Below are positions 1-64,000 of a DNA stretch of 64,000 bases, piece after piece; within the stretch, counting starts at the first letter, position 1, and each line of letters starts with the position of its first letter. Location of the stretch: the NCBI GenBank assembly GCA_016906335.1, contig JADEYG010000009.1, positions 983,001 to 1,047,000 of the forward strand, given 5' to 3'. This stretch comes from Novakomyces olei (taxonomy: Eukaryota; Ascomycota; Novakomycetes; Novakomycetales; Novakomycetaceae). Made by a program: the position numbers and the translations under genes. The notes beneath the pieces were generated by a model, which worked only from the letters and a program-made list of their open reading frames with translations, ran no database searches and was not told where the DNA came from.

Positions 1-371
1 TCAATGACCTCGAAGCGAAATGGAGAAGAATTTAAAAGATTCATATTGACGATTACACGCTTATGACCGTAATTGTAATAATAATAATAAATAAATTAAT
101 TATTATTATTATTATTTATTAATTTTATTATTATTATCACAATTACCCGTACTTGATTCTAACAAAAGCTCTTGCATACTACGCAAAGGACATGTAAAAC
201 GTTAAAAATGTAAAAATTAATCAATTACTTTTTTTTGTATCACGAAAATGGGATCGATATTAACTGCCTAGATAATTGAATCGCACAAGGAAGCAAATGA
301 CTAAAACTCCATTGTTACGCATCCACAGGCAGGACATGCACTTGATAGCCCATCGAATATCGCGAGTACAC
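1..371. other. AT-rich left edge, no gene seen
   Basis: This stretch is AT-rich and includes an imperfect inverted repeat of ATT/AAT units around 75-140. It lies downstream of the RRM gene and probably holds its 3' UTR and terminator. I see no convincing exon here. Confidence 0.5.
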
Positions 372-1613
372 TCAAGCACCATTAGGCTGGTCCTCAGCAA
401 GCTTAGCACTGTCGTCAGCATTGCCAGTGGAAGCCTCAGTAGGAGTACTCTGCTCAGCCTCGCCAGTCTGGGCCTGAGCAACCTTCTCTGGCTTGTCCAT
501 GGCCTTTTTAACCACCAGGGTTCGGCCTTCGACTACCTTGCCATTCATCTCAGAAACTGCACGCTCCTGCTCCTCCTTAGAGGCAAGAGTAACAAAACCA
601 AAGCCTCGGTTGTGTCGCGTTTCACCGCGTTCGATCAGCTTCCGCACAAGGAAACGGGGGATTATGCGCAGCGATACTTTTGCAGACTGCACGTCAAAGC
701 CTGAAAACAGTTCCTTGAGCTGAGAAATTAGTAAACATTTTTATTTTATTTTATTTTATTTTAGTTTTATTTCCAAATTCCAATAGTCTTTATTCGTTTC
801 TGTTTTTATTATGTATTTTCTTTCCTTTCTTTTTCCGTTACTCATACCTTTGCATCATCAACTTCGGGAGCGATACCAGCCACAAAGATAGAATTGGGGC
901 TTTCAATACCGTTCTCCGGGGGACCCTTTCGGCGGGGAGCCGCCGTGCGGTTAAAAGGCGGGCGAGGTGTACGCCGCTGCGAGTCCTCAGTTGTCTGTTC
1001 CGCAATAGAATCGCCGTTAGGCTATGATTAGTATAATATTCAATGAAAAGTAGACTTTTAAAAATACAAGACGTCAACAAAGAGCCTAATATACAACAAA
1101 GAAAAGTATAGAGAAAGAGAAAGAAAGCGACAACACTCTTGGCTAGTGCGTACCTTGGTTTCGGTAAACTCCCGGCGAGGACGTGCGAGTGAAATCTGAA
1201 GCGGTCTGCCGAGGAACTCCTTGCCGTTGCTCTCGTCCAGAGCCTTGTTTGCCTGGTCTTGCGACTCGAACGAGATAAAAGCAAAATTTTTGAACCGTTT
1301 GAATGCTTTTATTTTGTGGATAACCACATGCGTACTTTTACCAGTTAGACTTGACTGACTATAAAAAAAACGAGTAAAACAAAGCGAATAAGCTATGCAC
1401 AAAAGCGCAAAGCCCTATCCCAACTTACACTTTGCCAAAAGGCTCAAAGAAAGCTCGTAAATTATGTTCCGTTGACTTGACAGACAGATTGCCCACGTAC
1501 AGCTTGGGCCCGTCTGTCTCCTGCTGCTGCTGTGTAGAAACTTCAGGCGCTCCAGCGGGCACCGCCGGCTGCTCCGAGGAGATAACCGTTTCACTTTCGA
1601 CCGTGTTTGCCAT
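372..1613 (-). CDS. Two-RRM RNA-binding protein (Sbp1/Rnp1-like)
   Basis: Four exons read on the minus strand: 1613-1429, 1334-1154, 1021-848 and 719-372, giving 295 residues. Introns are 94, 132 and 128 nt, with GTAAGT, GTACGC and GTATGA donors and CTAAC/TACTAAT branch sites; phases agree throughout. The first RRM spans about residues 38-115, with RNP2 KLYVGNLS and RNP1-like FKNFAFISF. A linker rich in Arg and Pro (RRTPRPPFNR, APRRKG) follows. The second RRM begins at SIFVAGIAPEVDD and has RNP1 HNRGFGFVTL. The RRM-basic linker-RRM order resembles yeast Sbp1/Rnp1, translational repressors of the cytoplasm and P-bodies, but the linker is not a true RGG box. Role is therefore inferred: mRNA binding. 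The start is the first ATG before the RRM and the tail is acidic and low complexity. Confidence 0.75.
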
Positions 1614-2309
<696 letters not shown>

Positions 2310-3212
2310 CTAGTCCACCGACTTTTTGAGTCGCTCAAGCATAAAAGTCTCATATTCATCATAAACTTTCAGTTTCTCCTTGCTTGCATCCGTAACCCGT
2401 TTAAAATCTTCGTCAAGCTCGAACCATTCTGAATTGTTGCAGACGTCGTCAGCAAAGATAGCCCAAAACTCAGCCCATGAATTAGCCCAAACGACATGTT
2501 CCTCTAAGTCCCGTCCCGACGTAATGACCTGACCTTCTCGTCCCTTTGGCCCCGGCACGAAATCCAGGCTGATATTGTTCCCGCATCCATCGGTCGTAAG
2601 GGGAATCCATTTAGGATGAGCGTAAAAAGACCCAACAGCATCCGCTGGAACAGATGTAAACTCCATCTCCATCTCGCAATCGTATCCGCACGTTGAACCA
2701 GCTCCAAAATCCCCAAGTGTCTCCATCCAGAGTGTGTGGTAGTATTCTATGCCTTTTGTATCCAGTATCAAATGAAGGTTCAAGAAAGCGTCCGCACCCC
2801 TATCTTGGCCATTGTGCACGGACAAGTACTCGCGTACATCCTGAGGCAGCTTGACACCCACTTTGCTCTCTACCTCGTCCAGCTCTTGCTCAGTAGCACC
2901 CGGGTTTAAAGAGAAGTACGCCAAATCAATCTTCTCACTGTACTTGTCCTTGATCCGCTGCCACGAGTCCGCAACCGCTGGCGGATCTGGCCAGCTTCGT
3001 AGGGGATTGCGTTCAACAAACAATAATTCCCAGCCTGGGTTCCGGGGAAGTTTTGCGCGCAACTCTTCTTGTGCCGAAGAATTGGCCCCTCTTTCGGTTT
3101 TGGAGTTTGCAGTAGATCCCTCATCCGATCCCAGAGGATTGCTGTTGCTTGGTGAATCTTTATTAGAGTCACTCGACGACTGTCCCTCGACCTGGCTTGC
3201 TTTGCCAGACAT
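2310..3212 (-). CDS. SMI1: Smi1/Knr4 family cell-wall assembly regulator
   Basis: Single-exon gene of 300 residues. Residues 1-50 are a polar, Ser-rich disordered leader. The SMI1/KNR4 (SUKH) domain covers about residues 80-255. Family hallmarks are visible: VREYLSVHNGQ, the conserved AHPKWIPLTTDGCGNNISLD block followed by PGPKGREGQVI, and SWAEFWAIFADD. In yeast, Knr4/Smi1 is a hub that links the Slt2 MAP kinase and calcineurin pathways to cell-wall synthesis and bud emergence. The protein is shorter than S. cerevisiae Knr4 (505 residues) because it lacks most of the long C-terminal disordered tail. It is transcribed divergently from SDA1 across a gap that is mostly TTA repeat. Confidence 0.9.
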   Translation of the reverse strand: MSGKASQVEGQSSSDSNKDSPSNSNPLGSDEGSTANSKTERGANSSAQEELRAKLPRNPGWELLFVERNPLRSWPDPPAVADSWQRIKDKYSEKIDLAYFSLNPGATEQELDEVESKVGVKLPQDVREYLSVHNGQDRGADAFLNLHLILDTKGIEYYHTLWMETLGDFGAGSTCGYDCEMEMEFTSVPADAVGSFYAHPKWIPLTTDGCGNNISLDFVPGPKGREGQVITSGRDLEEHVVWANSWAEFWAIFADDVCNNSEWFELDEDFKRVTDASKEKLKVYDEYETFMLERLKKSVD

Positions 3213-3830
<618 letters not shown>

Positions 3831-6167
3831 ATGGTACGTGCGAGTCGCGCGGCCGTACTGCCCACGAACCTTCCGCACCTGCAAAATCTGATAAAGAGGG
3901 ATCCGCCATCGTACCGTGAAGAATTCCTTCAGCAATGGCGGTACTATGAAACAACGAGGGACATTTTTCTCGCTCAGCCAGAGCACAGTAACCCTGAATT
4001 TGCAGCGCTCGTGGGCTTCATTGCGCAAGTAGCGCCCTCTTTCCCACAGGAAACTCGCGAGTTTCCTCAGCAGATTGCACAGCTTTTGCTGAGGCTGCAC
4101 GATCAGCTGCCGCCCGATTTGAGAGACAAACTGCTGCACTCGCTGACACTTTTACGCAACAGAGGAATAATAAGCGCTCCAGATTTTGTGCGCTTTTTGT
4201 TCCCATTAATCAGCGGCTCTTGTTCGCGGACACTGCGGGACGCAGTGTACCGTACGCTCGCGCTACTTGTGCGTAACGAAAATGCGAAATCGCGAAACGA
4301 GCGGTTAAATCGGCTCGTGCAGTCTCTGCTCTTTGCACTAGTGGCAGACGAAAATTCTGCCCTCAATGGATCAGGGCATTTTGCTGTCAAACTGACGGCT
4401 GAGCTGTGGCGCAGGCACGTCTGGTCCGGCGACTTGCAGGCCGTGGAGATAGTGCGGCAGGCCTGCCTCCACGGCCGGGACAAAATGCTTCTCGCTGCTC
4501 TCTACTTTTTCCTGGACCGGGACGAGGATGCAGAGGCGGATGGTGAGGGTGAGGGTGGAGCGGGGAACGAAATGGATCTCGTCCGGAAACTACAGCACCA
4601 GTCTACCATCAACAAGTCGTCTAAAGCACGTGAAAAACAGGTCGCTAAAGCCCTGGCTGCGTTTCATAAACGAGAAAAATTACGGAAAAAGAACAGTGTC
4701 CTCGATTTTTCTGCTCTCCAGCTCGTCAATGACCCTCAGGGGTTTAGCGAACTGCTCTTTCACCGCTACTTGACAAACAATAATAATAATAATTTTAATA
4801 ATAATTATAATAACCCTAACCCTAACCCTGGCACTACATTTACCAGACTACCGGCGGCTCAGCGCACAGTTGTGCTGCAGCTCGTCACGCGACTCGTGGG
4901 CCTTCACAAACTCACGCTTCTGCCGCTCTATTCTTTTATGCAAAAATTCCTTTCACCTAAACAGCGCGACGTGACACAGTACTTGGCTTTTGTTGCACAG
5001 AGCACTCACGAATTTGTGCCTCCAGACGCGATTACGCCAGTGCTGTTGAAAATAGCCAACGAGTTTGTTACTGCCGGAGTGGCTTCTGAGGTTGTTACTG
5101 CGGGAATAAACGGCATTAGAGAGATATGTGCTCGCCAGCCGCTGGCGATTACACCCGAGCTACTCCAGGATCTAACAGAGTACAAGGGATCGAGGGACAA
5201 AGGGGTCATGATGGCGGCAAGATCCCTGCTTTCTCTCTACAGGCAAGTTGCTCCAGATATGCTGAAGAGACGGGACCGTGGCCGTAAAGCTGCAATGCTT
5301 CCGCAACAGCAAAAGGGACAGGATAGCGGTAGTGTTGGAGGCAGCTTGGGTGTTCAGTTTGGCGTAGACAGGCACACTGTCCATGGAATCCCAGGCTTAG
5401 ATTTACTGGAAGCTTATACGGCAGAAAATGAGGGCGGAGAACCAGCGTCTGACGATTGGAAGCAGTGGCACGTTGAAGAGGACAAGGACACTGATGATGA
5501 AGGCTGGATCGATGTTGAGCCAGACGGTCCTGATTTGAGCGTGAGTGACTCGGATTCAGATTCAGATTCATATTCAGACTCAGATTCAGATTCAGATTCT
5601 GGTTCAGATTCTGGTTCAGATTCTGGTTCAGATTCATATTCAGGTTCAGATTCTGGTTCAGGTTCAGGTTCAGATTCAGTTGCAGACTCACAGTCTAAAC
5701 CAACTCTTGTCCGCGGAAAAGATGGTGACGAGTTACAAGCATTCAGTTCAATCGCCACCCGGAAGATTCTTACTCCAGCAGACCTGAAAAAGCTGCAGGA
5801 GCTTCGGCAGAAAGCCGCCGAACAAAGCACGACAGTCCACAAACGTACAAGCAGTATTAATGTTGAAGAAGAGCAAGATGGAAGTGTGGACGCGGCAGTT
5901 ATTGAAGGACCGCGTAAACGCGCTAAACAGGATCGCGAGGCCCGATTGGCTACGGTAATGGCGGGCCGAGAAGGCCGAGGCAAATTTGGGTCTGCCAAAG
6001 GCGAGAAAAAGCAAGGAAAATCCACAACAAATAAGGAAAAATCTAGAAAAAAGGCGTTTATGATGACGATACACAAGCGTGGCCGAGGCACAAAGGGCCG
6101 AAGTCTTGTGGACACGCAGAAACGGATGCGTGATCATGTAAATAAGCAAAGGAAGATGAAGAGGTAG
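3831..6167 (+). CDS. SDA1: Sda1, 60S ribosome biogenesis factor
   Basis: Single exon, 778 residues, close to yeast Sda1 (767). The family opening is clear (LPTNLPHLQNLIKRDPPSYREEF), followed by the helical repeat region to about residue 500. An acidic Ser-Asp tract encoded by GATTCA-type hexamers sits near residues 565-620. The C-terminus is very basic and ends with the conserved KKAFMMTIHKRGRGTKGRS block. Sda1 acts in the nucleolus and nucleus in pre-60S maturation and export, and is linked to the G1/START transition in yeast. Odd feature: an Asn-rich insert at about residues 316-334 (NNNNNNFNNNYNNPNPNPG), encoded by AAT repeats followed by three telomere-like CCCTAA units, interrupts the conserved N-terminal half. 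Confidence 0.93.
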   Translation: MVRASRAAVLPTNLPHLQNLIKRDPPSYREEFLQQWRYYETTRDIFLAQPEHSNPEFAALVGFIAQVAPSFPQETREFPQQIAQLLLRLHDQLPPDLRDKLLHSLTLLRNRGIISAPDFVRFLFPLISGSCSRTLRDAVYRTLALLVRNENAKSRNERLNRLVQSLLFALVADENSALNGSGHFAVKLTAELWRRHVWSGDLQAVEIVRQACLHGRDKMLLAALYFFLDRDEDAEADGEGEGGAGNEMDLVRKLQHQSTINKSSKAREKQVAKALAAFHKREKLRKKNSVLDFSALQLVNDPQGFSELLFHRYLTNNNNNNFNNNYNNPNPNPGTTFTRLPAAQRTVVLQLVTRLVGLHKLTLLPLYSFMQKFLSPKQRDVTQYLAFVAQSTHEFVPPDAITPVLLKIANEFVTAGVASEVVTAGINGIREICARQPLAITPELLQDLTEYKGSRDKGVMMAARSLLSLYRQVAPDMLKRRDRGRKAAMLPQQQKGQDSGSVGGSLGVQFGVDRHTVHGIPGLDLLEAYTAENEGGEPASDDWKQWHVEEDKDTDDEGWIDVEPDGPDLSVSDSDSDSDSYSDSDSDSDSGSDSGSDSGSDSYSGSDSGSGSGSDSVADSQSKPTLVRGKDGDELQAFSSIATRKILTPADLKKLQELRQKAAEQSTTVHKRTSSINVEEEQDGSVDAAVIEGPRKRAKQDREARLATVMAGREGRGKFGSAKGEKKQGKSTTNKEKSRKKAFMMTIHKRGRGTKGRSLVDTQKRMRDHVNKQRKMKR

Positions 6168-6918
6168 ATTTAGAGAATGAAGAAATAAATAAATAAATAA
6201 ATAAATAATATATTTGTATATACATATATATATACATATTAGCTGTGCACTAATTGCTACTTAAAGGCGTTTTAATTATGTGAAAATTATATTATTTTAT
6301 CGATATTACTAAGCCCAATACCATTGTACGCGCACGTGCTGGTAAGAAGCTGCTTTTCGCGTGATTAAACGCACATGGAACGCGTCAAACTCAAGTTTAT
6401 ATTTCCATAAACCTCAATCTGATAAAAATAACGCTCTGCACAAAATTAGACAAACGCGATACTGATCAGGATAAAAACACGGCAAAAATTTGTGCACACG
6501 CACATGCTGCTCGCTTTAAAATTCGAAGAGCGATTAGTCCACCACCGGAAATGAAGAAAACAAAGATAAAAAAACTAAATAACAACGCAGAACTAAAAAA
6601 AAAAGGAGTATTATTTTGGTGGGCCGCTTGCATTTCATAAATTGAATCCCTTGTTCAAACGCGTTGCAGAAAAAATTTCAAGCTCACATTATATGGTCTC
6701 AAAGTCGCCTCAAAAACAATAAAACGGCCATCCGAGAGGAATACCATGATACACAAGACAAAACAGACAATAAAATTCAACTAAAACAAAAAATGGCAGG
6801 AAAATTATTCAGATACAAAACAGTATTACAACTAGGAGACTCAAGAGACAGCAGCAAAACATTACAGAGCCAAAGCACCGCACTAGAACAAGAAACATCC
6901 ACCTGATTCAGATTCCAC
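6168..6918. other. Convergent 3' intergenic gap
   Basis: The gap lies between the 3' ends of SDA1 and the WSC gene. It holds a (AAAT)n run at about 6183-6207, TATATA-rich sequence near 6210-6240 and long A-rich stretches. An 80-codon frame at 6664-6906 has no family resemblance and biased composition, so I do not call it a gene. Confidence 0.5.
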
Positions 6919-8618
6919 TCATCGCGGCCGATTAGCACCGTGGCGCTGGCTATTTACCTCCTCGTCCTCTGAAGCGCGATGGTGGAGATCATCATCAGGG
7001 TTAGTAACCCTAAAAACTTTGCGCGAGTAATCCTCCTCGTCGCGTAAAGAAGTCCGTGAATAGTTGCTGTCAAACCGCATCATTAGACTGCGAGGATCGA
7101 CCCGCTGGTCCACGACCAAAGCTCCCTGGCCATAAGGATCATTGTCAAACTGGCCCAAAGGCGGTGAAGAGCCGTCGTGGGCCGAATTGTTATGAGGAGC
7201 CCAGTGATGATGGTGAGCAGCTGTAGAGTTTGTATGAGACGCACTAGACGTTAAGCCAGTACGGCTGTTTGTACGGGCATGGCGGCCGCCAAAGATTCCA
7301 GCCAGACTCGTTATTATAGAGGACCCACTTCCATCAATGGCTCCGTCCGCATCGTGCCGAGATTTCATCTCGGGACTTGCATCAAAGACCATATCCGCCT
7401 CGCGATTACGTCGCCATCTTTGATAGATTAAGAACCCTAACAGGAACAAAAGTGCTGCCGCGACGAGGCCCACAACGACAAATACACCTGCTACTTTGCC
7501 AGAACTCCTAAAGAAAGCATTGCCGCCTCCACTGCCATTAGACGCAGACGAGTGTTCCTCAGCCGTACTTGCAGTCGACGAGGGCCTTGAAGGTGTGGAG
7601 GAAGGTGTGGGTGCCAATGAGGACGAAAAGGCCGAGCTGGACAAAGTAGAACTTGAGCTAGAGGCCAAAGTAGTACTAGTACTGGTACTAGTAGTACTAG
7701 TACTGGTACTAGTAGTACTGGTACTAGTGCTTGTACTGGATGGACTAGTAGAGCTAGATGAACTACTAGTGCTAGTAGTACTGCTCGAAGCCTGTTTGTT
7801 AGAAAAAGAAACGTGGCTCACTTACTATTGAGGGCGTCACAAAGACGGTCATGATTGACGGAGCTTGAGACGATGCAGAAGAGGACGCAGGCGAGGAGGA
7901 GGAGGGGGAAGAAGAAGGCTGTGAAGGGGTATTTGAAATAAAAACTGTAGTAACCTCAGGCGCAATGCTCGACTGAGGGCTGGAAGACGAAGGTGAAGAA
8001 GAAGAGGCAGCGAGTGTAGACGAAGGCTGGCCCAATTGGTAGTAAATGTATAACCCATTATCTTGACTTCCACAATCATTGTCGCCGTACCCGGGACATG
8101 GATCGTTGCAGTTGCCCAAGTCCGTTGTCTCGCCCGGTCTTACATTACTGCACCAACATTGGAAATTGAGAACAACAGCGTAAGCGTAACCCGCACACTG
8201 GTCCGAACATGAGCCCATTGATTGGAACTGATTGTATACTAGAACCGTTAGATTTGTAGTCTTTATGTATACCTGGAAATTGGCATTGTTGTCATCGTTG
8301 AATGTCCACTTTTTGTTTTATTCTTTTTGCTTTATTCATTTTGTTTATTATTATTATTTTTTTGGTTTGTTTTTTGGTTATTTTTTTTTATTCGCGTTGC
8401 TTTATTCTTTGATCGATTTCTGTCTGTTTATCTTTTCTCTAATTGATCTCTGTAGATTGCTGTTTTCTTTCCACGTCTTCCACCTTACCTGGATCGTAAT
8501 CGGACCCCGTGTTTTGAGACGAGCATAGTGACTGTGCTCGCACGAGTGCAGGTACGAGGAGAGATAGAATCAGAGTCGGGAATGACACGTGCCGCCGGCG
8601 GGCCGTGTGACATTTCAT
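6919..8618 (-). CDS. WSC-domain cell-wall stress sensor, single-pass membrane
   Basis: Exons 8618-8489, 8238-7826 and 7791-6919 give 471 residues; introns are 250 nt and only 34 nt. The start is the ATG at 8618, giving a basic then hydrophobic signal peptide (PTLILSLLVPALVRA). The WSC domain at about residues 25-115 has the expected cysteines: SLCSSQNTGSDYDP, MGSCSDQCAGYAYAV, CWCSN, NCNDPCPGYGDNDCG. A long Ser/Thr mucin-like stalk follows, then one membrane span (VAGVFVVVGLVAAALLFLLGFLIY) and a cytoplasmic tail. Wsc1-3 proteins are mechanosensors that signal through Rho1 and Pkc1. Part of the stalk is encoded by near-palindromic ACTAGT/GGTACT units at about 7675-7780. The short last intron has GTAAGT, CTAAC and CAG; reading through it meets a stop after six codons. 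Confidence 0.85.
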
Positions 8619-9693
8619 TGATCTCAAGTTATATGACTGCTTGAATTTTACTGTGCTACCCTCCGCTTATTCAGCGTTGGTACGGTCCTTTTCTTCCGCG
8701 GGTACGTATGTCCAATCCGTCGCTTAACTTTCCCAGTGTGAGGCGGTGCCGCTCGAGCTGCAGAGCCTTCTTTTTCTGTGCAGGCAAAAGAATGTACAAA
8801 AGGACAAAACGAGAGGAGAGAAAGAGTGCTGGAGCGACCGGCTTTACAAAGAGCCTTTAGTAATTAAACACAAAAGTGCCGCCAAAGACTTACAGACTGC
8901 TCTCTCACTTTAAGTGCATAGGGCCCTGCGCATTGGCACTGATCGGCGTAACAATAAACAAATAAAAGGTACAAGAACGCCGAGTTTTCATGGATGATCA
9001 TAATGTACTGGCTTTATTTTTAGTAGAATTACTTGCTTGTATTGTATTGCACATTAAAAGCTGTGGCCGCTTATAATTATTGTTCATTATATTCTATATT
9101 TATGCTCGCTTTACCATTAATGTTTGGCTGAAAATTATTATATATAGTAATTATATATAGAAATACACATTCGCCATCCTGTGTGAATACGCTTTTATAT
9201 AGGGCGCTACTTTTATTTATGGCGCTTTTGTTATATCCCGTGCACCCGTGTACATGATTAGGTTACATTTTTGTGCCAATCGAGACGTGGATCCCGAATG
9301 GCTACAAGCACGGAATTTCTATTACTGGGTCGGAAAAGACGGGTTGTCTTGTCCGTCCAAAATACCTGATTTTATCAGATTCAAATGGCTTTCGATCAGC
9401 AGATTTAATCAATCGTATCGCTTTTTTTATTCAAACTAATTAAACTAATTATATTAAATTGTTTACTTTTCAATTTATCTAATTTCAATTTAATTCAAGT
9501 TTGAAAAATTCACTTTTATTGAACTGTCTCATATACAGTCGAGCGCTTAATAATAGGGAAAAACATAATAAAGAACAAATTAATTAAAAAAAAATAAATA
9601 AATAAATAAATAAAGAAAAGCAATGCTTGTCAGTATCGATTGCTTCCAAAATTCAAATTTTAAACTATTCTATCCTTATTATCGACCACTGTA
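8619..9693. promoter_or_regulatory. WSC gene promoter and MEF2 3' region
   Basis: About 1.1 kb between two minus-strand genes. The part nearest 8619 should be the WSC promoter and the part nearest 9693 the MEF2 terminator. I see AT-rich DNA, a (AAAT)n run near 9592-9614 and no convincing exon or tRNA. Confidence 0.45.
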
Positions 9694-12475
9694 TCAGCTC
9701 CGGACAGGCTCAAACTTGTCGACTGTCTGGGTAAAAGTGCCGTGGCCTCGAGTCAGACTCTGCAGTACACGGTTGTACCCCACCATATTCACCAAGGGCA
9801 CACGTGCCCGAATGACTTGAGTCCGCTGGGGCTGTTGCAGGGCGAGCGCCTCGTGCATTGTAGGATCGGGTGGAGCATAGACTCGGCCCTGTTCGTGCTG
9901 GGCAGAGACAGAATCAAGCGTACTCGTCTCATACACATCCCCATTACGAACGCCAGCAATATCGTTTGCCACTGCTCCAACGTACTGTTCCTCCACGGTA
10001 ATGGCAACGTCCATTACTGGCTGCAAAAGGCAAACGTCTCCCATAGCTGCCGCGTTTATACACTGGGAAAGGGCCTGTCTGACTGCGGCAATCAGAGCAT
10101 GAGCGTTTGTTGCTCCTGCTGTAGCATCGACCTGGTCTAATGACACAGTAACATTGATTAGAGGATGGCCTTGGATACGGCCGCGTACAAGCCCAGCCTC
10201 TGCACCTTGCACTAGTGCAGTCTGGACTTGCTGCCGCGACAAGTCAGCAGCCTTGGCAACCTGCTCAAGGACAGTACGGGGACAAGTTATAAAGTTACTC
10301 TGGCCGACTGCAAATGTTTCCCGCTTGCCCTGCTTACCGTCTGGATTAGTGCCCTTTCTTTCCCAACTTTTTGCCTTTGCACTCCGCTCTTGCGTGCTTT
10401 GCCTGCATGCATCAGCATCGCTCTGCTCTGCCGGTCTAACTTGCAAAGTTACTCCTGCCACTAACGTCTTTGCACCTACTTGCTGCTCATACGCATGTGC
10501 CACAGAAGGCAGTGGCCGGGTTACTGATTCCTTGTAATTGATCTCCAACGGTCCCATCTCCATTCGAGCCTTGAAATGATCACGCAGCCTTTTAGCCCCA
10601 ATATCCAGATGAAGTTCGCCCATCCCGGCCAGCAGTAACTGGCCAGTGGCCTCGTTTACACTGACAGAGAAGCTTGGATCTTCTTGCACAAGCGAGGCCA
10701 GAGCTTGCTCTAGCGGTTTTTGCTCGCCTACTGAAGCTGGCTCCAGGCTGGCCATATAAACAGGCGGAGGCACACTAATAGGCAGCAATTGCAGTGTCTT
10801 TTTGGAGTCTCGCTGCGCAATTAAAGTGTCCCCAGTACGAATGGCTTTAGCACCTGCAATCACACAAATGTTGCCCGCTGGGACAGAGGCAACTTGCCTA
10901 AGGTCGTCGGCAAAGGCGTACATAACTTTGGAAACCCGCTCTGTGCTCTGCGTCCGAGTATTGAATACTGTGGCCCCAGAGTGTAAGGTGCCAGAGTACA
11001 CGCGTGTATAAACCAGAGGGCCACGTTGAGCATCGTGTAAGACTTTGAACGCCAGAGCACATAGACTGGGCTCGTGCAGGCTGGGTTTGTAGCCAGTTTT
11101 GGGGGCAATCTTACTGTTATTGCTACCTTTATTATTTGTAGTCTTGGTTTCGAAACCAGTCTCAAGATCCCCGATTTGCAAAGTAAAAGGCGGAGGCCGC
11201 TCTAGCGGGTTAGGCAAGTACTTTAGTATAGCGTCGAGTAGAGGCTGAACCCCAGTATTGCGGAAAGAGGCGCCTAAAAGCACGGGAACAAGGACGCTTG
11301 CCTTTGTAGCCCGAGCTAGAGCTGCTTCGATTAGAGGGACAGGTACGGAAAGCGCACTTGACGCTTCAGCAAAGTGCTCTAGAAAAGTATCATCGACTTC
11401 AGCCAGCGATTCTACAAGTGCCGTACGCGCACGATCAACTTCTGCCCTCACTGAAGGACGTGTGGCACTTGAAAGTGGGTACACATTCGGCTCGCCGTCC
11501 TTCCATACTATTAGTCTGTCTGCCAGTATATCCACGAGTCCGCAAAACGTTGTATCAAAACTAGAAGCCTGCACGTCGCCCTCGAGAGGTGAAGTGGATG
11601 AGGCAAAGTAGGGCAGCTGTAGTACTGCCGGTCTTGCACCTAAGCGAGACGCCACTTGCTTTACTGCCCTGCCAAATCCAGCGCCTACACGGTCCATTTT
11701 ATTTACGAAAAAGATGTTGGGCAACCTGTGCTGAAACTGAGTCTGGCGCCACACTTTTTCCGTTTGTGCCTCGACTCCTTTCACTGCATCCAGGATACAC
11801 ACTGCCCCGTCAAGGACACGAACACTGCGCTCTACTTCAAAAGTAAAATCTGCGTGCCCGGGTGTATCAATAAGGTTGATTCGGTGGCCTTGCCAGGCAA
11901 AAGTTATGGCCGCCGAGTTGATTGTAATACCACGTTCACGTTCTTCCGGAAGGTAGTCCATTACCGTTGATCCAGAGTCAACCTCTAGCTGTAAGCAAAA
12001 TGTGGCATTGTAACAGCCAAATCTAGCAAAAGGATAGAAACAACATGTCTAACGTGCGACGATAACTTGAGAGCAGATCCATAAAAAAGAGAACTGAAAA
12101 GAGAGCAAAGAGCCAAAAGAGCAAAGAGAGTAAACCGTAGAAGACGCAACGTCATTACAAAGGCCAAACAATCCATACAAGAATATTTGCAGACTAAAGC
12201 CGAAAGGAAATTGAGAAAACGTACCGCCAATCGCTCTCGTGTAGCCGCCATAGTAAAGCATACGTTCTGTCGTAGTAGTTTTGCCCTACCAGAAAAAAGT
12301 CAGTACTCCAATAAACGTTTCAGTCTCGTACGGCGTCGATGTGTGCTACAATGCCAATATTACGAACAAGACGGGCGTCAGTATCGGCAGTAGGTTTCCC
12401 GTCCGCTGCGGCGGTCGCGTAGCGCCGCAGTAAGCGGCCTACATGTATGTACGGCAGTCGAATGCGTGTTATCAT
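9694..12475 (-). CDS. MEF2: Mitochondrial ribosome-releasing factor 2 (EF-G2)
   Basis: Three exons: 12475-12332, 12285-12225 and 11984-9694, 831 residues (yeast Mef2: 819). The first 35 residues are Arg-rich with no acidic residue until DGKP, a typical mitochondrial presequence. G1 is AHIDAGKTTTTER, the switch region has RERGITI, G3 is DTPGHADF and G4 is NKMD. EF-G domains II-V follow, including LLAGMGELHLDI and the C-terminal VPLVNMVGYNRVLQSLT. Mef2/EF-G2mt splits mitochondrial ribosomes together with RRF and hydrolyses GTP. The first intron (46 nt, TACTGAC branch) falls inside the P-loop between HIDA and GKTT; if retained it gives a stop after three codons. Intron 2 is 240 nt. It is divergent from VPS17. 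Confidence 0.92.
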
Positions 12476-12832
12476 GCCATGAAACCTTTGGAATAGTTGT
12501 TCAAACTTTTAAAGTTGAAATTGAATAGACTTTATTATGGAAATAGTGGATTCACCACTGTTTGCAAAGTTAGGGATTGGATAGAGTGTTACAAGAAAGT
12601 GCAAGGCAGACAGAATTTAATGTGTAGTGTGATAACGGGTATTGTGTAAAGTTGTAACGTTTAATGTACCGTGCGCTACATTAGCTTGGAAAGAAACTGG
12701 GAGAGTATTGCGAAAGTGTATAACGTGTACAGGGTTACCCACAAAGTACCATACATTATACACAAGTGAAATAGTACCCTGCTCTAACCCCGTGAGTCAC
12801 ACAGCACGAGAGGATACTGTAAAGAGCCAGGC
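12476..12832. promoter_or_regulatory. Divergent MEF2-VPS17 promoter
   Basis: This 357-bp gap separates the divergent MEF2 and VPS17 start codons and must contain both promoters. I see no canonical TATA box and no further gene. Confidence 0.5.
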
Positions 12833-14538
12833 ATGTCGGCGCGGCCGAGTGTGAACGTAACCGCAATTGAACGCATAGGGCGTAAAGATCTCATTGTCAA
12901 GTTTGATGCGCATGTAAGATTGTCTCCATTCCTATTTCAAAGGCAATCTAACGTTTAGGTAACGTTGCCGCAGTACCGTACATCGCAGTACCGCGATGTA
13001 CGACGCACTTTCGCAGAGTTTGGCAAACTGGCCGACTACTTGATTGCAACGTACCCAGAGTGTATCATACCCGCTGTGCCGTTGAGTGTCACCGCGTTTG
13101 GAGCGGGCACAGAGGAAGATGAGCGGCTGACACGGGCAAACATGCAACACTGGTTTAACATTGTTCTTTCAAAGACGCCGCTGGCACCAGATGAGGAGAT
13201 TCGATTCTTCATAGAGTCTGACTTTGGCTACTCGCCCATGATTAATAAGGGCAATCCTACAAGCGGCCTTAAACGGCGCGCAATCAAGGCGCAGGGACCC
13301 CCACCGGAGACTACACCCGAACTGGCGGCAGCAAGAGGTGCTATAAAGCAGTTTTATGTAGAAACTGCTCATACTTTGACTAAGCTGGATAAAGTTTTGA
13401 AGGCGCGGAAACGTATGGTGTTTGATTTCAGAGTTCCCCTTTTTTTTTTTATCTGGGTTTGGGATATTTTCATCACTGCTGATTTAAATTATTTGGGATT
13501 CGATCAGTGGTTTATAACTGTTGCTCGTGACGATACGTTTGTCCTTTGTTGTCTGTCTTTGTCTTTTTTATACGTTGATGGTTTAAAGCATTTTACATTT
13601 TTCTTTTATTCTATCCAATTGTCTACCCCTTTCCTTGTATCTTCAACTTTTCTAGTATGGATGATGAAAATGTTTGATTCTTGTCGCTTGTATTACAGTT
13701 CCCTCCCAACTCCCTCCCAACTTGTCTCTCTTTTTTCCCACATTTCCCAATCTAACATTGCGCAGACTTAAGCCTGGCACAGGTCGAGACGGGCGGCCGT
13801 ATTGCCGCCCTCGGCACTTCAGAAACACACGCTGGTATGGCTAACGCGTTTACGCGTTTTGGACGCGTAATTCAGTCAGTTGGGGATTGTATGTCTGTAC
13901 ACGCGACAGTAGAAGCCGGAACCCTGGGCGACGCGTTACGTTACCACAGTCACGACGCATTTATCGTGAAGGAGACCCTAACTAACCGCAATTTAATGGT
14001 ACGGGACTTGATTGCCGTACAAAACAGCACACGGGCAAAACAGCAAACTGCCTCTAAAATGAGAACGTCATCAAATATCAGCCCAGCTAAAGTCGATGAG
14101 GCAATTTCGGCTATGGAAGAGGCTCAACGTCAAGAATCGCATTTGGCCCAGCGCGTGCAGGCAGTCACGGATAACCTGGTACGTGAGGCCAGATCGTGGA
14201 CTAACCATACTTCTCGTGAGATGCGAAGTACCCTCGTACTTTATGCTCAACGGCAGATTGATACTGAGCGTAAAGTACTGAATGTATTAGAGTCTGTTCG
14301 CTCTGATATTCGTAATATCGACGGGTCTGGAGGCCTTTCGCGTTTAGGCAGGGAGAATTTGCGGCACCGTGCTTCTTCACAGTCTGGAACTGGGAGTGTG
14401 GCGGGAGATGAGTGGAGTGGGGTTACTCGTGCTTCACAGAACGTTAGTCCACCGAAATCGCGGACTCGGCCTGTCGTGGGGGCTCAGGCTGGCCGAATTG
14501 ATGCTAGATCTGCAGCCTCGTTTTTGGCCTCTTCTTGA
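12833..14538 (+). CDS. VPS17: Vps17, PX-BAR sorting nexin of retromer
   Basis: Exons 12833-12913, 12959-13412 and 13766-14538 give 435 residues; introns are 45 and 353 nt. The PX domain at about residues 10-120 contains the diagnostic QYRTSQYRDVRRTFAEF and ends FFIESDFGYSP. The BAR region at about residues 175-385 contains ETHAGMANAFTRFGRVIQS, DALRYHSHDAFIVKETLTNR and the C-terminal DIRNIDGSGGLSRLGRE motif typical of Vps17. Vps17 pairs with Vps5 on endosomes to tubulate membrane for endosome-to-Golgi recycling. The second donor (C/GTATGG) was chosen because it alone gives the right phase with the CAG acceptor at 13765. The protein is a little shorter than yeast Vps17 (551), mainly in the N-terminal disordered part. 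Confidence 0.9.
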
Positions 14539-15233
14539 TGCTTTGGTTTTTGTAATTAAACGTTTAAAACAAAGTATTCCGAGATATTGGATAGGTGTAA
14601 GTTTAATTCTTCTAGTTTTTATTTGTCTTATCTACGATCCTTCGTTCTTCTTTTGCCTTTGATTGTTGAAATGTTTTACAGAGCTTGCCTGGTCACCATC
14701 GTGCATTGCGCGTTTATTTTTCCTTTTGTAATCGACTTTACGATTAGTGCATCGTCTGATATGCGCTCGGGTTAGTATTTCCATGGCAGCATTCAATACA
14801 TCACCCCATTTGAGTAGAAGATGTCCACCAATTCGAAATGACAAAAAGTTAGATATAGCAAACGGACAAGAATTTCTGTCTCTGTCATAGAGACTAGAGA
14901 GACTCGTTAGCAAACCTCTGCTTTGGTCTAAAATAACACAATTATCTCGTGCTTCGATGGAATTTACGTGTAAGAGCTTCAATTCAAGTATAATAAAACT
15001 GTATTCTTCCACCTTTACTAATTTGTATTCTAATACTCTAATCTATGTTACTGCTAAAGTTAGATTTCATATTCCACCCACTTTTCCGCCGTACTAAAGT
15101 ACTAAGTCCATCACTAAAAGTATAGTTCCTTGGCTCGTACGTACGTCAATGTTAGATACAAAGTTAGAAATAAATAATATACTGTACTCTGGCCTAAAGT
15201 AGTGATTGTCACGTACATGACCCAGTTCATGGC
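14539..15233. promoter_or_regulatory. VPS17 3' end and cyclin gene promoter
   Basis: A 0.7 kb gap between two plus-strand genes. The right part should hold the cyclin promoter. Nothing else recognisable is present. Confidence 0.4.
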
Positions 15234-16168
15234 ATGGACAGGTTTGCAAATGCCGTCGCTTCGCCCGCGCGAATAGCGGACACGCCGTCACGGCGCAACG
15301 GCATATCCGAAAGGCAAGAGCTTGATTATCGTGCAGAGATGGCCAGGCTGGTCCAGTCCTCTGGGCAATTGCTTGAACTGTGAGTTACCTGACGAGAGTA
15401 GTTTCTCATTTACCTTCAACTTTACCTTTTCTCTACGGTTTTGTTTTCAGAGTACTCATGACAGACGTCAATCTACCATTGGTGTCGCTCAAGTTCTCCT
15501 GCAGCAATACTACTTTATGGCGCGCATAGACGTTGAGCAAATAGACGCGACTGCCATGGCTGCTATACTTTTGGCCTGTAAACTTTCAGAAAAGAGTGTC
15601 AACGTGCGGCACATTGTGGGCACCTTTTACTACATTGAAAACGGCCGTATAATTGACGCTTTTGGAGAGGTAACTATGTCCATTTGCACGCGTTTTTCTA
15701 TTTGTTTTATTTAATTTTTTATTATTGAATTTATTGGCCCGTCTTATTGTAACTTCATCAATTAGGGATTAATGGTAGGAATTCTATGATACACGGCGAC
15801 GGATGAATCAGGCTGAAATGGAGATTTTGAGACACATTGGCTTTGATACCAACATTACCCTACCATACCCCTTTCTCATAAATTATATACAAACTCTAGG
15901 TCTCGCTGGTAATCGTTCCTTCGTACAAACTGCCTGGGAACACGTCAACGGGCTTTTGTGGACAATCCTGCCCGCTGTATACCAGCCGCATGTGCTTGCC
16001 TGTGCTGCTCTGTTCCTGGCCGCCAGGAAACATGCCGTGAAGCTTCCACCGGACTGGCACCTTGTTATGGATACAGAGCTTTTAGATATTGTACAAACAG
16101 CAGCGTACCTCAAAGGATTTTATGTACGTCAATCCTTACCAGTCGCTAAAGGCGCCGTGAAAAAATAA
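15234..16168 (+). CDS. Cyclin L-type cyclin (transcription/splicing cyclin)
   Basis: Exons 15234-15379, 15453-15669 and 15779-16168 give 250 residues; introns are 73 and 109 nt. The first cyclin box spans about residues 25-135, with RQSTIGVAQVLLQQYYF and ATAMAAILLACKLSEKSVNVRHI. The second contains NQAEMEILRHIGFDTNI, SFVQTAWEHVNGLL and YQPHVLACAALFLAARKHAVKLP. The pattern, especially RxxxxVxxxF followed by ExxILxxxGF and the QPxxxACAxxxLAAR block, fits cyclin L/K/T-type transcriptional cyclins and is closest to cyclin L. Those partner a CDK11-type kinase and act in the nucleus on splicing and transcription. The RS-rich tail of animal cyclin L is missing, so a Ctk2- or cyclin K-like identity remains possible. 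Confidence 0.7.
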
Positions 16169-16769
16169 TAAAGATATTTTGAGTGCTTTTTGATCCAATT
16201 AGACAAAAGAAAGACTGGAATTGTGTGTATGTATGTATGTGTAGATACGTAAATACATATACATACAAGTACACGGCATCTGTACGTAATACATCATCTT
16301 TGCTTGCGGGGTCAATCTCTGGGTTTGTAGAGATTGATTATTTTATCTGTTCTCCATCGAGGTTTCTGTAAACCTTCAACCCTTTTTTGCACTGTAATCG
16401 TGCACAGACTAGAACGAAGTATATCGAGTCCAAATCATGACATTGCCTGTACTTGAGCATCTATCCATGATCTGATTAGATTTTGTCAACGCTGGAAGAT
16501 AAAGTCGTACCATAAGAATCATAATAGCTCAAAACAAGATCAGATTTTGCCAGTCAGGTATCGCAGTGGCTGATTGATAAATAAATCAAGCACGACGAAG
16601 TAAATTGAAAGCAGACGTTGTCTATCAAGTCAGAAATCCAATTTGAAGCAAACAAGAAAAATAATAACAAAAATAGTACAGAAGCAAATAGAAACAAATA
16701 AAACAAAAATAAATTAAAATAAATTAAATAAATCGAAATGATGGGTATGAAAAATGGAGGCTATAGCAA
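16169..16769. other. Convergent gap between cyclin and CSN6
   Basis: A 0.6 kb gap between converging 3' ends. It contains a (GTAT)n-like run near 16226-16270 and A-rich DNA near 16655-16735. I see no gene. Confidence 0.45.
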
Positions 16770-17894
16770 TCAACGGGTAAACACTACCTCTTGCAATTTC
16801 AAGGTCGAGCTAAACACGCTTGTAATATCACGGAGAGACTGCACGCTATTCGCATCATCTGTAAACCTATCACCCACTGGTTTTGGCCAGTTGGCAATAG
16901 CATCAATACGTCTCAAAAGCGCCGCATTAGGCTCTTCACCCTCTTGTACACGTTGCACATACGCGCGAAGCCCAAGCAAACGCTCCCGCAACATCTCCAC
17001 AGCAGCCTTTTGTTCACGTAAGTGTAAAAGTACTAAAGTTAGAAGAGTCGCAAATAATATATATTAAAGAGGAACAAAATCTAGTCTTGGCACTTACAGC
17101 GCATGTTCCGTGATGTATCCCGCGGTTTTGTTTTCGTTACGTGCTCGATAGCAATTCGTTCTTCTTCTGTCATTTCCATTCGACACTGAAGAGGAGCAAA
17201 GCGCGTTGTACGCTTTGAACTATCGTAAATGCCTTCGTAAGCAGCCAAGGGTAATTCTGATGCAGAGTGAGACTTGTGGAAAGCTTCGACGTCCAACAAG
17301 AGCAAAATTGGCGCTGCTACTATTTCCTGGACCGCTGTATAAGCGGCCAAGTGTGCAGACTCTGGAGTTTGGCCGTAAGCAAAGATCCCAGACACCTCGA
17401 GATCAGGAGCTATCTCCTTGACTTAATTCTTAGCAATTAAACGATGGTAAACAGATTAGGAAGCAAACCCGTCTGGAACAACAAAAAAACATGGGAGCAG
17501 TCTTACACTGAGATTCACGTAGCTTCAAAAACTCCATATCAATAGATCCGTCCTGTACAGGTACATCACATGCAGCACGAACTGTAAGTCGCCGGCCAGT
17601 TTGTTCACCGATCAAAGCGCCAATGAGGTTTTGTTGCTCAATACTTGCATTGGAAAGAGCCACTTTGTTGCGAGTGTATATATCTGATATTGACAGCAAC
17701 GCTACGGGCGAAATAAGAACCTCGAGGCCGCTGGACGCTGCTTCCTGCGCTACCAGTTCCGTCATGTCGTATGTGCACTGTGAACTTTTGTGAATGACAC
17801 CAGTATAGTGTAACAATACGTTTGTATGTGTAGTGTCTAAATAGACAGAAGTACCACCAATTTGGCAGAAAGTTACTGCTGTTTGTACGTGCAT
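16770..17894 (-). CDS. CSN6: COP9 signalosome subunit 6 (MPN- protein)
   Basis: Exons 17894-17507, 17421-17098 and 17032-16770 give 324 residues; introns are 85 and 65 nt. The MPN domain covers about residues 50-190: VLISPVALLSISDIYTR, NLIGALIGEQTGRRLTVRAACDVP, then the spliced FKEIAPDLEVSGIFAYG segment. The JAMM zinc motif is absent, as expected for CSN6 rather than CSN5. The C-terminal helices (LREQKAAVEMLRERL) fit the subunit-assembly domain. CSN6 pairs with CSN5 in the complex that removes Nedd8 from cullins. Rpn8 and eIF3f/h share this fold, but the NLIGALIGEQTGRRL pattern and size favour CSN6. It is transcribed divergently from the SLD7-like gene over 231 bp. Confidence 0.75.
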
Positions 17895-18125
17895 ACTAGT
17901 GTTGATATTTAATGTTCAGAGTAACTTTATTGAGGAAAATACAGTCTGCGCAGTACATTTTTGCCTTGAATAAAGTACAGGCAGACGCGTATTGCTTTTG
18001 AATATTAAGTTTCTCTAACTTTTTACTTACAATTCACCACTTTATCCCCACTTTAAAGTACGGTACGCTTTGAAGTACGCGTTCCATCAGCTGTTGACTT
18101 TGAACGGGAGAACAGATGCGCGCCT

Positions 18126-19344
18126 ATGCCAAATGCATGGACAGGCAGAGTAGACTCGAGCGCGTTTAGGGCTGAGTATGGCAATTATCACAATGGCAAG
18201 TTTTTCTCACCAATTGTTTCTAACGCTATACAGTACCTCGAGAATTGGAACAGATCAAACTTACATCGGCCGGCGCACGGTGGCTAAGTGAAATTGGCGA
18301 CCTACGGCTTTTGCGCGTAATAAATGTCGAAAATGTGCCTTATTGGCTTTTTGATGGGGGTCATGCTTTAATGTACGTGGTATTTGTCAACCATGCTAAA
18401 CACGTGAAAGGGAAACAACAAGCCAAAAGACGCGGCAATGCATAGAGGATATTTTGAACGCGGTATGCGGCTTTTATCCCTTTAAGTTTTCCGCTCTTTT
18501 CGTTAATTTTCCGATGCTATAAATGCCTTTCTTCAATTCAACTTTAATTACTGCAATCTAACGGTATATAGTACGAGGGAAACGCAGCGCTTTTGTTGGA
18601 AGCTTCTACAAGTCTATTATTGGGAATCCCTCATAATGGAGAAATTGTAGTGCGGTACATTAGCCAGCGCAAACGGGAACTGCTACAGTCTCTGCTGTCT
18701 ATTAAATTAGAGGAAGAAGAGGACGATGGACCCTACTTTATCGATGTGGCAGATGGAGAAAGCAGGACACGTCATGAAAGCTTGGCCGCTCGTTTTGATG
18801 CATTGGCAGGGAATGGGGCGAAGAAAAGAAATCCGATTGAGAGGCTTATGCCGACATTGGTCCGACGTAGAGAAGGTTCAGTGCCTGCACCGGCTCTTAA
18901 TGATTCGTTCCAAAAAGATTCAAAGACGTCATTGACGCGCGAGATGGAAAAGGCAAAATTGCCCTTGTCACTGCGAACGACCGGTGCCTTGGATCCTGTT
19001 AAAGCGGTAGGCTTCTATTTTATTTTTTGTTGTATTGTAATATATTTATTTATTTTTTCTATTTATTTATTTTTTCTATATATTTATTTTTCTCTTCATT
19101 TATTCAACTGTTTAGTTATTTCTTTGACAGGCTTGTACTTAATGTTTAGCCGGCCATTGAAAAGCTGGTCCAGGCGGCTCTAAGATTGCACGGAGTCTTG
19201 GAAGAGAGCAATCCAGAATATGAACAATTGTACAGTATGACGTTGCAGGCTGCCACGTTTGCTGTACGAAATCATACGAGAATAGATGCTCAGAATGCTA
19301 TGCGAATAGTTGACGATTTGCTAAGAATTTTCACGGGACGGTAG
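18126..19344 (+). CDS. SLD7: Sld7-like DNA replication initiation protein
   Basis: Exons 18126-18195, 18234-18379, 18572-19006 and 19150-19344 give 281 residues. The C-terminal exon carries the Sld7_C-type pattern: AIEKLVQAALRLHG, EYEQLYSMTLQAATFAVRNH and MRIVDDLLRIFTG. The middle is polar, and the N-terminus contains LRLLRVINVENVPYWLF. In yeast, Sld7 binds Sld3 and helps load Cdc45 at origins. The first intron (38 nt) uses a GC donor, GCAAGT, with TCTAAC and CAG. Intron 2 is 192 nt and intron 3 is 143 nt. The second donor (GTG/GTATTT) is the least certain junction. Assignment rests mainly on the C-terminal pattern, so the name is moderate confidence; the gene model is better supported. Confidence 0.6.
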
Positions 19345-19499
19345 AAATGAGGCCCGCCTACATTTGTACGTTTACAATTACCTAGACATTGGGAATGCCG
19401 CCTTTCAAATAGCCAAATAAACGCGTCTATTCTGAGCCAAGCAAGTCAAACAATACATTTCTCTATGGAGCATATCTCGATGGAGCGATACATTAGCAA

Positions 19500-19922
19500 T
19501 CAGTTCATAATCAAGTAGATTGTCTTTGGCTCTTTCGGCAAGTTATGATTGCCCCGAACCTGTATCTTTAATCCTTTGGCGCTACCAGAAAAGTCACTTT
19601 TAAACCCAAGAATCCTCTGCACATTAATTAAAGTTGAGTTATTTCCCGATTAGATATCCGTGCGACAGATCGGCTCTACATACGTAAAAGATCACTAAAT
19701 ATTGTATGTGTATATATATATGTGTGATACGTCATATTCAAACATTAGATTGGCGAGTACGAGACGAGATATATAATAAAAGTAGCGCACGTTAAAAGTC
19801 CCGATAAGTATATCCTCAATTACCACTTTTGCAGCTCCACCAGCCTGATCCAAAGCAGGGACGTGTACGTCTATTTGAAATGCTGCAGCGGCAACGTGCT
19901 CACTCAACCAATCTCGGACCGA
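19500..19922 (-). CDS. Small spliced hypothetical gene, 5' end unresolved
   Basis: Two exon-like blocks lie between the SLD7-like gene and the IFRD gene. Block A, 19922-19824, encodes SVRDWLSEHVAAAAFQIDVH and continues to GGAAKV. Block B, 19616-19500, encodes RILGFKSDFSGSAKGLKIQV and ends KTIYLIMN then stop. They join in phase 0 through a GTAATT donor and a TTAATTAATGTGCAG acceptor, a 207-nt intron. Composition looks like real protein and neither frame holds stops. No ATG precedes block A in frame, so a short first exon should lie upstream (for example ATG near 20040) or the model is wrong. I do not recognise the family and propose no function. Confidence 0.35.
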
Positions 19923-20078
19923 CTTTAAACAACTTCAAACAGCTTTAAACACTCAACACTTACACTTTACACTTTACACTTTACGATTTACACTAAACAC
20001 TCAACCAACTTGAACGACTAACTACCTCTAACCAAACACATTGTCTCTATAAAAAGTAGGGCAAGGCAGCAGACTGCA
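19923..20078. promoter_or_regulatory. IFRD gene promoter with ACTTTAC repeats
   Basis: Short direct repeats of ACACTTT/ACTTTACA lie at about 19958-20000, just upstream of the IFRD start codon. They may be promoter elements or the first-exon region of the small minus-strand gene. Confidence 0.35.
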
Positions 20079-21398
20079 ATGTCGTCATCCTCGCCGCTTC
20101 GTAAGCACGTGCTGCGGCAGGCGGGGATCCGTACGAGTACAAAATCGACGCCAGCGTCTTCGCGAGGCGGTTCAGAGGACGAGTCGGACACGAGTCTGGC
20201 TACGCAAAACGAAAGTCTTACCGAGCAAGACTCGGTGCCGTGGCCGACGGAGGTGAGGGAGACAGTTCGAGACTTGGCGGACCGGCGCAGTGGGATCGGC
20301 TCGGCCGAGGGCAGAAAAGAGCGGTTTAGTAGGGCTGTTCGGCTGTTGGCGCAGCACTATTGCCACGACGCTCTTGCAGACGACGAGGCAGAGCTTTTTG
20401 CCGCAGCTGCCCGCTCTCTGCGCTCACCGCGGTCAGAGTCAGAGGCGGTTCTTGCGAGCCAAATGCTCACACTCGCCTATCTAACTTTCCCCGGCAACGA
20501 GCAAGTGTGGCCTGCGACAGTGCCTATCGTTAAAACTGCCATCAGGGAAAACCCTGACTCTGGAGTAGTAGCGGCAGCACTAACTGCTCTCGCTGTAGCG
20601 GTGCTCGTGTACTGTGAGGGCGAGACAGAGGCAGCAGAGTGTGCTGCCTCTCTGCTCTCCATCGTAGAATCTGACGGAGCCAGTGTGGGAGCACTGGACG
20701 ACGAGACTGTAGTCGCCTCGGCCATTGAGGCTTTAGCGTGTGTAGTAACCTGCCTGCCCGAGGACAGCCTGCAGCCAATTGGCGATCGCACAGTGGCAGC
20801 CCTGCGTGACCAGCTCGAGTCTGGTTCCAGCGCCGTCCGGTCTGCCAGCGGAGAGTGCCTCGCTCTTGTCTGCCAAGTCTGTGCTGCCGCTGGACACTTG
20901 GCCGTAAGAAATGAAGAGGAAGTGGATGCGCTCACAGACAAACTGGCGGCTCTCGCTACTGTATCGTCAAAGAGAATCTCCAAGGCCGCCCGGCGACAGC
21001 ACCATACACTGTTCCGAGCAGTACTGCGCACTGTTCAGGCTCAGGGCGAAGAGTGCTTTGAAGACGAGACTCTTCGGTTTGGAAGGCGAACCGTCTACCA
21101 CGTAGACTCCTGGCGCAAGGCGGTAAGGTTAAAGGTGCTGCGCAAGGCGATCCCGTACGGCCTGCATGTTCACTTTGCCCGTAACCCTGTTGTCCAGTCT
21201 GCTCTCGAGTACAGCGGACCAGCTGTCGTCTTGGACAAGCAGGACGAGGAGGAGGAGGGCGATTTAATTGGCTCTGACTCGGACAGTGGCCGCGACAGGC
21301 ACTCGCGTATCTACAACAGGAACACCGCCAAGGCTCACACGGAGGCTATAAAGGCCAGCAGGCGGTCAAAACTGGAGGCTGTCTTTCAGAACGATTAG
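20079..21398 (+). CDS. IFRD-family protein (interferon-related regulator homologue)
   Basis: Single exon, 439 residues. A polar N-terminus of about 60 residues precedes a helical HEAT-like IFRD domain to about residue 330. The IFRD C-terminal motif follows: AIPYGLHVHFARNPVVQSAL, then SRIYNRNTAKAHTEAIKASR. Animal IFRD1/IFRD2 and plant and fungal relatives share this layout. IFRD2 and related proteins have been reported on translationally inactive ribosomes, so ribosome association is a reasonable inference. Acidic clusters (DKQDEEEEGD, SDSDSG) lie just before the last motif. The ATG at 20079 is the first in frame and directly follows the short promoter. Confidence 0.85.
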   Translation: MSSSSPLRKHVLRQAGIRTSTKSTPASSRGGSEDESDTSLATQNESLTEQDSVPWPTEVRETVRDLADRRSGIGSAEGRKERFSRAVRLLAQHYCHDALADDEAELFAAAARSLRSPRSESEAVLASQMLTLAYLTFPGNEQVWPATVPIVKTAIRENPDSGVVAAALTALAVAVLVYCEGETEAAECAASLLSIVESDGASVGALDDETVVASAIEALACVVTCLPEDSLQPIGDRTVAALRDQLESGSSAVRSASGECLALVCQVCAAAGHLAVRNEEEVDALTDKLAALATVSSKRISKAARRQHHTLFRAVLRTVQAQGEECFEDETLRFGRRTVYHVDSWRKAVRLKVLRKAIPYGLHVHFARNPVVQSALEYSGPAVVLDKQDEEEEGDLIGSDSDSGRDRHSRIYNRNTAKAHTEAIKASRRSKLEAVFQND

Positions 21399-21553
21399 CC
21401 GGCACTGGCTCTGAATTTTTCTAGACCACTTGGAGATGGAGATGGAGATGGATGCTCCTTTTTTGGTTTCAGTTAGCCACTGCTGGCCCTCTGGCCATCG
21501 TGTGTATCGTGGAGTCTATTGAATTTACCAATGTCCCGTCAGCTTGATGTTTA

Positions 21554-21592
21554 CAAGGCAGGCTCAGTGGGCTATGCTACCCACTGGCCTTG
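21554..21592. other. Strong imperfect hairpin downstream of IFRD gene
   Basis: CAAGGC, a 5-nt bulge AGGCT and CAGTGGG on the left arm pair with CCCACTG followed directly by GCCTTG on the right arm, around an 8-nt loop. That is 13 base pairs. The hairpin is flanked by similar CTTGATGTTT sequences on both sides. It lies about 160 bp after the IFRD stop codon, so it could be a 3' UTR structure or part of an unrecognised small RNA. Confidence 0.5.
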
Positions 21593-21845
21593 ATGTTTTG
21601 TGTACACTATTTAGGTTTGTTTCGGTGCAGGAATAGTCATATTAGGTGTGTCTACATAAACATTCGTCAAAGATAATCGTCGTGCCAGTACAGTGCCAAA
21701 AGTGCGTACTTGTCACGCTCGTCGTATACTGCCATGAACACGTAATGTTTTACTCTCGCTTTTGATAGGAACGGGCCCATCTGCGAATGGGAGGGCACGG
21801 TGTTCAGTTTTTACTAATCTGTAACAAATGCATCTGCCGAGAAAT

Positions 21846-21945
21846 TGACTCAAGATTAAATCGACTTGTTAAATCATAACTACTTGTTTAATCATATCTA
21901 CTTTACTTGTTAAATCATATCGACTTGTTAAATCACATCGAGCTC
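21846..21945. repeat. Degenerate 18-bp tandem repeat upstream of TMEM234
   Basis: About four imperfect copies of a unit resembling CGACTTGTTAAATCATAT occur in tandem and end about 20 bp before the TMEM234 start codon. They lie in its core promoter or 5' UTR. Confidence 0.7.
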
Positions 21946-21962
21946 CAAAAACGCGTCTCCAG

Positions 21963-22489
21963 ATGGACGTGATTAAAGCAGTAGTGGGCTTCATACTGGT
22001 CGGCGGTAGGCTGTATACAAAACGCAAACTAACACGCAGCTTGTTGGGGCTTGACGAACCCGTTTATTGCAGTCGGCGCCAAACGCGCCTACGCCAATTT
22101 GGACCAGCAAGTCGATGGCGAAGAGTACGATGAGTCTGTGCCAGAGACACGGTGGGCGGGTGTATTGGGATTTATAAGGCAAAAAGCCAAGGCACTCCGC
22201 CTCGTCCTGTTAACCCCGAGCTACTTGGTCCCATTGGCAATTAACTTGAGCGGCGGACTCGTTTATTTCTACTTTCTCGGCCAGGCCGATGTAACACTTG
22301 CCGTGCCTATTTGCAAGTACTTAGACATACATAACATTCTCCTGGTTTAACAATTCTAGTTCTTTTGCTTTTGTTTTCACTGCTATCGGGCAATGGGCTT
22401 TGACTGGATCCGTTCCCGACCGGTTTGCCGTTCTCGGCAGCGTGCTCGTCGTGGCGGGCGTAGCCCTGTGCGTGCGCAGCAAGGTCTAG
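21963..22489 (+). CDS. TMEM234: TMEM234 family small multi-pass membrane protein
   Basis: Exons 21963-22005, 22040-22316 and 22360-22489 give 149 residues; introns are 34 and 43 nt. The joined N-terminus MDVIKAVVGFILVGACWGLT then NPFIAVGAKR is the family signature, and the LSGGLVYFYFLGQADVTLAV block and the C-terminal NSFAFVFTAIGQWALTGS match TMEM234. Four hydrophobic segments are expected, as in small EamA/DMT-like transporters. Function in fungi is unknown; the protein probably sits in an internal membrane. The 34-nt intron has GTAGGC, CAAACTAAC and CAG, and its removal restores the conserved GACWGLTNPF motif exactly, so the junction is secure. The gene converges on PHO89. Confidence 0.88.
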
Positions 22490-22968
22490 CTAGTATAATC
22501 CGTGCGCACAACGGGGGTTAGGGTTAACAAGGAAATGCCGTGTGTCAATTAGGGTTAGTTAGGGTTAGTTGCTTTTAGTGTCGCAAAGCGTCGGCTAGTG
22601 TGAGTTGGGTCGCGGTGGGCGGACCGGTTTGGTGGGCAATGGTATATTCTAAAAGGCCGGCGCAGATAGGCGGTGGTGGCGTTTTACACTGGGACAAAAG
22701 AATGCAATATATGTTGTACAATTGCAAGAGTTTGGCAACTGCAATTGGAGCCTTTGCTGATAAAAGATCAAAACTATGAATTAAACTAGTACGCAATTTA
22801 TGCGATGTATAATACAGAAAACATTGTGGTGCATGTACAGTGAGCGAGTCTACGAGTGCTGACGACTGAGTATATACTGCATAAATGTATTATATACAAT
22901 TACGGTATAACCCGCTCGGCAGTATACGCAAAACCATAAACTTTTCGACTCAGGCAAGCAAGGCCGGG
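22490..22968. other. Convergent gap with telomere-like repeats
   Basis: The gap between TMEM234 and PHO89 3' ends holds TTAGGG-type blocks at 22513-22570. The remainder is AT-rich and a 73-codon minus frame at 22575-22796 has no support as a gene. Confidence 0.5.
22513..22570. repeat. Interstitial TTAGGG telomere-like blocks
   Basis: GGGTTAGGGTTAA at about 22516-22528 and AATTAGGGTTAGTTAGGGTTAG at about 22548-22569 contain four TTAGGG or GTTAGGG units. In ascomycete yeasts, TTAGGG is also the site of the general factor Tbf1. Confidence 0.7.
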
Positions 22969-24962
22969 TCAACGATTGTCGCCAAAGTGGGGCGTGTTGA
23001 GGAAAATGGCGAGTGTCAGTCCCGAGAGCAGACCGGCGCAGGGCAGTGTAAGAATCCAGCCAAAGACGATCCACGCTAATTGGCGCCAGTTGACAGACCG
23101 CAAATCAAAGTTCATTACAGCGACTCCGATGATGGCACCGGTAATGCACTGAGTCGTGGACACAGGCAGCGAGAGTCGAGAGGCCATAAGAACAGTGATA
23201 GCGGCCCCCAACTCCATCGCGAACCCTCTTGCGGGAGTCATTATAGTGATTTTATTGCCCAGGCCTCGCATCATGTGGTAGCCGTACGTGAGGAACCCGA
23301 TCCCGAGCATAAGACCGGCCACTACGAGAATCCATACTGGAGTGTCCGCACTGTCATACACCCTCATCGTCGTCCAAATCATATACTCTGCTGAAAAGGG
23401 CCCAACGGCATTAGACACATCGTTCGATCCATGAGCAATAGACATTAGCATTGCAGAAGCGACTTGAGCAAAAGTGAACATGTGCTCGATTTTGTTATCA
23501 TAGATAGGCGCCCGTGCATGAATCTCTGACATTGTGCTCGACTGATGAGCAATGACGTCACGCGTCATTCCATAAGAGCAGATATACTTTGCCGTTGCAA
23601 AGAGCCTGCGAGGATGAGCCCAGGGCAGATTATCGACTTTAGCGAGTCCGGACAGCGGCCGTTGCTGGCCAGATCCGGTTTGCTGGTTGCCTTCGCTATA
23701 CTTTTCACTGCTGCCCCTTTGAATGTTTGTGATACTGTCTGTGTTTTTAGCATTTTGGGTATTATTTTTGTCATTGTTTGTATCGTTATTGGTATTATCA
23801 TCTTGCTTTTCCTCTGCGTTTGCACGAGGTGTCTTTTCCACATCCAGCGGATCCGGCTGCTGGCTCTGCGGAGCAGATTTGTCGTAATAATTATCGACAA
23901 TCTTTGTCCCTTTGCTGGGGTACGGGATCCATGGATCCTGTTTCCACAGTGTTGGCCCGAGAAAGATATGGAACGGACGTAGTCGCGTATCCTCAACCAC
24001 CAGCCGGCGGTAGAAATAGGGCTGGAAAAACGCGTAAGCAATAACAAGACTGCCGCCGAGAACGCCGAGTACAATTGCAGCGGCCCTGCCTTGCAATTCC
24101 TCCAACGAGGGAACTCCGTGTGAGGCCTCAACCGTGATAAAAAGTGCTAAAATCGCCGCAGTGAAGGCGAGATAAAACGGTATTATACGCATTGCCCACT
24201 TGAAGGGATCTTTTCTGTTCAAAATTCCGAATTTAATTGTCCCGAAAATAATGGCACCGAACCCGGCAGAAATACAGGGCGCAACTCCCCAGGAAGCGGC
24301 AATTTGCGACACGCTTCCGCTCGACCAGCCCCAAGTAACGCTACGGTTAGCTGCGATTCCGCATCCCACCAAAGCCCCCACCAGGGACTGCGTAGTTGAG
24401 ACGGGGAGCTGCAATTTAGTGGCCAGAGCCAGCCAAACACCGGAAGCAAACTCGGCCACAACCATGACCATCATTAGCACGGCCGGACTATCGCGAAACT
24501 CATCGATGTCAAGGATTCCTGATCTAATTGTGGCAGTGACTCTGGAACCGAGAGCAACTGCCCCGACAAACTCTGTTATTGTCGCAAGGAAACCTGCTTG
24601 AGGTAGCGTGAGCGTTTTAGCTGCTACCGATGTCGCATAACTAGGCAGTTAGAAGCATGCCCTTTGATTTGATTGAATAAGCGAAAAAATTCAAAAATAT
24701 GAAAAGAGAAATGAAGAAAAATGAAGAATTAAAGAATTAAAAAAAAAGGAGAAATAAAAAGAAAAAGAAATAAAGAAATGGAAACCTCATCGGCCATCAA
24801 TGGCTAGTGTAACCAGTAATAAAGAAGAATAAAGCAATAAATCTTCTTTTCAAAAAGTACTCACGAGTTTGCGATATCGTTCGCGCCAATTCCCCAGGCA
24901 GACAGGAGGAAAAAGACGACTCCGAGGCTGAAAAGCCAGTCATAGCGATGGTAATAAGGCAT
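22969..24962 (-). CDS. PHO89: Na+/phosphate symporter, PiT family (Pho89-like)
   Basis: Exons 24962-24865 and 24640-22969 give 589 residues (yeast Pho89: 574); the intron is 224 nt. The two PiT signature repeats are intact: GANDIANSYATSVAAKTLTL, with the intron cutting inside the Ser codon, and GSNDVSNAVGPFSAEY. Each is followed by the LPVSTTQ motif (LQLPVSTTQSLVGALVGCGI and LSLPVSTTQCITGAIIGVAV). About 12 membrane spans flank a hydrophilic, Asn/Asp-rich cytoplasmic loop (about residues 275-350). Pho89 imports inorganic phosphate with sodium at the plasma membrane, is most active at alkaline pH and is induced by phosphate starvation through Pho4. Two CACGTG boxes upstream agree with that control. 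Confidence 0.92.
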
Positions 24963-25101
24963 CGCCGCCACGGATTAGAATTGGTTTTTATGGTATATAT
25001 ATATAAATATAATTGAATATATTTTCTTGGATATATATCACGTTTAGATTGAGATAAGGCGTGCTCATTTATATACAATTATCGATCAATCATCCATGTT
25101 G

Positions 25102-25107
25102 CACGTG
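25102..25107. promoter_or_regulatory. CACGTG box, candidate Pho4 site
   Basis: The sequence GCACGTGC lies about 140 bp upstream of the PHO89 start codon. Pho4 binds CACGTG, and a CACGTG core is typical of phosphate-regulated promoters. Cbf1 and other bHLH factors also bind it. Confidence 0.6.
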
Positions 25108-25278
25108 CACTGCCAAGCTTTATGTCAAAAGCATTGCGCGCGTATGATTGGCTGCAGCTCTTTAGCGAAAAAAGAAGGGTCTTAAGGCTTTCTTCGCTTA
25201 ATACTATAGTATGAGCGGTTCGGGAAATAGCGTGTGCATATAATAAACCTTTTCGCCTATAAATTGAGGCCTAACGTG

Positions 25279-25284
25279 CACGTG
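25279..25284. promoter_or_regulatory. Second CACGTG box, candidate Pho4 site
   Basis: A second GCACGTGC, identical over eight bases to the first, lies about 317 bp upstream of PHO89. Paired CACGTG sites are typical of Pho4 targets such as yeast PHO84 and PHO5. Confidence 0.6.
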
Positions 25285-25305
25285 CGAGTCGCAGTATTGG
25301 AATAG

Positions 25306-25408
25306 GTTATTGTGGGGCAAAACCTGCAGTTTTTACGCGTTAATTTGACAAGCAAAGTGGCTAAGCAGTCTTATGCGCTAGCGAGAAGGGTCGTCCAGAG
25401 ATTTCACG
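25306..25408 (+). other. Possible orphan exon, unrecognised
   Basis: An open segment, following ATAG and ending at CACG/GTGAGA, encodes VGQNLQFLRVNLTSKVAKQS and continues ARRVVQRFH. The composition resembles real protein and both ends resemble splice sites. I could not connect it to a convincing start exon or terminal exon, so it may be chance. Confidence 0.2.
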
Positions 25409-26635
25409 GTGAGATTGTACGTTGTACATTGTAGCTTTTGTATCTTGTTTGAAAGAACGTATCGATAAAATTATAGGCATTAGAATTAGAGGCAATATAG
25501 TTAGAGGCAATAGAATTAGAGACAATAGAATAGTTGATCGAATACATCATGAAACGCAGCTCCGTGTCATTAGGTGATATATCGCTACTTGTTTACGTAC
25601 TGGTTTTCGTTTTTCACTGGCCGCTTCGTGTATCACCTGCGGCTCATGTGACCTTTACTGGTAAAATAAAGAATATCAAGAGACAGGTGTACTATCGCCC
25701 AATGGCTGTATATGGAACAGTCATTTTGAATCTGGCCACAACGAAGAGCCCTCGTGCCACTATTGCTACTTAATTTACTATACGGCTAGAATCAATTTAC
25801 GTCACTCAAACTTTTTTTTTTCTTAATCTTTGACTTGCTCGCGTTCTGATTCTAAGTTTACTGAAGTTTTATTCTATAGTAAATGTAGTCTTAAACAGTG
25901 GGCAGATTAGTTTTACTTATGTCTGTCTCCTGCACTACCGGTTCCAATATAGTCAAGAGATTTCCTTAGTCAAATCCATTTTTTTATCGGACAGATAGGA
26001 GCCAAGTTAAATTTACAAGCCAATTCGTTCCAGGAGGTTTTTCTTTTGTGCGTGCTTCTACCGTCTGTTTTAATGCAGATCAGCATTTAGGAGGTGCCTT
26101 CAATACTGTACAGTTTAATCAAAATTCCAATTAGCCTGCCTTGATCATGATCCTGGTTTGTAATATCGGGTTTCGTCGAGCAGAGAGTTCCCGCGATAGC
26201 TTATACGGACTAACTTCCTGCGAGCACAGTGGGAAATAAATAGGGCAGTACAGATACACACGAAATCAACTTGATTTACCATATAATTGATAAATGGAGA
26301 ATTGTCTGTAAAATTATAGCGTCCGTTCAAAGATTTGGCTCCCAACTACCAACTACGTTGCGCAACGGTACACAAAATACGATCGGAAAGACGTAATGCT
26401 ACAGAATACAATCAGGCGCTAAAAATCACCAACACTCTGAACAATACAATAATGTTTGTCGAATTGTTAAGCTACAATTAAATACGCCTCCCAGTGTACC
26501 AACCGATCATTACTATCAAATGCATATTGCGTCGCAGCTATATCGCTCCCCCCTCGCCAATCCGTACCAATTCCCGTTTCAGCCTGCTCCGTTAAATAGC
26601 CAAGCCTGAATATATCAAATCTGACTACGTACTGC

Positions 26636-27498
26636 TCACGATGGAATTGCCTGGTACTCCGGCGGAGACATGATACCAATCACAGTGACAAGCACACAGC
26701 ACAAAAAGTTGATGGCAAAAGCCACAGTCAGACATATCCAGCCATAATCTCACCATTAGCACGATACGTAAAAAAAAAAACGGTACCTAGTCGCCACCCG
26801 ATGGCAAAGCGAGAACTATTGTTGAACAGATACGCGATTAAAGACATCGCCGTCATTTGGCATATAGCTGATTGTCAGCCTGGAGAAGAACAAGTGCAAT
26901 TATAATAGAAGATCAAGAGGATTATGCCACAAAACAGTTGACTTAGACGATCCAGGCTCTAGCCAAAATTAAATAAAACAGGAAAAAGAAATCCATTGTC
27001 GAGTTGAGATTCTTACTGCAAGCTGCCAGCATGGAAGAAACGGGTTTCCAGCCCTTTTCGCGTTTGGCACGGCCTCCGGCAAAAATGGTTATATAAGCCA
27101 CAAACAGTACAATTTCCAGCACGGCCGAAATGTACACGAGGAATCCTTTGTCGTTAATAAACTGGCCGTCGTATATAAAGCAGACCGCAGAACCTTACCT
27201 GCAGATTTCCACACATCGCAAAATCCCTGTTCCCCCGCACAGTCCTGGTCATCTGGAAACGGGCGGCAGTCACCAAAAATGCTATCAAAAAGCAACAGTC
27301 GAGGTTAGACTCAAAAAAATATGATACAGCGGAAACGTACGAAGAACATCGTTGATCAAGACCTAGCGTGATAGTCGGAGAAATGGGCGGTGGACCAGAG
27401 AAGCGCAGCCAGCTTGGAGTAGCTAGTGTAATAAAATGCAGTACTGCCGTTATTATAACGACCACAAAGGACGTCGAGTAAAGAGCAAGGCCCGCCAT
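26636..27498 (-). CDS. Claudin-like four-span membrane protein (Sur7/PalI type)
   Basis: Five exons: 27498-27341, 27281-27199, 27145-27017, 26867-26787 and 26748-26636, 187 residues. Introns are 59, 53, 149 and 38 nt and all phases agree. Topology is claudin-like. There is an N-terminal span (LYSTSFVVVIITAVLHFITL), then an outer loop with TPSWLRF and Cys-rich RCSSIFGDCRPFPDDQDCAG...FCDVW. Three further spans follow (FLVYISAVLEIVLFVAYITIF, TAMSLIAYLF, ICLTVAFAINFLCCVLVTVIG). The loop pattern CRPFP-D-DC...FC.W is typical of uncharacterised fungal claudin-like proteins. Relatives Sur7 and PalI/Rim9 act in eisosomes or in pH sensing; which role this one has cannot be told from sequence. Confidence 0.82.
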
Positions 27499-28386
27499 GA
27501 TACGTCGTCAGTGGGGATATTTATTGCGAGACAATTTAAAAGTGCTCTGTCTGTATCGCGTCACGTGAACAGCCCGCACCCCAATGACGTAAATCAAGTA
27601 ATAACCCTAACTAACCCTATACCTCCCATGACCGTAATGACGCAGGATTAAATGTTTGAGAGCCTGCGAGCCCGTCATCCATCTCATTATGTAATAAAGT
27701 TATTCCCCTAAGTATACGCATAACTAAATTAGGACAGTACTCGTACGCATCCAATTTCTACTTTGACAATTTCTACTTTGCTGCTCGATGTATCGCATAT
27801 CATACACCAACTCGGTACTCATCCCGCGCTATGCTTGTTTTATCCCACCACTTTGACAAGTATGTAATAATAGATGGAGCAAGAGCAAGGCCAAGATTGT
27901 TGTATTATAGACTGATTGCAATATAGACTAATTGCATCATAGCCTAACGCTTAAACTGCGGTCAGATTACGGAGAGCAGCAATATGCTAACAGTTCCCAG
28001 TTACAAGCAGACGCGGGAAACTCGCTAAACTTCCGCGCACTCGGTTCCAGGCGCGCCATATTAGCCAGGCGCTTGGGTTTCCTACTCGAGTAACGCGCCC
28101 TCAATCTGGGGAATATAATGTCTGCGGCCTTTGCTCTCTGGGCATCTGCCCTGCACTCCACCCTCCAAAGACTGGGTGTACATGCCACGATAAATTTGTA
28201 TCGTGTTTTTGACACGTTCCGCGGCAATTGTTACTTGCCGGTCGCGTTACAGGGACCGCGTCCGTCCTTTTACGCTAGTCGCGTGGACCCGTTGGCAGAG
28301 ATAGATTGGAAGGCGCAAACAATTTCCACATTTAAACATCCAATAAAAGCAGAGCTGGTCAATTGAATTGTATCAAAATAGACAAA
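27499..28386. promoter_or_regulatory. Divergent claudin-like/DUF1479 intergenic region
   Basis: The 0.9 kb between divergent genes contains CACGTG near 27562, TGACGTAA near 27583 (CRE/ATF-type), telomere-like AACCCTAACTAACCCTA at about 27602-27618, and a small ORF at 28118-28366. These are motif matches only. Confidence 0.45.
28118..28366 (+). CDS. Small hypothetical ORF (82 aa) upstream of DUF1479 gene
   Basis: An ATG-initiated frame of 82 codons ends 20 bp before the DUF1479 start codon. It begins MSAAFALWASALHSTLQRLG and shows no known domain. It could be an upstream ORF in the leader of the next gene, a small gene, or chance. The low spacing and common strand favour the first if it is transcribed at all. 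Confidence 0.25.
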   Translation: MSAAFALWASALHSTLQRLGVHATINLYRVFDTFRGNCYLPVALQGPRPSFYASRVDPLAEIDWKAQTISTFKHPIKAELVN

Positions 28387-29823
28387 ATGGTCTCTTGTCA
28401 TCTCGCCCGCGCGTCAGTGCGACTGAGTGGGTGTGGGAAAAGAGCCGTTCATTCAGCGTCAGACAGTGTCAAAAAATCGGGCGATATTTCCTCTGTCTTT
28501 GCATCACTGTCAGGCGCAGACGCTGAACCCTTACCTGCCCGATTTGCACATTTAAAACAGCAACTGGCAGCCGGCCACCATGAGGCCCTGGCCGATAGCT
28601 GGAGACGGCTTTTACCCGCTGTAGCAGCGGCAGTGCAAGAGCTGCGAGAGCTGCGAGAGCATGCAGTTCCCGAGATTGACTATGGGGACCTGTCTCGGCC
28701 GTCCACTGAGCTGCGGAAGCAGGTGGCCCGGAGAGGATGTGTAGTCGTGCGCAACGTGGTCCCTGACGAAGAGGCACTCGGCTGGAAGACTGATCTGCTA
28801 AAGTACATTGCCGAAAACCCTAATACTAAGGGTTTTCCTGCAGCAGATCCCGCCGTGTTTGAGCTGTACTGGTCACCGAGCCAGGCACGTGCACGTGCCC
28901 ACCCAAATATGCGGAAAACCCTCAACTTTGTCAATTCGTTTTGGCACGCGAGCGCTACCGCCCCAGTGTCCTTTCGGCACTCGTGTACGTATGCGGACCG
29001 TGTGCGTATGCGAAAGCCTGGCGAAGCGCAATTCGCTCTCGGCCCTCACATTGACGGGGGCTCGCTCGAGCGCTGGGAGGATAAGGAGTACCGTAAAACC
29101 TATACGGATATCTTGCAAGGCAGCTGGGAGCAATGCGACCTGTACAACGCTGATCACCGCATCTTTGCCCAGTCTGATATGTACAATGGAGCCGGCGGCT
29201 GCTCTGTCTTTAGAGCCTTCCAAGGCTGGGCCAGCATGTCGGACGTTGGGCCCGGCGAGGGCTCTTTGCTGCTTGCCCCCTGCTTGCAAGAGTTTACTGC
29301 CTACATGATGCTCCGGCCTTTTTTCGACGACAAGGATCGCCTTGACTTGCAGTCCCCGGCTTTCCCTGGCGCACCAATGGGGAAGCAGCAAGAGCTGTTC
29401 CCTCAACTACACCCCCACTTACAATTGGACTCGGCAATGGTTCCCATTCCGAGAATGCTGCCGGGCGATGCTGTTTTTTGGCACGGAGACCTGTGCCACG
29501 CAGTCGATCCTGTTCACAGGGGCACTCGTGACTCTAGTGTAATTTATATACCAGCCGTGCCGGCTTGTGCTACATCGGCGCACTACCTGGAACGGCAGCG
29601 AGACGCTTTCCTCCGCCACTGCCCGGCTCCAGATTTTCCGGGGTACCCAAACGATATCGGCGAATCGCAACACGTGGGCCGTGTGGACCCCAAGTTTATC
29701 CACAGCGTTGGCGGAGACGGCGCTCTGGCCGCTATGGGCTTAGGGCCTTGGAAGATTACGGATGATTTATTACCGGGCGAGAAGAAGGCATTACTCGATA
29801 GCAACGCTATACTAGGCTTTTAG
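28387..29823 (+). CDS. DUF1479 family protein (2OG-Fe(II) oxygenase-like)
   Basis: Single exon, 478 residues. The ATG at 28387 is the first in frame. The DUF1479 domain occupies most of the protein, related to bacterial YbiU. Conserved blocks are RRGCVVVRNVVPDEEAL, FELYWSPSQARARAHPNMRK, GPHIDGGSLERWED and MLPGDAVFWHGDLCHAVDPVH. The His-x-Asp in GPHIDGG (about residues 221-223) and the distal His in HGDLCHAVD (about 371) suit a metal site of a cupin/2-oxoglutarate oxygenase fold, which is how the family is usually modelled. The substrate is unknown. A basic N-terminus (CHLARASVRLSGCGKRAVHS) could be a mitochondrial presequence. Confidence 0.85.
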   Translation: MVSCHLARASVRLSGCGKRAVHSASDSVKKSGDISSVFASLSGADAEPLPARFAHLKQQLAAGHHEALADSWRRLLPAVAAAVQELRELREHAVPEIDYGDLSRPSTELRKQVARRGCVVVRNVVPDEEALGWKTDLLKYIAENPNTKGFPAADPAVFELYWSPSQARARAHPNMRKTLNFVNSFWHASATAPVSFRHSCTYADRVRMRKPGEAQFALGPHIDGGSLERWEDKEYRKTYTDILQGSWEQCDLYNADHRIFAQSDMYNGAGGCSVFRAFQGWASMSDVGPGEGSLLLAPCLQEFTAYMMLRPFFDDKDRLDLQSPAFPGAPMGKQQELFPQLHPHLQLDSAMVPIPRMLPGDAVFWHGDLCHAVDPVHRGTRDSSVIYIPAVPACATSAHYLERQRDAFLRHCPAPDFPGYPNDIGESQHVGRVDPKFIHSVGGDGALAAMGLGPWKITDDLLPGEKKALLDSNAILGF

Positions 29824-30552
29824 ATTCAGTCTTGTAGTCTAGTACACTAATAGCATTAATAGTATTGATAGTATTCAGCACTAATAGACGAGGGCAAATT
29901 CGTAATTGCAGTGCCATGGGACAGACGCTCGTCTACTCAAAAGGCTTGCTAGGGTTTGTGTTTGTGTGCTTAGGGTTTGTTTTGTAGACTCGATAGTGTA
30001 AATCTGGTACATTTATTACCCATTCATTGGGGACTGGAGTATTTGTAACCTATCGAAAATATTGTCAGGGTTTTCTGAATGATAGGGTTCCAACAGTTTG
30101 TTGCGAAGGTGGTACTTCTCATGCGTTCACCTTGATTCGTGTGAATATTAATAATCCCAACCGAGCGATTAACGTAAACATACTTGCGATTAAGGGTATT
30201 TGGAGTAAAGATAATAAATGTTTTGTTCAAATGATTATGTAAACAATTATTATACAAAGGATTACTTACTTTGTGGATGGTACAGATACTGTACTGTCGC
30301 TCGTATATTATTGTTTACATGTGCGCTCCATACTAATTCTCTATCATTGCGAGTCTGTTTTACTATATATCGTCTGTTTTACTACTATATAGCCGGTGCT
30401 ATTGTTACTGTTGTTTATATAAACAATATTATGATGTACAAAAAAAATAAAAACAAACACGTTGCGACAACATCGACCTACCGGGAAAGGATCAAAGAGG
30501 ACAGCGAAACCGTATCGTCGCCACAGACAAAGTACTGTTTGTGGCTTTGTAA
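29824..30552. promoter_or_regulatory. DUF1479 3' end and SRC1/HEH1 promoter
   Basis: A 0.73 kb gap between plus-strand genes. Two TAGGGTTTG telobox-like motifs lie near 29950 and 29971. The right half is AT-rich. No gene is recognised. Confidence 0.45.
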
Positions 30553-33500
30553 ATGGACGACGATCGATACCTTGAGCCTGGCTTCGATGTTTCGTCGCTC
30601 ACTATGCCTCGTTTACGAGGCATATTGACCGAGTATAACGTCGATTTCCCATCCAACGCGCGTAAAGGAGATCTAGTCGATCTCGTAGTGACCTCTGTCG
30701 TGTCCCGCGCAGACGAAATAATGGCCACGCGTGCAAACGTGGAGCCAAACTCTGACGGGGTCGAGAACGTTGGAAACGCTAAAAGCAAGAGACAGACAAG
30801 AACAGTGATAGAGCCTCCGCCTCTGTCTGCCGCAGTCCAAGATCAAGAAGCACGAACGAGTCCGCGTAAACGAGGCCGTAAGAAGAATACGCCTGACGTG
30901 GACGAGACGCCCTCTAAAAGATCGTCCGTTGAAGCTCCTGCGACTGTCGGTCGAGGCCGACCGCGTTCGGTTAAGAGCAGTACGCCTGCTCCAGCGCCAT
31001 TAGCAAAACGCGTCTTTTCTTCGGAGGAAAGCACCAGCGAGCTGGAGTCTGTGGATAATCTGCCACCGAAATCCAAGTCTCCGATTAAACGGAAACAGCC
31101 GACAGTTAGTCTGCAATCTGCCGCTGCAGAAACCGAGTCTCGAGTACAGGAAGAACAGAGCCAAATTAGAGCACAGCCATCAGCTCCGCAAGAGACGCTG
31201 AAGAAGGTTAAAAAGGAGGATCGATCAAGTGCTACACCGTCGCATCGATCAAGCACTTCGCCGTCGCAGGATTCGTTTACTTTTAAAAACATATTTCAGT
31301 CTCATTTAAAAACTGGTTCTGACTCAGGAGCAAGGCGAGCATCCAGCAACGACAGCAGAACAAGCGAAGGCAAACCTTACATCCAGTACAAGAACGAAAG
31401 CGCCGAAGAACGATCGCCCTTTCGGTACTTTAAATCGTCACCTTCAGACAAACCCTTCTCCACGGTTCCGGACAGAGACGGGGTCAGAACGCCTTCGTCT
31501 CCTGACTCGGCAAAATCAAAACGATCAAAATTTATGGCTGATATTGCTGCGTTGTCTACAAGCTCTACTTTCCAAGATTTGTTGAGTGGATCAAAGTCTC
31601 CCCCTGCTTCTTCCTCGTCATCAGGCAAGAAGGAGACTGCCAAGAGTAATCGGACGGAACCCGAGTCGGGCAGCAGTCCCAGGGGCGTGAAGAGCGATAG
31701 TCAGGGGGCCTATTCAAAGATAGATTTCCGAAAATCTAAGAAAAATGCCTCTAATATCTCCTCTCCCTCTCCAGCTTCTTCTTCCTCATCAACCAAGACC
31801 GGGAAACCCCGGGACCGTTCAGCACCACTCGCAGATCGGTCTAAACGGTCAGCCACCCGATCTTCTTCTTCTTCTTCTTCCTCCGCAAATGCTGAAAACT
31901 CGGAAGATGACGGAGACTCTATGGAACTCGTTTCCGAACAGGGGCAAATACGCACCCGCTGGGCATCAACACGTATACCCTCATTCCGGGGCTTATTGAC
32001 ATCTTTAATAGCTGCAAGCGCTATTATCACTCCCGCCGGTATTGGGCTTTACAACAAGGAGAAAATTGCCGCTGGCTATTGCGGGCTACCAGACTCTACA
32101 GACCGGCCTCTACAGTTTTTAGGTGACGATTACAAGGCAGAGTGTGTTCCGTGTCCCCCTCATGCTTTATGTCTCCCTAAACTGCACCTTGTTTGTGATG
32201 AGGGTTATGTTTATAAGGACACGAGCTTGCTCGGAGAACTTGGGCTCCCGGGCCTAATCGCAGGCCAGGGCGAATGTGTCCCGGACACAGAAAGGGCGTC
32301 AAAGATTAGTATTGTGGCCAGTGAGGCTGCTAAAGTTTTAAGGGACAAGGCAACGGCTGTTTTTTGTGGAGTCAAGGATGCAAAACTACCTGATTTTGAA
32401 AGCGCCAGGACTTCAGTGTCTTCTTTAAAGAACAAATTATACGAGTATAAGTCGGTAAGTGGTTAAATTGACGTTTTTGCGTTAAGATTTATATTTTATT
32501 TATTTAGCAATTACTTCAGTTATTGAACAATTGTTTTATTTAAAGGCTTTTAATGTCAATTTTTTAAACTTGCGTATAGCTTTTTAGTTTTTCACTCTCC
32601 TATCGTCCCATGTGACTCGGGGTGATAGAGCTGAAAGCCTCAAGAGCAGTTATGGGTTGTAGTTGATATGGGAATAATCAAACAGAGAGGACATTAGATA
32701 CTAGCTCAACTTTTGACTAGCGCTTGAAAGTACGGTCTGATTTTGGGCTCATTATAGACATTTTGTCAGGGCAAAGTTTGATTTTAAGAACTTCAATTCT
32801 TGTTCACGCCAGTCTCTACTTTTATTTTATTTTTCCTTTAAAATTTTAATATATGTTAAGACTCGACATTGATGGTACATTCACTACCAATTTCGATTTG
32901 TCTGATCAGGATTTGGCTGGCGTGCTTTTGTCATAGCTTTTCTTAATTTTGGTTGGCTCTTTTTGTTCGTCCGTTGGCTGTTTCTCTTTTCTTCGAGTTC
33001 GATCTTTTGCGTTTGTCTCTACATTTAAGCCCCCTTCCTTTTCTTCTTCTTTTTCCTTTTTCATTTTTTATTTCGAGTCTGTTCGTAGCTTTCTGTTCTT
33101 GTTTGAGCTGTCTTCTCTTGCTCTTTATGAATTCTTCTTAATTCTTACATTCTTTCTTAGCCAACCTTATCGGACGAGCAATTTGAGGACCTTTGGAACA
33201 ATGCTTTGCGTGAATTGGTCAGCAAACCGGAAATATCGGTAGAGCCGTCCTCAGCTGATTCAATATCTGAGCTGCAGGAAAATCCGTAAGTCTTTACCCT
33301 CAACCTATAATTATGCTGCAATTATATCATTAATCGACTTACAAGCACCCGCTAATACAGCAAAGTACAAAGTATTACCTATCCAGCAACGACCTCTCCC
33401 AGCTTCCCTTTGGCTGCCAGCTCCGACAGGGATTCCGACGAAATCTGGCGCGATATCGTCTTCAGCTTGGTGGTAAGCAGATACAATTAATCACTTACAT

Positions 33501-33989
33501 AATTGATTGATTATTAATTGTCTACAAACTATTAATTGCTTATAATTCTGACAATCAGGGACACTACTAGGCATACTGACGGCCATTTACTTTCGCCATT
33601 CCTTTGCTAAGAAACGAGAATTGCAACACGCTGTCAATAATCTTTCGCAGAGAGTGCTGGACAGGCTGGCTCAGCAGGCTTCCATTGCCAGGCAAAAAGA
33701 CGACACCTCCAAGTTTCCGGCTTATTTGTCTTCCACGCGTTTGCGTGATTATTATTTGAGACAAATGCCTTTGGCTCGAAGAAATAATATATGGAAGCGC
33801 GTGAGTCAACGCGTTGAGGCAGAGACAGATGTCAGAGTTCGTCAGCTTGAATTGCAGGGAGAAATTCATCGTGTATGGGAATGGACAGGCGAAGTTGATC
33901 CTTCATTCGTAACGCAGTTATCGCCATCTTCAGCAAACTTGGGATTAGAGACTGGCTCCTCTTCCAGTTCGGGATGGCAGGTTGCGTAG
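30553..33989 (+). CDS. SRC1: Inner nuclear membrane HeH/LEM-family protein (Src1/Heh1)
   Basis: Exons 30553-32454, 33161-33285, 33366-33472 and 33559-33989 give 854 residues; introns are 706, 80 and 86 nt. An N-terminal HeH/LEM-like helix-extension-helix lies at residues 1-45 (YLEPGFDVSSLTMPRLRGIL). About 430 residues of Ser/Lys/Arg-rich disordered linker follow, the kind that serves as nuclear import linker in yeast Heh1/Heh2. The first membrane span is near residues 480-500 (LLTSLIAASAIITPAGIGLY), then a Cys-rich lumenal domain (CVPCPPHALC). A second span (TLLGILTAIYF) precedes a Man1-Src1 C-terminal winged-helix region ending EIHRVWEWTGEVDP. Family members anchor chromatin, rDNA and telomeres at the nuclear envelope. 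The third-exon acceptor (CAGCAAAG/T) was chosen by phase and by fit to TKYYLSSNDLSQLPFGCQLR. Confidence 0.88.
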
Positions 33990-34164
33990 ATTTATGTAGC
34001 TTTATTTGAATAAATTATTGAGTATATGAATATACTACACCCCACAATTAAACAATTTGAATAATTACAAAAATCAAACAAATATTATTACAAAATACTA
34101 TAACCAACCTTTTCATAATTCGAGGTGTGCAGTGAGTTTGCAGTCTCAATTCGAGCCGCGTTCT

Positions 34165-35124
34165 TTATTCCGATTTAGAGTCAGAGTCAGACTCTGAACT
34201 TGAACTTGAATCTGAATCTGAATCTGAATCTGAATCTGAATCTGAATCTGAATCTGAATCTGAATCTGAATCTGAATCTGAATCTGAATCTGAATCTGAA
34301 TCTGAATCTGAATCTGAATCTGAATCTGAATCTGAATCTGAATCTGAATCTGAATCTGAATCTGAATCTGAACTCGAATCTGAATCTGATTCCTTCTTTG
34401 TTACGGATTCACCTAAAAGCGCTGCCTTTACAAGATCCAATCTCTCTGCAACGGCCTTGTCTACATCCTCCTTTGCCCGTGCTTCTTCCACATTATGTAA
34501 AAGTCTCTCCCGAGCTCCGCCCTGAACACTAGCGGCATAATGAACAACGAGTCCGTCATATTTATTAGAAAATTCAGGGGCAAAAATAAGCTTGAAGAAT
34601 TTTGTCTGCAGCGCTTTGGAAAATCGCCAATTTTCTCGATCATGTTTATACCGTGAAAGGTATTCGACCAGTGCAGTTTCACGGTTTCTTTGCTTTTCGT
34701 CTTCGTCTGTAACTTTGTTTGCTTTGCCTTTTTCATTATTGCCCTCTTGCTTTTTAAATTTGTCCTTCTTTTGATTGCTTTCCTCTTTCCCTAAAGTGTC
34801 TGCTTTGGCTGCTGCGACTGCTGCTTCACGTTTACGCGCCCGCCGCCGCCGTTTCATTTTCCGGTTTTTACGTGAATTTTTACCGGCTCGTTTAGCTTGT
34901 TTTTCATCTGTTTCATCTGTGCTTTTCGCATTGTCTTGTACAGAATCTCTAGGCGCGATTTTGGGTTTTTTATTGCTCGACTTCACATTGTCGTTGCCAA
35001 GTGAAACGGTGCCATTGTCCTTCGGCGCACTGCGTTTTTGAGCAGTACTGTTTTTGGTTTCTACGCTGCCTTTTATGGCTGCTGATGGGCCAGTCTTTAT
35101 GAATTGCTGCCATTTTGGCGGCAT
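34165..35124 (-). CDS. WKF-domain nucleolar-type protein (C7orf50 homologue)
   Basis: Single exon, 319 residues. The N-terminal half is highly basic (KNSRKNRKMKRRRRARKREA), suggesting nuclear or nucleolar location. The WKF domain lies at about residues 150-215: ALVEYLSRYKHDRENWRFSKALQTKFFKLIF, with WRFSK in the diagnostic position. The C-terminus is a Ser-Asp repeat of about 65 residues. Human C7orf50 and its fungal homologues share the WKF domain and are linked to ribosome biogenesis; that role is inferred here. The Ser-Asp tail is encoded by a near-perfect hexanucleotide repeat at about 34178-34393, so its length is probably variable between strains. Confidence 0.8.
   Translation of the reverse strand: MPPKWQQFIKTGPSAAIKGSVETKNSTAQKRSAPKDNGTVSLGNDNVKSSNKKPKIAPRDSVQDNAKSTDETDEKQAKRAGKNSRKNRKMKRRRRARKREAAVAAAKADTLGKEESNQKKDKFKKQEGNNEKGKANKVTDEDEKQRNRETALVEYLSRYKHDRENWRFSKALQTKFFKLIFAPEFSNKYDGLVVHYAASVQGGARERLLHNVEEARAKEDVDKAVAERLDLVKAALLGESVTKKESDSDSSSDSDSDSDSDSDSDSDSDSDSDSDSDSDSDSDSDSDSDSDSDSDSDSDSDSDSDSSSSSESDSDSKSE
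34178..34393. repeat. Coding (TCTGAA)n hexanucleotide repeat
   Basis: About 30 near-identical TCTGAA units on the plus strand encode the Ser-Asp tail of the WKF-domain protein on the minus strand. The opposite frame gives only an Asn-Leu repeat and is not a gene. Confidence 0.95.
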
Positions 35125-35846
35125 TCGCGATTGCAGCTCAGCAGGAAATGTTTTGTTATTTTGTAATCTTTTATTTTGTCAATATTAATTTTACTAAAAC
35201 TTTTTTCTTATATTTGTGCTCCATTAATTATTATAGTTTATTAATTTATTAACTAGTTTGTTTTTTTCTTCGTATATCACATTGTATAGTTCGTTCATCA
35301 TAATATGTATTGTTGTATGTACAGACAGACTCGACTGAAGTCCAAACTGTATCACACGCAGCTCGAGCTTTTTCCGTAGTATTATAGTTCATTTTGGTTT
35401 GTCAAAATAAGACAATATGTATGATACAACAATGTAGCAAGTCGTTTGTTAGATTGTCATATTGACCAAGCTTGACTTGAGTTTGAGTGTTATTGATTTG
35501 AGCATCTTTTGGCCATAAGAACATAACCGAATATATCTTCTCCATTATGCGCACCTTCGCATAAGCTGTCTATATAACAATGTCTCCTTGTGAGTACCCT
35601 TTCTCCACGTTTATCCCACTATTACTATAGCTAATGTGGGAACGATAAGCTAAATATATCGGATCCCATTACTCACGTATAGTATTCATTATTCATCTGT
35701 AAATTTCATATTAAACATTATTATTTACCAGGCTGGTTTGATCAAGTATGATTATCGGAGTATACACTTTACAGAAATGTTGCATGTTTTATCAATTTAT
35801 AAAAGGACCTGCGAAAACTTTAACCGCCCCATAACCGATCTCGATA
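35125..35846. promoter_or_regulatory. Divergent WKF/IDP promoter region
   Basis: A 0.72 kb AT-rich gap between divergent genes. It must carry both promoters. I see no clear binding-site cluster or gene. Confidence 0.45.
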
Positions 35847-37261
35847 ATGCACTCCAGCTTAGGTCGCGTAAGCGGACTGCGTCAGAGCAGACTGCATTGG
35901 AACAAGAGTGTGCGTGGTTTGGAAAATTGCAGGAAAATGGCCTCAGTACCAAAGATCAAAGTGGCAAATCCTGTCGTTGAACTGGACGGCGATGAAATGA
36001 CACGAGTCATTTGGAAAGTGATCAAGGACAAGCTCATCTACCCTTATCTCGACATGGATATAAAGTACTACGACTTGGGTATCGAGCACCGTGATGCTAC
36101 GGACGATAAAGTTACAGTACAGGCGGCCGAAGCTATTCTGAAATATGGTAAATTGACTCTTACAAGATTGTCTATTCAAAACTTTATTTTTATTTTCAAA
36201 AACGGCGTATACTAAATAAATTAGACGTGGGAATCAAGTGTGCTACTATTACCCCTGACGAGGCTCGTGTAAAAGAGTTTAATTTGAAGAAAATGTGGCG
36301 ATCGCCTAATGGAACTATCCGCAATATTATTGGCGGCACAGTGTTCCGTGAACCCATTGTTATTCAATCCATCCCGCGTTTCGTGCCCGGCTGGACAAAG
36401 CCTATTACCATTGGCCGTCATGCCTTTGGCGATCAGTACCGGGCAACGGACTTCGTAGTGCAGGAACCTGGCCGGCTGGATCTTGTTTTTACTCCAAAGA
36501 ATGGATCCGAGGCAAAGACATATAACGTGTACGAGTTTCCAGAACATGGAGGCGTAGCCCTGGCCATGTACAATACTGAGGACTCTATTCGAGGCTTTGC
36601 CCGCTCTTCCTTTGAGCATGCATTAAGCAAAGGACTGCCTCTGTACTTGTCTACAAAGAACACGATCCTCAAGGCTTATGATGGCCGTTTCAAGGACATA
36701 TTCGCAGAACTTTATGAAAAGGAGTATCGTGATGCGTATGAGAAGAAGGGGATCTGGTATGAACACCGATTGATTGATGATATGGTTGCTCAAGCTATAA
36801 AGTCCAACGGCGGCTTTGTGTGGGCTTGCAAAAACTATGATGGAGACGTGCAGTCAGACATTGTAGCCCAGGGTTATGGATCTCTAGGTTTAATGACGTC
36901 AGTGTTGGTACATCCTAACGGTCGTACAGTCGAGGCTGAAGCTGCTCATGGAACTGTACAGCGCCATTATCAGCAGTACAAGCAAGGAAAGCCTACCAGT
37001 ACGAATTCGATTGCCTCTATTTTCGCCTGGACCCGTGGATTGGCTCAGCGAGGTCGTCTTGACAAAAACGAGGAGCTGCAAGCTTTCGCTACCGCTGTGG
37101 AAAATGCTTGTGTATCTACGGTGGAAGCTGGAATAATGACAAAGGATCTGATGCTCATCCGCGGTGCCAAGTCAGGCTGGGTCGATACATTTGAGTTTCT
37201 CGATGCTGTTGCTGATCGCGTACGTGATGCAGTCTCGACCGGGCTGAAGAGTAAACTGTAA
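35847..37261 (+). CDS. IDP1: NADP+-dependent isocitrate dehydrogenase
   Basis: Exons 35847-36147 and 36225-37261; the intron is 77 nt. From the first ATG the protein has 445 residues, from the in-frame ATG at 35937 it has 415. The core starts [21 protein letters not shown], typical of dimeric eukaryotic NADP-IDH. Visible active-site blocks include [18 protein letters not shown] (substrate Ser/Asn), [12 protein letters not shown], and [22 protein letters not shown] with the metal-binding Asp residues. NADP specificity fits [20 protein letters not shown]. The enzyme makes 2-oxoglutarate and NADPH. The 30-residue extension [20 protein letters not shown] has many Arg/Ser and no acidic residue, like a mitochondrial presequence, so one gene may give two compartments. 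Confidence 0.93.
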
Positions 37262-38937
37262 GCCTTGTCCGTTATAGTATATCAAAACGATGAGTATTGA
37301 AAATCACTAATAAATAAATGTAGATAATTTTGGGGCAACAAGTAAAGGCGCAGGCACTAGTAGCGTAAAGCATAGCGGTCTACCTTGGTAGAATTGCTCT
37401 GATTTACATTCAAGAGTTATATTTGTGCTACGTTGAATGCAATAGCCAAGCACAAGCATGGAGAGTTTGTGATGCATCCTCTATGCAAGCAAATGCATAC
37501 GCGTATCAAACCTTAATTTTATTGCAAAATATCAATGTTTGGGCACTTTAGACGAAGCAGTACCACTCAAATGCCAACCAATAATATCTGGAAATTTTGG
37601 TTTTCATGTAAACAAGGTATGAAATAACGACAAGGGATGGGGGCCAGATACGCATTATGGTTTACCGGCAAATAACTGTACTCGGAAAAATAAAATAAAA
37701 AACTGCGGCACCGCACAGGGTATTGATTACCCTTTTTCTAATCCAAGCTTTGCGATAAAGCCCGTGATTCACCTAAATTTGTACCACACCCTGTCCTAAA
37801 AATTAAAAAGATGAGAAGGGTGATAGAGAAGGGCGATAAAGAAGGGCGATAAAGAAGGGTGTTGATTGATTAATCAATCAATCTAACCTTATCGGTAGTT
37901 GAAGTTTATTCTTCCAAAGTATCTGTCCCAAACTAGTCGCGAATCGGATTTTACAACGATACAGTTTGAAGAATAATAAAGTAGTAGTACTCGTACTGTA
38001 AGCATGACACTCGAATAAAGTTAGACTCAAATTACAAAGTATTTTAGACGAAAAGAAAATCGAGCAACTTATAAAGCAAGCTATTCAGGAACAATGTTGC
38101 AATTTTGGGAACCTGACGATAATCGTACCATTCGGCATCACCAAACTTCTAACCGTGCGCTCTCCTAATATACCAACATCGAACCATAATTCAGCCTAGA
38201 AACTTGCTCGTGAGCCGAATATGGCAGCTAAGCTGCAAGAAGGCTTATAAACCCATCAAATGTATTCAGTAAAGTGCCACTGCTCCGCGAGCTTAGACGA
38301 GAAATTATTCTTGACATGTACAAAAGAGTTAATCTTTAGCGCCGGAGAAAAGGGGCGTACATAGCATATTCCCCACAATGATAATAGGCTCCCAAGTTGC
38401 CGGATTAGCGGGTTTCCCGGCACGTTGGTTACTTTGCAGCGGCAGTTGTAATTTTCTACTATTATTATTGAACTGCTCGGCGTATTTATTGTAATGCCTT
38501 TTATTCAATGTCGTAGTTTGCTCTCTCCCATTATACATTCTCCCCTTATTCGTCCCTAAAATTACTTTTCTGCCTACAAAATCTCTGTTTTTATAACAAT
38601 CGCATTACATTTTGTTCACGTTACGAAACTGCGCATCCCCAAATCTACGGCATACAATAAATCACATTCAATTCTCGCTGATACTATAAACGAATATCGC
38701 TTAGTCGCAAATCACCTTCCCACGCTTTAAACAACCCCGCATTTCCCCACATTGCACTTGTCCGGTGCTGAACCGTTGGATTGCCATAGAGCATGTATAT
38801 AATGAGACTAGGGCCGGCCCTGAGCCTGCAGAGGCAAGGCCAATTACGATTTACGTCTTCAATTCCAATTGCTCTCTTAGTCTTCACAACAAAACTCGAC
38901 GGTTTAAGCACAGGCTCCCCTTTTTTTTTGAAGTAAA
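37262..38937. other. 1.7 kb gap between IDP and ADH genes
   Basis: A long AT-rich intergenic region. It contains a 13-bp GATAA-type tandem repeat (37814-37861) and an adjoining perfect 20-bp palindrome (37862-37881). The last 300 bp should be the ADH promoter and end in a C4T9 pyrimidine run just before the start codon. No credible ORF or RNA gene was seen. Confidence 0.5.
37814..37881. repeat. 13-bp tandem repeat with GATAA cores plus 20-bp palindrome
   Basis: Three and two-thirds copies of AGAAGGGCGATAA (first copy AGAAGGGTGATAG) occupy 37814-37861. The perfect palindrome TTGATTGATTAATCAATCAA follows directly at 37862-37881. GATAA is the core of GATA zinc-finger sites, so a regulatory role for the ADH gene about 1.05 kb downstream is possible but unproven. 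Confidence 0.75.
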
Positions 38938-39990
38938 ATGGTTCAAACGGTCCCGCGCGAGCAAAACGCAGTTCTTTTCCGCAAGAACGGAGGCGATCTG
39001 GAGTACACGAAAATCACTGTTCCAGAGCCCAAGGACGATGAAGTTCTTGTAAACATCAAATACTCTGGCGTGTGCCACACTGATCTGCACGCCTGGAAAG
39101 GCGATTGGCCATTGGACAACAAACTTCCTTTGGTGGGCGGCCACGAAGGAGCTGGGGTTGCGGTTAAAGTAGGCAAGAACGTCAATGGTATTCAAGTGGG
39201 CGACTATGTAGGAATCAAGTGGCTCAATGGCTGCTGTGGAGCTTGCGAGTACTGCATGAACTCTTGGGAGCCAAACTGCCCTCACGCTGCACTTTCTGGC
39301 TTTACTGTTGATGGTACTTTCCAGCAGTACGCGATCGGCCAGGGCTCCCAGCTGGCACGTATTCCCAAGAACGTCGACTTGGCCAAGGCAGCGCCTATCC
39401 TGTGCGCCGGTATCACAGTGTACAAGGGCCTGAAGGAGTCTGAAGTTAAGCCCGGCCAGTGGATCTGTATCACCGGTGCCGGAGGCGGACTCGGCCACTT
39501 GGCGGTTCAGTACGCAAAGGCTATGGGAATGCGTGTCATTGCGATTGATGGCGGAGACGATAAGCGCCGTCTAGTACACTCGCTCGGCGCTGAAGCCTTT
39601 ATCGATTTTACCAATACAAAGGACATTGTCAGTGCAGTGCAGCAGGCAACTGATGGTGGACCTCACGGGACACTTGTGCTTGCCACTAGTGTCACTGCGT
39701 ATGAGCAGGCTTGCAAATACGCTCGTCCGCGTGGTGTTGTTGTCACTATCTCTCTACCGGCCAATGCGACTCTCAAGGCAGATATGTTTTGGTTTACGAT
39801 AAAGACGCTGCGTATGAAGGGATCTTATGTCGGCAACCGGGCTGATTCTGAGGAGGCACTCGACTTTTTCGCCCGTGGACTTGTGGACCCGCATATCAAG
39901 ATTCTGCCGTTGAAACAGTTGCCAGAGATTTACAAGGAAATGGAGGAGGGTCGTATTGCGGGCCGTATCGTGCTCGATATGTCTGCTTGA
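38938..39990 (+). CDS. ADH1: Zinc-dependent alcohol dehydrogenase (yeast Adh1 type)
   Basis: Single exon, 350 residues, as for yeast Adh1 (348). Catalytic zinc ligands are present: Cys in YSGVCHTDLHAWKGDWP and His in GGHEGAGVAVKVG. The structural zinc Cys set is GCCGACEYCMNSWEPNC. The Rossmann motif is GAGGGLGHLAVQYAKAMGM, with Asp after AI (AIDGGDDKR) indicating NAD rather than NADP. No presequence precedes the conserved N-terminus, so a cytosolic enzyme is expected. It reduces acetaldehyde to ethanol with NADH, or the reverse. Codon use is strongly biased compared with neighbours, consistent with high expression. The start codon follows a pyrimidine-rich CCCCTTTTTTTTTG tract, which resembles strong yeast promoters. 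Confidence 0.95.
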   Translation: MVQTVPREQNAVLFRKNGGDLEYTKITVPEPKDDEVLVNIKYSGVCHTDLHAWKGDWPLDNKLPLVGGHEGAGVAVKVGKNVNGIQVGDYVGIKWLNGCCGACEYCMNSWEPNCPHAALSGFTVDGTFQQYAIGQGSQLARIPKNVDLAKAAPILCAGITVYKGLKESEVKPGQWICITGAGGGLGHLAVQYAKAMGMRVIAIDGGDDKRRLVHSLGAEAFIDFTNTKDIVSAVQQATDGGPHGTLVLATSVTAYEQACKYARPRGVVVTISLPANATLKADMFWFTIKTLRMKGSYVGNRADSEEALDFFARGLVDPHIKILPLKQLPEIYKEMEEGRIAGRIVLDMSA

Positions 39991-40862
39991 ACTTTATAAT
40001 GTTGAATATATTTAAGCTTTCATTTTATAGTCTTCATGGAAATGTTGTAACTTGTGTGCAGTGCAAAAGTGATTAGCAAAGTAGTATCTTAAGGTATAAG
40101 CAAGCAGAGGTTGAAGCGTGTATAGTCTACCTCTATAAAGTGATCATTATAAACTGTGGCGTGTGTTTCAAGTGTAATGTTTGCTCAAAGTATGGTGGCG
40201 TTCTGCAAAATGTGGTGCTTCTCATTTGTATGTAAAAGGCGAATTATAAACTTTACCACACTGGAGAAGAATAGTATTAGTACTATGATAAGCATTGCTA
40301 ATTTCAGCAGTTTATTGCCTGAACCGTCGTCTGTTTGGACACTGAAGAACGGAGCATAATTTGAAAAATGTTGCAGTCTACTTACATATGCGTTTAAAGT
40401 AATTTTTAGGTATAAAGCTGTAAGGACAATGTAATTAAGACTGTTTATTTATTATAATATATATATATATATATAATTATATAATTATTATATTATAGTT
40501 AATTATAAAGACTACTTGGCCCTATCAAACGTAAAAGTATCAAACATAATATCAAACATAAAGAATCGAACATAAAGTATCAAACATAAAGAATCGAACA
40601 TAAAGTATCAAACGTAGAGTATATAACAGAGAGCGCCCACTAATATCCAAAGTCGGGTCTAACGTCGGTCGGACACAAAGCTGGGAAGTGTCACAGGCGA
40701 CAAGTAAAGAATAATGTATGAATCGCGAGTGTAGGGTGCGTAGAGGTATAATAGTGTAAAGTAAGGATAACGAAACGTCTGCGTAAAACAAGTGCGGCCA
40801 TCGAGTAGGTTTGCCGTCGAACCGTAAATGCGTACGACATCCACGGCAGATGTATCCGCGGC
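39991..40862. promoter_or_regulatory. ADH 3' region and promoter of patatin-like gene
   Basis: The gap holds a TATATA run at about 40458-40475 and a tandem repeat at 40522-40622. An out-of-frame ATG at 40828 opens a 17-codon upstream ORF before the patatin-like start codon at 40863. No other gene is seen. Confidence 0.45.
40522..40622. repeat. Tandem repeat of TATCAAACATAAAG/AATCGAACATAAAG
   Basis: About seven related units of 9-14 bp alternate between TATCAAACATAAAG and AATCGAACATAAAG. The array lies about 240 bp upstream of the patatin-like gene. Confidence 0.75.
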
Positions 40863-43198
40863 ATGGCGCTGCAGACTTTGATAGTGAGCATAAAACTGCG
40901 CTGCTTTTTTCTAACCACGCAGAACGAGACTGTTACACTGCTAGTGACAGTTTTCCTGCACTGGCAAAGAGTAAGGCTGTACAAACGTACCACACTTTCT
41001 GACAGACACAGAGAGTATGTCGCCTGTTTACGAGGCGGTCGCGAGTAGCGGAAGCTCGAGCGCGGCTTGACGAGGCGGACAGCTATGACGAATGGCTCCA
41101 ATGTGCATTTGATTTAGACACTGTTCTGGGCAATGATCTGTGGCGAGCAAATCCAAGATCAAACCGCTACGACCACCGTCTTATTATGGCGCGCTCAGCT
41201 CAGCTGTACGAGCTGAGGCGTACACGTGACCATCGCCAGCTGGCGGATGTGCTGCGCTCCGGTCTTATCCGAAACTTTGGAAACATTGCCGACATTCAAA
41301 TGTACACGCGATCGTACGTGGGGACAAAGCTTTTAGTGGAGACGTACATGAAGCAAATCTGCCAGGGACTCGAGGAGTATCTGCTGCACGCGGACGACGT
41401 CTCTCCTCAGCGGAAGCTCGATTTCTTTCACGATGCGCGGCAAATGTACGGGTCAACTGCTCTTGTTTTACATGGCGGTGCTGCCTTTGGACTCACTCAC
41501 TTGGGCGTTATCCGTGCCCTGTACCTCTCCCACTTGCTGCCCAATATTATCGTCGGCACAAAAGTAGGCGCTATGATTGCGTCATTGGTCTGTGTGCGTA
41601 CTGACGCAGAACTGGCTGGACTGCTTCGACACGGAGCACTAGCGGGACTCTCGGGGGAGGAGGAGGAAGAGGATAGTAGTAGTAGTAGTAGTAGTAGTAG
41701 CGGTAAAAGGGTTAGACATGGACTCTGCAGCCGAGTGAAGGGAGCCCTGTGGTACATCCGCGAGGGCTTTCATAGGCTGCGTGTGTCTGGACACCTGGTA
41801 GACTTGAGGCGACTGTACAAGGTGGTGGAAAGAGACGTGCAAGACTTGACTTTTGAAGAGGCTTTTGCCCGCTCTGGCCGTATTTTAAACATCACTACTT
41901 TCTCCGGCTACACTGGCGCACCTTTGCTTTTAAACTACTTGACTGCTCCAACTGTGGTACGCCGATAGCGTCTACGCTGCTTTTGATTTTCGTTTTGTGG
42001 CTTTTCTTGCCAAGTTTAATTTCCGTCTACTAACAACCAGCTGATTCGGTCTGCTGTAGTCGCAAGCAACGCCGCCACTTACGATCCAACTCTGCTTTCG
42101 TGCCGGTCGAATGACGGCCGGATCATTCCGTGGTTCCCAGACAGTATGATATTGCCTTTTTTTTTTGTTTTGTTTCTGTTTTTGTTTGTTTTTGTTGTTT
42201 CTTTATGGTTTTATTCTATATTTAATTGGATTTATACCTGTTTTATATCAAGATATGTTTACAATATGTTTACAAGATGGCTACAATTTATTTACAATAT
42301 TTTATATTAGTTCTTTCATATTTCTATAACGATTTATTTTTCGCTCTTTTCTTACATCAGCTGCGCTACATGCACAATACCAGGCTCAGCATCCTGTTTT
42401 GCGCAACGGTTCGCCTTACACCCGATTATCAGAATTATTCAACGTAAACAACTTGATTGTTTCACAAGCAATGCCCTGGATTTCGCAGCCATTGACGTCC
42501 AATTTGCATCGTCGAAAGCAACGCCGGCACGGGCTTATAATGGGGCTTCTAAGGCTTTTGGTTTTGGAAATAAGACACAGAATTTCGCTGTTACAACAGC
42601 TCAATCTGCTTCCAGCTGCCTTGAGCCGCGAGCTTGCACCTTACGACATGCTGTTGGCCCCTGCCGCCTCTTATGACTCATCTGCCTGTGAACTTACTGT
42701 GGCCCCGACTCTTGCTTTTAGAGATGCCCTTAAGCTGTTTGTTCAAACTGACGATACAGAGTATTGGATCCGGAAAGGTGAACGATCTATCTGGCCGGGC
42801 CTTGCTCTTATACACGCGCGTTGTGTGATCGAAAGGAAACTAGACTCCCGTAAGATTTTACTGCAAATGCTTTTGCTTTAATTGTGTTTATTTGAGTTTT
42901 AATTTTCATCTAATGTCAAATTTCCACGAAATTACACTACCAGTACTAGTTTGCCTTGCAATTTATACTTTATTCATTTTTTATTTTCACAATCTGACCT
43001 CTAGTCTACAATCTATCACGGTCTCCAATGGATAAAAGCAGGCCGACTGCTGCACGTGCAAATGGCATTGCTCCTACGCCAAGAGCGCGGGTTCTCGCTC
43101 CTAATTCCACGCCGAGTACTGTGCGTCGGCGCCGGTCTCCGTCGCCTACAACAAACGCCCTCAGACGCCGCAGCGGCTCCGAGGCGGCTCTGCTATAG
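40863..43198 (+). CDS. Patatin-like TAG lipase family protein lacking the catalytic dyad
   Basis: Five exons: 40863-40970, 41006-41956, 42041-42143, 42361-42849 and 43005-43198, 614 residues; introns are 35, 84, 217 and 155 nt. The N-terminus has a hydrophobic segment. The DUF3336 region precedes the patatin domain (EADSYDEWLQCAFDLDTVLG, LIRNFGNIADIQMYTRSYVG). The patatin fold is clear: LVLHGGAAFGLTHLGVIRAL, LTAPTVLIRSAVVAS and TRLSELFNVNNLIVSQ, as in yeast Tgl3/4/5 and plant SDP1 lipases of lipid droplets. However, the nucleophile elbow reads GTKVG instead of GxSxG (Lys at about residue 222), and the DG(S/G) motif reads RNGS (Asn at about 403). Both dyad residues are lost, so it is probably not a lipase. 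The last exon adds a basic Ser/Pro tail (VRRRRSPSPTTNALRRRSGS). Confidence 0.82.
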
Positions 43199-43374
43199 AA
43201 AATAGAATAAGATAAATTAATCTAGTATGGATCTAACTAGACACTATTCGGCAAACATTTGTTTTGTTTCCTGTTTAGACCATTAACGTGTTTTCCGTGT
43301 GGTTTTGCACTTTTTATAAACATTTATGCCAACACAAAATATAGTTGTATTCTTATCCCGTCTCTATCACCTTT

Positions 43375-45200
43375 TTATGTGCAGCCAACGCGTGCTGTCC
43401 CTCGTACACGCGCTTGCGCTGACGTCATTTTGGCGGTACGCGCACCAAACTGGATGGCCCGTTTCTTTTCTAAAGCACTTTTTATTAGCACATATACGAC
43501 ACTGTCAGGGTAAAGACTTACGTTTTAACAAGGCCGAGGTCAGCCGCAATTTCGCGTAACAGTAATTTAGCACCAATCTCACCGACACGCGGATCGCATT
43601 TCGCCTGTGTCGGCAGCTGCAAAAGACAGTGTATTACGCGTTCATCCAGGAACGGGTACCGTAACTCGCGTCCGTGATGTGCCGTAACACGGTCATCCCT
43701 ACCCAAATTACGCGTCCCAATACGCGCTGTGTCTGCTGCAATTTCTTTTGCTAACGCGTCAAACGCGCCCTGTTCCGATTTGGCAGCCATATACGCGCGC
43801 AGGTGCCTCGAGTATCCGCCCAACTGTTCGTCTGCTCCCAAACCGGAAATCAATACACGCGCCTGCGCCGTGTACGCGTCTCGGCGTTGCTCGAGTGGCC
43901 CCTTGATAATTCGCGCGTGAGAATGCTCGCACTCGGCGATAAAGTAAAAGGCGAGGGCTATACTTAAATCCATTTCGGTACACTGCGGCGCCATCAGTCT
44001 TAAAACCGAAGCCCGTTCCGAACAGACTGCGGAGTACGGCACATCTATTTCGACTACGCGCCACTCGCGTTCACTGCATTCCCGTCGAAGCTCTTGAATA
44101 GCACGTGATGCCGTCATACGGTCGGGGCACTGAGAAAACGCGTCTGCGCTTCCATTAGATATACGGGGATTTTCAAACGCCACCGTCAACAGTTCGATCG
44201 GAGTTTGCGTAGGCAATACCATGTCTGCTAGACGCGCAAGCACAGTGGAGTCTAGACCACCGGAAAACATTATCGCCACTGGCACAGCTGTGCCGGCAGT
44301 TTCGCCGTCATCGGAATTGCCGTTGACAGTTTTCTGAATGCATTCGGTGTTAAGAGCACCATTTTCGCCGTTATGTCCGTCCACGGCGTTTACTCCCTCT
44401 TTGGGATTACTATTTACACATTGTGCATCCCTTTCGGCGATAACGCCGTCGTTTACATTACATCTTCCGCCCTTCACATTCCTCTCGGCCACACCGCAGC
44501 AGCGAACGCGAACCGCGTCTATTAGCGTGTCACGCAGGAGCGAACGTGCAGCTGACCACTGTCCCCTATCCGTGTCTGTTACTACACTGCTCGGCTCTTC
44601 CACCGTATCGTCTCCCCAAGGCACGCGTTCCAACACCAGCTGAGGTAAAGTCAAATCTGCAGTGTAAAATCCTTCCACCTCGACGGCATCAGCACCACTA
44701 CTCACGCTGGCAAGGACAAGCGACTCCTGGCCGCTATTGTTATGGAGGCGCATTGTAAGTGACCGACGGCCTAATCGGTCGCGGCCGTAAAAGAGCCGCT
44801 GTTGCCGGGCGTCATAGTATACAAGCGCCCAGGGGCCACGCAACTGCCGAACCACTGTCAGAATGCTGTCATAGTCACGCGCTCCCCTTAGCGACGCGTA
44901 CAAAAGAGACGTGTCGTTATTGCGGGTATCGTTGACTCCCGGAAGACCATCGTATATTTCCCCATTAAAACATAAAACGGACCCATCGCTATGCACGAGG
45001 GGTTGCTGTTGCGTTTGCGTGCCACGCAAATGTAATACCGATGCCGTCGCATGTATTACGCGTCGCGTAGAAGCGACGCGGCTTACCGCATTTCCGGTAC
45101 CATCTGGACCGCGACGCGCTACCGCGTCCAGCAGTTCCGACGTGACTGTAGCATTGAAGTCTATAGGCGGGTCGTGCAAAACAAAGCAGATGCCACACAT
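43375..45200 (-). CDS. ASNSD1: Asparagine synthetase domain-containing protein (ASNSD1)
   Basis: Exons 45200-43522 and 43477-43375 give 593 residues; the intron is 44 nt. The chosen start is the ATG at 45200, which places Cys at position 2 (MCGICFVLHDPP) as in class II glutamine amidotransferases. The amidotransferase part contains LVHSDGSVLCFNGEIYDG. The synthetase part has the PP-loop AIMFSGGLDSTVLARLAD and the GLGADEQLGGYSRH motif. The C-terminus DERVIHCLLQLPTQAKCDPR is completed by the second exon, KKRAIQFGARTAK. ASNSD1 and yeast YML096W form a distinct family from true asparagine synthetases, and their substrate is not established. A 130-residue insert rich in Asn, Gly and Asp precedes the PP-loop. 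Confidence 0.88.
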
Positions 45201-45672
45201 ATAGGAAAATTTACGCAAAGTATTACCCACATGATATTCTAATCTATAGGCCTAAAGTAAAGCAAGGCCAGGTATATATTGAAAATGTTGATAATTCCTT
45301 ATTGTGAACAAATCAAACGAAATAGAAAAAATAGTTTAATAAATCTTTATTAATATATTTAATATTTAATATATGAGGAGAGGCGATATATCCTATGAGC
45401 TCTGATTGCCGCCAAAGTTTCCAAACTTTAATGATAGCTAAATTTCATTTTGCTTTGGAATATAAAGTCCTTTCCTCGGTGGTGAGTCCTTGGACAAGGG
45501 CTAACTGATCGATCGATTGGTTTATAAAATATTTGTTATATTAAATTGGTTATTAAATTGGTTATTAAATTGGTTGTTAAATTGTTTATTATATTGGTTT
45601 TAAATTGGTTGTTAAATTGAATATTAAATTGTTTGTTAATCCTTCATTAATTCGTCAATTATATACAAACCT
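45201..45672. other. Gap with AAATTGGTTATT repeats
   Basis: About 0.47 kb between two minus-strand genes. It should hold the ASNSD1 promoter and the 3' end of the next gene. A degenerate repeat fills about 45535-45645. Confidence 0.5.
45535..45645. repeat. Degenerate 12-bp tandem repeat (AAATTGGTTATT)
   Basis: About nine imperfect copies of TTAAATTGGTTA-type units occur in tandem just after the stop codon of the 1078-residue gene. Confidence 0.65.
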
Positions 45673-48600
45673 TTATTTTCTACACTCTTCAATACGGGTC
45701 AGCATGCGCTTGTAAACTTCAATACAATCCCGGGCGGAACTTGCACTGCTACCTTCGAGCAGAGCCAGCGACTTTGCAATTCCAGCACGGTACCGAACCA
45801 GACTCGCTCGGCGATCGACACTATTGAGCGCCTCGTACAATCCATCGTACTCGTCTTGCCTGTGCAAATGAGCGTGATTCAATTTAGCGTCAATATCGAC
45901 CATTTGCTCCGGCTCCAAAAGCAATTCCAATACTTTTGGTGATGCGAATCGCACGCAAGCAATCTTGTCGATACCAACGCTCTTCAGTACCATTTTTATG
46001 GCCGTATAACCAGTCGGTTCAAACCCGGAAAGATGAAGCAAATGGAGTGGGATATCCGATATTTCAAGCTTGGGCAATTGCTCTGCCGACACTGTCTTTG
46101 TGACCCATGAAGAAGCACCCGGCAGAGCCGTACTCGCACCAGTTGCTGAGTCAAGAGAAGAGGATTTGTCCTCATCATCATCGTCGTCTTCGTCTTCGTC
46201 AAAGGGGAAAGAGGTTGAGCGACGCTTTTTGCTTTTCCGGCTTGGTAGATCATGATCCAAGTCGTCCTTTAATTCTCCCTCTGAACCTGAATCCTGAGCC
46301 GAACCTGAGCCATACTCGGAAGGAGACCCATCCGTATTATTATTATTACCTTCTCTTGCTTTAGGCGGCAGTTTAACAGCCCGTCTTGCTGTTGCTCCCT
46401 CACGTTTTCGGATTCTGAACCCGTCAAGCGGAGGCAGACCGATAGCCGCGTTCAATCGTCCTGCAGTATTCGTTGCCAAATGCTCTTGCCGAATTTCGTG
46501 CCGGACCCGTTTGGACACTGCTGTTGACCATTCGAGCGGGATGAGGACATCAAAGTTGGCTTCTATTGGCCTTTTCTCCGTCATATAATCATTGGCTTTG
46601 TCGACCTGCCCTTGATCACGATTGCCTTCCTCGTCGTCTGATACTTGAATAATTTCCGTAAAAGATTTTGCCCCGTTTCCAACCGGCTCGTGGGCCGACG
46701 CTTGGTCGTGAGCCCAAGAAGGTTCTTCACTATCAGTGGCAGCATAATCTGCCACACCAGTCTCGCCGTCTTTCGGATCCATAAACAGGTTTCTATTTGT
46801 CGCTGGTAGTGATCTGTCAGCAGGGAGAGCGCAGTACAAATCAGTTGTTGCTACATTACTCGCACTTGTGGTTTCTTCCACGCTTTTTACTAGAGACTTT
46901 TGTTTGTCTGTAGACTTTGTCGGTAAGGTTTGGGCTCTAGACTTTTTCACCAATTTTTTCCCAGTCTTGCTGTCCGCTTGCTTGCTTGCTTGATCTTTTT
47001 CTTTTTGATTGCCGTCACGGCTTTTAGCTATAGACGGCTCGCTTTGCTTTAAACCATTTGGGCTCTGCCCTTTATCATCAGATCGCTCGTTGCCCGATGC
47101 CTTTTGTAAAGAAGACTGCGTTATGGACAAGGTCAGTAGCCGCTCTAATTGCTCAAGACGGGCCATCATACTCCCCAGCTGTGATTTCAGCGTCTTGTTT
47201 TCTTCGAAAATATTGCCATTTTCTAGATGTAGGTTGGCGTTTTGCTCTTGCTCCGTATCTACCAGCGTTCCCGTCTCTGATTTTGGTTCCTTGCTTGGAC
47301 TAGTCTTGGAAATAGACGCCTGCCTTTTGCTCTTGTCCAAATCCCTGGTTTGACCTTGCTCTCTGCCTTCCACTTTTTCACGCTCAGCTTGCAAAGTCTC
47401 CTTTCGAGCCTTTGGATCATCTTCTTGAGCGTTCAATGCCGCCTTTTTGGAAGCATCTCTTCCACGTCCCAAATCTCCATTTTCTTGCTGATTTAATGAA
47501 GCTTCACTTTGAGCCACTGAATGCGTCACAGTTGCCGTTTGACCGTCGCTCCAATCGTATTCTTCTTCGATCCTTTCGTGTATTGCATGAACGTCGCCCA
47601 TCTCCCAGCCTGTATCATCTCCCGGAGGATTTTCAATTTTTTGCTTTTTTTCTGTGATTTCAACGGGCTCTCGTTGATCACTTGGTTCCGGCTTGCTTTG
47701 GCCTTTAGCTTCAGTATCTTCATCGTCATCGTCAGAGAAGAGCTGACTATATATTCCGGGCGTATTGGCGGATAGGCTTTTTACCGATTTTGGTGGATCA
47801 GGAGGTTTAGTATCGTTTTCACTGTCGGACTTTCCATCGTCCGTCCCGGACCACTCCTCATTGATATCTGCATTTTCCGCTAACGCATTTATTCCTTTGG
47901 CTAGAAATTAGCATAGATAAAAATAAATAAAAGTAAATAAACAACCGAGTCATTTGCAAGTCACCTTTTGCTACAGCCTTTATAAATTCAAAATTAAGAA
48001 GCTTCTCAAACGGTTTTGGACTGCTTGGTTCCAAAGATGGCGGATGCTCTGTATTGCCATTCGTATCTTTTTTCGGAATGTTGCTACTTTCGCCATTTGA
48101 TTGTGGATCTTTGACAGATTCCGTCGGAGTCTCTTTGTCCTTTTTCATCTCATTCAAAGCCTCCGCTTTACTCTCTACACTCAACCGATTTGGCTCTTGA
48201 ATGTCAAGTTTCTTGCCATTGACAGTAGCATTGACGCCCTTCTTTACTGTCGTATTTTCCTCACTTGCCTGGACTTGAGCAGGCTTTGTCTGAGCGACTT
48301 TTGTAGGCGTGCCTTTCGCACTCTGGCTCGGTTTGCCTCGACGCATCATATCCTTCCACGATCTTTTCTTGGACGAACCCGGTTCCTCTGTTGAAACGTG
48401 AGGCTGTGGAGCCTGAGACGGAGTTGGCTCCAACTCTGGAGCTGGTGCGGTACTCACAAGAGCAGCAGCAGCAGCAGCTTCCTGTCTTAACAAATTATGC
48501 ATAGGGAATGAAGTGTCGTGCTCATAAGCACCGCTCTCTTCATTGTAGATCTTTTATTAGACAATCACTTCTTGCAAAGATTCAAGGTAAAAGTTTCAAG

Positions 48601-49243
48601 CATGAAATAGGGAAACAAGCTTAAGAAAAAGAAAAGGAAACGGAAAAAAAAGGGTGAAAAAAAGCAAAAAATAAAAGAAGCACAAATAAAAAAAACCAAA
48701 ATAAAAAATACAATTAAAAGCAGGGTACAGATAACAAATGCCGAGAAAAGCAACTAGAAATTATTCTAAACAGAAAAGACAAACATTATAGTAGTCAAAT
48801 AAATTCAAAAAAGCACGTACATCTGGAATAACCATCCCGTGAGCCTTTATAGATTCTGCGCGGCGATCAAACACGTCGTCAGGCAGCACGTCTGGTATTT
48901 GGTCCTCGTTGCGTTCGGCCCAAGAGACAGCAACATTAAGGATCGCTGAACGTAATTGTAGAGCTGACAAATCAACGCGCGATTCACGAAGCAGGCGACC
49001 CAGTTGGCGCAGCATTTGCTGGCCATTATGAAGTTTTTCACAAAGGACATGCTTCCCCTTTCGAATTGCTATACAGCGATAGAGCTTGACACCGCTTATA
49101 TGTGTTGGTAACGTACTGCCCTCGGTGTTACAGGCTGCGCAGGCCACAATATTGCGAGCCGCACTATACAATTGAGTCAGAGCTTCATTTTCCAGCGCTG
49201 TTAATTGCAGTACGCGTCTCACATGTTGCTCTTCTTGAGACAT
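45673..49243 (-). CDS. Uncharacterised 1078-residue protein, largely disordered
   Basis: Exons 49243-48821, 48550-47965 and 47900-45673; introns are 270 and 64 nt and phases agree. Residues 1-140 look folded and helical (VRRVLQLTALENEALTQLYS, LRQLGRLLRESRVDLSALQL). The long middle is Lys/Glu/Ser-rich and disordered, with a predicted coiled coil near LENGNIFEENKTLKSQLGSM and Asp-rich tracts (DEDEDDDDDEDKSSS). The last 180 residues are folded: LEISDIPLHLLHLSGFEP, ACVRFASPKVLELLLEPEQM and a final helical segment. KKRR-type basic stretches (SRKSKKRRSTSF) suggest a nuclear protein. I do not recognise a family, and no function is proposed. Confidence 0.75.
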
Positions 49244-49748
49244 TCTTCACGGCATTGGACGTTGAGCTGAGAAGGAACAGACTGGACTTTATCGTAATAT
49301 TAATTTATTATTTGTTTGATTATATAATTTGTTCGATTATATTTTTCATTGAATGTACATATATATTTTACCATATTTTCACGAGCAGATCTCATTGTAT
49401 TTTTTGTATTATGCCAAAATTGTTTGTTTATGCTGTACACAATAAATTTTGTTTTATATTCTTATAAACCTGCATTCATATATAGATTTTTTCATATTTT
49501 AGATCAAATTTATAATGTGCTTGAACATTAAAGTATAAAAGTATTTTTATTTCCATATTTATATTATTCTACATTTTATTGTTCTACATTTTATTGTTCT
49601 ACATTTTATTGTTCTACATTTTATTGTTCTACATTTTATTGTTCTATATTTTATATGTCTATATTTGTCATTTCCTTTATTTAGCGGATATTCACTGCCC
49701 CTAATAATAGAGATAAGAAGCGTTCATAAACAAGATTCGTAGTCATAT
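49244..49748. promoter_or_regulatory. Gap with 15-bp tandem repeat
   Basis: AT-rich region that should hold the promoter of the 1078-residue gene and the 3' end of the RNase III gene. A tandem repeat lies at 49568-49655. No gene is apparent. Confidence 0.45.
49568..49655. repeat. 15-bp tandem repeat TCTACATTTTATTGT, about 6 copies
   Basis: Near-perfect head-to-tail copies. The array lies about 95 bp beyond the RNase III stop codon, in its likely 3' UTR. Confidence 0.85.
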
Positions 49749-52202
49749 TCACGGCTTTGGTTTAGGACGATTAATAAGATTTCCAGTCTTATCCACCTCC
49801 ACACCGAGTTCTTTAACTTCAGGTATCGCCAGCTCTAAAGCCTTCATGGCCGCTCTGGTCTGAGCAAAACCCAGGTTCACATCCTTCCCTATCCCATACT
49901 GTGCACCGCCTATACGACAGGCAATAGTTTTGCAGGGGAAAGGGTGAGGTTTCTCATGAACCTCGACATACTCAATTCGACGAAGCGATCGGGGGAATCC
50001 ACGGTACACAATTGCCTGTAATTTTTGCTTTGCATTCATATCAAGAGGCCCAAAGTCCTCATACAAACTGGCTTCTGCCCGTACTTTAAATTTCTGTACC
50101 ATAGGTGCTGATATCTGCCGGAACCAGGTGTAAGATTCTGCGTTTTTGCACTCGAGCATAAGGGCTCCAATGTACACTTTGAACTCATCAGCATAAGCAA
50201 ATCCATCGATAGACCCTCTGACAGTGGTCAGATTCTTGCGCAAACTACTGCGATCCTGGAAATCATACATTTTCCGATAAAATTCTAGTGAATAATGGGA
50301 AACGAGGTCGAATCTCATACGCTGAAGCTGTTCTCTTCGCCAGTGAGGAAATTGGTCGTAAGCTACACGCCCTGCTAGCGACATTAAGGCAATATCACCA
50401 ATAAATTCGAGTCTGTCAGCAGCCAAACCCTTGCGCGTGAGTGACGAGAGAGTGTCTTTATCCAGCTCCTCCCCTTCGTCCAAATCCAAGCGCAAAACAG
50501 TTCGAAGGTCTGTTGATTCAATGAGTGGAACATCGGGAAAGTCTTCGGATTCTTCATCTTCCCTAAGATCCTCGTCACCGTCTTTCTCCTTGTGGGCTTC
50601 ATTTATGTTATTTTTGCTTTCCACGCTATTATTGATACTGTTATTATTATTATTATTATTATTTTCAGCAGCAGCTACCTCGATTCTGACATCGGTTCCA
50701 GGTTCAAATTGCACATCATTCCCATCAGCACCACCTTTGCCAGCTTCAACAACGACAATATTATCTAAATTAGTTACATTTTCCGCGACATCTTTGGTCT
50801 CTTTGGCTTCTTTTTCCCTTCTGCTCAGAATCGAAGCGTCCATTAGCTGGTCATCATCGTCCGAGACGACGGAGGTAGAGGATACGGAGTTTGCTCTGTG
50901 TGTTGTTGCCGAAATATATACCGCCGGCTCTGCCTGCCTACTATTTCTGGATTCTTGAACAAGGGTTTGAGCACGAATAACTGCTTCAAACCCTTCCGTA
51001 TGGTCCGAAGAATGGCCATTTTCAGACTTCGAATCAGACCCACTCTCTCCTTCAACCAAGGCACCAACAACCGGCCCTTTATCCTTTGCATTTATATCAA
51101 TAGCATCTACATCGTTCGGTTGAGCGACATTTGTTTCCACCTGTACAAAGGAAGACCATGAATTTGGTAGAGCACTCGCCCGATCATTGTCTATAGTCCA
51201 GGCCTTTCTCACACCATGATGAGGATGCAAACTTCCGGTCGGGGGAGGAGAGCCACTGTCGTTTCGACCAGTAGAATCTCGACCAGTATCATTAGGCGTA
51301 GAGGCTGAATTAGCAGTAGACGCAGAAAGGCCTTCCTGGTCTTTTGCGTCAGAGTATTGTTGGCTTCTGCTTCTTCTGCTGCTGCTACCACTGCCACTGC
51401 GATCACTGATACTCCTATTTTGTGAGTATTCGGGTTCAGACTCGTCGGAATCGGACTCTGATCCAAGATGAACCATTTCTGCATCAGTATCAAAGTGCAT
51501 TCGCTCCTTCCCTGCAATTTCGCGTTCCTTGATTGATCTTTTCCGCAATCTCCGCATTTTTTGCCATTCATTACGGTCTTTTTCGAGCACATCTTCCACT
51601 GCGCCAGGCTCCTCTACAGCGTAATCCATCATTGACTCCCGACTCTTGTCTTTGTGCGCTTTGGCAAAAGTGCCGGTTTCGTCCTTGACAGTAAAATGTT
51701 CAGGTACTGCTCCGTCCTTTACCGCTTCGTTCTTTCCGCCCTTTTTGTTTTCGCTATCGTCTCCTTTACCCTCATCCTCAGCCTCGTCATCGTACTCTAC
51801 GTCCCGTTCTGATCCAGATCCGTTCTGCATTTCCTCGTCGTCCGAGAGAGACGGCTCCGGTACAATCTTTTGCTTCAGAGGTAGCATTTGAGCTCTTGCA
51901 TCAGCGCTCAATTCAATATTGAAAACGGCACTTGTTACGTCTGGCGACGCGTTACGCGCTGTATCAGATGCCGGAGACCTTTCTTGCTCAGTGCTAATTC
52001 GAGCGGTTTCGGACTGGTCTGAAGGCTTTAAAAGCCGCTCACCTATTTTGTCTACGCGCTCATGCTCCTCCTCATCATCGACAGTAATAGAAAGCGGAGA
52101 AGAAACGCGCAGCCGTTTCTGCGCTCTTTCAACAGCCGCCACAGATTCATAGACGGGCGAAGACTCTCCCGCTGCCGGACCAGGAGCCTTGCTGTCAACC
52201 AT
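49749..52202 (-). CDS. RNT1: RNase III family protein (Rnt1-like) with altered active site
   Basis: Single exon, 817 residues from the ATG at 52202. The first 540 residues are acidic and disordered, far longer than in yeast Rnt1 (471 in all). The RNase III domain starts near residue 560 (LRTVLRLDLDEGEELDKD). Its signature reads ADRLEFIGDIAL, keeping the second Glu and the Asp but with Asp in place of the first Glu. The second motif reads ADEFKVYIGALML: the Asp is present, but the catalytic Glu (Glu117 of E. coli RNase III) is Lys at residue 675. The dsRNA-binding domain is Rnt1-like: DMNAKQKLQAIVYRG, CRIGGAQYGIGKDVNLGFAQ and TRAAMKALELA. Rnt1 processes pre-rRNA, snRNA and snoRNA; this copy may have lost cleavage but kept RNA binding. 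Confidence 0.82.
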   Translation of the reverse strand: MVDSKAPGPAAGESSPVYESVAAVERAQKRLRVSSPLSITVDDEEEHERVDKIGERLLKPSDQSETARISTEQERSPASDTARNASPDVTSAVFNIELSADARAQMLPLKQKIVPEPSLSDDEEMQNGSGSERDVEYDDEAEDEGKGDDSENKKGGKNEAVKDGAVPEHFTVKDETGTFAKAHKDKSRESMMDYAVEEPGAVEDVLEKDRNEWQKMRRLRKRSIKEREIAGKERMHFDTDAEMVHLGSESDSDESEPEYSQNRSISDRSGSGSSSRRSRSQQYSDAKDQEGLSASTANSASTPNDTGRDSTGRNDSGSPPPTGSLHPHHGVRKAWTIDNDRASALPNSWSSFVQVETNVAQPNDVDAIDINAKDKGPVVGALVEGESGSDSKSENGHSSDHTEGFEAVIRAQTLVQESRNSRQAEPAVYISATTHRANSVSSTSVVSDDDDQLMDASILSRREKEAKETKDVAENVTNLDNIVVVEAGKGGADGNDVQFEPGTDVRIEVAAAENNNNNNNNSINNSVESKNNINEAHKEKDGDEDLREDEESEDFPDVPLIESTDLRTVLRLDLDEGEELDKDTLSSLTRKGLAADRLEFIGDIALMSLAGRVAYDQFPHWRREQLQRMRFDLVSHYSLEFYRKMYDFQDRSSLRKNLTTVRGSIDGFAYADEFKVYIGALMLECKNAESYTWFRQISAPMVQKFKVRAEASLYEDFGPLDMNAKQKLQAIVYRGFPRSLRRIEYVEVHEKPHPFPCKTIACRIGGAQYGIGKDVNLGFAQTRAAMKALELAIPEVKELGVEVDKTGNLINRPKPKP

Positions 52203-52874
52203 CAAGCTCACTACGAAAAACGGAACAGCGAATCAGCATCAATTATCAACCCAGGCTAATCTTGGCTCATTTTACTTCTGTGCTTTGAAGACGTTTAAGC
52301 TCGTAAAAGCGCAATTTCGCCAATTGCTCTTGTCTACCCTACCATTAAAAGCACTATGATTAAAAGCGTAATACTCCAAGAAAACCCTTATTGCTCTTAT
52401 CCGGAAAACCCTAGTTGCACGGTAGAGCTGACAATCTCGGTCAAGGCAGATTGTGCATTCTGGCGTCGTGCGCTTATGGGCAGTTGCGATAACTGTTGTC
52501 TGCTCCGATGAGGATTGGCTGGCAAAGTTTCTTTGTTGTGTCACAAACACAAACGCAACTGAAGTCTAAGCCGGTTTGGAAATAAGAATTGCATTGGTTT
52601 GCCTATGGTTCAATATTGATAATCGCGGTAACCCTATTGGCTGCTCTTGGCTTTACGTCGGCATTTGACCGTCCTACGATATGATCCTGTAGCTCTTGAC
52701 AGTGCTGGACAAAGAAGCTCGTAATCATTGATTGTGTATATTTTGTATATTATTCTACGCTCTCGCTACGATCCGCAAGCAAGGAGAGAAAATAAAGCAA
52801 AGCAACACAGACACGCGTCGACTAGTACAAAACAAAAAGGAGATCAAATAATCGTACAACCGGAACCTTTAATA
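52203..52874. promoter_or_regulatory. Divergent RNT1-FAT1 promoter
   Basis: A 0.67 kb gap between divergent genes. It contains AAAACCCTTA near 52381, AAAACCCTAG near 52404 and AACCCTAT near 52628, which resemble the telomere-like motifs seen elsewhere in this window. No other gene is seen. Confidence 0.5.
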
Positions 52875-54830
52875 ATGGCCATGGCAATTGTTATCGCAGC
52901 CACAGCGGCAGTTACTTACCTGCTCTACTGGTTAAACAACCGGCTTGAAGTTCTCTCTGACTTGGGAGTACTTTTATTCTTTTTGTACCGCACAGACCTG
53001 TACCAGTGGTGGTACCGTCGGCGCGGTCGGATCAGCCTGTTTTACAGGCTACAGGAGCAAGCACAGTCAAGGCCGAATGCTGTTTTTTTACGCCCAGATC
53101 ATGGAGCGGATGTGACCTTTGCCGAAACGCTGGACAGAAGCACCCGTTGGGCTTATTTCTTACTTGATTCTGGTCTTAAACGCGGTGACCGATTGGCAAT
53201 TGTGTTTGGCAATTCTGATAACTTTGTCTACGTTTTTCTCGCTTGCACAGCGATCGGAGTGATTCCGGCTTTTGTTAATTTCAACTTGTCTGGTCAAGTA
53301 CTCTTGCACTGCATAACCGTGAGCCAAGCAAGTATTGTCCTCTTTGAGTCGCGCTATGTGTCACAGATGGAAAGTATTGCTAAACAGTTGGAGGCTGCAA
53401 ACGTGGAGGCAGTAGCCTTTACCGGGTTCCAACAATTGTGGCCTCTGTCGTACAAATGGCCACGGGTTGTTGATTGGCAAGATATAGACAAAATGACCCC
53501 CACTCGGCCCCATCAGACCCCAATTACACCCCCGCACTGTGGCTGGAACGATGCGCTGTGCCTTATCTACACTTCGGGAACTACCGGAATGCCCAAGGCC
53601 GCAGTAGTAGCAAACTCAAAGTACCTTTTTGGTGCAAATTTGGGTATTCACCTTATGCAGCTCGGCCGCCATTGGCCATGGAGAAAGCAAAAATGGCCCG
53701 ATGTTGTTTACGTGTCCATTCCACTCTACCATTCCACTGGTGCCATGTTTGGGCTAGTGGCCGCCCTTTTGTCCGGAACGACTCTTGCCATTGGGACGAG
53801 TTTTAGTGCTCGTGCCTTTTGGAAAGAGTGCATAAGACTGCGGGCGACTCATATAGTATATATAGGCGAGCTTTGCCGGTACCTTGTAAATGCCCCGTCT
53901 GCTCATTCTCCAGAAGCCCACCAGCATCATGTCCGCTGTGCTTTTGGCAATGGATTACGACCCGACGTTTGGCACAAGTTTCGAGAGAATTTTGGGATAA
54001 AGAGAATTGTAGAGTTTTATGCTTCCACGGAGGGAACTTCAGCTCTGTTTAATGCTTCTTCCGATGGTCGCGGCGAGGGCGCGGTAGGCCGTTTAGGCCT
54101 TTTTGGGCTTTGGAAACTGGCTGCTTTTAGTGCCATTGTCAAAGTCGATCCACAAACAGGCGATTTGCTCCGCGACAGCCGGGGACACTGTATCCGGACC
54201 CGTGCAAACGAACCCGGTGAGCTGCTGCAGGTTGTAGAGCGAAAAAAGATTGATTTCACGGGGTATTATAACAGCAAGGCCTCCACACAATCAAAGCTGG
54301 TACACAATGCCTTTTGCAAGGGCGATACTTGGTACCGTACGGGCGATCTTATGGAAAAGGACAGGCACGGTTACTTTAGATTTTGTGATAGAATGGGCGA
54401 CACGTTCCGTTGGAAGGGAGAGAACGTGTCTACTGCGCAGGTCGAACACGTAATAAACTCGTTTCCGGGTGTTTGTGAGTCCAATGTTTACGGATCTCGG
54501 TTGCCCGGATACGAAGGACGCATCGGCTGTGCGGCTCTGCCACGTGACCTGCAGCACAATCTTGATTTTCCTGCTCTTGCGCTTCATGTAGAAGCCAATT
54601 TGCCAAAGTACGCGAGACCGATTTTCTTGCGATTCACTGACCTGGAACATACTGCTACGAACAAACAGCAAAAGCAGCGTTTACGCGACGAAGGAGTGGA
54701 TCCGGCATGCGTGTCGCCAAGGAATGACGCGGTTTATTGGCTGGTTGGCCAGCCGGGTGGCCGACCGGATTATCTGCCTTTCAAGGCAGATGACTGGGAC
54801 GCAATCGCTAGCGGTCAGGCTCGGCTTTGA
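52875..54830 (+). CDS. FAT1: Very long-chain acyl-CoA synthetase/fatty acid transport protein
   Basis: Single exon, 651 residues from the ATG at 52875 (yeast Fat1: 669). The N-terminus has a hydrophobic anchor (IVIAATAAVTYLLYW). The AMP-binding motif is LIYTSGTTGMPKAAVV, and the FATP/VLACS signature is FRWKGENVSTAQVEHVINSF, preceded by YRTGDLMEKDRHGYFRFCDR. These identify the FATP family rather than ordinary Faa-type long-chain synthetases. Fat1 activates very long-chain fatty acids and assists import of long-chain ones, at the ER, lipid droplets, plasma membrane and peroxisomes. The last three residues, ARL, match the PTS1 consensus, so a peroxisomal pool is likely. It is divergent from the RNase III gene. 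Confidence 0.92.
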   Translation: MAMAIVIAATAAVTYLLYWLNNRLEVLSDLGVLLFFLYRTDLYQWWYRRRGRISLFYRLQEQAQSRPNAVFLRPDHGADVTFAETLDRSTRWAYFLLDSGLKRGDRLAIVFGNSDNFVYVFLACTAIGVIPAFVNFNLSGQVLLHCITVSQASIVLFESRYVSQMESIAKQLEAANVEAVAFTGFQQLWPLSYKWPRVVDWQDIDKMTPTRPHQTPITPPHCGWNDALCLIYTSGTTGMPKAAVVANSKYLFGANLGIHLMQLGRHWPWRKQKWPDVVYVSIPLYHSTGAMFGLVAALLSGTTLAIGTSFSARAFWKECIRLRATHIVYIGELCRYLVNAPSAHSPEAHQHHVRCAFGNGLRPDVWHKFRENFGIKRIVEFYASTEGTSALFNASSDGRGEGAVGRLGLFGLWKLAAFSAIVKVDPQTGDLLRDSRGHCIRTRANEPGELLQVVERKKIDFTGYYNSKASTQSKLVHNAFCKGDTWYRTGDLMEKDRHGYFRFCDRMGDTFRWKGENVSTAQVEHVINSFPGVCESNVYGSRLPGYEGRIGCAALPRDLQHNLDFPALALHVEANLPKYARPIFLRFTDLEHTATNKQQKQRLRDEGVDPACVSPRNDAVYWLVGQPGGRPDYLPFKADDWDAIASGQARL

Positions 54831-55559
54831 GGTCTGCAATGCAGACGATTATAAACGATACACGCTGGCGACAGTTGAGATGTGTATGGATGAATGAAGA
54901 GTCTTTACAAGGTTTGGTTCAAACTCTAACTAAAAACAAGTCATAGACAGTTTGGAGCCATAGACAGTTTGGAAGCTTTTGTGTGGAGAATTATTTAATA
55001 AACACGCGCAATTTCCTAGAATGCGGGGCCAATTTCCGTGATTAATGTCGTGAGTGGTACGGTAGCTTATTGTTATCAAGAATAATTGGATTTTCTTTGC
55101 AGGTGTAACAAACCGTAAATTGCTCTTTAAATCTCAATCGTACTTGCGCTTTTGTCGCGAAAATGGGTTAATACCAAAACCTTAATCGGTCGCAGCGCGT
55201 GTCCGTTCACGTGCAGACCAGGGAAAACCCTGATTTACATAGAACTATGATTTCACTCAAAAAGTCTCACAATGCAATCACCCTGTAAACCACTATAGAA
55301 AACCACTATAGAAAACCACTACATAGAATAACCCCTCCCAAAAGAAAACCCTGTTGGAAGAATTTCCTTTTTGATCTTTAACCGCTCGTGTATAAAGATT
55401 CGCATATATAAGGACACGTTGCGCAATTGTGACACGTGGCGCTTTCTTCGCCGTAGACTTGCTTAGTCTGTGGTGGAGAATAGCATCAGCCAAAGCTATA
55501 AACTCTTTGAGCAGACAGGACACTGCCCACATCGATCTCTATTTGCCGCGTCGAAAAGC
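54831..55559. promoter_or_regulatory. FAT1 3' end and HAC1 promoter/leader
   Basis: A 0.73 kb gap. A 14-bp repeat with AACCACTATAGAA cores lies at about 55285-55325. TATATA at 55404-55409 and two GACACGT elements at 55413-55442 sit close to HAC1. A non-ATG frame extends the HAC1 frame upstream but lacks a start codon. Confidence 0.5.
55413..55442 (+). promoter_or_regulatory. Duplicated GACACGT(T/G)GCGC element, candidate UPR element
   Basis: GACACGTTGCGC (55413-55424) and GACACGTGGCGC (55431-55442) are direct repeats 18 bp apart, start to start, about 120-150 bp upstream of the HAC1 ATG. ACGTG cores are bound by Hac1/XBP1-type bZIPs, so autoregulation is plausible. No experimental support is available. 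Confidence 0.45.
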
Positions 55560-56416
55560 ATGTCGGCCTCAACGTTGAGTCCGTCGTTAAAACGTACGCA
55601 CGAGGATCTTTTACTGGGCGAGAGCAACTGCGCTCCCTCTGCCTCGGAAGACGGGTTATCTCCGATGGACACCTTGTCACCTCCGAAACAGCGTCGGACT
55701 AAAGCGCGTACAGTGGAGGAAAAGCAGCGTAAGGCCGATGAACGGAGTGAACGGAACCGGCGCGCCGCTAAAGAATCCCGAAATCGGCATCGCGAGTACG
55801 TGGAAAGTTTAGAGGGACAAGTGAAGAGCCTAAAGGACGAGAACACCGGATTACGGAAGAATCAGTCCATATTAGAATCACGTATTACTGCGCTGGAAAA
55901 GCTTTTGTGTGGAAATTCTAAGAATGAGGCATTAGTCAACAGCGATAAAGAAAACAATAAAAATGAAGATGGATCTGTGAGCGATTTGAGCGATTTTAGT
56001 GATTGTTCCGCTTCTCCTTCCAAGTCTTGTACTTCGTCATCAGCATTATTCAACGACGATCAAAGTGACGTTCAAAACTCACAAGGATTAGGTACAGATT
56101 TCGATGCTATTGATGAGCCCCTGTTCCCTCTACCTTGCACGAATAATTTTACATTAAACGACAAGGACGTTTTTGGGTACTCGTCTGCCTTCGAAGCCAG
56201 TATGCTTGATCTTCACCGTCCTGCAGCGACGGTGGGAGCCACAGTATCCACCAGCCTTGATGGATCTGCTGTGGCCGACCGGCAGTGTCGATCGAGCAAT
56301 TCCCTGGTTTTGAAACAGGTGATGTTTTTGAGTATCCATCTGGCTTCAACGACACTGGCGTCGATTCAGTTTTTCCACAGTTTATTGGGGCTGATGACTC
56401 CTTAAGTGTTCATTGA
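55560..56416 (+). CDS. HAC1: HAC1/XBP1-type bZIP factor of the unfolded protein response
   Basis: The start is ATG 55560. The bZIP spans about residues 45-110: basic region ERNRRAAKESRNRHREYVES with the Asn-x7-Arg pattern, then a leucine zipper (LEGQVKSLKDENTGLRKNQS). A Ser/Asp/Asn-rich region follows. The gene is assigned to HAC1 chiefly by its intron, 56224-56282 (59 nt). It is bounded by two 7-nt loops, CTGCAGC and CGGCAGT, each cut after the third base as in CNG^CNGN. Removing it shifts the frame, giving 265 residues with a 43-residue acidic tail that begins VSIEQFPGFETGDVFEYP and stops at 56416. Unspliced mRNA reads a different tail and stops at 56405 (281 residues). Hac1 induces ER chaperone and secretory genes after Ire1 splices its mRNA. 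Confidence 0.88.
56214..56290 (+). other. Ire1-type noncanonical intron with both splice-site stem-loops
   Basis: The 5' site is a perfect 7-bp stem, CACCGTC (56214-56220) with GACGGTG (56228-56234), extendable by two G-U pairs, enclosing loop CTGCAGC. The 3' site has stem CGAC (56276-56279) with GTCG (56287-56290), enclosing loop CGGCAGT (56280-56286). Cleavage after CTG and CGG removes 56224-56282. The 59-nt length is not a multiple of three, so splicing changes the frame. GT..AG spliceosomal signals are absent at these borders. Confidence 0.88.
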
Positions 56417-56929
56417 AGGACGCCTTATCTGTTTGTATGTAACTTTGTTTCTGTCGGGGAGTGTGATTTTATTAGCATGCATGGTGGACTTTTTTCTGGT
56501 CATTGCTTTTGGGTTGGGAATTTTAACAGTTTATCTGTTGAGACAAGAAAAGAATCCCGAGTGTAATCTATTTGATTAAGGATGTTTCTTGCCTGTTTGG
56601 GCTGGCATACACTATTTTGATGGCCTTGAGACGTTTTGGCTCGGCCTGGAAGGTAGTTGCATTTGCAGCCAAAGCAAAAGAGACTTTTTTCGTCGAATTA
56701 TTTTACAAGCACAAGGCAATTGAGCGGATGATTGCTTCACATAGTATATAGCATTAATTGATTGAGATTCACAGACTTGTGTCCGAGTCATAGACTGGTA
56801 GCCGGAGTAATGGAATAGTAAAGCCTCGAAAGGTAAAAACGCTTGATGAATTGTCGCTGGCAATGTGCTTGAAAATTGCCTCGGGCCGAGTTTTCTGCAT
56901 TCATGCCAATCAAATAGGCGCTGATTATG

Positions 56930-57115
<186 letters not shown>

Positions 57116-58204
57116 TTTTTTTTTTTATTTTTTTTTTTATTTATTTTCTTATTTTTTTTATTATTTTTATTTTTGGCTATTTGCCACTTATTCTAATTGT
57201 ACGAATAAATGTCTGTATACTATATTTACTTGTTGTGTTCGTCATATTTTTTATTTTGATATTTTCACTCTACTGCTCTTTAGACTAGGTATATTTAAAT
57301 CCTGGGAAGTTGGCTCAAGGGACCCCAGTCTTTGGTTTTGTAAGCAGTAGAGCGCGAAAGGATCGTTTAATATGCAATTGTAAATTCTAGTGGCAATTAA
57401 TAAAGAGTGCCGATTCCTCTGTGTACTGTAGTTTATTTCGGTTCGTTTCAGTACAAACCTTTTTCTCATAACATGCTGCTTTTTCCATTGCTTAATTCGC
57501 GTAATTGACTGCTAATCAAGCGTTAATTAAATTAAACTCATTAAACCATTAATCTATGGATACACGTATTACGCACAGGCACGCACGATCTCCAGTTAAT
57601 TAAATAAAATAATAAAAGAAAGAAAAAAAAGGAATCCGCTAAAAGCCTCCACAGCCAGCGGCGGAGGACGGACGTTTGGCACTCACGCACCAGCAGTCTG
57701 CGGAACAAAACCTTTGGAATCGAGCTTAGAGGCTGTAGAGTGTATTCCAGTCGGGGCTTTGACTCAATTTGGAGTAAAGCACGCGAAAGTTGTGAAACAA
57801 GGTTCGGGGAAGGTTAAGCCGTTCTTTCGTAAACGTCTTCGAGCCAGCACGAATCCTGACCACGCTCTTTAATTACACCAGACGCTTTGCTCGCGTGCTT
57901 GGAATTCCAAGTAATCTTGATCCGGCAGTTTTGGCAGACGAGTCTATATCTCAAGCACAGTGTCTTTTCTGCAATTTCCTGACGTCTCGCGTGACGCCAG
58001 CTGGAGCGTGACCGGCTCACGGGTGAGCCGCGCTACGACGCGCTTAAGAGGTATATTATAACTCGGCAAACTTGCATTGATCTGGCGATAAGTACAGTCT
58101 CGATATTACAGTACCAGTCTCGCACCGTCGGTCTCTAAATTCAGACTATTCAGACTATTCTGATTATTCAGACTATTCCTTGGCAGATCCTTGGCTGATC
58201 AATT

Positions 58205-58308
58205 TATTGGTTGGCGAAATTATCGTTTGGCTAAATTATCGTTTGGCTAAATTATCGTTTGGCTAAATTATCGTTTGCTAAATTATCATTTCCTAAATTA
58301 TCGTTGGC
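58205..58308. repeat. 16-bp tandem repeat GTTTGGCTAAATTATC in SSD1 upstream region
   Basis: About six copies, decaying at both ends (TTGGCGAAATTATC, TTTCCTAAATTATC). The array lies about 260-365 bp before the SSD1 start codon. Confidence 0.85.
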
Positions 58309-58568
58309 TCTGATTTATTGGCCACGTCGAGTACTCAAGCGTGTGTCACGCTGTTGAATTCTATCGCGATCAGATCGCTCTCCTCTCCTCGTCTGGTCCG
58401 AGACTATTATCTCCATTTCCGGGGCAGATTGCTAAACCTCTTGTTTGTCTACAAAGCCTTTCTTGCATAACGTTATACAAACGACGTTGATCTACTTGCC
58501 ACTATTCTGCCACTCTCTGTCCGTCGTGTGACTGCCAAATCTCAAAGTCACAAGGCGTAAATTACAGT

Positions 58569-61500
58569 ATGAGTTTCAACGAAGGCAATATGCCTCCGCC
58601 TCAGCCGCCTCAGCAGCAACAGGGCGTCGTTTACCCTCGATACCAGCGCAGCAATCGGCCGCCTTTAAGAATTGCTCATCGGCGCTCACCGTCAGAACTG
58701 ACTCCACTAATGCTGGAACAGTATGCATTGCAGCAGCAAATTGAACTATTACAGCAGCAGCAGCAGTTGCTACAACAACAACAGCAGCAACAAGCAGCTC
58801 AGCAGCAACAACAGCAGCAATCTCAGCATCAGCAAGCTCAGCCTCATCAATTAGGACCTGCTTTTGCTCCGACTTCTTCGCTTGGATCTTCAGGAAGTTT
58901 TGTCGGAGTCTTTGATGGGATGGGAATCCCTAACGGCAATCAAGGTCCTGCAGGCCATCGCAGAGGCCAGAGTATAGGCCGGTCCCAGTCTCCCTCTCGT
59001 GCTACTGGCGGCAGCTTGAGCCACGGGTACTCTACATCTCAGTCTCAGCCTCCTCAGCGGTGGACTGGTGGATCTGGTCATTCACGGAGGCACAGTCTCG
59101 TACTGTCGGAGGCTAAAAGAGCCGCTGAGCTGGCACAGGCTCAGAGGAATCTGCAAAACCCACAGAGCCCTCGTCAGGCTCCGAGCAGTACTGCCAATGC
59201 TAGTACTAGTAGTAATACTAATGCTAGTACTAGTAGTAATACTAATGCTAGTACTAGTAGTAATACTAATGCTAATACTAATACTAGTACTAGTACTAGT
59301 ACTAGTGCTAATACTAACACTAATACTAGTGCTAATACTAATACTAGTGCCCTACCCAGCTGGCACCTGCAGCAGCCTTCTGATGGAGGAAGCGAGTCTT
59401 CTGCAGCAGCTGCTAGAGAAGGCTCTCCTCCACGGAGATCCGGGTACATTCCTACGCCGAGCCATGGCAGGAGCGCCTCTCAGGGAGGAGGCAGTTTCAA
59501 GTTCCCTCTTTCCCCGAGTTCGTCAGCGCAAAGATCGCACTTGAACCCTCCTGCCCAAGGGTTCCATGAGCGAAGGCAGTCGCAAGGCCGAGGCGGTCGG
59601 AGCAGTATAAACAACAAAAGCAGCTCCTCGAGCTATATGAATAATGGCAGCAGCAATACCAACTATGGCAGCAATTTTGGCAACAGTTTTGCTGGCAACT
59701 TTGCCGAGCAAGGTTCGGGTATAAGCAGCTCCACTACTGGCGGAGGCCATTGGCGAGGCAATTCTATCGGCCATGCGAGGTCAGCGTCGCAGACGCAGGG
59801 CGGCAGTAGTGAGCAATCGACCTTCCAGCCGGGCCACAGACCACGTGGGTCTTACAGCAGTTCTATAGGCGGTGGATCTATTTCTATTTCGCAGTTTATG
59901 AGCTCTAATCCTCAGTTTGCGGGTATGCCGGGTGGAGTAATGCCGCTGCAGCTAAACACTGCCGGATTCCAGGGCCCGATCTCTGGTCCAGGACCAATGT
60001 CTGGGCCGATAGGAGCCGGAGGAGCTGCTGCGCCCTTGATGTCTCCTCAGATTATGCAGCAGCAGCAGCTACAGCATCTGAGCCAGGCTAATCAGGCACA
60101 GAGAAAAAGCCTCTATGCTCCGTACCTTCCGCAGGTAACTCTGCCGCCTCTTTTAGCGGATGGACGGCTCGTCTCTGGGATTCTGAGGGTCAACAAGAAG
60201 AACAGGTCAGATGCGTATGTCACCACAGACTTGCTGGACCATGAGATTTTCATTTGCGGATCAAAAGACCGTAATCGCGCTCTTGGTGGGGACCTTGTAG
60301 CGGTTGAGCTGCTGGACGTTGACGAAGTTTGGGGCTCTAAGCGTGAAAAAGAGGAGAAAAAGAAGCGCAAAGACGGAGGCGGCCTGGGCGGAGGCAGTTC
60401 GACGCTGGCCGGTAGCAGCAGCAGCAGCCTTCCACCGGCCTCTGGCTCTTCAGGCTCCGGCCTGAGACGCCAGGGCAGTATTCGGGACAGACCAGAGGCG
60501 AAGAAGAAGGACGATATTGAAGTGGAAGGGCAGAGCCTTATGCTGGCGGACGAAGAGGAGGTCAGTGACGAGCAGAAACCGGTCTACGCTGGCCATATTG
60601 TGGCAGTAATCGAACGCGTTCCTGGCCAAATGTTTTCAGGAACACTGGGACTCCTTCGGCCGTCGAGTGCAGTTACAAGAGAAAAGCAGGAGGCAGAGAG
60701 ACGTGAGAAAGAAGGAGGAGGCAGTGGAGTAAGTACAGCCGAAGCTTCAGCCGTACCTGAGCCGAAAAGATTTGCAGAGAGGCCCAAGATTGTATGGTTC
60801 AAGCCTACAAACAAGCGAGTTCCGCTGATAGCTATCCCAACAGAACAGGCGCCAAAAGACTTTGTAGAGATGCATGCAAAGTATGCAAATCGGCTCTTTG
60901 TAGCGTCAATTAAGCGCTGGCCAATAACGTCACTGCACCCCTTTGGCACTCTGGTCGAGGAGCTTGGGGATATAGGCAATATTGCAGTGGAGAATGAGGC
61001 AATCCTGAGAGACAATTCCTTTGCCGGAGACGAGTTTGCCGACGCAGTTTGCCGAAGCGTTCCTGCTCTCGAAGCCGGAGAAGTAGTGACAGAGGCAGAC
61101 GTTTGTGCTCGTGACGATTTCCGTCAAGAGTTTACCTTTAGCATAAGCGCCTCTGCCGACTCTGTACCCGTTGCTGTTCATGTAAAACCAAACGCTGAGC
61201 TCGACGGCCATGTCGATGTCGGTGTCCACGTGGCAGATATTGCCCACTATGTACGTCCAGGATCAGTGGCCGATCGAGAAGCTCGTAAACGTGGAACTGC
61301 CGTTTTCCTTATCGACCGCAGTGTTGCCCTTTTCCCTCGAGAGATTACTCACTCGCTGGCCAGTCTAAAGCCTGGCGAAGACCATCTCTCTCTCAGCGTT
61401 GTTCTTACCTGTAATCCTGCCAATGGGGATATTGTAAGGACTCTGTTTTCCACTGGCGTAGTGCGGTCTGATGCTGCTCTTTGCCTGGACTCTGTCGCAG

Positions 61501-63305
61501 CTATACTCGACGGCGAAGGAGAAGGAGACGAAGGTAATGGAGACAGAGAAGACAGAGACGAAGACAGAGAAGACAAAGACAAAGACAAAGACAAAGACAA
61601 AGACAAAGACAAAGACAAAGACAAAGACAAAGGCAAAGACAAAGGCAAAGACAAAGACAAAGGCAAAGACAACATCCCCGGTCTCGTTCTGGGCGGAGAC
61701 TCCTTACAGACGGTACTGCCACAGCTGAAATCAAAACTGCAGCTGCTTGATAAGCTGACTATGCGAATGAGGGAGCAAAGAGTCGCTGGTCCTGTTCGAG
61801 CAGAAGGCCTTCGTCTCCTTTTCCTGTCGGACGACGAGGACGAGCAGCCGAGTGTAGTTGGCAGCATTTTCAATCCTCAACGGTACCGCAATATCACAGA
61901 GGAGATTGAGATTGCAGCAAACTTGGCTGTCGCTCAACGGCTGTCCCAAGATCTGCCAGAGGAGGCACTTTTACGGAAACAGAATCCTCCGTTCCAGTAC
62001 AGAATGGACGCGTTTACTGCTCGAATGAAACGGCTCCGGTTCCCTGCCGACAGCAGCTCTGGCGGAGCCATCGAGTCCTCCATCTACCAGATCCCAGACG
62101 AAAGTATCCGACGCGTTATGGAAGTAGGGCTCTCCAAGATTGTGCCGAGAGCAGAGTACTTTGTTGCCGCCGAGTACGATTCCTCACAGTGGTCACATTA
62201 CAGTATAAATACGCCCGTTTACACTCATTTTGTGGCCCCGTTCAGACGGTATGCCGATGTTGTTGTCCACAGACAGCTCCGGGCTGCCTTTGATCTCGGC
62301 ACTGCTTCTTCTTCTTTTTCTACTGGTACTACTACTGGTACTACTGCTTCTACTACTAATGCTACTAATGCTTCTACTACTAATGCTCCTACTGCTCCTA
62401 CTACTTCTTCTTCTTTTGCTCCTACTACTTCCTCTTCTTTTGCTCCTTCTTCTTCTTTTGCTCCTTCTTCTTCTGTTTCGCCTCCGCCTCCTCTTCAGCC
62501 CTCGTTGCCGCAGCAGTCGGCTGCGGCAACAGAGGACGTCGAGTCCCTGATCAAGCTGACGGACCAGCTAAACTACAAAAAAGACTCGGCCATGAATGCG
62601 CAAGAGCAGAGCATCCACCTGCACTTGTGCTCTATGATTGCAATGTTCTCTCAAACGGCAAAGCCGATTATCAGAAATGCGGTAGTGCACACTTGCCAGG
62701 ACTCGTCGTTTGACGTGTTTGTCTCAGAGTACGGGATTGAGAAACGTGTCCATTTGGACCAACTGCCACTGGAAAAGGCCGAGTATGATAGCCGGAATCG
62801 TGTGCTCGAGCTGTACTGGATGAGGGGCGTAGACCCGCTCACGTACGTTCCCCCTGGAACAGAGAGACCGTGGCAGTTCAAGTTTGGGTCAGCGTCAGAG
62901 GCCGATGAGCTGCACAGTACAATGATGGAGATTAGCGCTCTTTCTCTCTCGGAGGGAACCGGAACCAGAACCGGAGCCGGAGCCGATTCAGCGGGTAAAG
63001 GCAGTCAGCCTGCTACTGCTGTGCCTGTTGTCCACGCTTCGCAGAGCGCTCCGGCTTCTCCCGTAGTCAAAGCGAAATCGCCAAACTCGAAATCGGAGCC
63101 GGTGAGCCCTCACACGGATCTTTTGGCCTCTGAAATGCTGTTTGCTATCCCCAACGACAGATTGCAAGTACGCGAGAATGGGCAGTTTGTTCAGATAGTC
63201 AAAGAGCTGGATACACTGCCGATTATCTTAAGAGCTGAAGTCGAGTTTCATTCTCCCGCACTTTGTGTCGCAAAACCAATCAACCCGTTCCTCGCTGCCA
63301 AGTGA
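58569..63305 (+). CDS. SSD1: Ssd1, RNase II-like RNA-binding translational repressor
   Basis: Single exon, 1578 residues (yeast Ssd1: 1250). The N-terminal 520 residues are disordered with Gln runs and Ser/Thr/Asn repeats. The conserved block starts RKSLYAPYLPQVTLPPLLAD, followed by cold-shock domains (VSGILRVNKKNRSDAYV, DHEIFICGSKDRNRALGGDL). The RNB domain begins DVCARDDFRQEFTFSISASA; the acidic residues that bind metal in active RNase II are absent there, as expected for a pseudonuclease. The C-terminus has ILRAEVEFHSPALCVAKPIN. Ssd1 binds mRNAs of cell-wall proteins and is controlled by the kinase Cbk1. Two low-complexity inserts interrupt the RNB domain: a Lys-Asp repeat near residues 990-1035 and a Thr/Ser/Ala-rich insert near 1245-1320. 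Confidence 0.92.
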   Translation: MSFNEGNMPPPQPPQQQQGVVYPRYQRSNRPPLRIAHRRSPSELTPLMLEQYALQQQIELLQQQQQLLQQQQQQQAAQQQQQQQSQHQQAQPHQLGPAFAPTSSLGSSGSFVGVFDGMGIPNGNQGPAGHRRGQSIGRSQSPSRATGGSLSHGYSTSQSQPPQRWTGGSGHSRRHSLVLSEAKRAAELAQAQRNLQNPQSPRQAPSSTANASTSSNTNASTSSNTNASTSSNTNANTNTSTSTSTSANTNTNTSANTNTSALPSWHLQQPSDGGSESSAAAAREGSPPRRSGYIPTPSHGRSASQGGGSFKFPLSPSSSAQRSHLNPPAQGFHERRQSQGRGGRSSINNKSSSSSYMNNGSSNTNYGSNFGNSFAGNFAEQGSGISSSTTGGGHWRGNSIGHARSASQTQGGSSEQSTFQPGHRPRGSYSSSIGGGSISISQFMSSNPQFAGMPGGVMPLQLNTAGFQGPISGPGPMSGPIGAGGAAAPLMSPQIMQQQQLQHLSQANQAQRKSLYAPYLPQVTLPPLLADGRLVSGILRVNKKNRSDAYVTTDLLDHEIFICGSKDRNRALGGDLVAVELLDVDEVWGSKREKEEKKKRKDGGGLGGGSSTLAGSSSSSLPPASGSSGSGLRRQGSIRDRPEAKKKDDIEVEGQSLMLADEEEVSDEQKPVYAGHIVAVIERVPGQMFSGTLGLLRPSSAVTREKQEAERREKEGGGSGVSTAEASAVPEPKRFAERPKIVWFKPTNKRVPLIAIPTEQAPKDFVEMHAKYANRLFVASIKRWPITSLHPFGTLVEELGDIGNIAVENEAILRDNSFAGDEFADAVCRSVPALEAGEVVTEADVCARDDFRQEFTFSISASADSVPVAVHVKPNAELDGHVDVGVHVADIAHYVRPGSVADREARKRGTAVFLIDRSVALFPREITHSLASLKPGEDHLSLSVVLTCNPANGDIVRTLFSTGVVRSDAALCLDSVAAILDGEGEGDEGNGDREDRDEDREDKDKDKDKDKDKDKDKDKDKGKDKGKDKDKGKDNIPGLVLGGDSLQTVLPQLKSKLQLLDKLTMRMREQRVAGPVRAEGLRLLFLSDDEDEQPSVVGSIFNPQRYRNITEEIEIAANLAVAQRLSQDLPEEALLRKQNPPFQYRMDAFTARMKRLRFPADSSSGGAIESSIYQIPDESIRRVMEVGLSKIVPRAEYFVAAEYDSSQWSHYSINTPVYTHFVAPFRRYADVVVHRQLRAAFDLGTASSSFSTGTTTGTTASTTNATNASTTNAPTAPTTSSSFAPTTSSSFAPSSSFAPSSSVSPPPPLQPSLPQQSAAATEDVESLIKLTDQLNYKKDSAMNAQEQSIHLHLCSMIAMFSQTAKPIIRNAVVHTCQDSSFDVFVSEYGIEKRVHLDQLPLEKAEYDSRNRVLELYWMRGVDPLTYVPPGTERPWQFKFGSASEADELHSTMMEISALSLSEGTGTRTGAGADSAGKGSQPATAVPVVHASQSAPASPVVKAKSPNSKSEPVSPHTDLLASEMLFAIPNDRLQVRENGQFVQIVKELDTLPIILRAEVEFHSPALCVAKPINPFLAAK
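61567..61670. repeat. Coding (AAAGAC)n repeat inside SSD1 RNB domain
   Basis: About 17 AAAGAC or AAAGGC hexamers encode Lys-Asp and Lys-Gly dipeptides in the SSD1 frame. Other frames give Arg-Gln or Cys-Leu repeats and are not genes. Confidence 0.9.
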
Positions 63306-63890
63306 GGTGGTGTGCTGCCCAGTAAAACTCGTACTGCCAAATAAAACTCTTGAAAAGCTGTAAAGAAATATATTAAAAAAAGAACTTTTCAAAACCAAAA
63401 ATAAAAAAAAAGGAGGAGGAGGAGGAGGAGGGAGGAGGAGGAGGAATTAGTTTTAGCTTGTTCCAAGCTGAGAACAGCTTGTTCAAGCTGAAAGCACCTT
63501 TAAAGTTCCAAACTTTAGGCACAGGAAGGGGCATTGAAGGTGGCAGAGGGGGTAAGCGGACAACAGATTACTTACGCTGCCTCGGCGAGGCAGTCTCAAG
63601 AATTTTCCCGAGTGAAAGCTGCAGCTTTTTGATGTTTTGTCTGGATGATTTATTTCTACCCGAATTTCTAGTTTCCTTGTCTCTTTATTCCTCACGGTGC
63701 GACGAAATGACCAATTTTGTTTATTTAAATTTTTTTATTCCAGAGTTGATTCAAATAATTAACTCCGTTTTGCATGAATCCCGCCCGATCTTCCAGATTA
63801 GACTGTCTAGATAAATGTTTTAGTGTTTTATTCGTAATCTATTCTAATGGCTCATTTTCCATTTGACCGCTGTCTGCAGACTCGTGTCCA
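63306..63890. other. SSD1 3' region, GGA repeat and twin palindromes
   Basis: The gap starts at the SSD1 stop codon. A (GGA)n purine run lies at about 63411-63446. Two adjacent palindromes, AGCTTG-TTC-CAAGCT (63455-63469) and AGCTTG-TT-CAAGCT (63476-63489), follow. A minus-strand segment at about 63577-63680 is open and ends at a GTAAGT donor, so it might be an exon of the edge gene, but no family is recognisable. Confidence 0.4.
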
Positions 63891-64000
63891 TTACTTTTTC
63901 GGACGTTTATCTATCACTATTCCGAGTTGAATTCCACTGGTTTCGTCTAAAACTCGTGGATTCTGCTCAGCATAGTATATTTTCATCATATTAATTTCCA
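63891..64000 (-). CDS. Possible 3' end of an unidentified gene, cut by window edge
   Basis: The minus frame from the window edge is open and ends at TAA (63893-63891). It encodes MKIYYAEQNPRVLDETSGIQ and finishes LGIVIDKRPKK. The composition looks coding. It may be the last exon of a gene extending beyond 64000, or a short frame starting at ATG 63989. I recognise no family. Confidence 0.3.
   Translation of the reverse strand, partial: EINMMKIYYAEQNPRVLDETSGIQLGIVIDKRPKK

Follow-up and report, generated by a model that had tools for sequence, protein, structure and literature searches.

A putative 59-nt Ire1-type intron with a predicted internal hairpin in a HAC1 homologue of Novakomyces olei

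The Ire1-type introns of HAC1 and related bZIP genes come in very different lengths. The excerpted text of PMC10608004 gives 19 nt for C. albicans, 29 for Y. lipolytica, 177 for H. polymorpha, 252 for S. cerevisiae and 297 for K. lactis, and an excerpt of PMC6222058 places budding-yeast HAC1 introns between 19 and about 850 nt (the upper figure being reached in the CTG clade) and divides HAC1 introns into classes of under 50, 50-500 and over 500 nt. The intron of N. crassa measures 23 nt (PMC4488935), and that of C. neoformans HXL1 measures 56 nt (PMC3154848; PMC6116095). The short introns of hacA/HAC1 and XBP1 (19-29 nt) combine twin 7-nt loops with a frame change and a new C-terminal tail (PMC4488935, PMC4891664, PMC10608004), and the long Saccharomyces-type introns of S. 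cerevisiae and K. lactis are reported to dampen translation and to form base pairs with the 5' UTR (PMC10608004, PMC6116095). Joining the cut halves of the message falls to Trl1 in yeast and to RtcB in animals, according to the excerpt of PMC4891664.

The window analyzed here is a stretch of 64,000 nucleotides of Novakomyces olei (C9:983001-1047000; the genome comprises 15 contigs with 14.34 Mb in all). It contains a bZIP gene which, judged from its sequence, is very probably a HAC1 orthologue carrying an Ire1-type intron (Table 1). The initial annotation had proposed such an intron in a HAC1 homologue, and the putative intron is supported by the sequence-level tests: the bZIP domain, the twin loops, the predicted structure, the frame change, the coding signal of the second frame and a complete Ire1 gene elsewhere in the genome.

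The closest counterpart in size is HXL1 of Cryptococcus neoformans, likewise a bZIP gene whose two intron borders carry loops within a predicted stem-loop structure, with an intron of near-equal length and, in the excerpt of PMC3154848, without complementarity of the intron to the 5' UTR. The two differ in that HXL1 is placed by that paper at a large phylogenetic distance from Hac1, whereas the Novakomyces bZIP resembles Hac1. With the short introns of hacA/HAC1 and XBP1, the locus shares the twin 7-nt loops, the frame change and the new C-terminal tail, and it would also share their length, 21 nt, once a predicted arm of 38 nt is left out; unlike them, it has this predicted arm, a hairpin that separates the two splice hairpins. 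Ire1 loops, a frame change and a Hac1-type bZIP are held in common with the Saccharomyces-type genes, but pairing of the Novakomyces intron with the 5' UTR is at chance level (see below), and the intron contains no in-frame stop, as in 5 of the 32 species surveyed in PMC8002603.

The initial annotation had further suggested that, at 59 nt, this lineage has an intron size of its own. That suggestion does not stand against the 56 nt of Cryptococcus HXL1 (PMC3154848, PMC6116095) and the recognized class of 50-500 nt (PMC6222058), at least as these are given in the excerpts; because of these two precedents, a length of 59 nt is uncommon without being unique. None of the papers listed in literature searches on this length mentions it, and no claim is made that the intron is unpublished. 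On the structural model described below, the locus would be a known switch with an uncommon intron size and an extra internal hairpin, and the unusual part is a hairpin of 38 nt predicted within the intron, beside which a core of 21 nt remains.

Table 1. Features of the HAC1 locus (window positions)
Feature	Position	Strand	Basis or remark
HAC1 unspliced frame	55560..56405	+	ATG at 55560, stop ends 56405, 281 aa plus stop
bZIP domain, residues 54-114	55719..55901	+	PF00170, 40.8 bits, E 2.4e-10
Exon 1 of proposed spliced mRNA	55560..56223	+	frame arithmetic
Proposed Ire1 intron, 59 nt	56224..56282	+	loop positions and frame arithmetic
Exon 2 in the spliced frame: acidic tail of 44 new residues, then stop	56283..56416	+	codon score +17.9 bits; net charge -8
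5' splice hairpin, loop 56221-56227 CTG^CAGC, expected cut after 56223	56212..56236	+	motif, pairing, fold
3' splice hairpin, loop 56280-56286 CGG^CAGT, expected cut after 56282	56276..56290	+	motif, pairing; outer pair weak
Closing stem, 5' arm	56203..56211	+	pairs with 56290-56298, probabilities 0.54-1.0; one T-G pair; persists in contexts as long as 1141 nt
Closing stem, 3' arm	56290..56298	+	pair probabilities, fold in varied contexts
Internal hairpin arm, 38 nt	56238..56275	+	-18.6 kcal/mol, 0/1000 shuffles equally stable

The bZIP domain lies upstream of the proposed intron. A genome-wide search with PF00170 gave 14 bZIP or zipper-like loci at E <= 1, eight of them above the cut-off, and among these 14 only the HAC1 locus significantly matched the bZIP of S. 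cerevisiae Hac1 (E 3.1e-5; next 0.16), in a comparison limited to the bZIP part. Upstream of the gene are two CACGTG palindromes, at 55208-55213 and 55433-55438, which have an ACGTG core in common with UPRE2, given as TACGTGT in the excerpt of PMC8002603. On the other side, a few hundred bases 3' of the HAC1 stop codon, lies a 186-nt run of ATT repeats (56930-57115).

The two splice sites were recognized by inspection of the sequence as exact seven-base CNG^CNGN loops on stems, and this description holds. The 5' hairpin, CACCGTC-CTGCAGC-GACGGTG, has 7 Watson-Crick pairs (9 when two G-U pairs are included), and the 3' hairpin, CGAC-CGGCAGT-GTCG, has 4. Counting both strands, the window has 692 CNGCNGN heptamers, of which 7 are flanked by at least 4 Watson-Crick pairs, and the HAC1 twin loops are the only pair of such hairpins spaced 15-900 nt apart on either strand. 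Elsewhere in the genome, 28 other loci (184,096 strand-bases; a set that leaves out three loci overlapping HAC1 or each other) yielded 4 such hairpins and no pair. Twin hairpins also seldom arise from the composition of the gene itself, appearing in 3 of 5000 synonymous-codon permutations of the HAC1 ORF and in 1 of 5000 dinucleotide shuffles.

Excision of the 59 nt between the two expected cuts converts the frame of 281 aa into one of 265 aa with a new acidic tail. The spliced frame has 221 full codons before the junction codon and 44 residues from the junction codon on. Frame arithmetic thus reproduces everything that had been claimed at this point, namely the length of 59 nt, the frame change, and 44 codons followed by a stop. 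The acidic composition attributed to the second frame is likewise borne out, the net charge of -8 being carried by 43 residues.

Codon usage provides a second line of evidence on exon 2. A score was built from codon frequencies in 14 other window ORFs. By this measure, exon 2 reaches +17.9 bits in the spliced frame (43 codons), as compared to -1.2 bits in the unspliced frame (40 codons) and -12.7 bits in the third frame, which contains stops. None of 396 frame-shifted 43-codon pieces of neighbouring genes attains the spliced-frame value, and 92% of 198 true-frame pieces score at or below it, the pieces coming from the same ORFs that built the score and not being held out. For the unspliced frame, 3.5% of true pieces have an equal or lower score, and 12% of shifted pieces an equal or higher one. 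The codon use of the exon 2 tail is therefore strongly coding in the spliced frame.

Two overlapping frames could in principle be connected in ways other than by Ire1. An assembly or sequencing indel, or ribosomal frameshifting, might produce the same arrangement, and the geometry allows it, in that no stop interrupts the exon 2 frame once the one at 56258 has been passed, and any frame shift between 56261 and the start of exon 2 would link both frames. This explanation is nonetheless very improbable, as it leaves unaccounted for the presence of two exact and well-placed Ire1 loops, with a stable common fold, in the sole Hac1-like bZIP. An ordinary spliceosomal GT-AG intron, with the twin loops being incidental, could also change the frame, and the genome does have spliceosomal introns, an example being the 77-nt intron at 36148-36224 in the isocitrate dehydrogenase gene (GTAAAT...TACTAA...TAG). 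However, a scan for 5' site, branch and 3' site that detects the isocitrate dehydrogenase intron gave no HAC1 intron that would connect exon 1 with the frame of exon 2; the sole candidate in the gene, of 66 nt at 55800-55865, falls within the coding part of the bZIP and keeps the frame. On the basis of this looser scan a spliceosomal intron is regarded as extremely improbable. A stricter scan found no intron in HAC1 but missed the isocitrate dehydrogenase intron as well, and was not used.

Excision by Ire1 is the reading favoured here. The intron region was folded, as the initial annotation had suggested. The segment 56195-56310 is predicted to be stable beyond its shuffles (z = -3.87, with 0 of 200 shuffles equally stable) and to form a four-way junction composed of a closing stem, the 5' hairpin, an internal hairpin and the 3' hairpin. 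The four helices keep mean pair probabilities of 0.93-0.99 when the length of the folded context is varied between 96 and 1141 nt, the figure for the 3' hairpin referring to its three inner pairs. Neither the closing stem nor the internal hairpin figured in the initial annotation. The weak point of the prediction is the outermost pair of the 3' hairpin, 56276-56290, with a probability of only 0.12 as compared to 0.92-0.93 for the other three; this is because base 56290 prefers the closing stem, whose innermost pair, 56211-56290, competes with the hairpin. In addition, the minimum-energy form of the 3' hairpin has an extra pair within the loop, and forcing the form with 4 bp and a 7-nt loop costs 2.6 kcal/mol.

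Stability was also compared with nulls that respect the codons. When the exons were resampled and the intron shuffled, 1 of 1000 sequences folded at least equally well; with synonymous resampling of the whole stretch, read in the unspliced frame, the number rose to 16 of 1000. In view of the latter value, the structural support, which comes from a fold predicted from one sequence, is good but not overwhelming.

Without the 38-nt arm, the intron consists of 21 nt (56224-56237 plus 56276-56282). We infer that the arm may take up the additional length, so that Ire1 would see the geometry of a short intron. If so, the locus suggests a rule by which intron length may vary provided that the extra bases fold into an arm keeping the Ire1 hairpins side by side.

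The Rfam family RF04247 (bZIP non canonical Hac1/Xbp1 intron) aligns to 56203-56298 with both loops covered and an insert of 38 nt between its two hairpins, the insert starting and ending one base ahead of the internal hairpin. The score is 18.4 bits (E 3.7 over all families), below the gathering threshold of 41, and the HAC1 intron is therefore not filed under this family. It would appear to work like the RF04247 members despite the sub-threshold score. As a genome-wide detector the family was dropped, because a search of the genome with it (922 candidates, 73 scored) gave no match at E <= 10, the HAC1 site included; we think that the long insert is responsible for this miss.

Two further properties that an unspliced message might have were considered and not retained. 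The first is a translational block by pairing with the 5' UTR, in the style of S. cerevisiae. With the 5' UTR assumed to extend over 55380-55559, its best duplex with the intron does not exceed chance expectation, as 406 of 500 shuffled introns do equally well, and such a block is not supported. The second is a membrane-tethering tail like that of XBP1u. The unspliced protein does end in 40 residues of some hydrophobicity (best 19-residue mean 1.47), but this is no more than the frame geometry gives, as stop-free 40-residue pieces of other window genes are equally or more hydrophobic in 15 of 93 cases for the same +1 shift, 1 of 73 for the +2 shift and 12 of 213 for the true frame. On a fungal Hac1u tail, a literature search gave nothing among the matches listed, as far as their excerpts go, which is no proof of absence.

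One Ire1 was found in the genome, a protein of 1187 aa with kinase and KEN RNase domains (contig C1, L003:2075-5638, minus strand), whose best PDB matches include 2rio and 3fbv. In the alignment it keeps the residues at S. cerevisiae positions Y1043, R1056, N1057 and H1061, which we take to be the catalytic residues of Ire1, and its counterparts of E988, K992 and Y1059 are S, D and R (the S. cerevisiae numbering was counted by hand from Y1059 and K992). According to the excerpted text of Li et al. 2021 (PMC8104961), D or E at 992 together with K or R at 1059 is an S. pombe-like pattern tied to broad cleavage, present in 175 of 230 orthologues including the human protein, and an S. cerevisiae Ire1 double mutant cut both HAC1 loops and decay-type loops. 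The pattern is thus common and in itself not surprising. From the D/R interface pair, the Novakomyces enzyme is predicted to be able both to splice and to degrade mRNA.

This pattern bears on the possibility that Ire1 cuts the HAC1 mRNA for decay (RIDD) only, with no productive splicing. The broad-cleavage residues would be in keeping with such an activity, but they occur equally in the human enzyme and in most of the orthologues counted in PMC8104961, and the double mutant described there still cut HAC1 loops; furthermore, the paired loops and the coding second frame fit splicing. Decay alone is accordingly regarded as extremely improbable. Productive splicing is the preferred reading, and a more specific version of it, in which a 21-nt core intron gained a 38-nt structural arm and is cut by an Ire1 doing both splicing and RIDD, is possible, although we rate it at somewhat less than an even chance. 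Because a splice-type HAC1 and an Ire1 of the broad-cleavage pattern occur in one fungus, splicing and mRNA decay could be sought together.

The course of events that we infer is as follows. In unstressed cells the mRNA would retain the 59-nt intron, and any translation would give the 281-aa protein with its different tail. When unfolded proteins accumulate in the ER, Ire1 would cut both seven-base loops, in each case between the third base and the fourth. The two splice hairpins would at this stage lie side by side in the four-way junction, whose closing stem is formed by the exons, and with the 38-nt arm absorbing the extra length, Ire1 would meet a core of 21 nt that resembles the short introns found in moulds and animals. 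Rejoining of the exons by a ligase would shift the frame and yield the 265-aa bZIP factor, in which the 44-residue acidic tail is probably an activation domain.

The identity of the ligase was approached by searches for the two known enzymes. RtcB had no match in the 14.3-Mb genome, in a search that matched in 9 of 14 control genomes. Trl1 had no match with three Pfam domain models, but these matched none of the control genomes, so that absence is not shown, and none with the S. cerevisiae Trl1 protein, a query run without a control. As DNA patterns, two Trl1 motifs, lacking a positive control, occurred at 14 places (KANGC) and 3 places (KxNGCI), none of them Trl1-like. Tpt1, the phosphotransferase that follows Trl1 in the tRNA splicing pathway, is present (E 2.8e-49). 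Its match (L032) spans two genomic stop codons, which probably mark a short intron. We think that Trl1 was missed by the searches or lies outside the assembly; that Ire1 cuts the message and some RNA ligase recognizable as neither Trl1 nor RtcB seals the exons is very improbable.

Two other genes of the window deserve brief mention. A minus-strand ORF at 34165-35124 has a C-terminal part that consists of a long Ser-Asp repeat encoded by TCAGAT units. The best matches of an alcohol dehydrogenase encoded in the window are 5yat, 7kcq and 4w6z, which are yeast enzymes.
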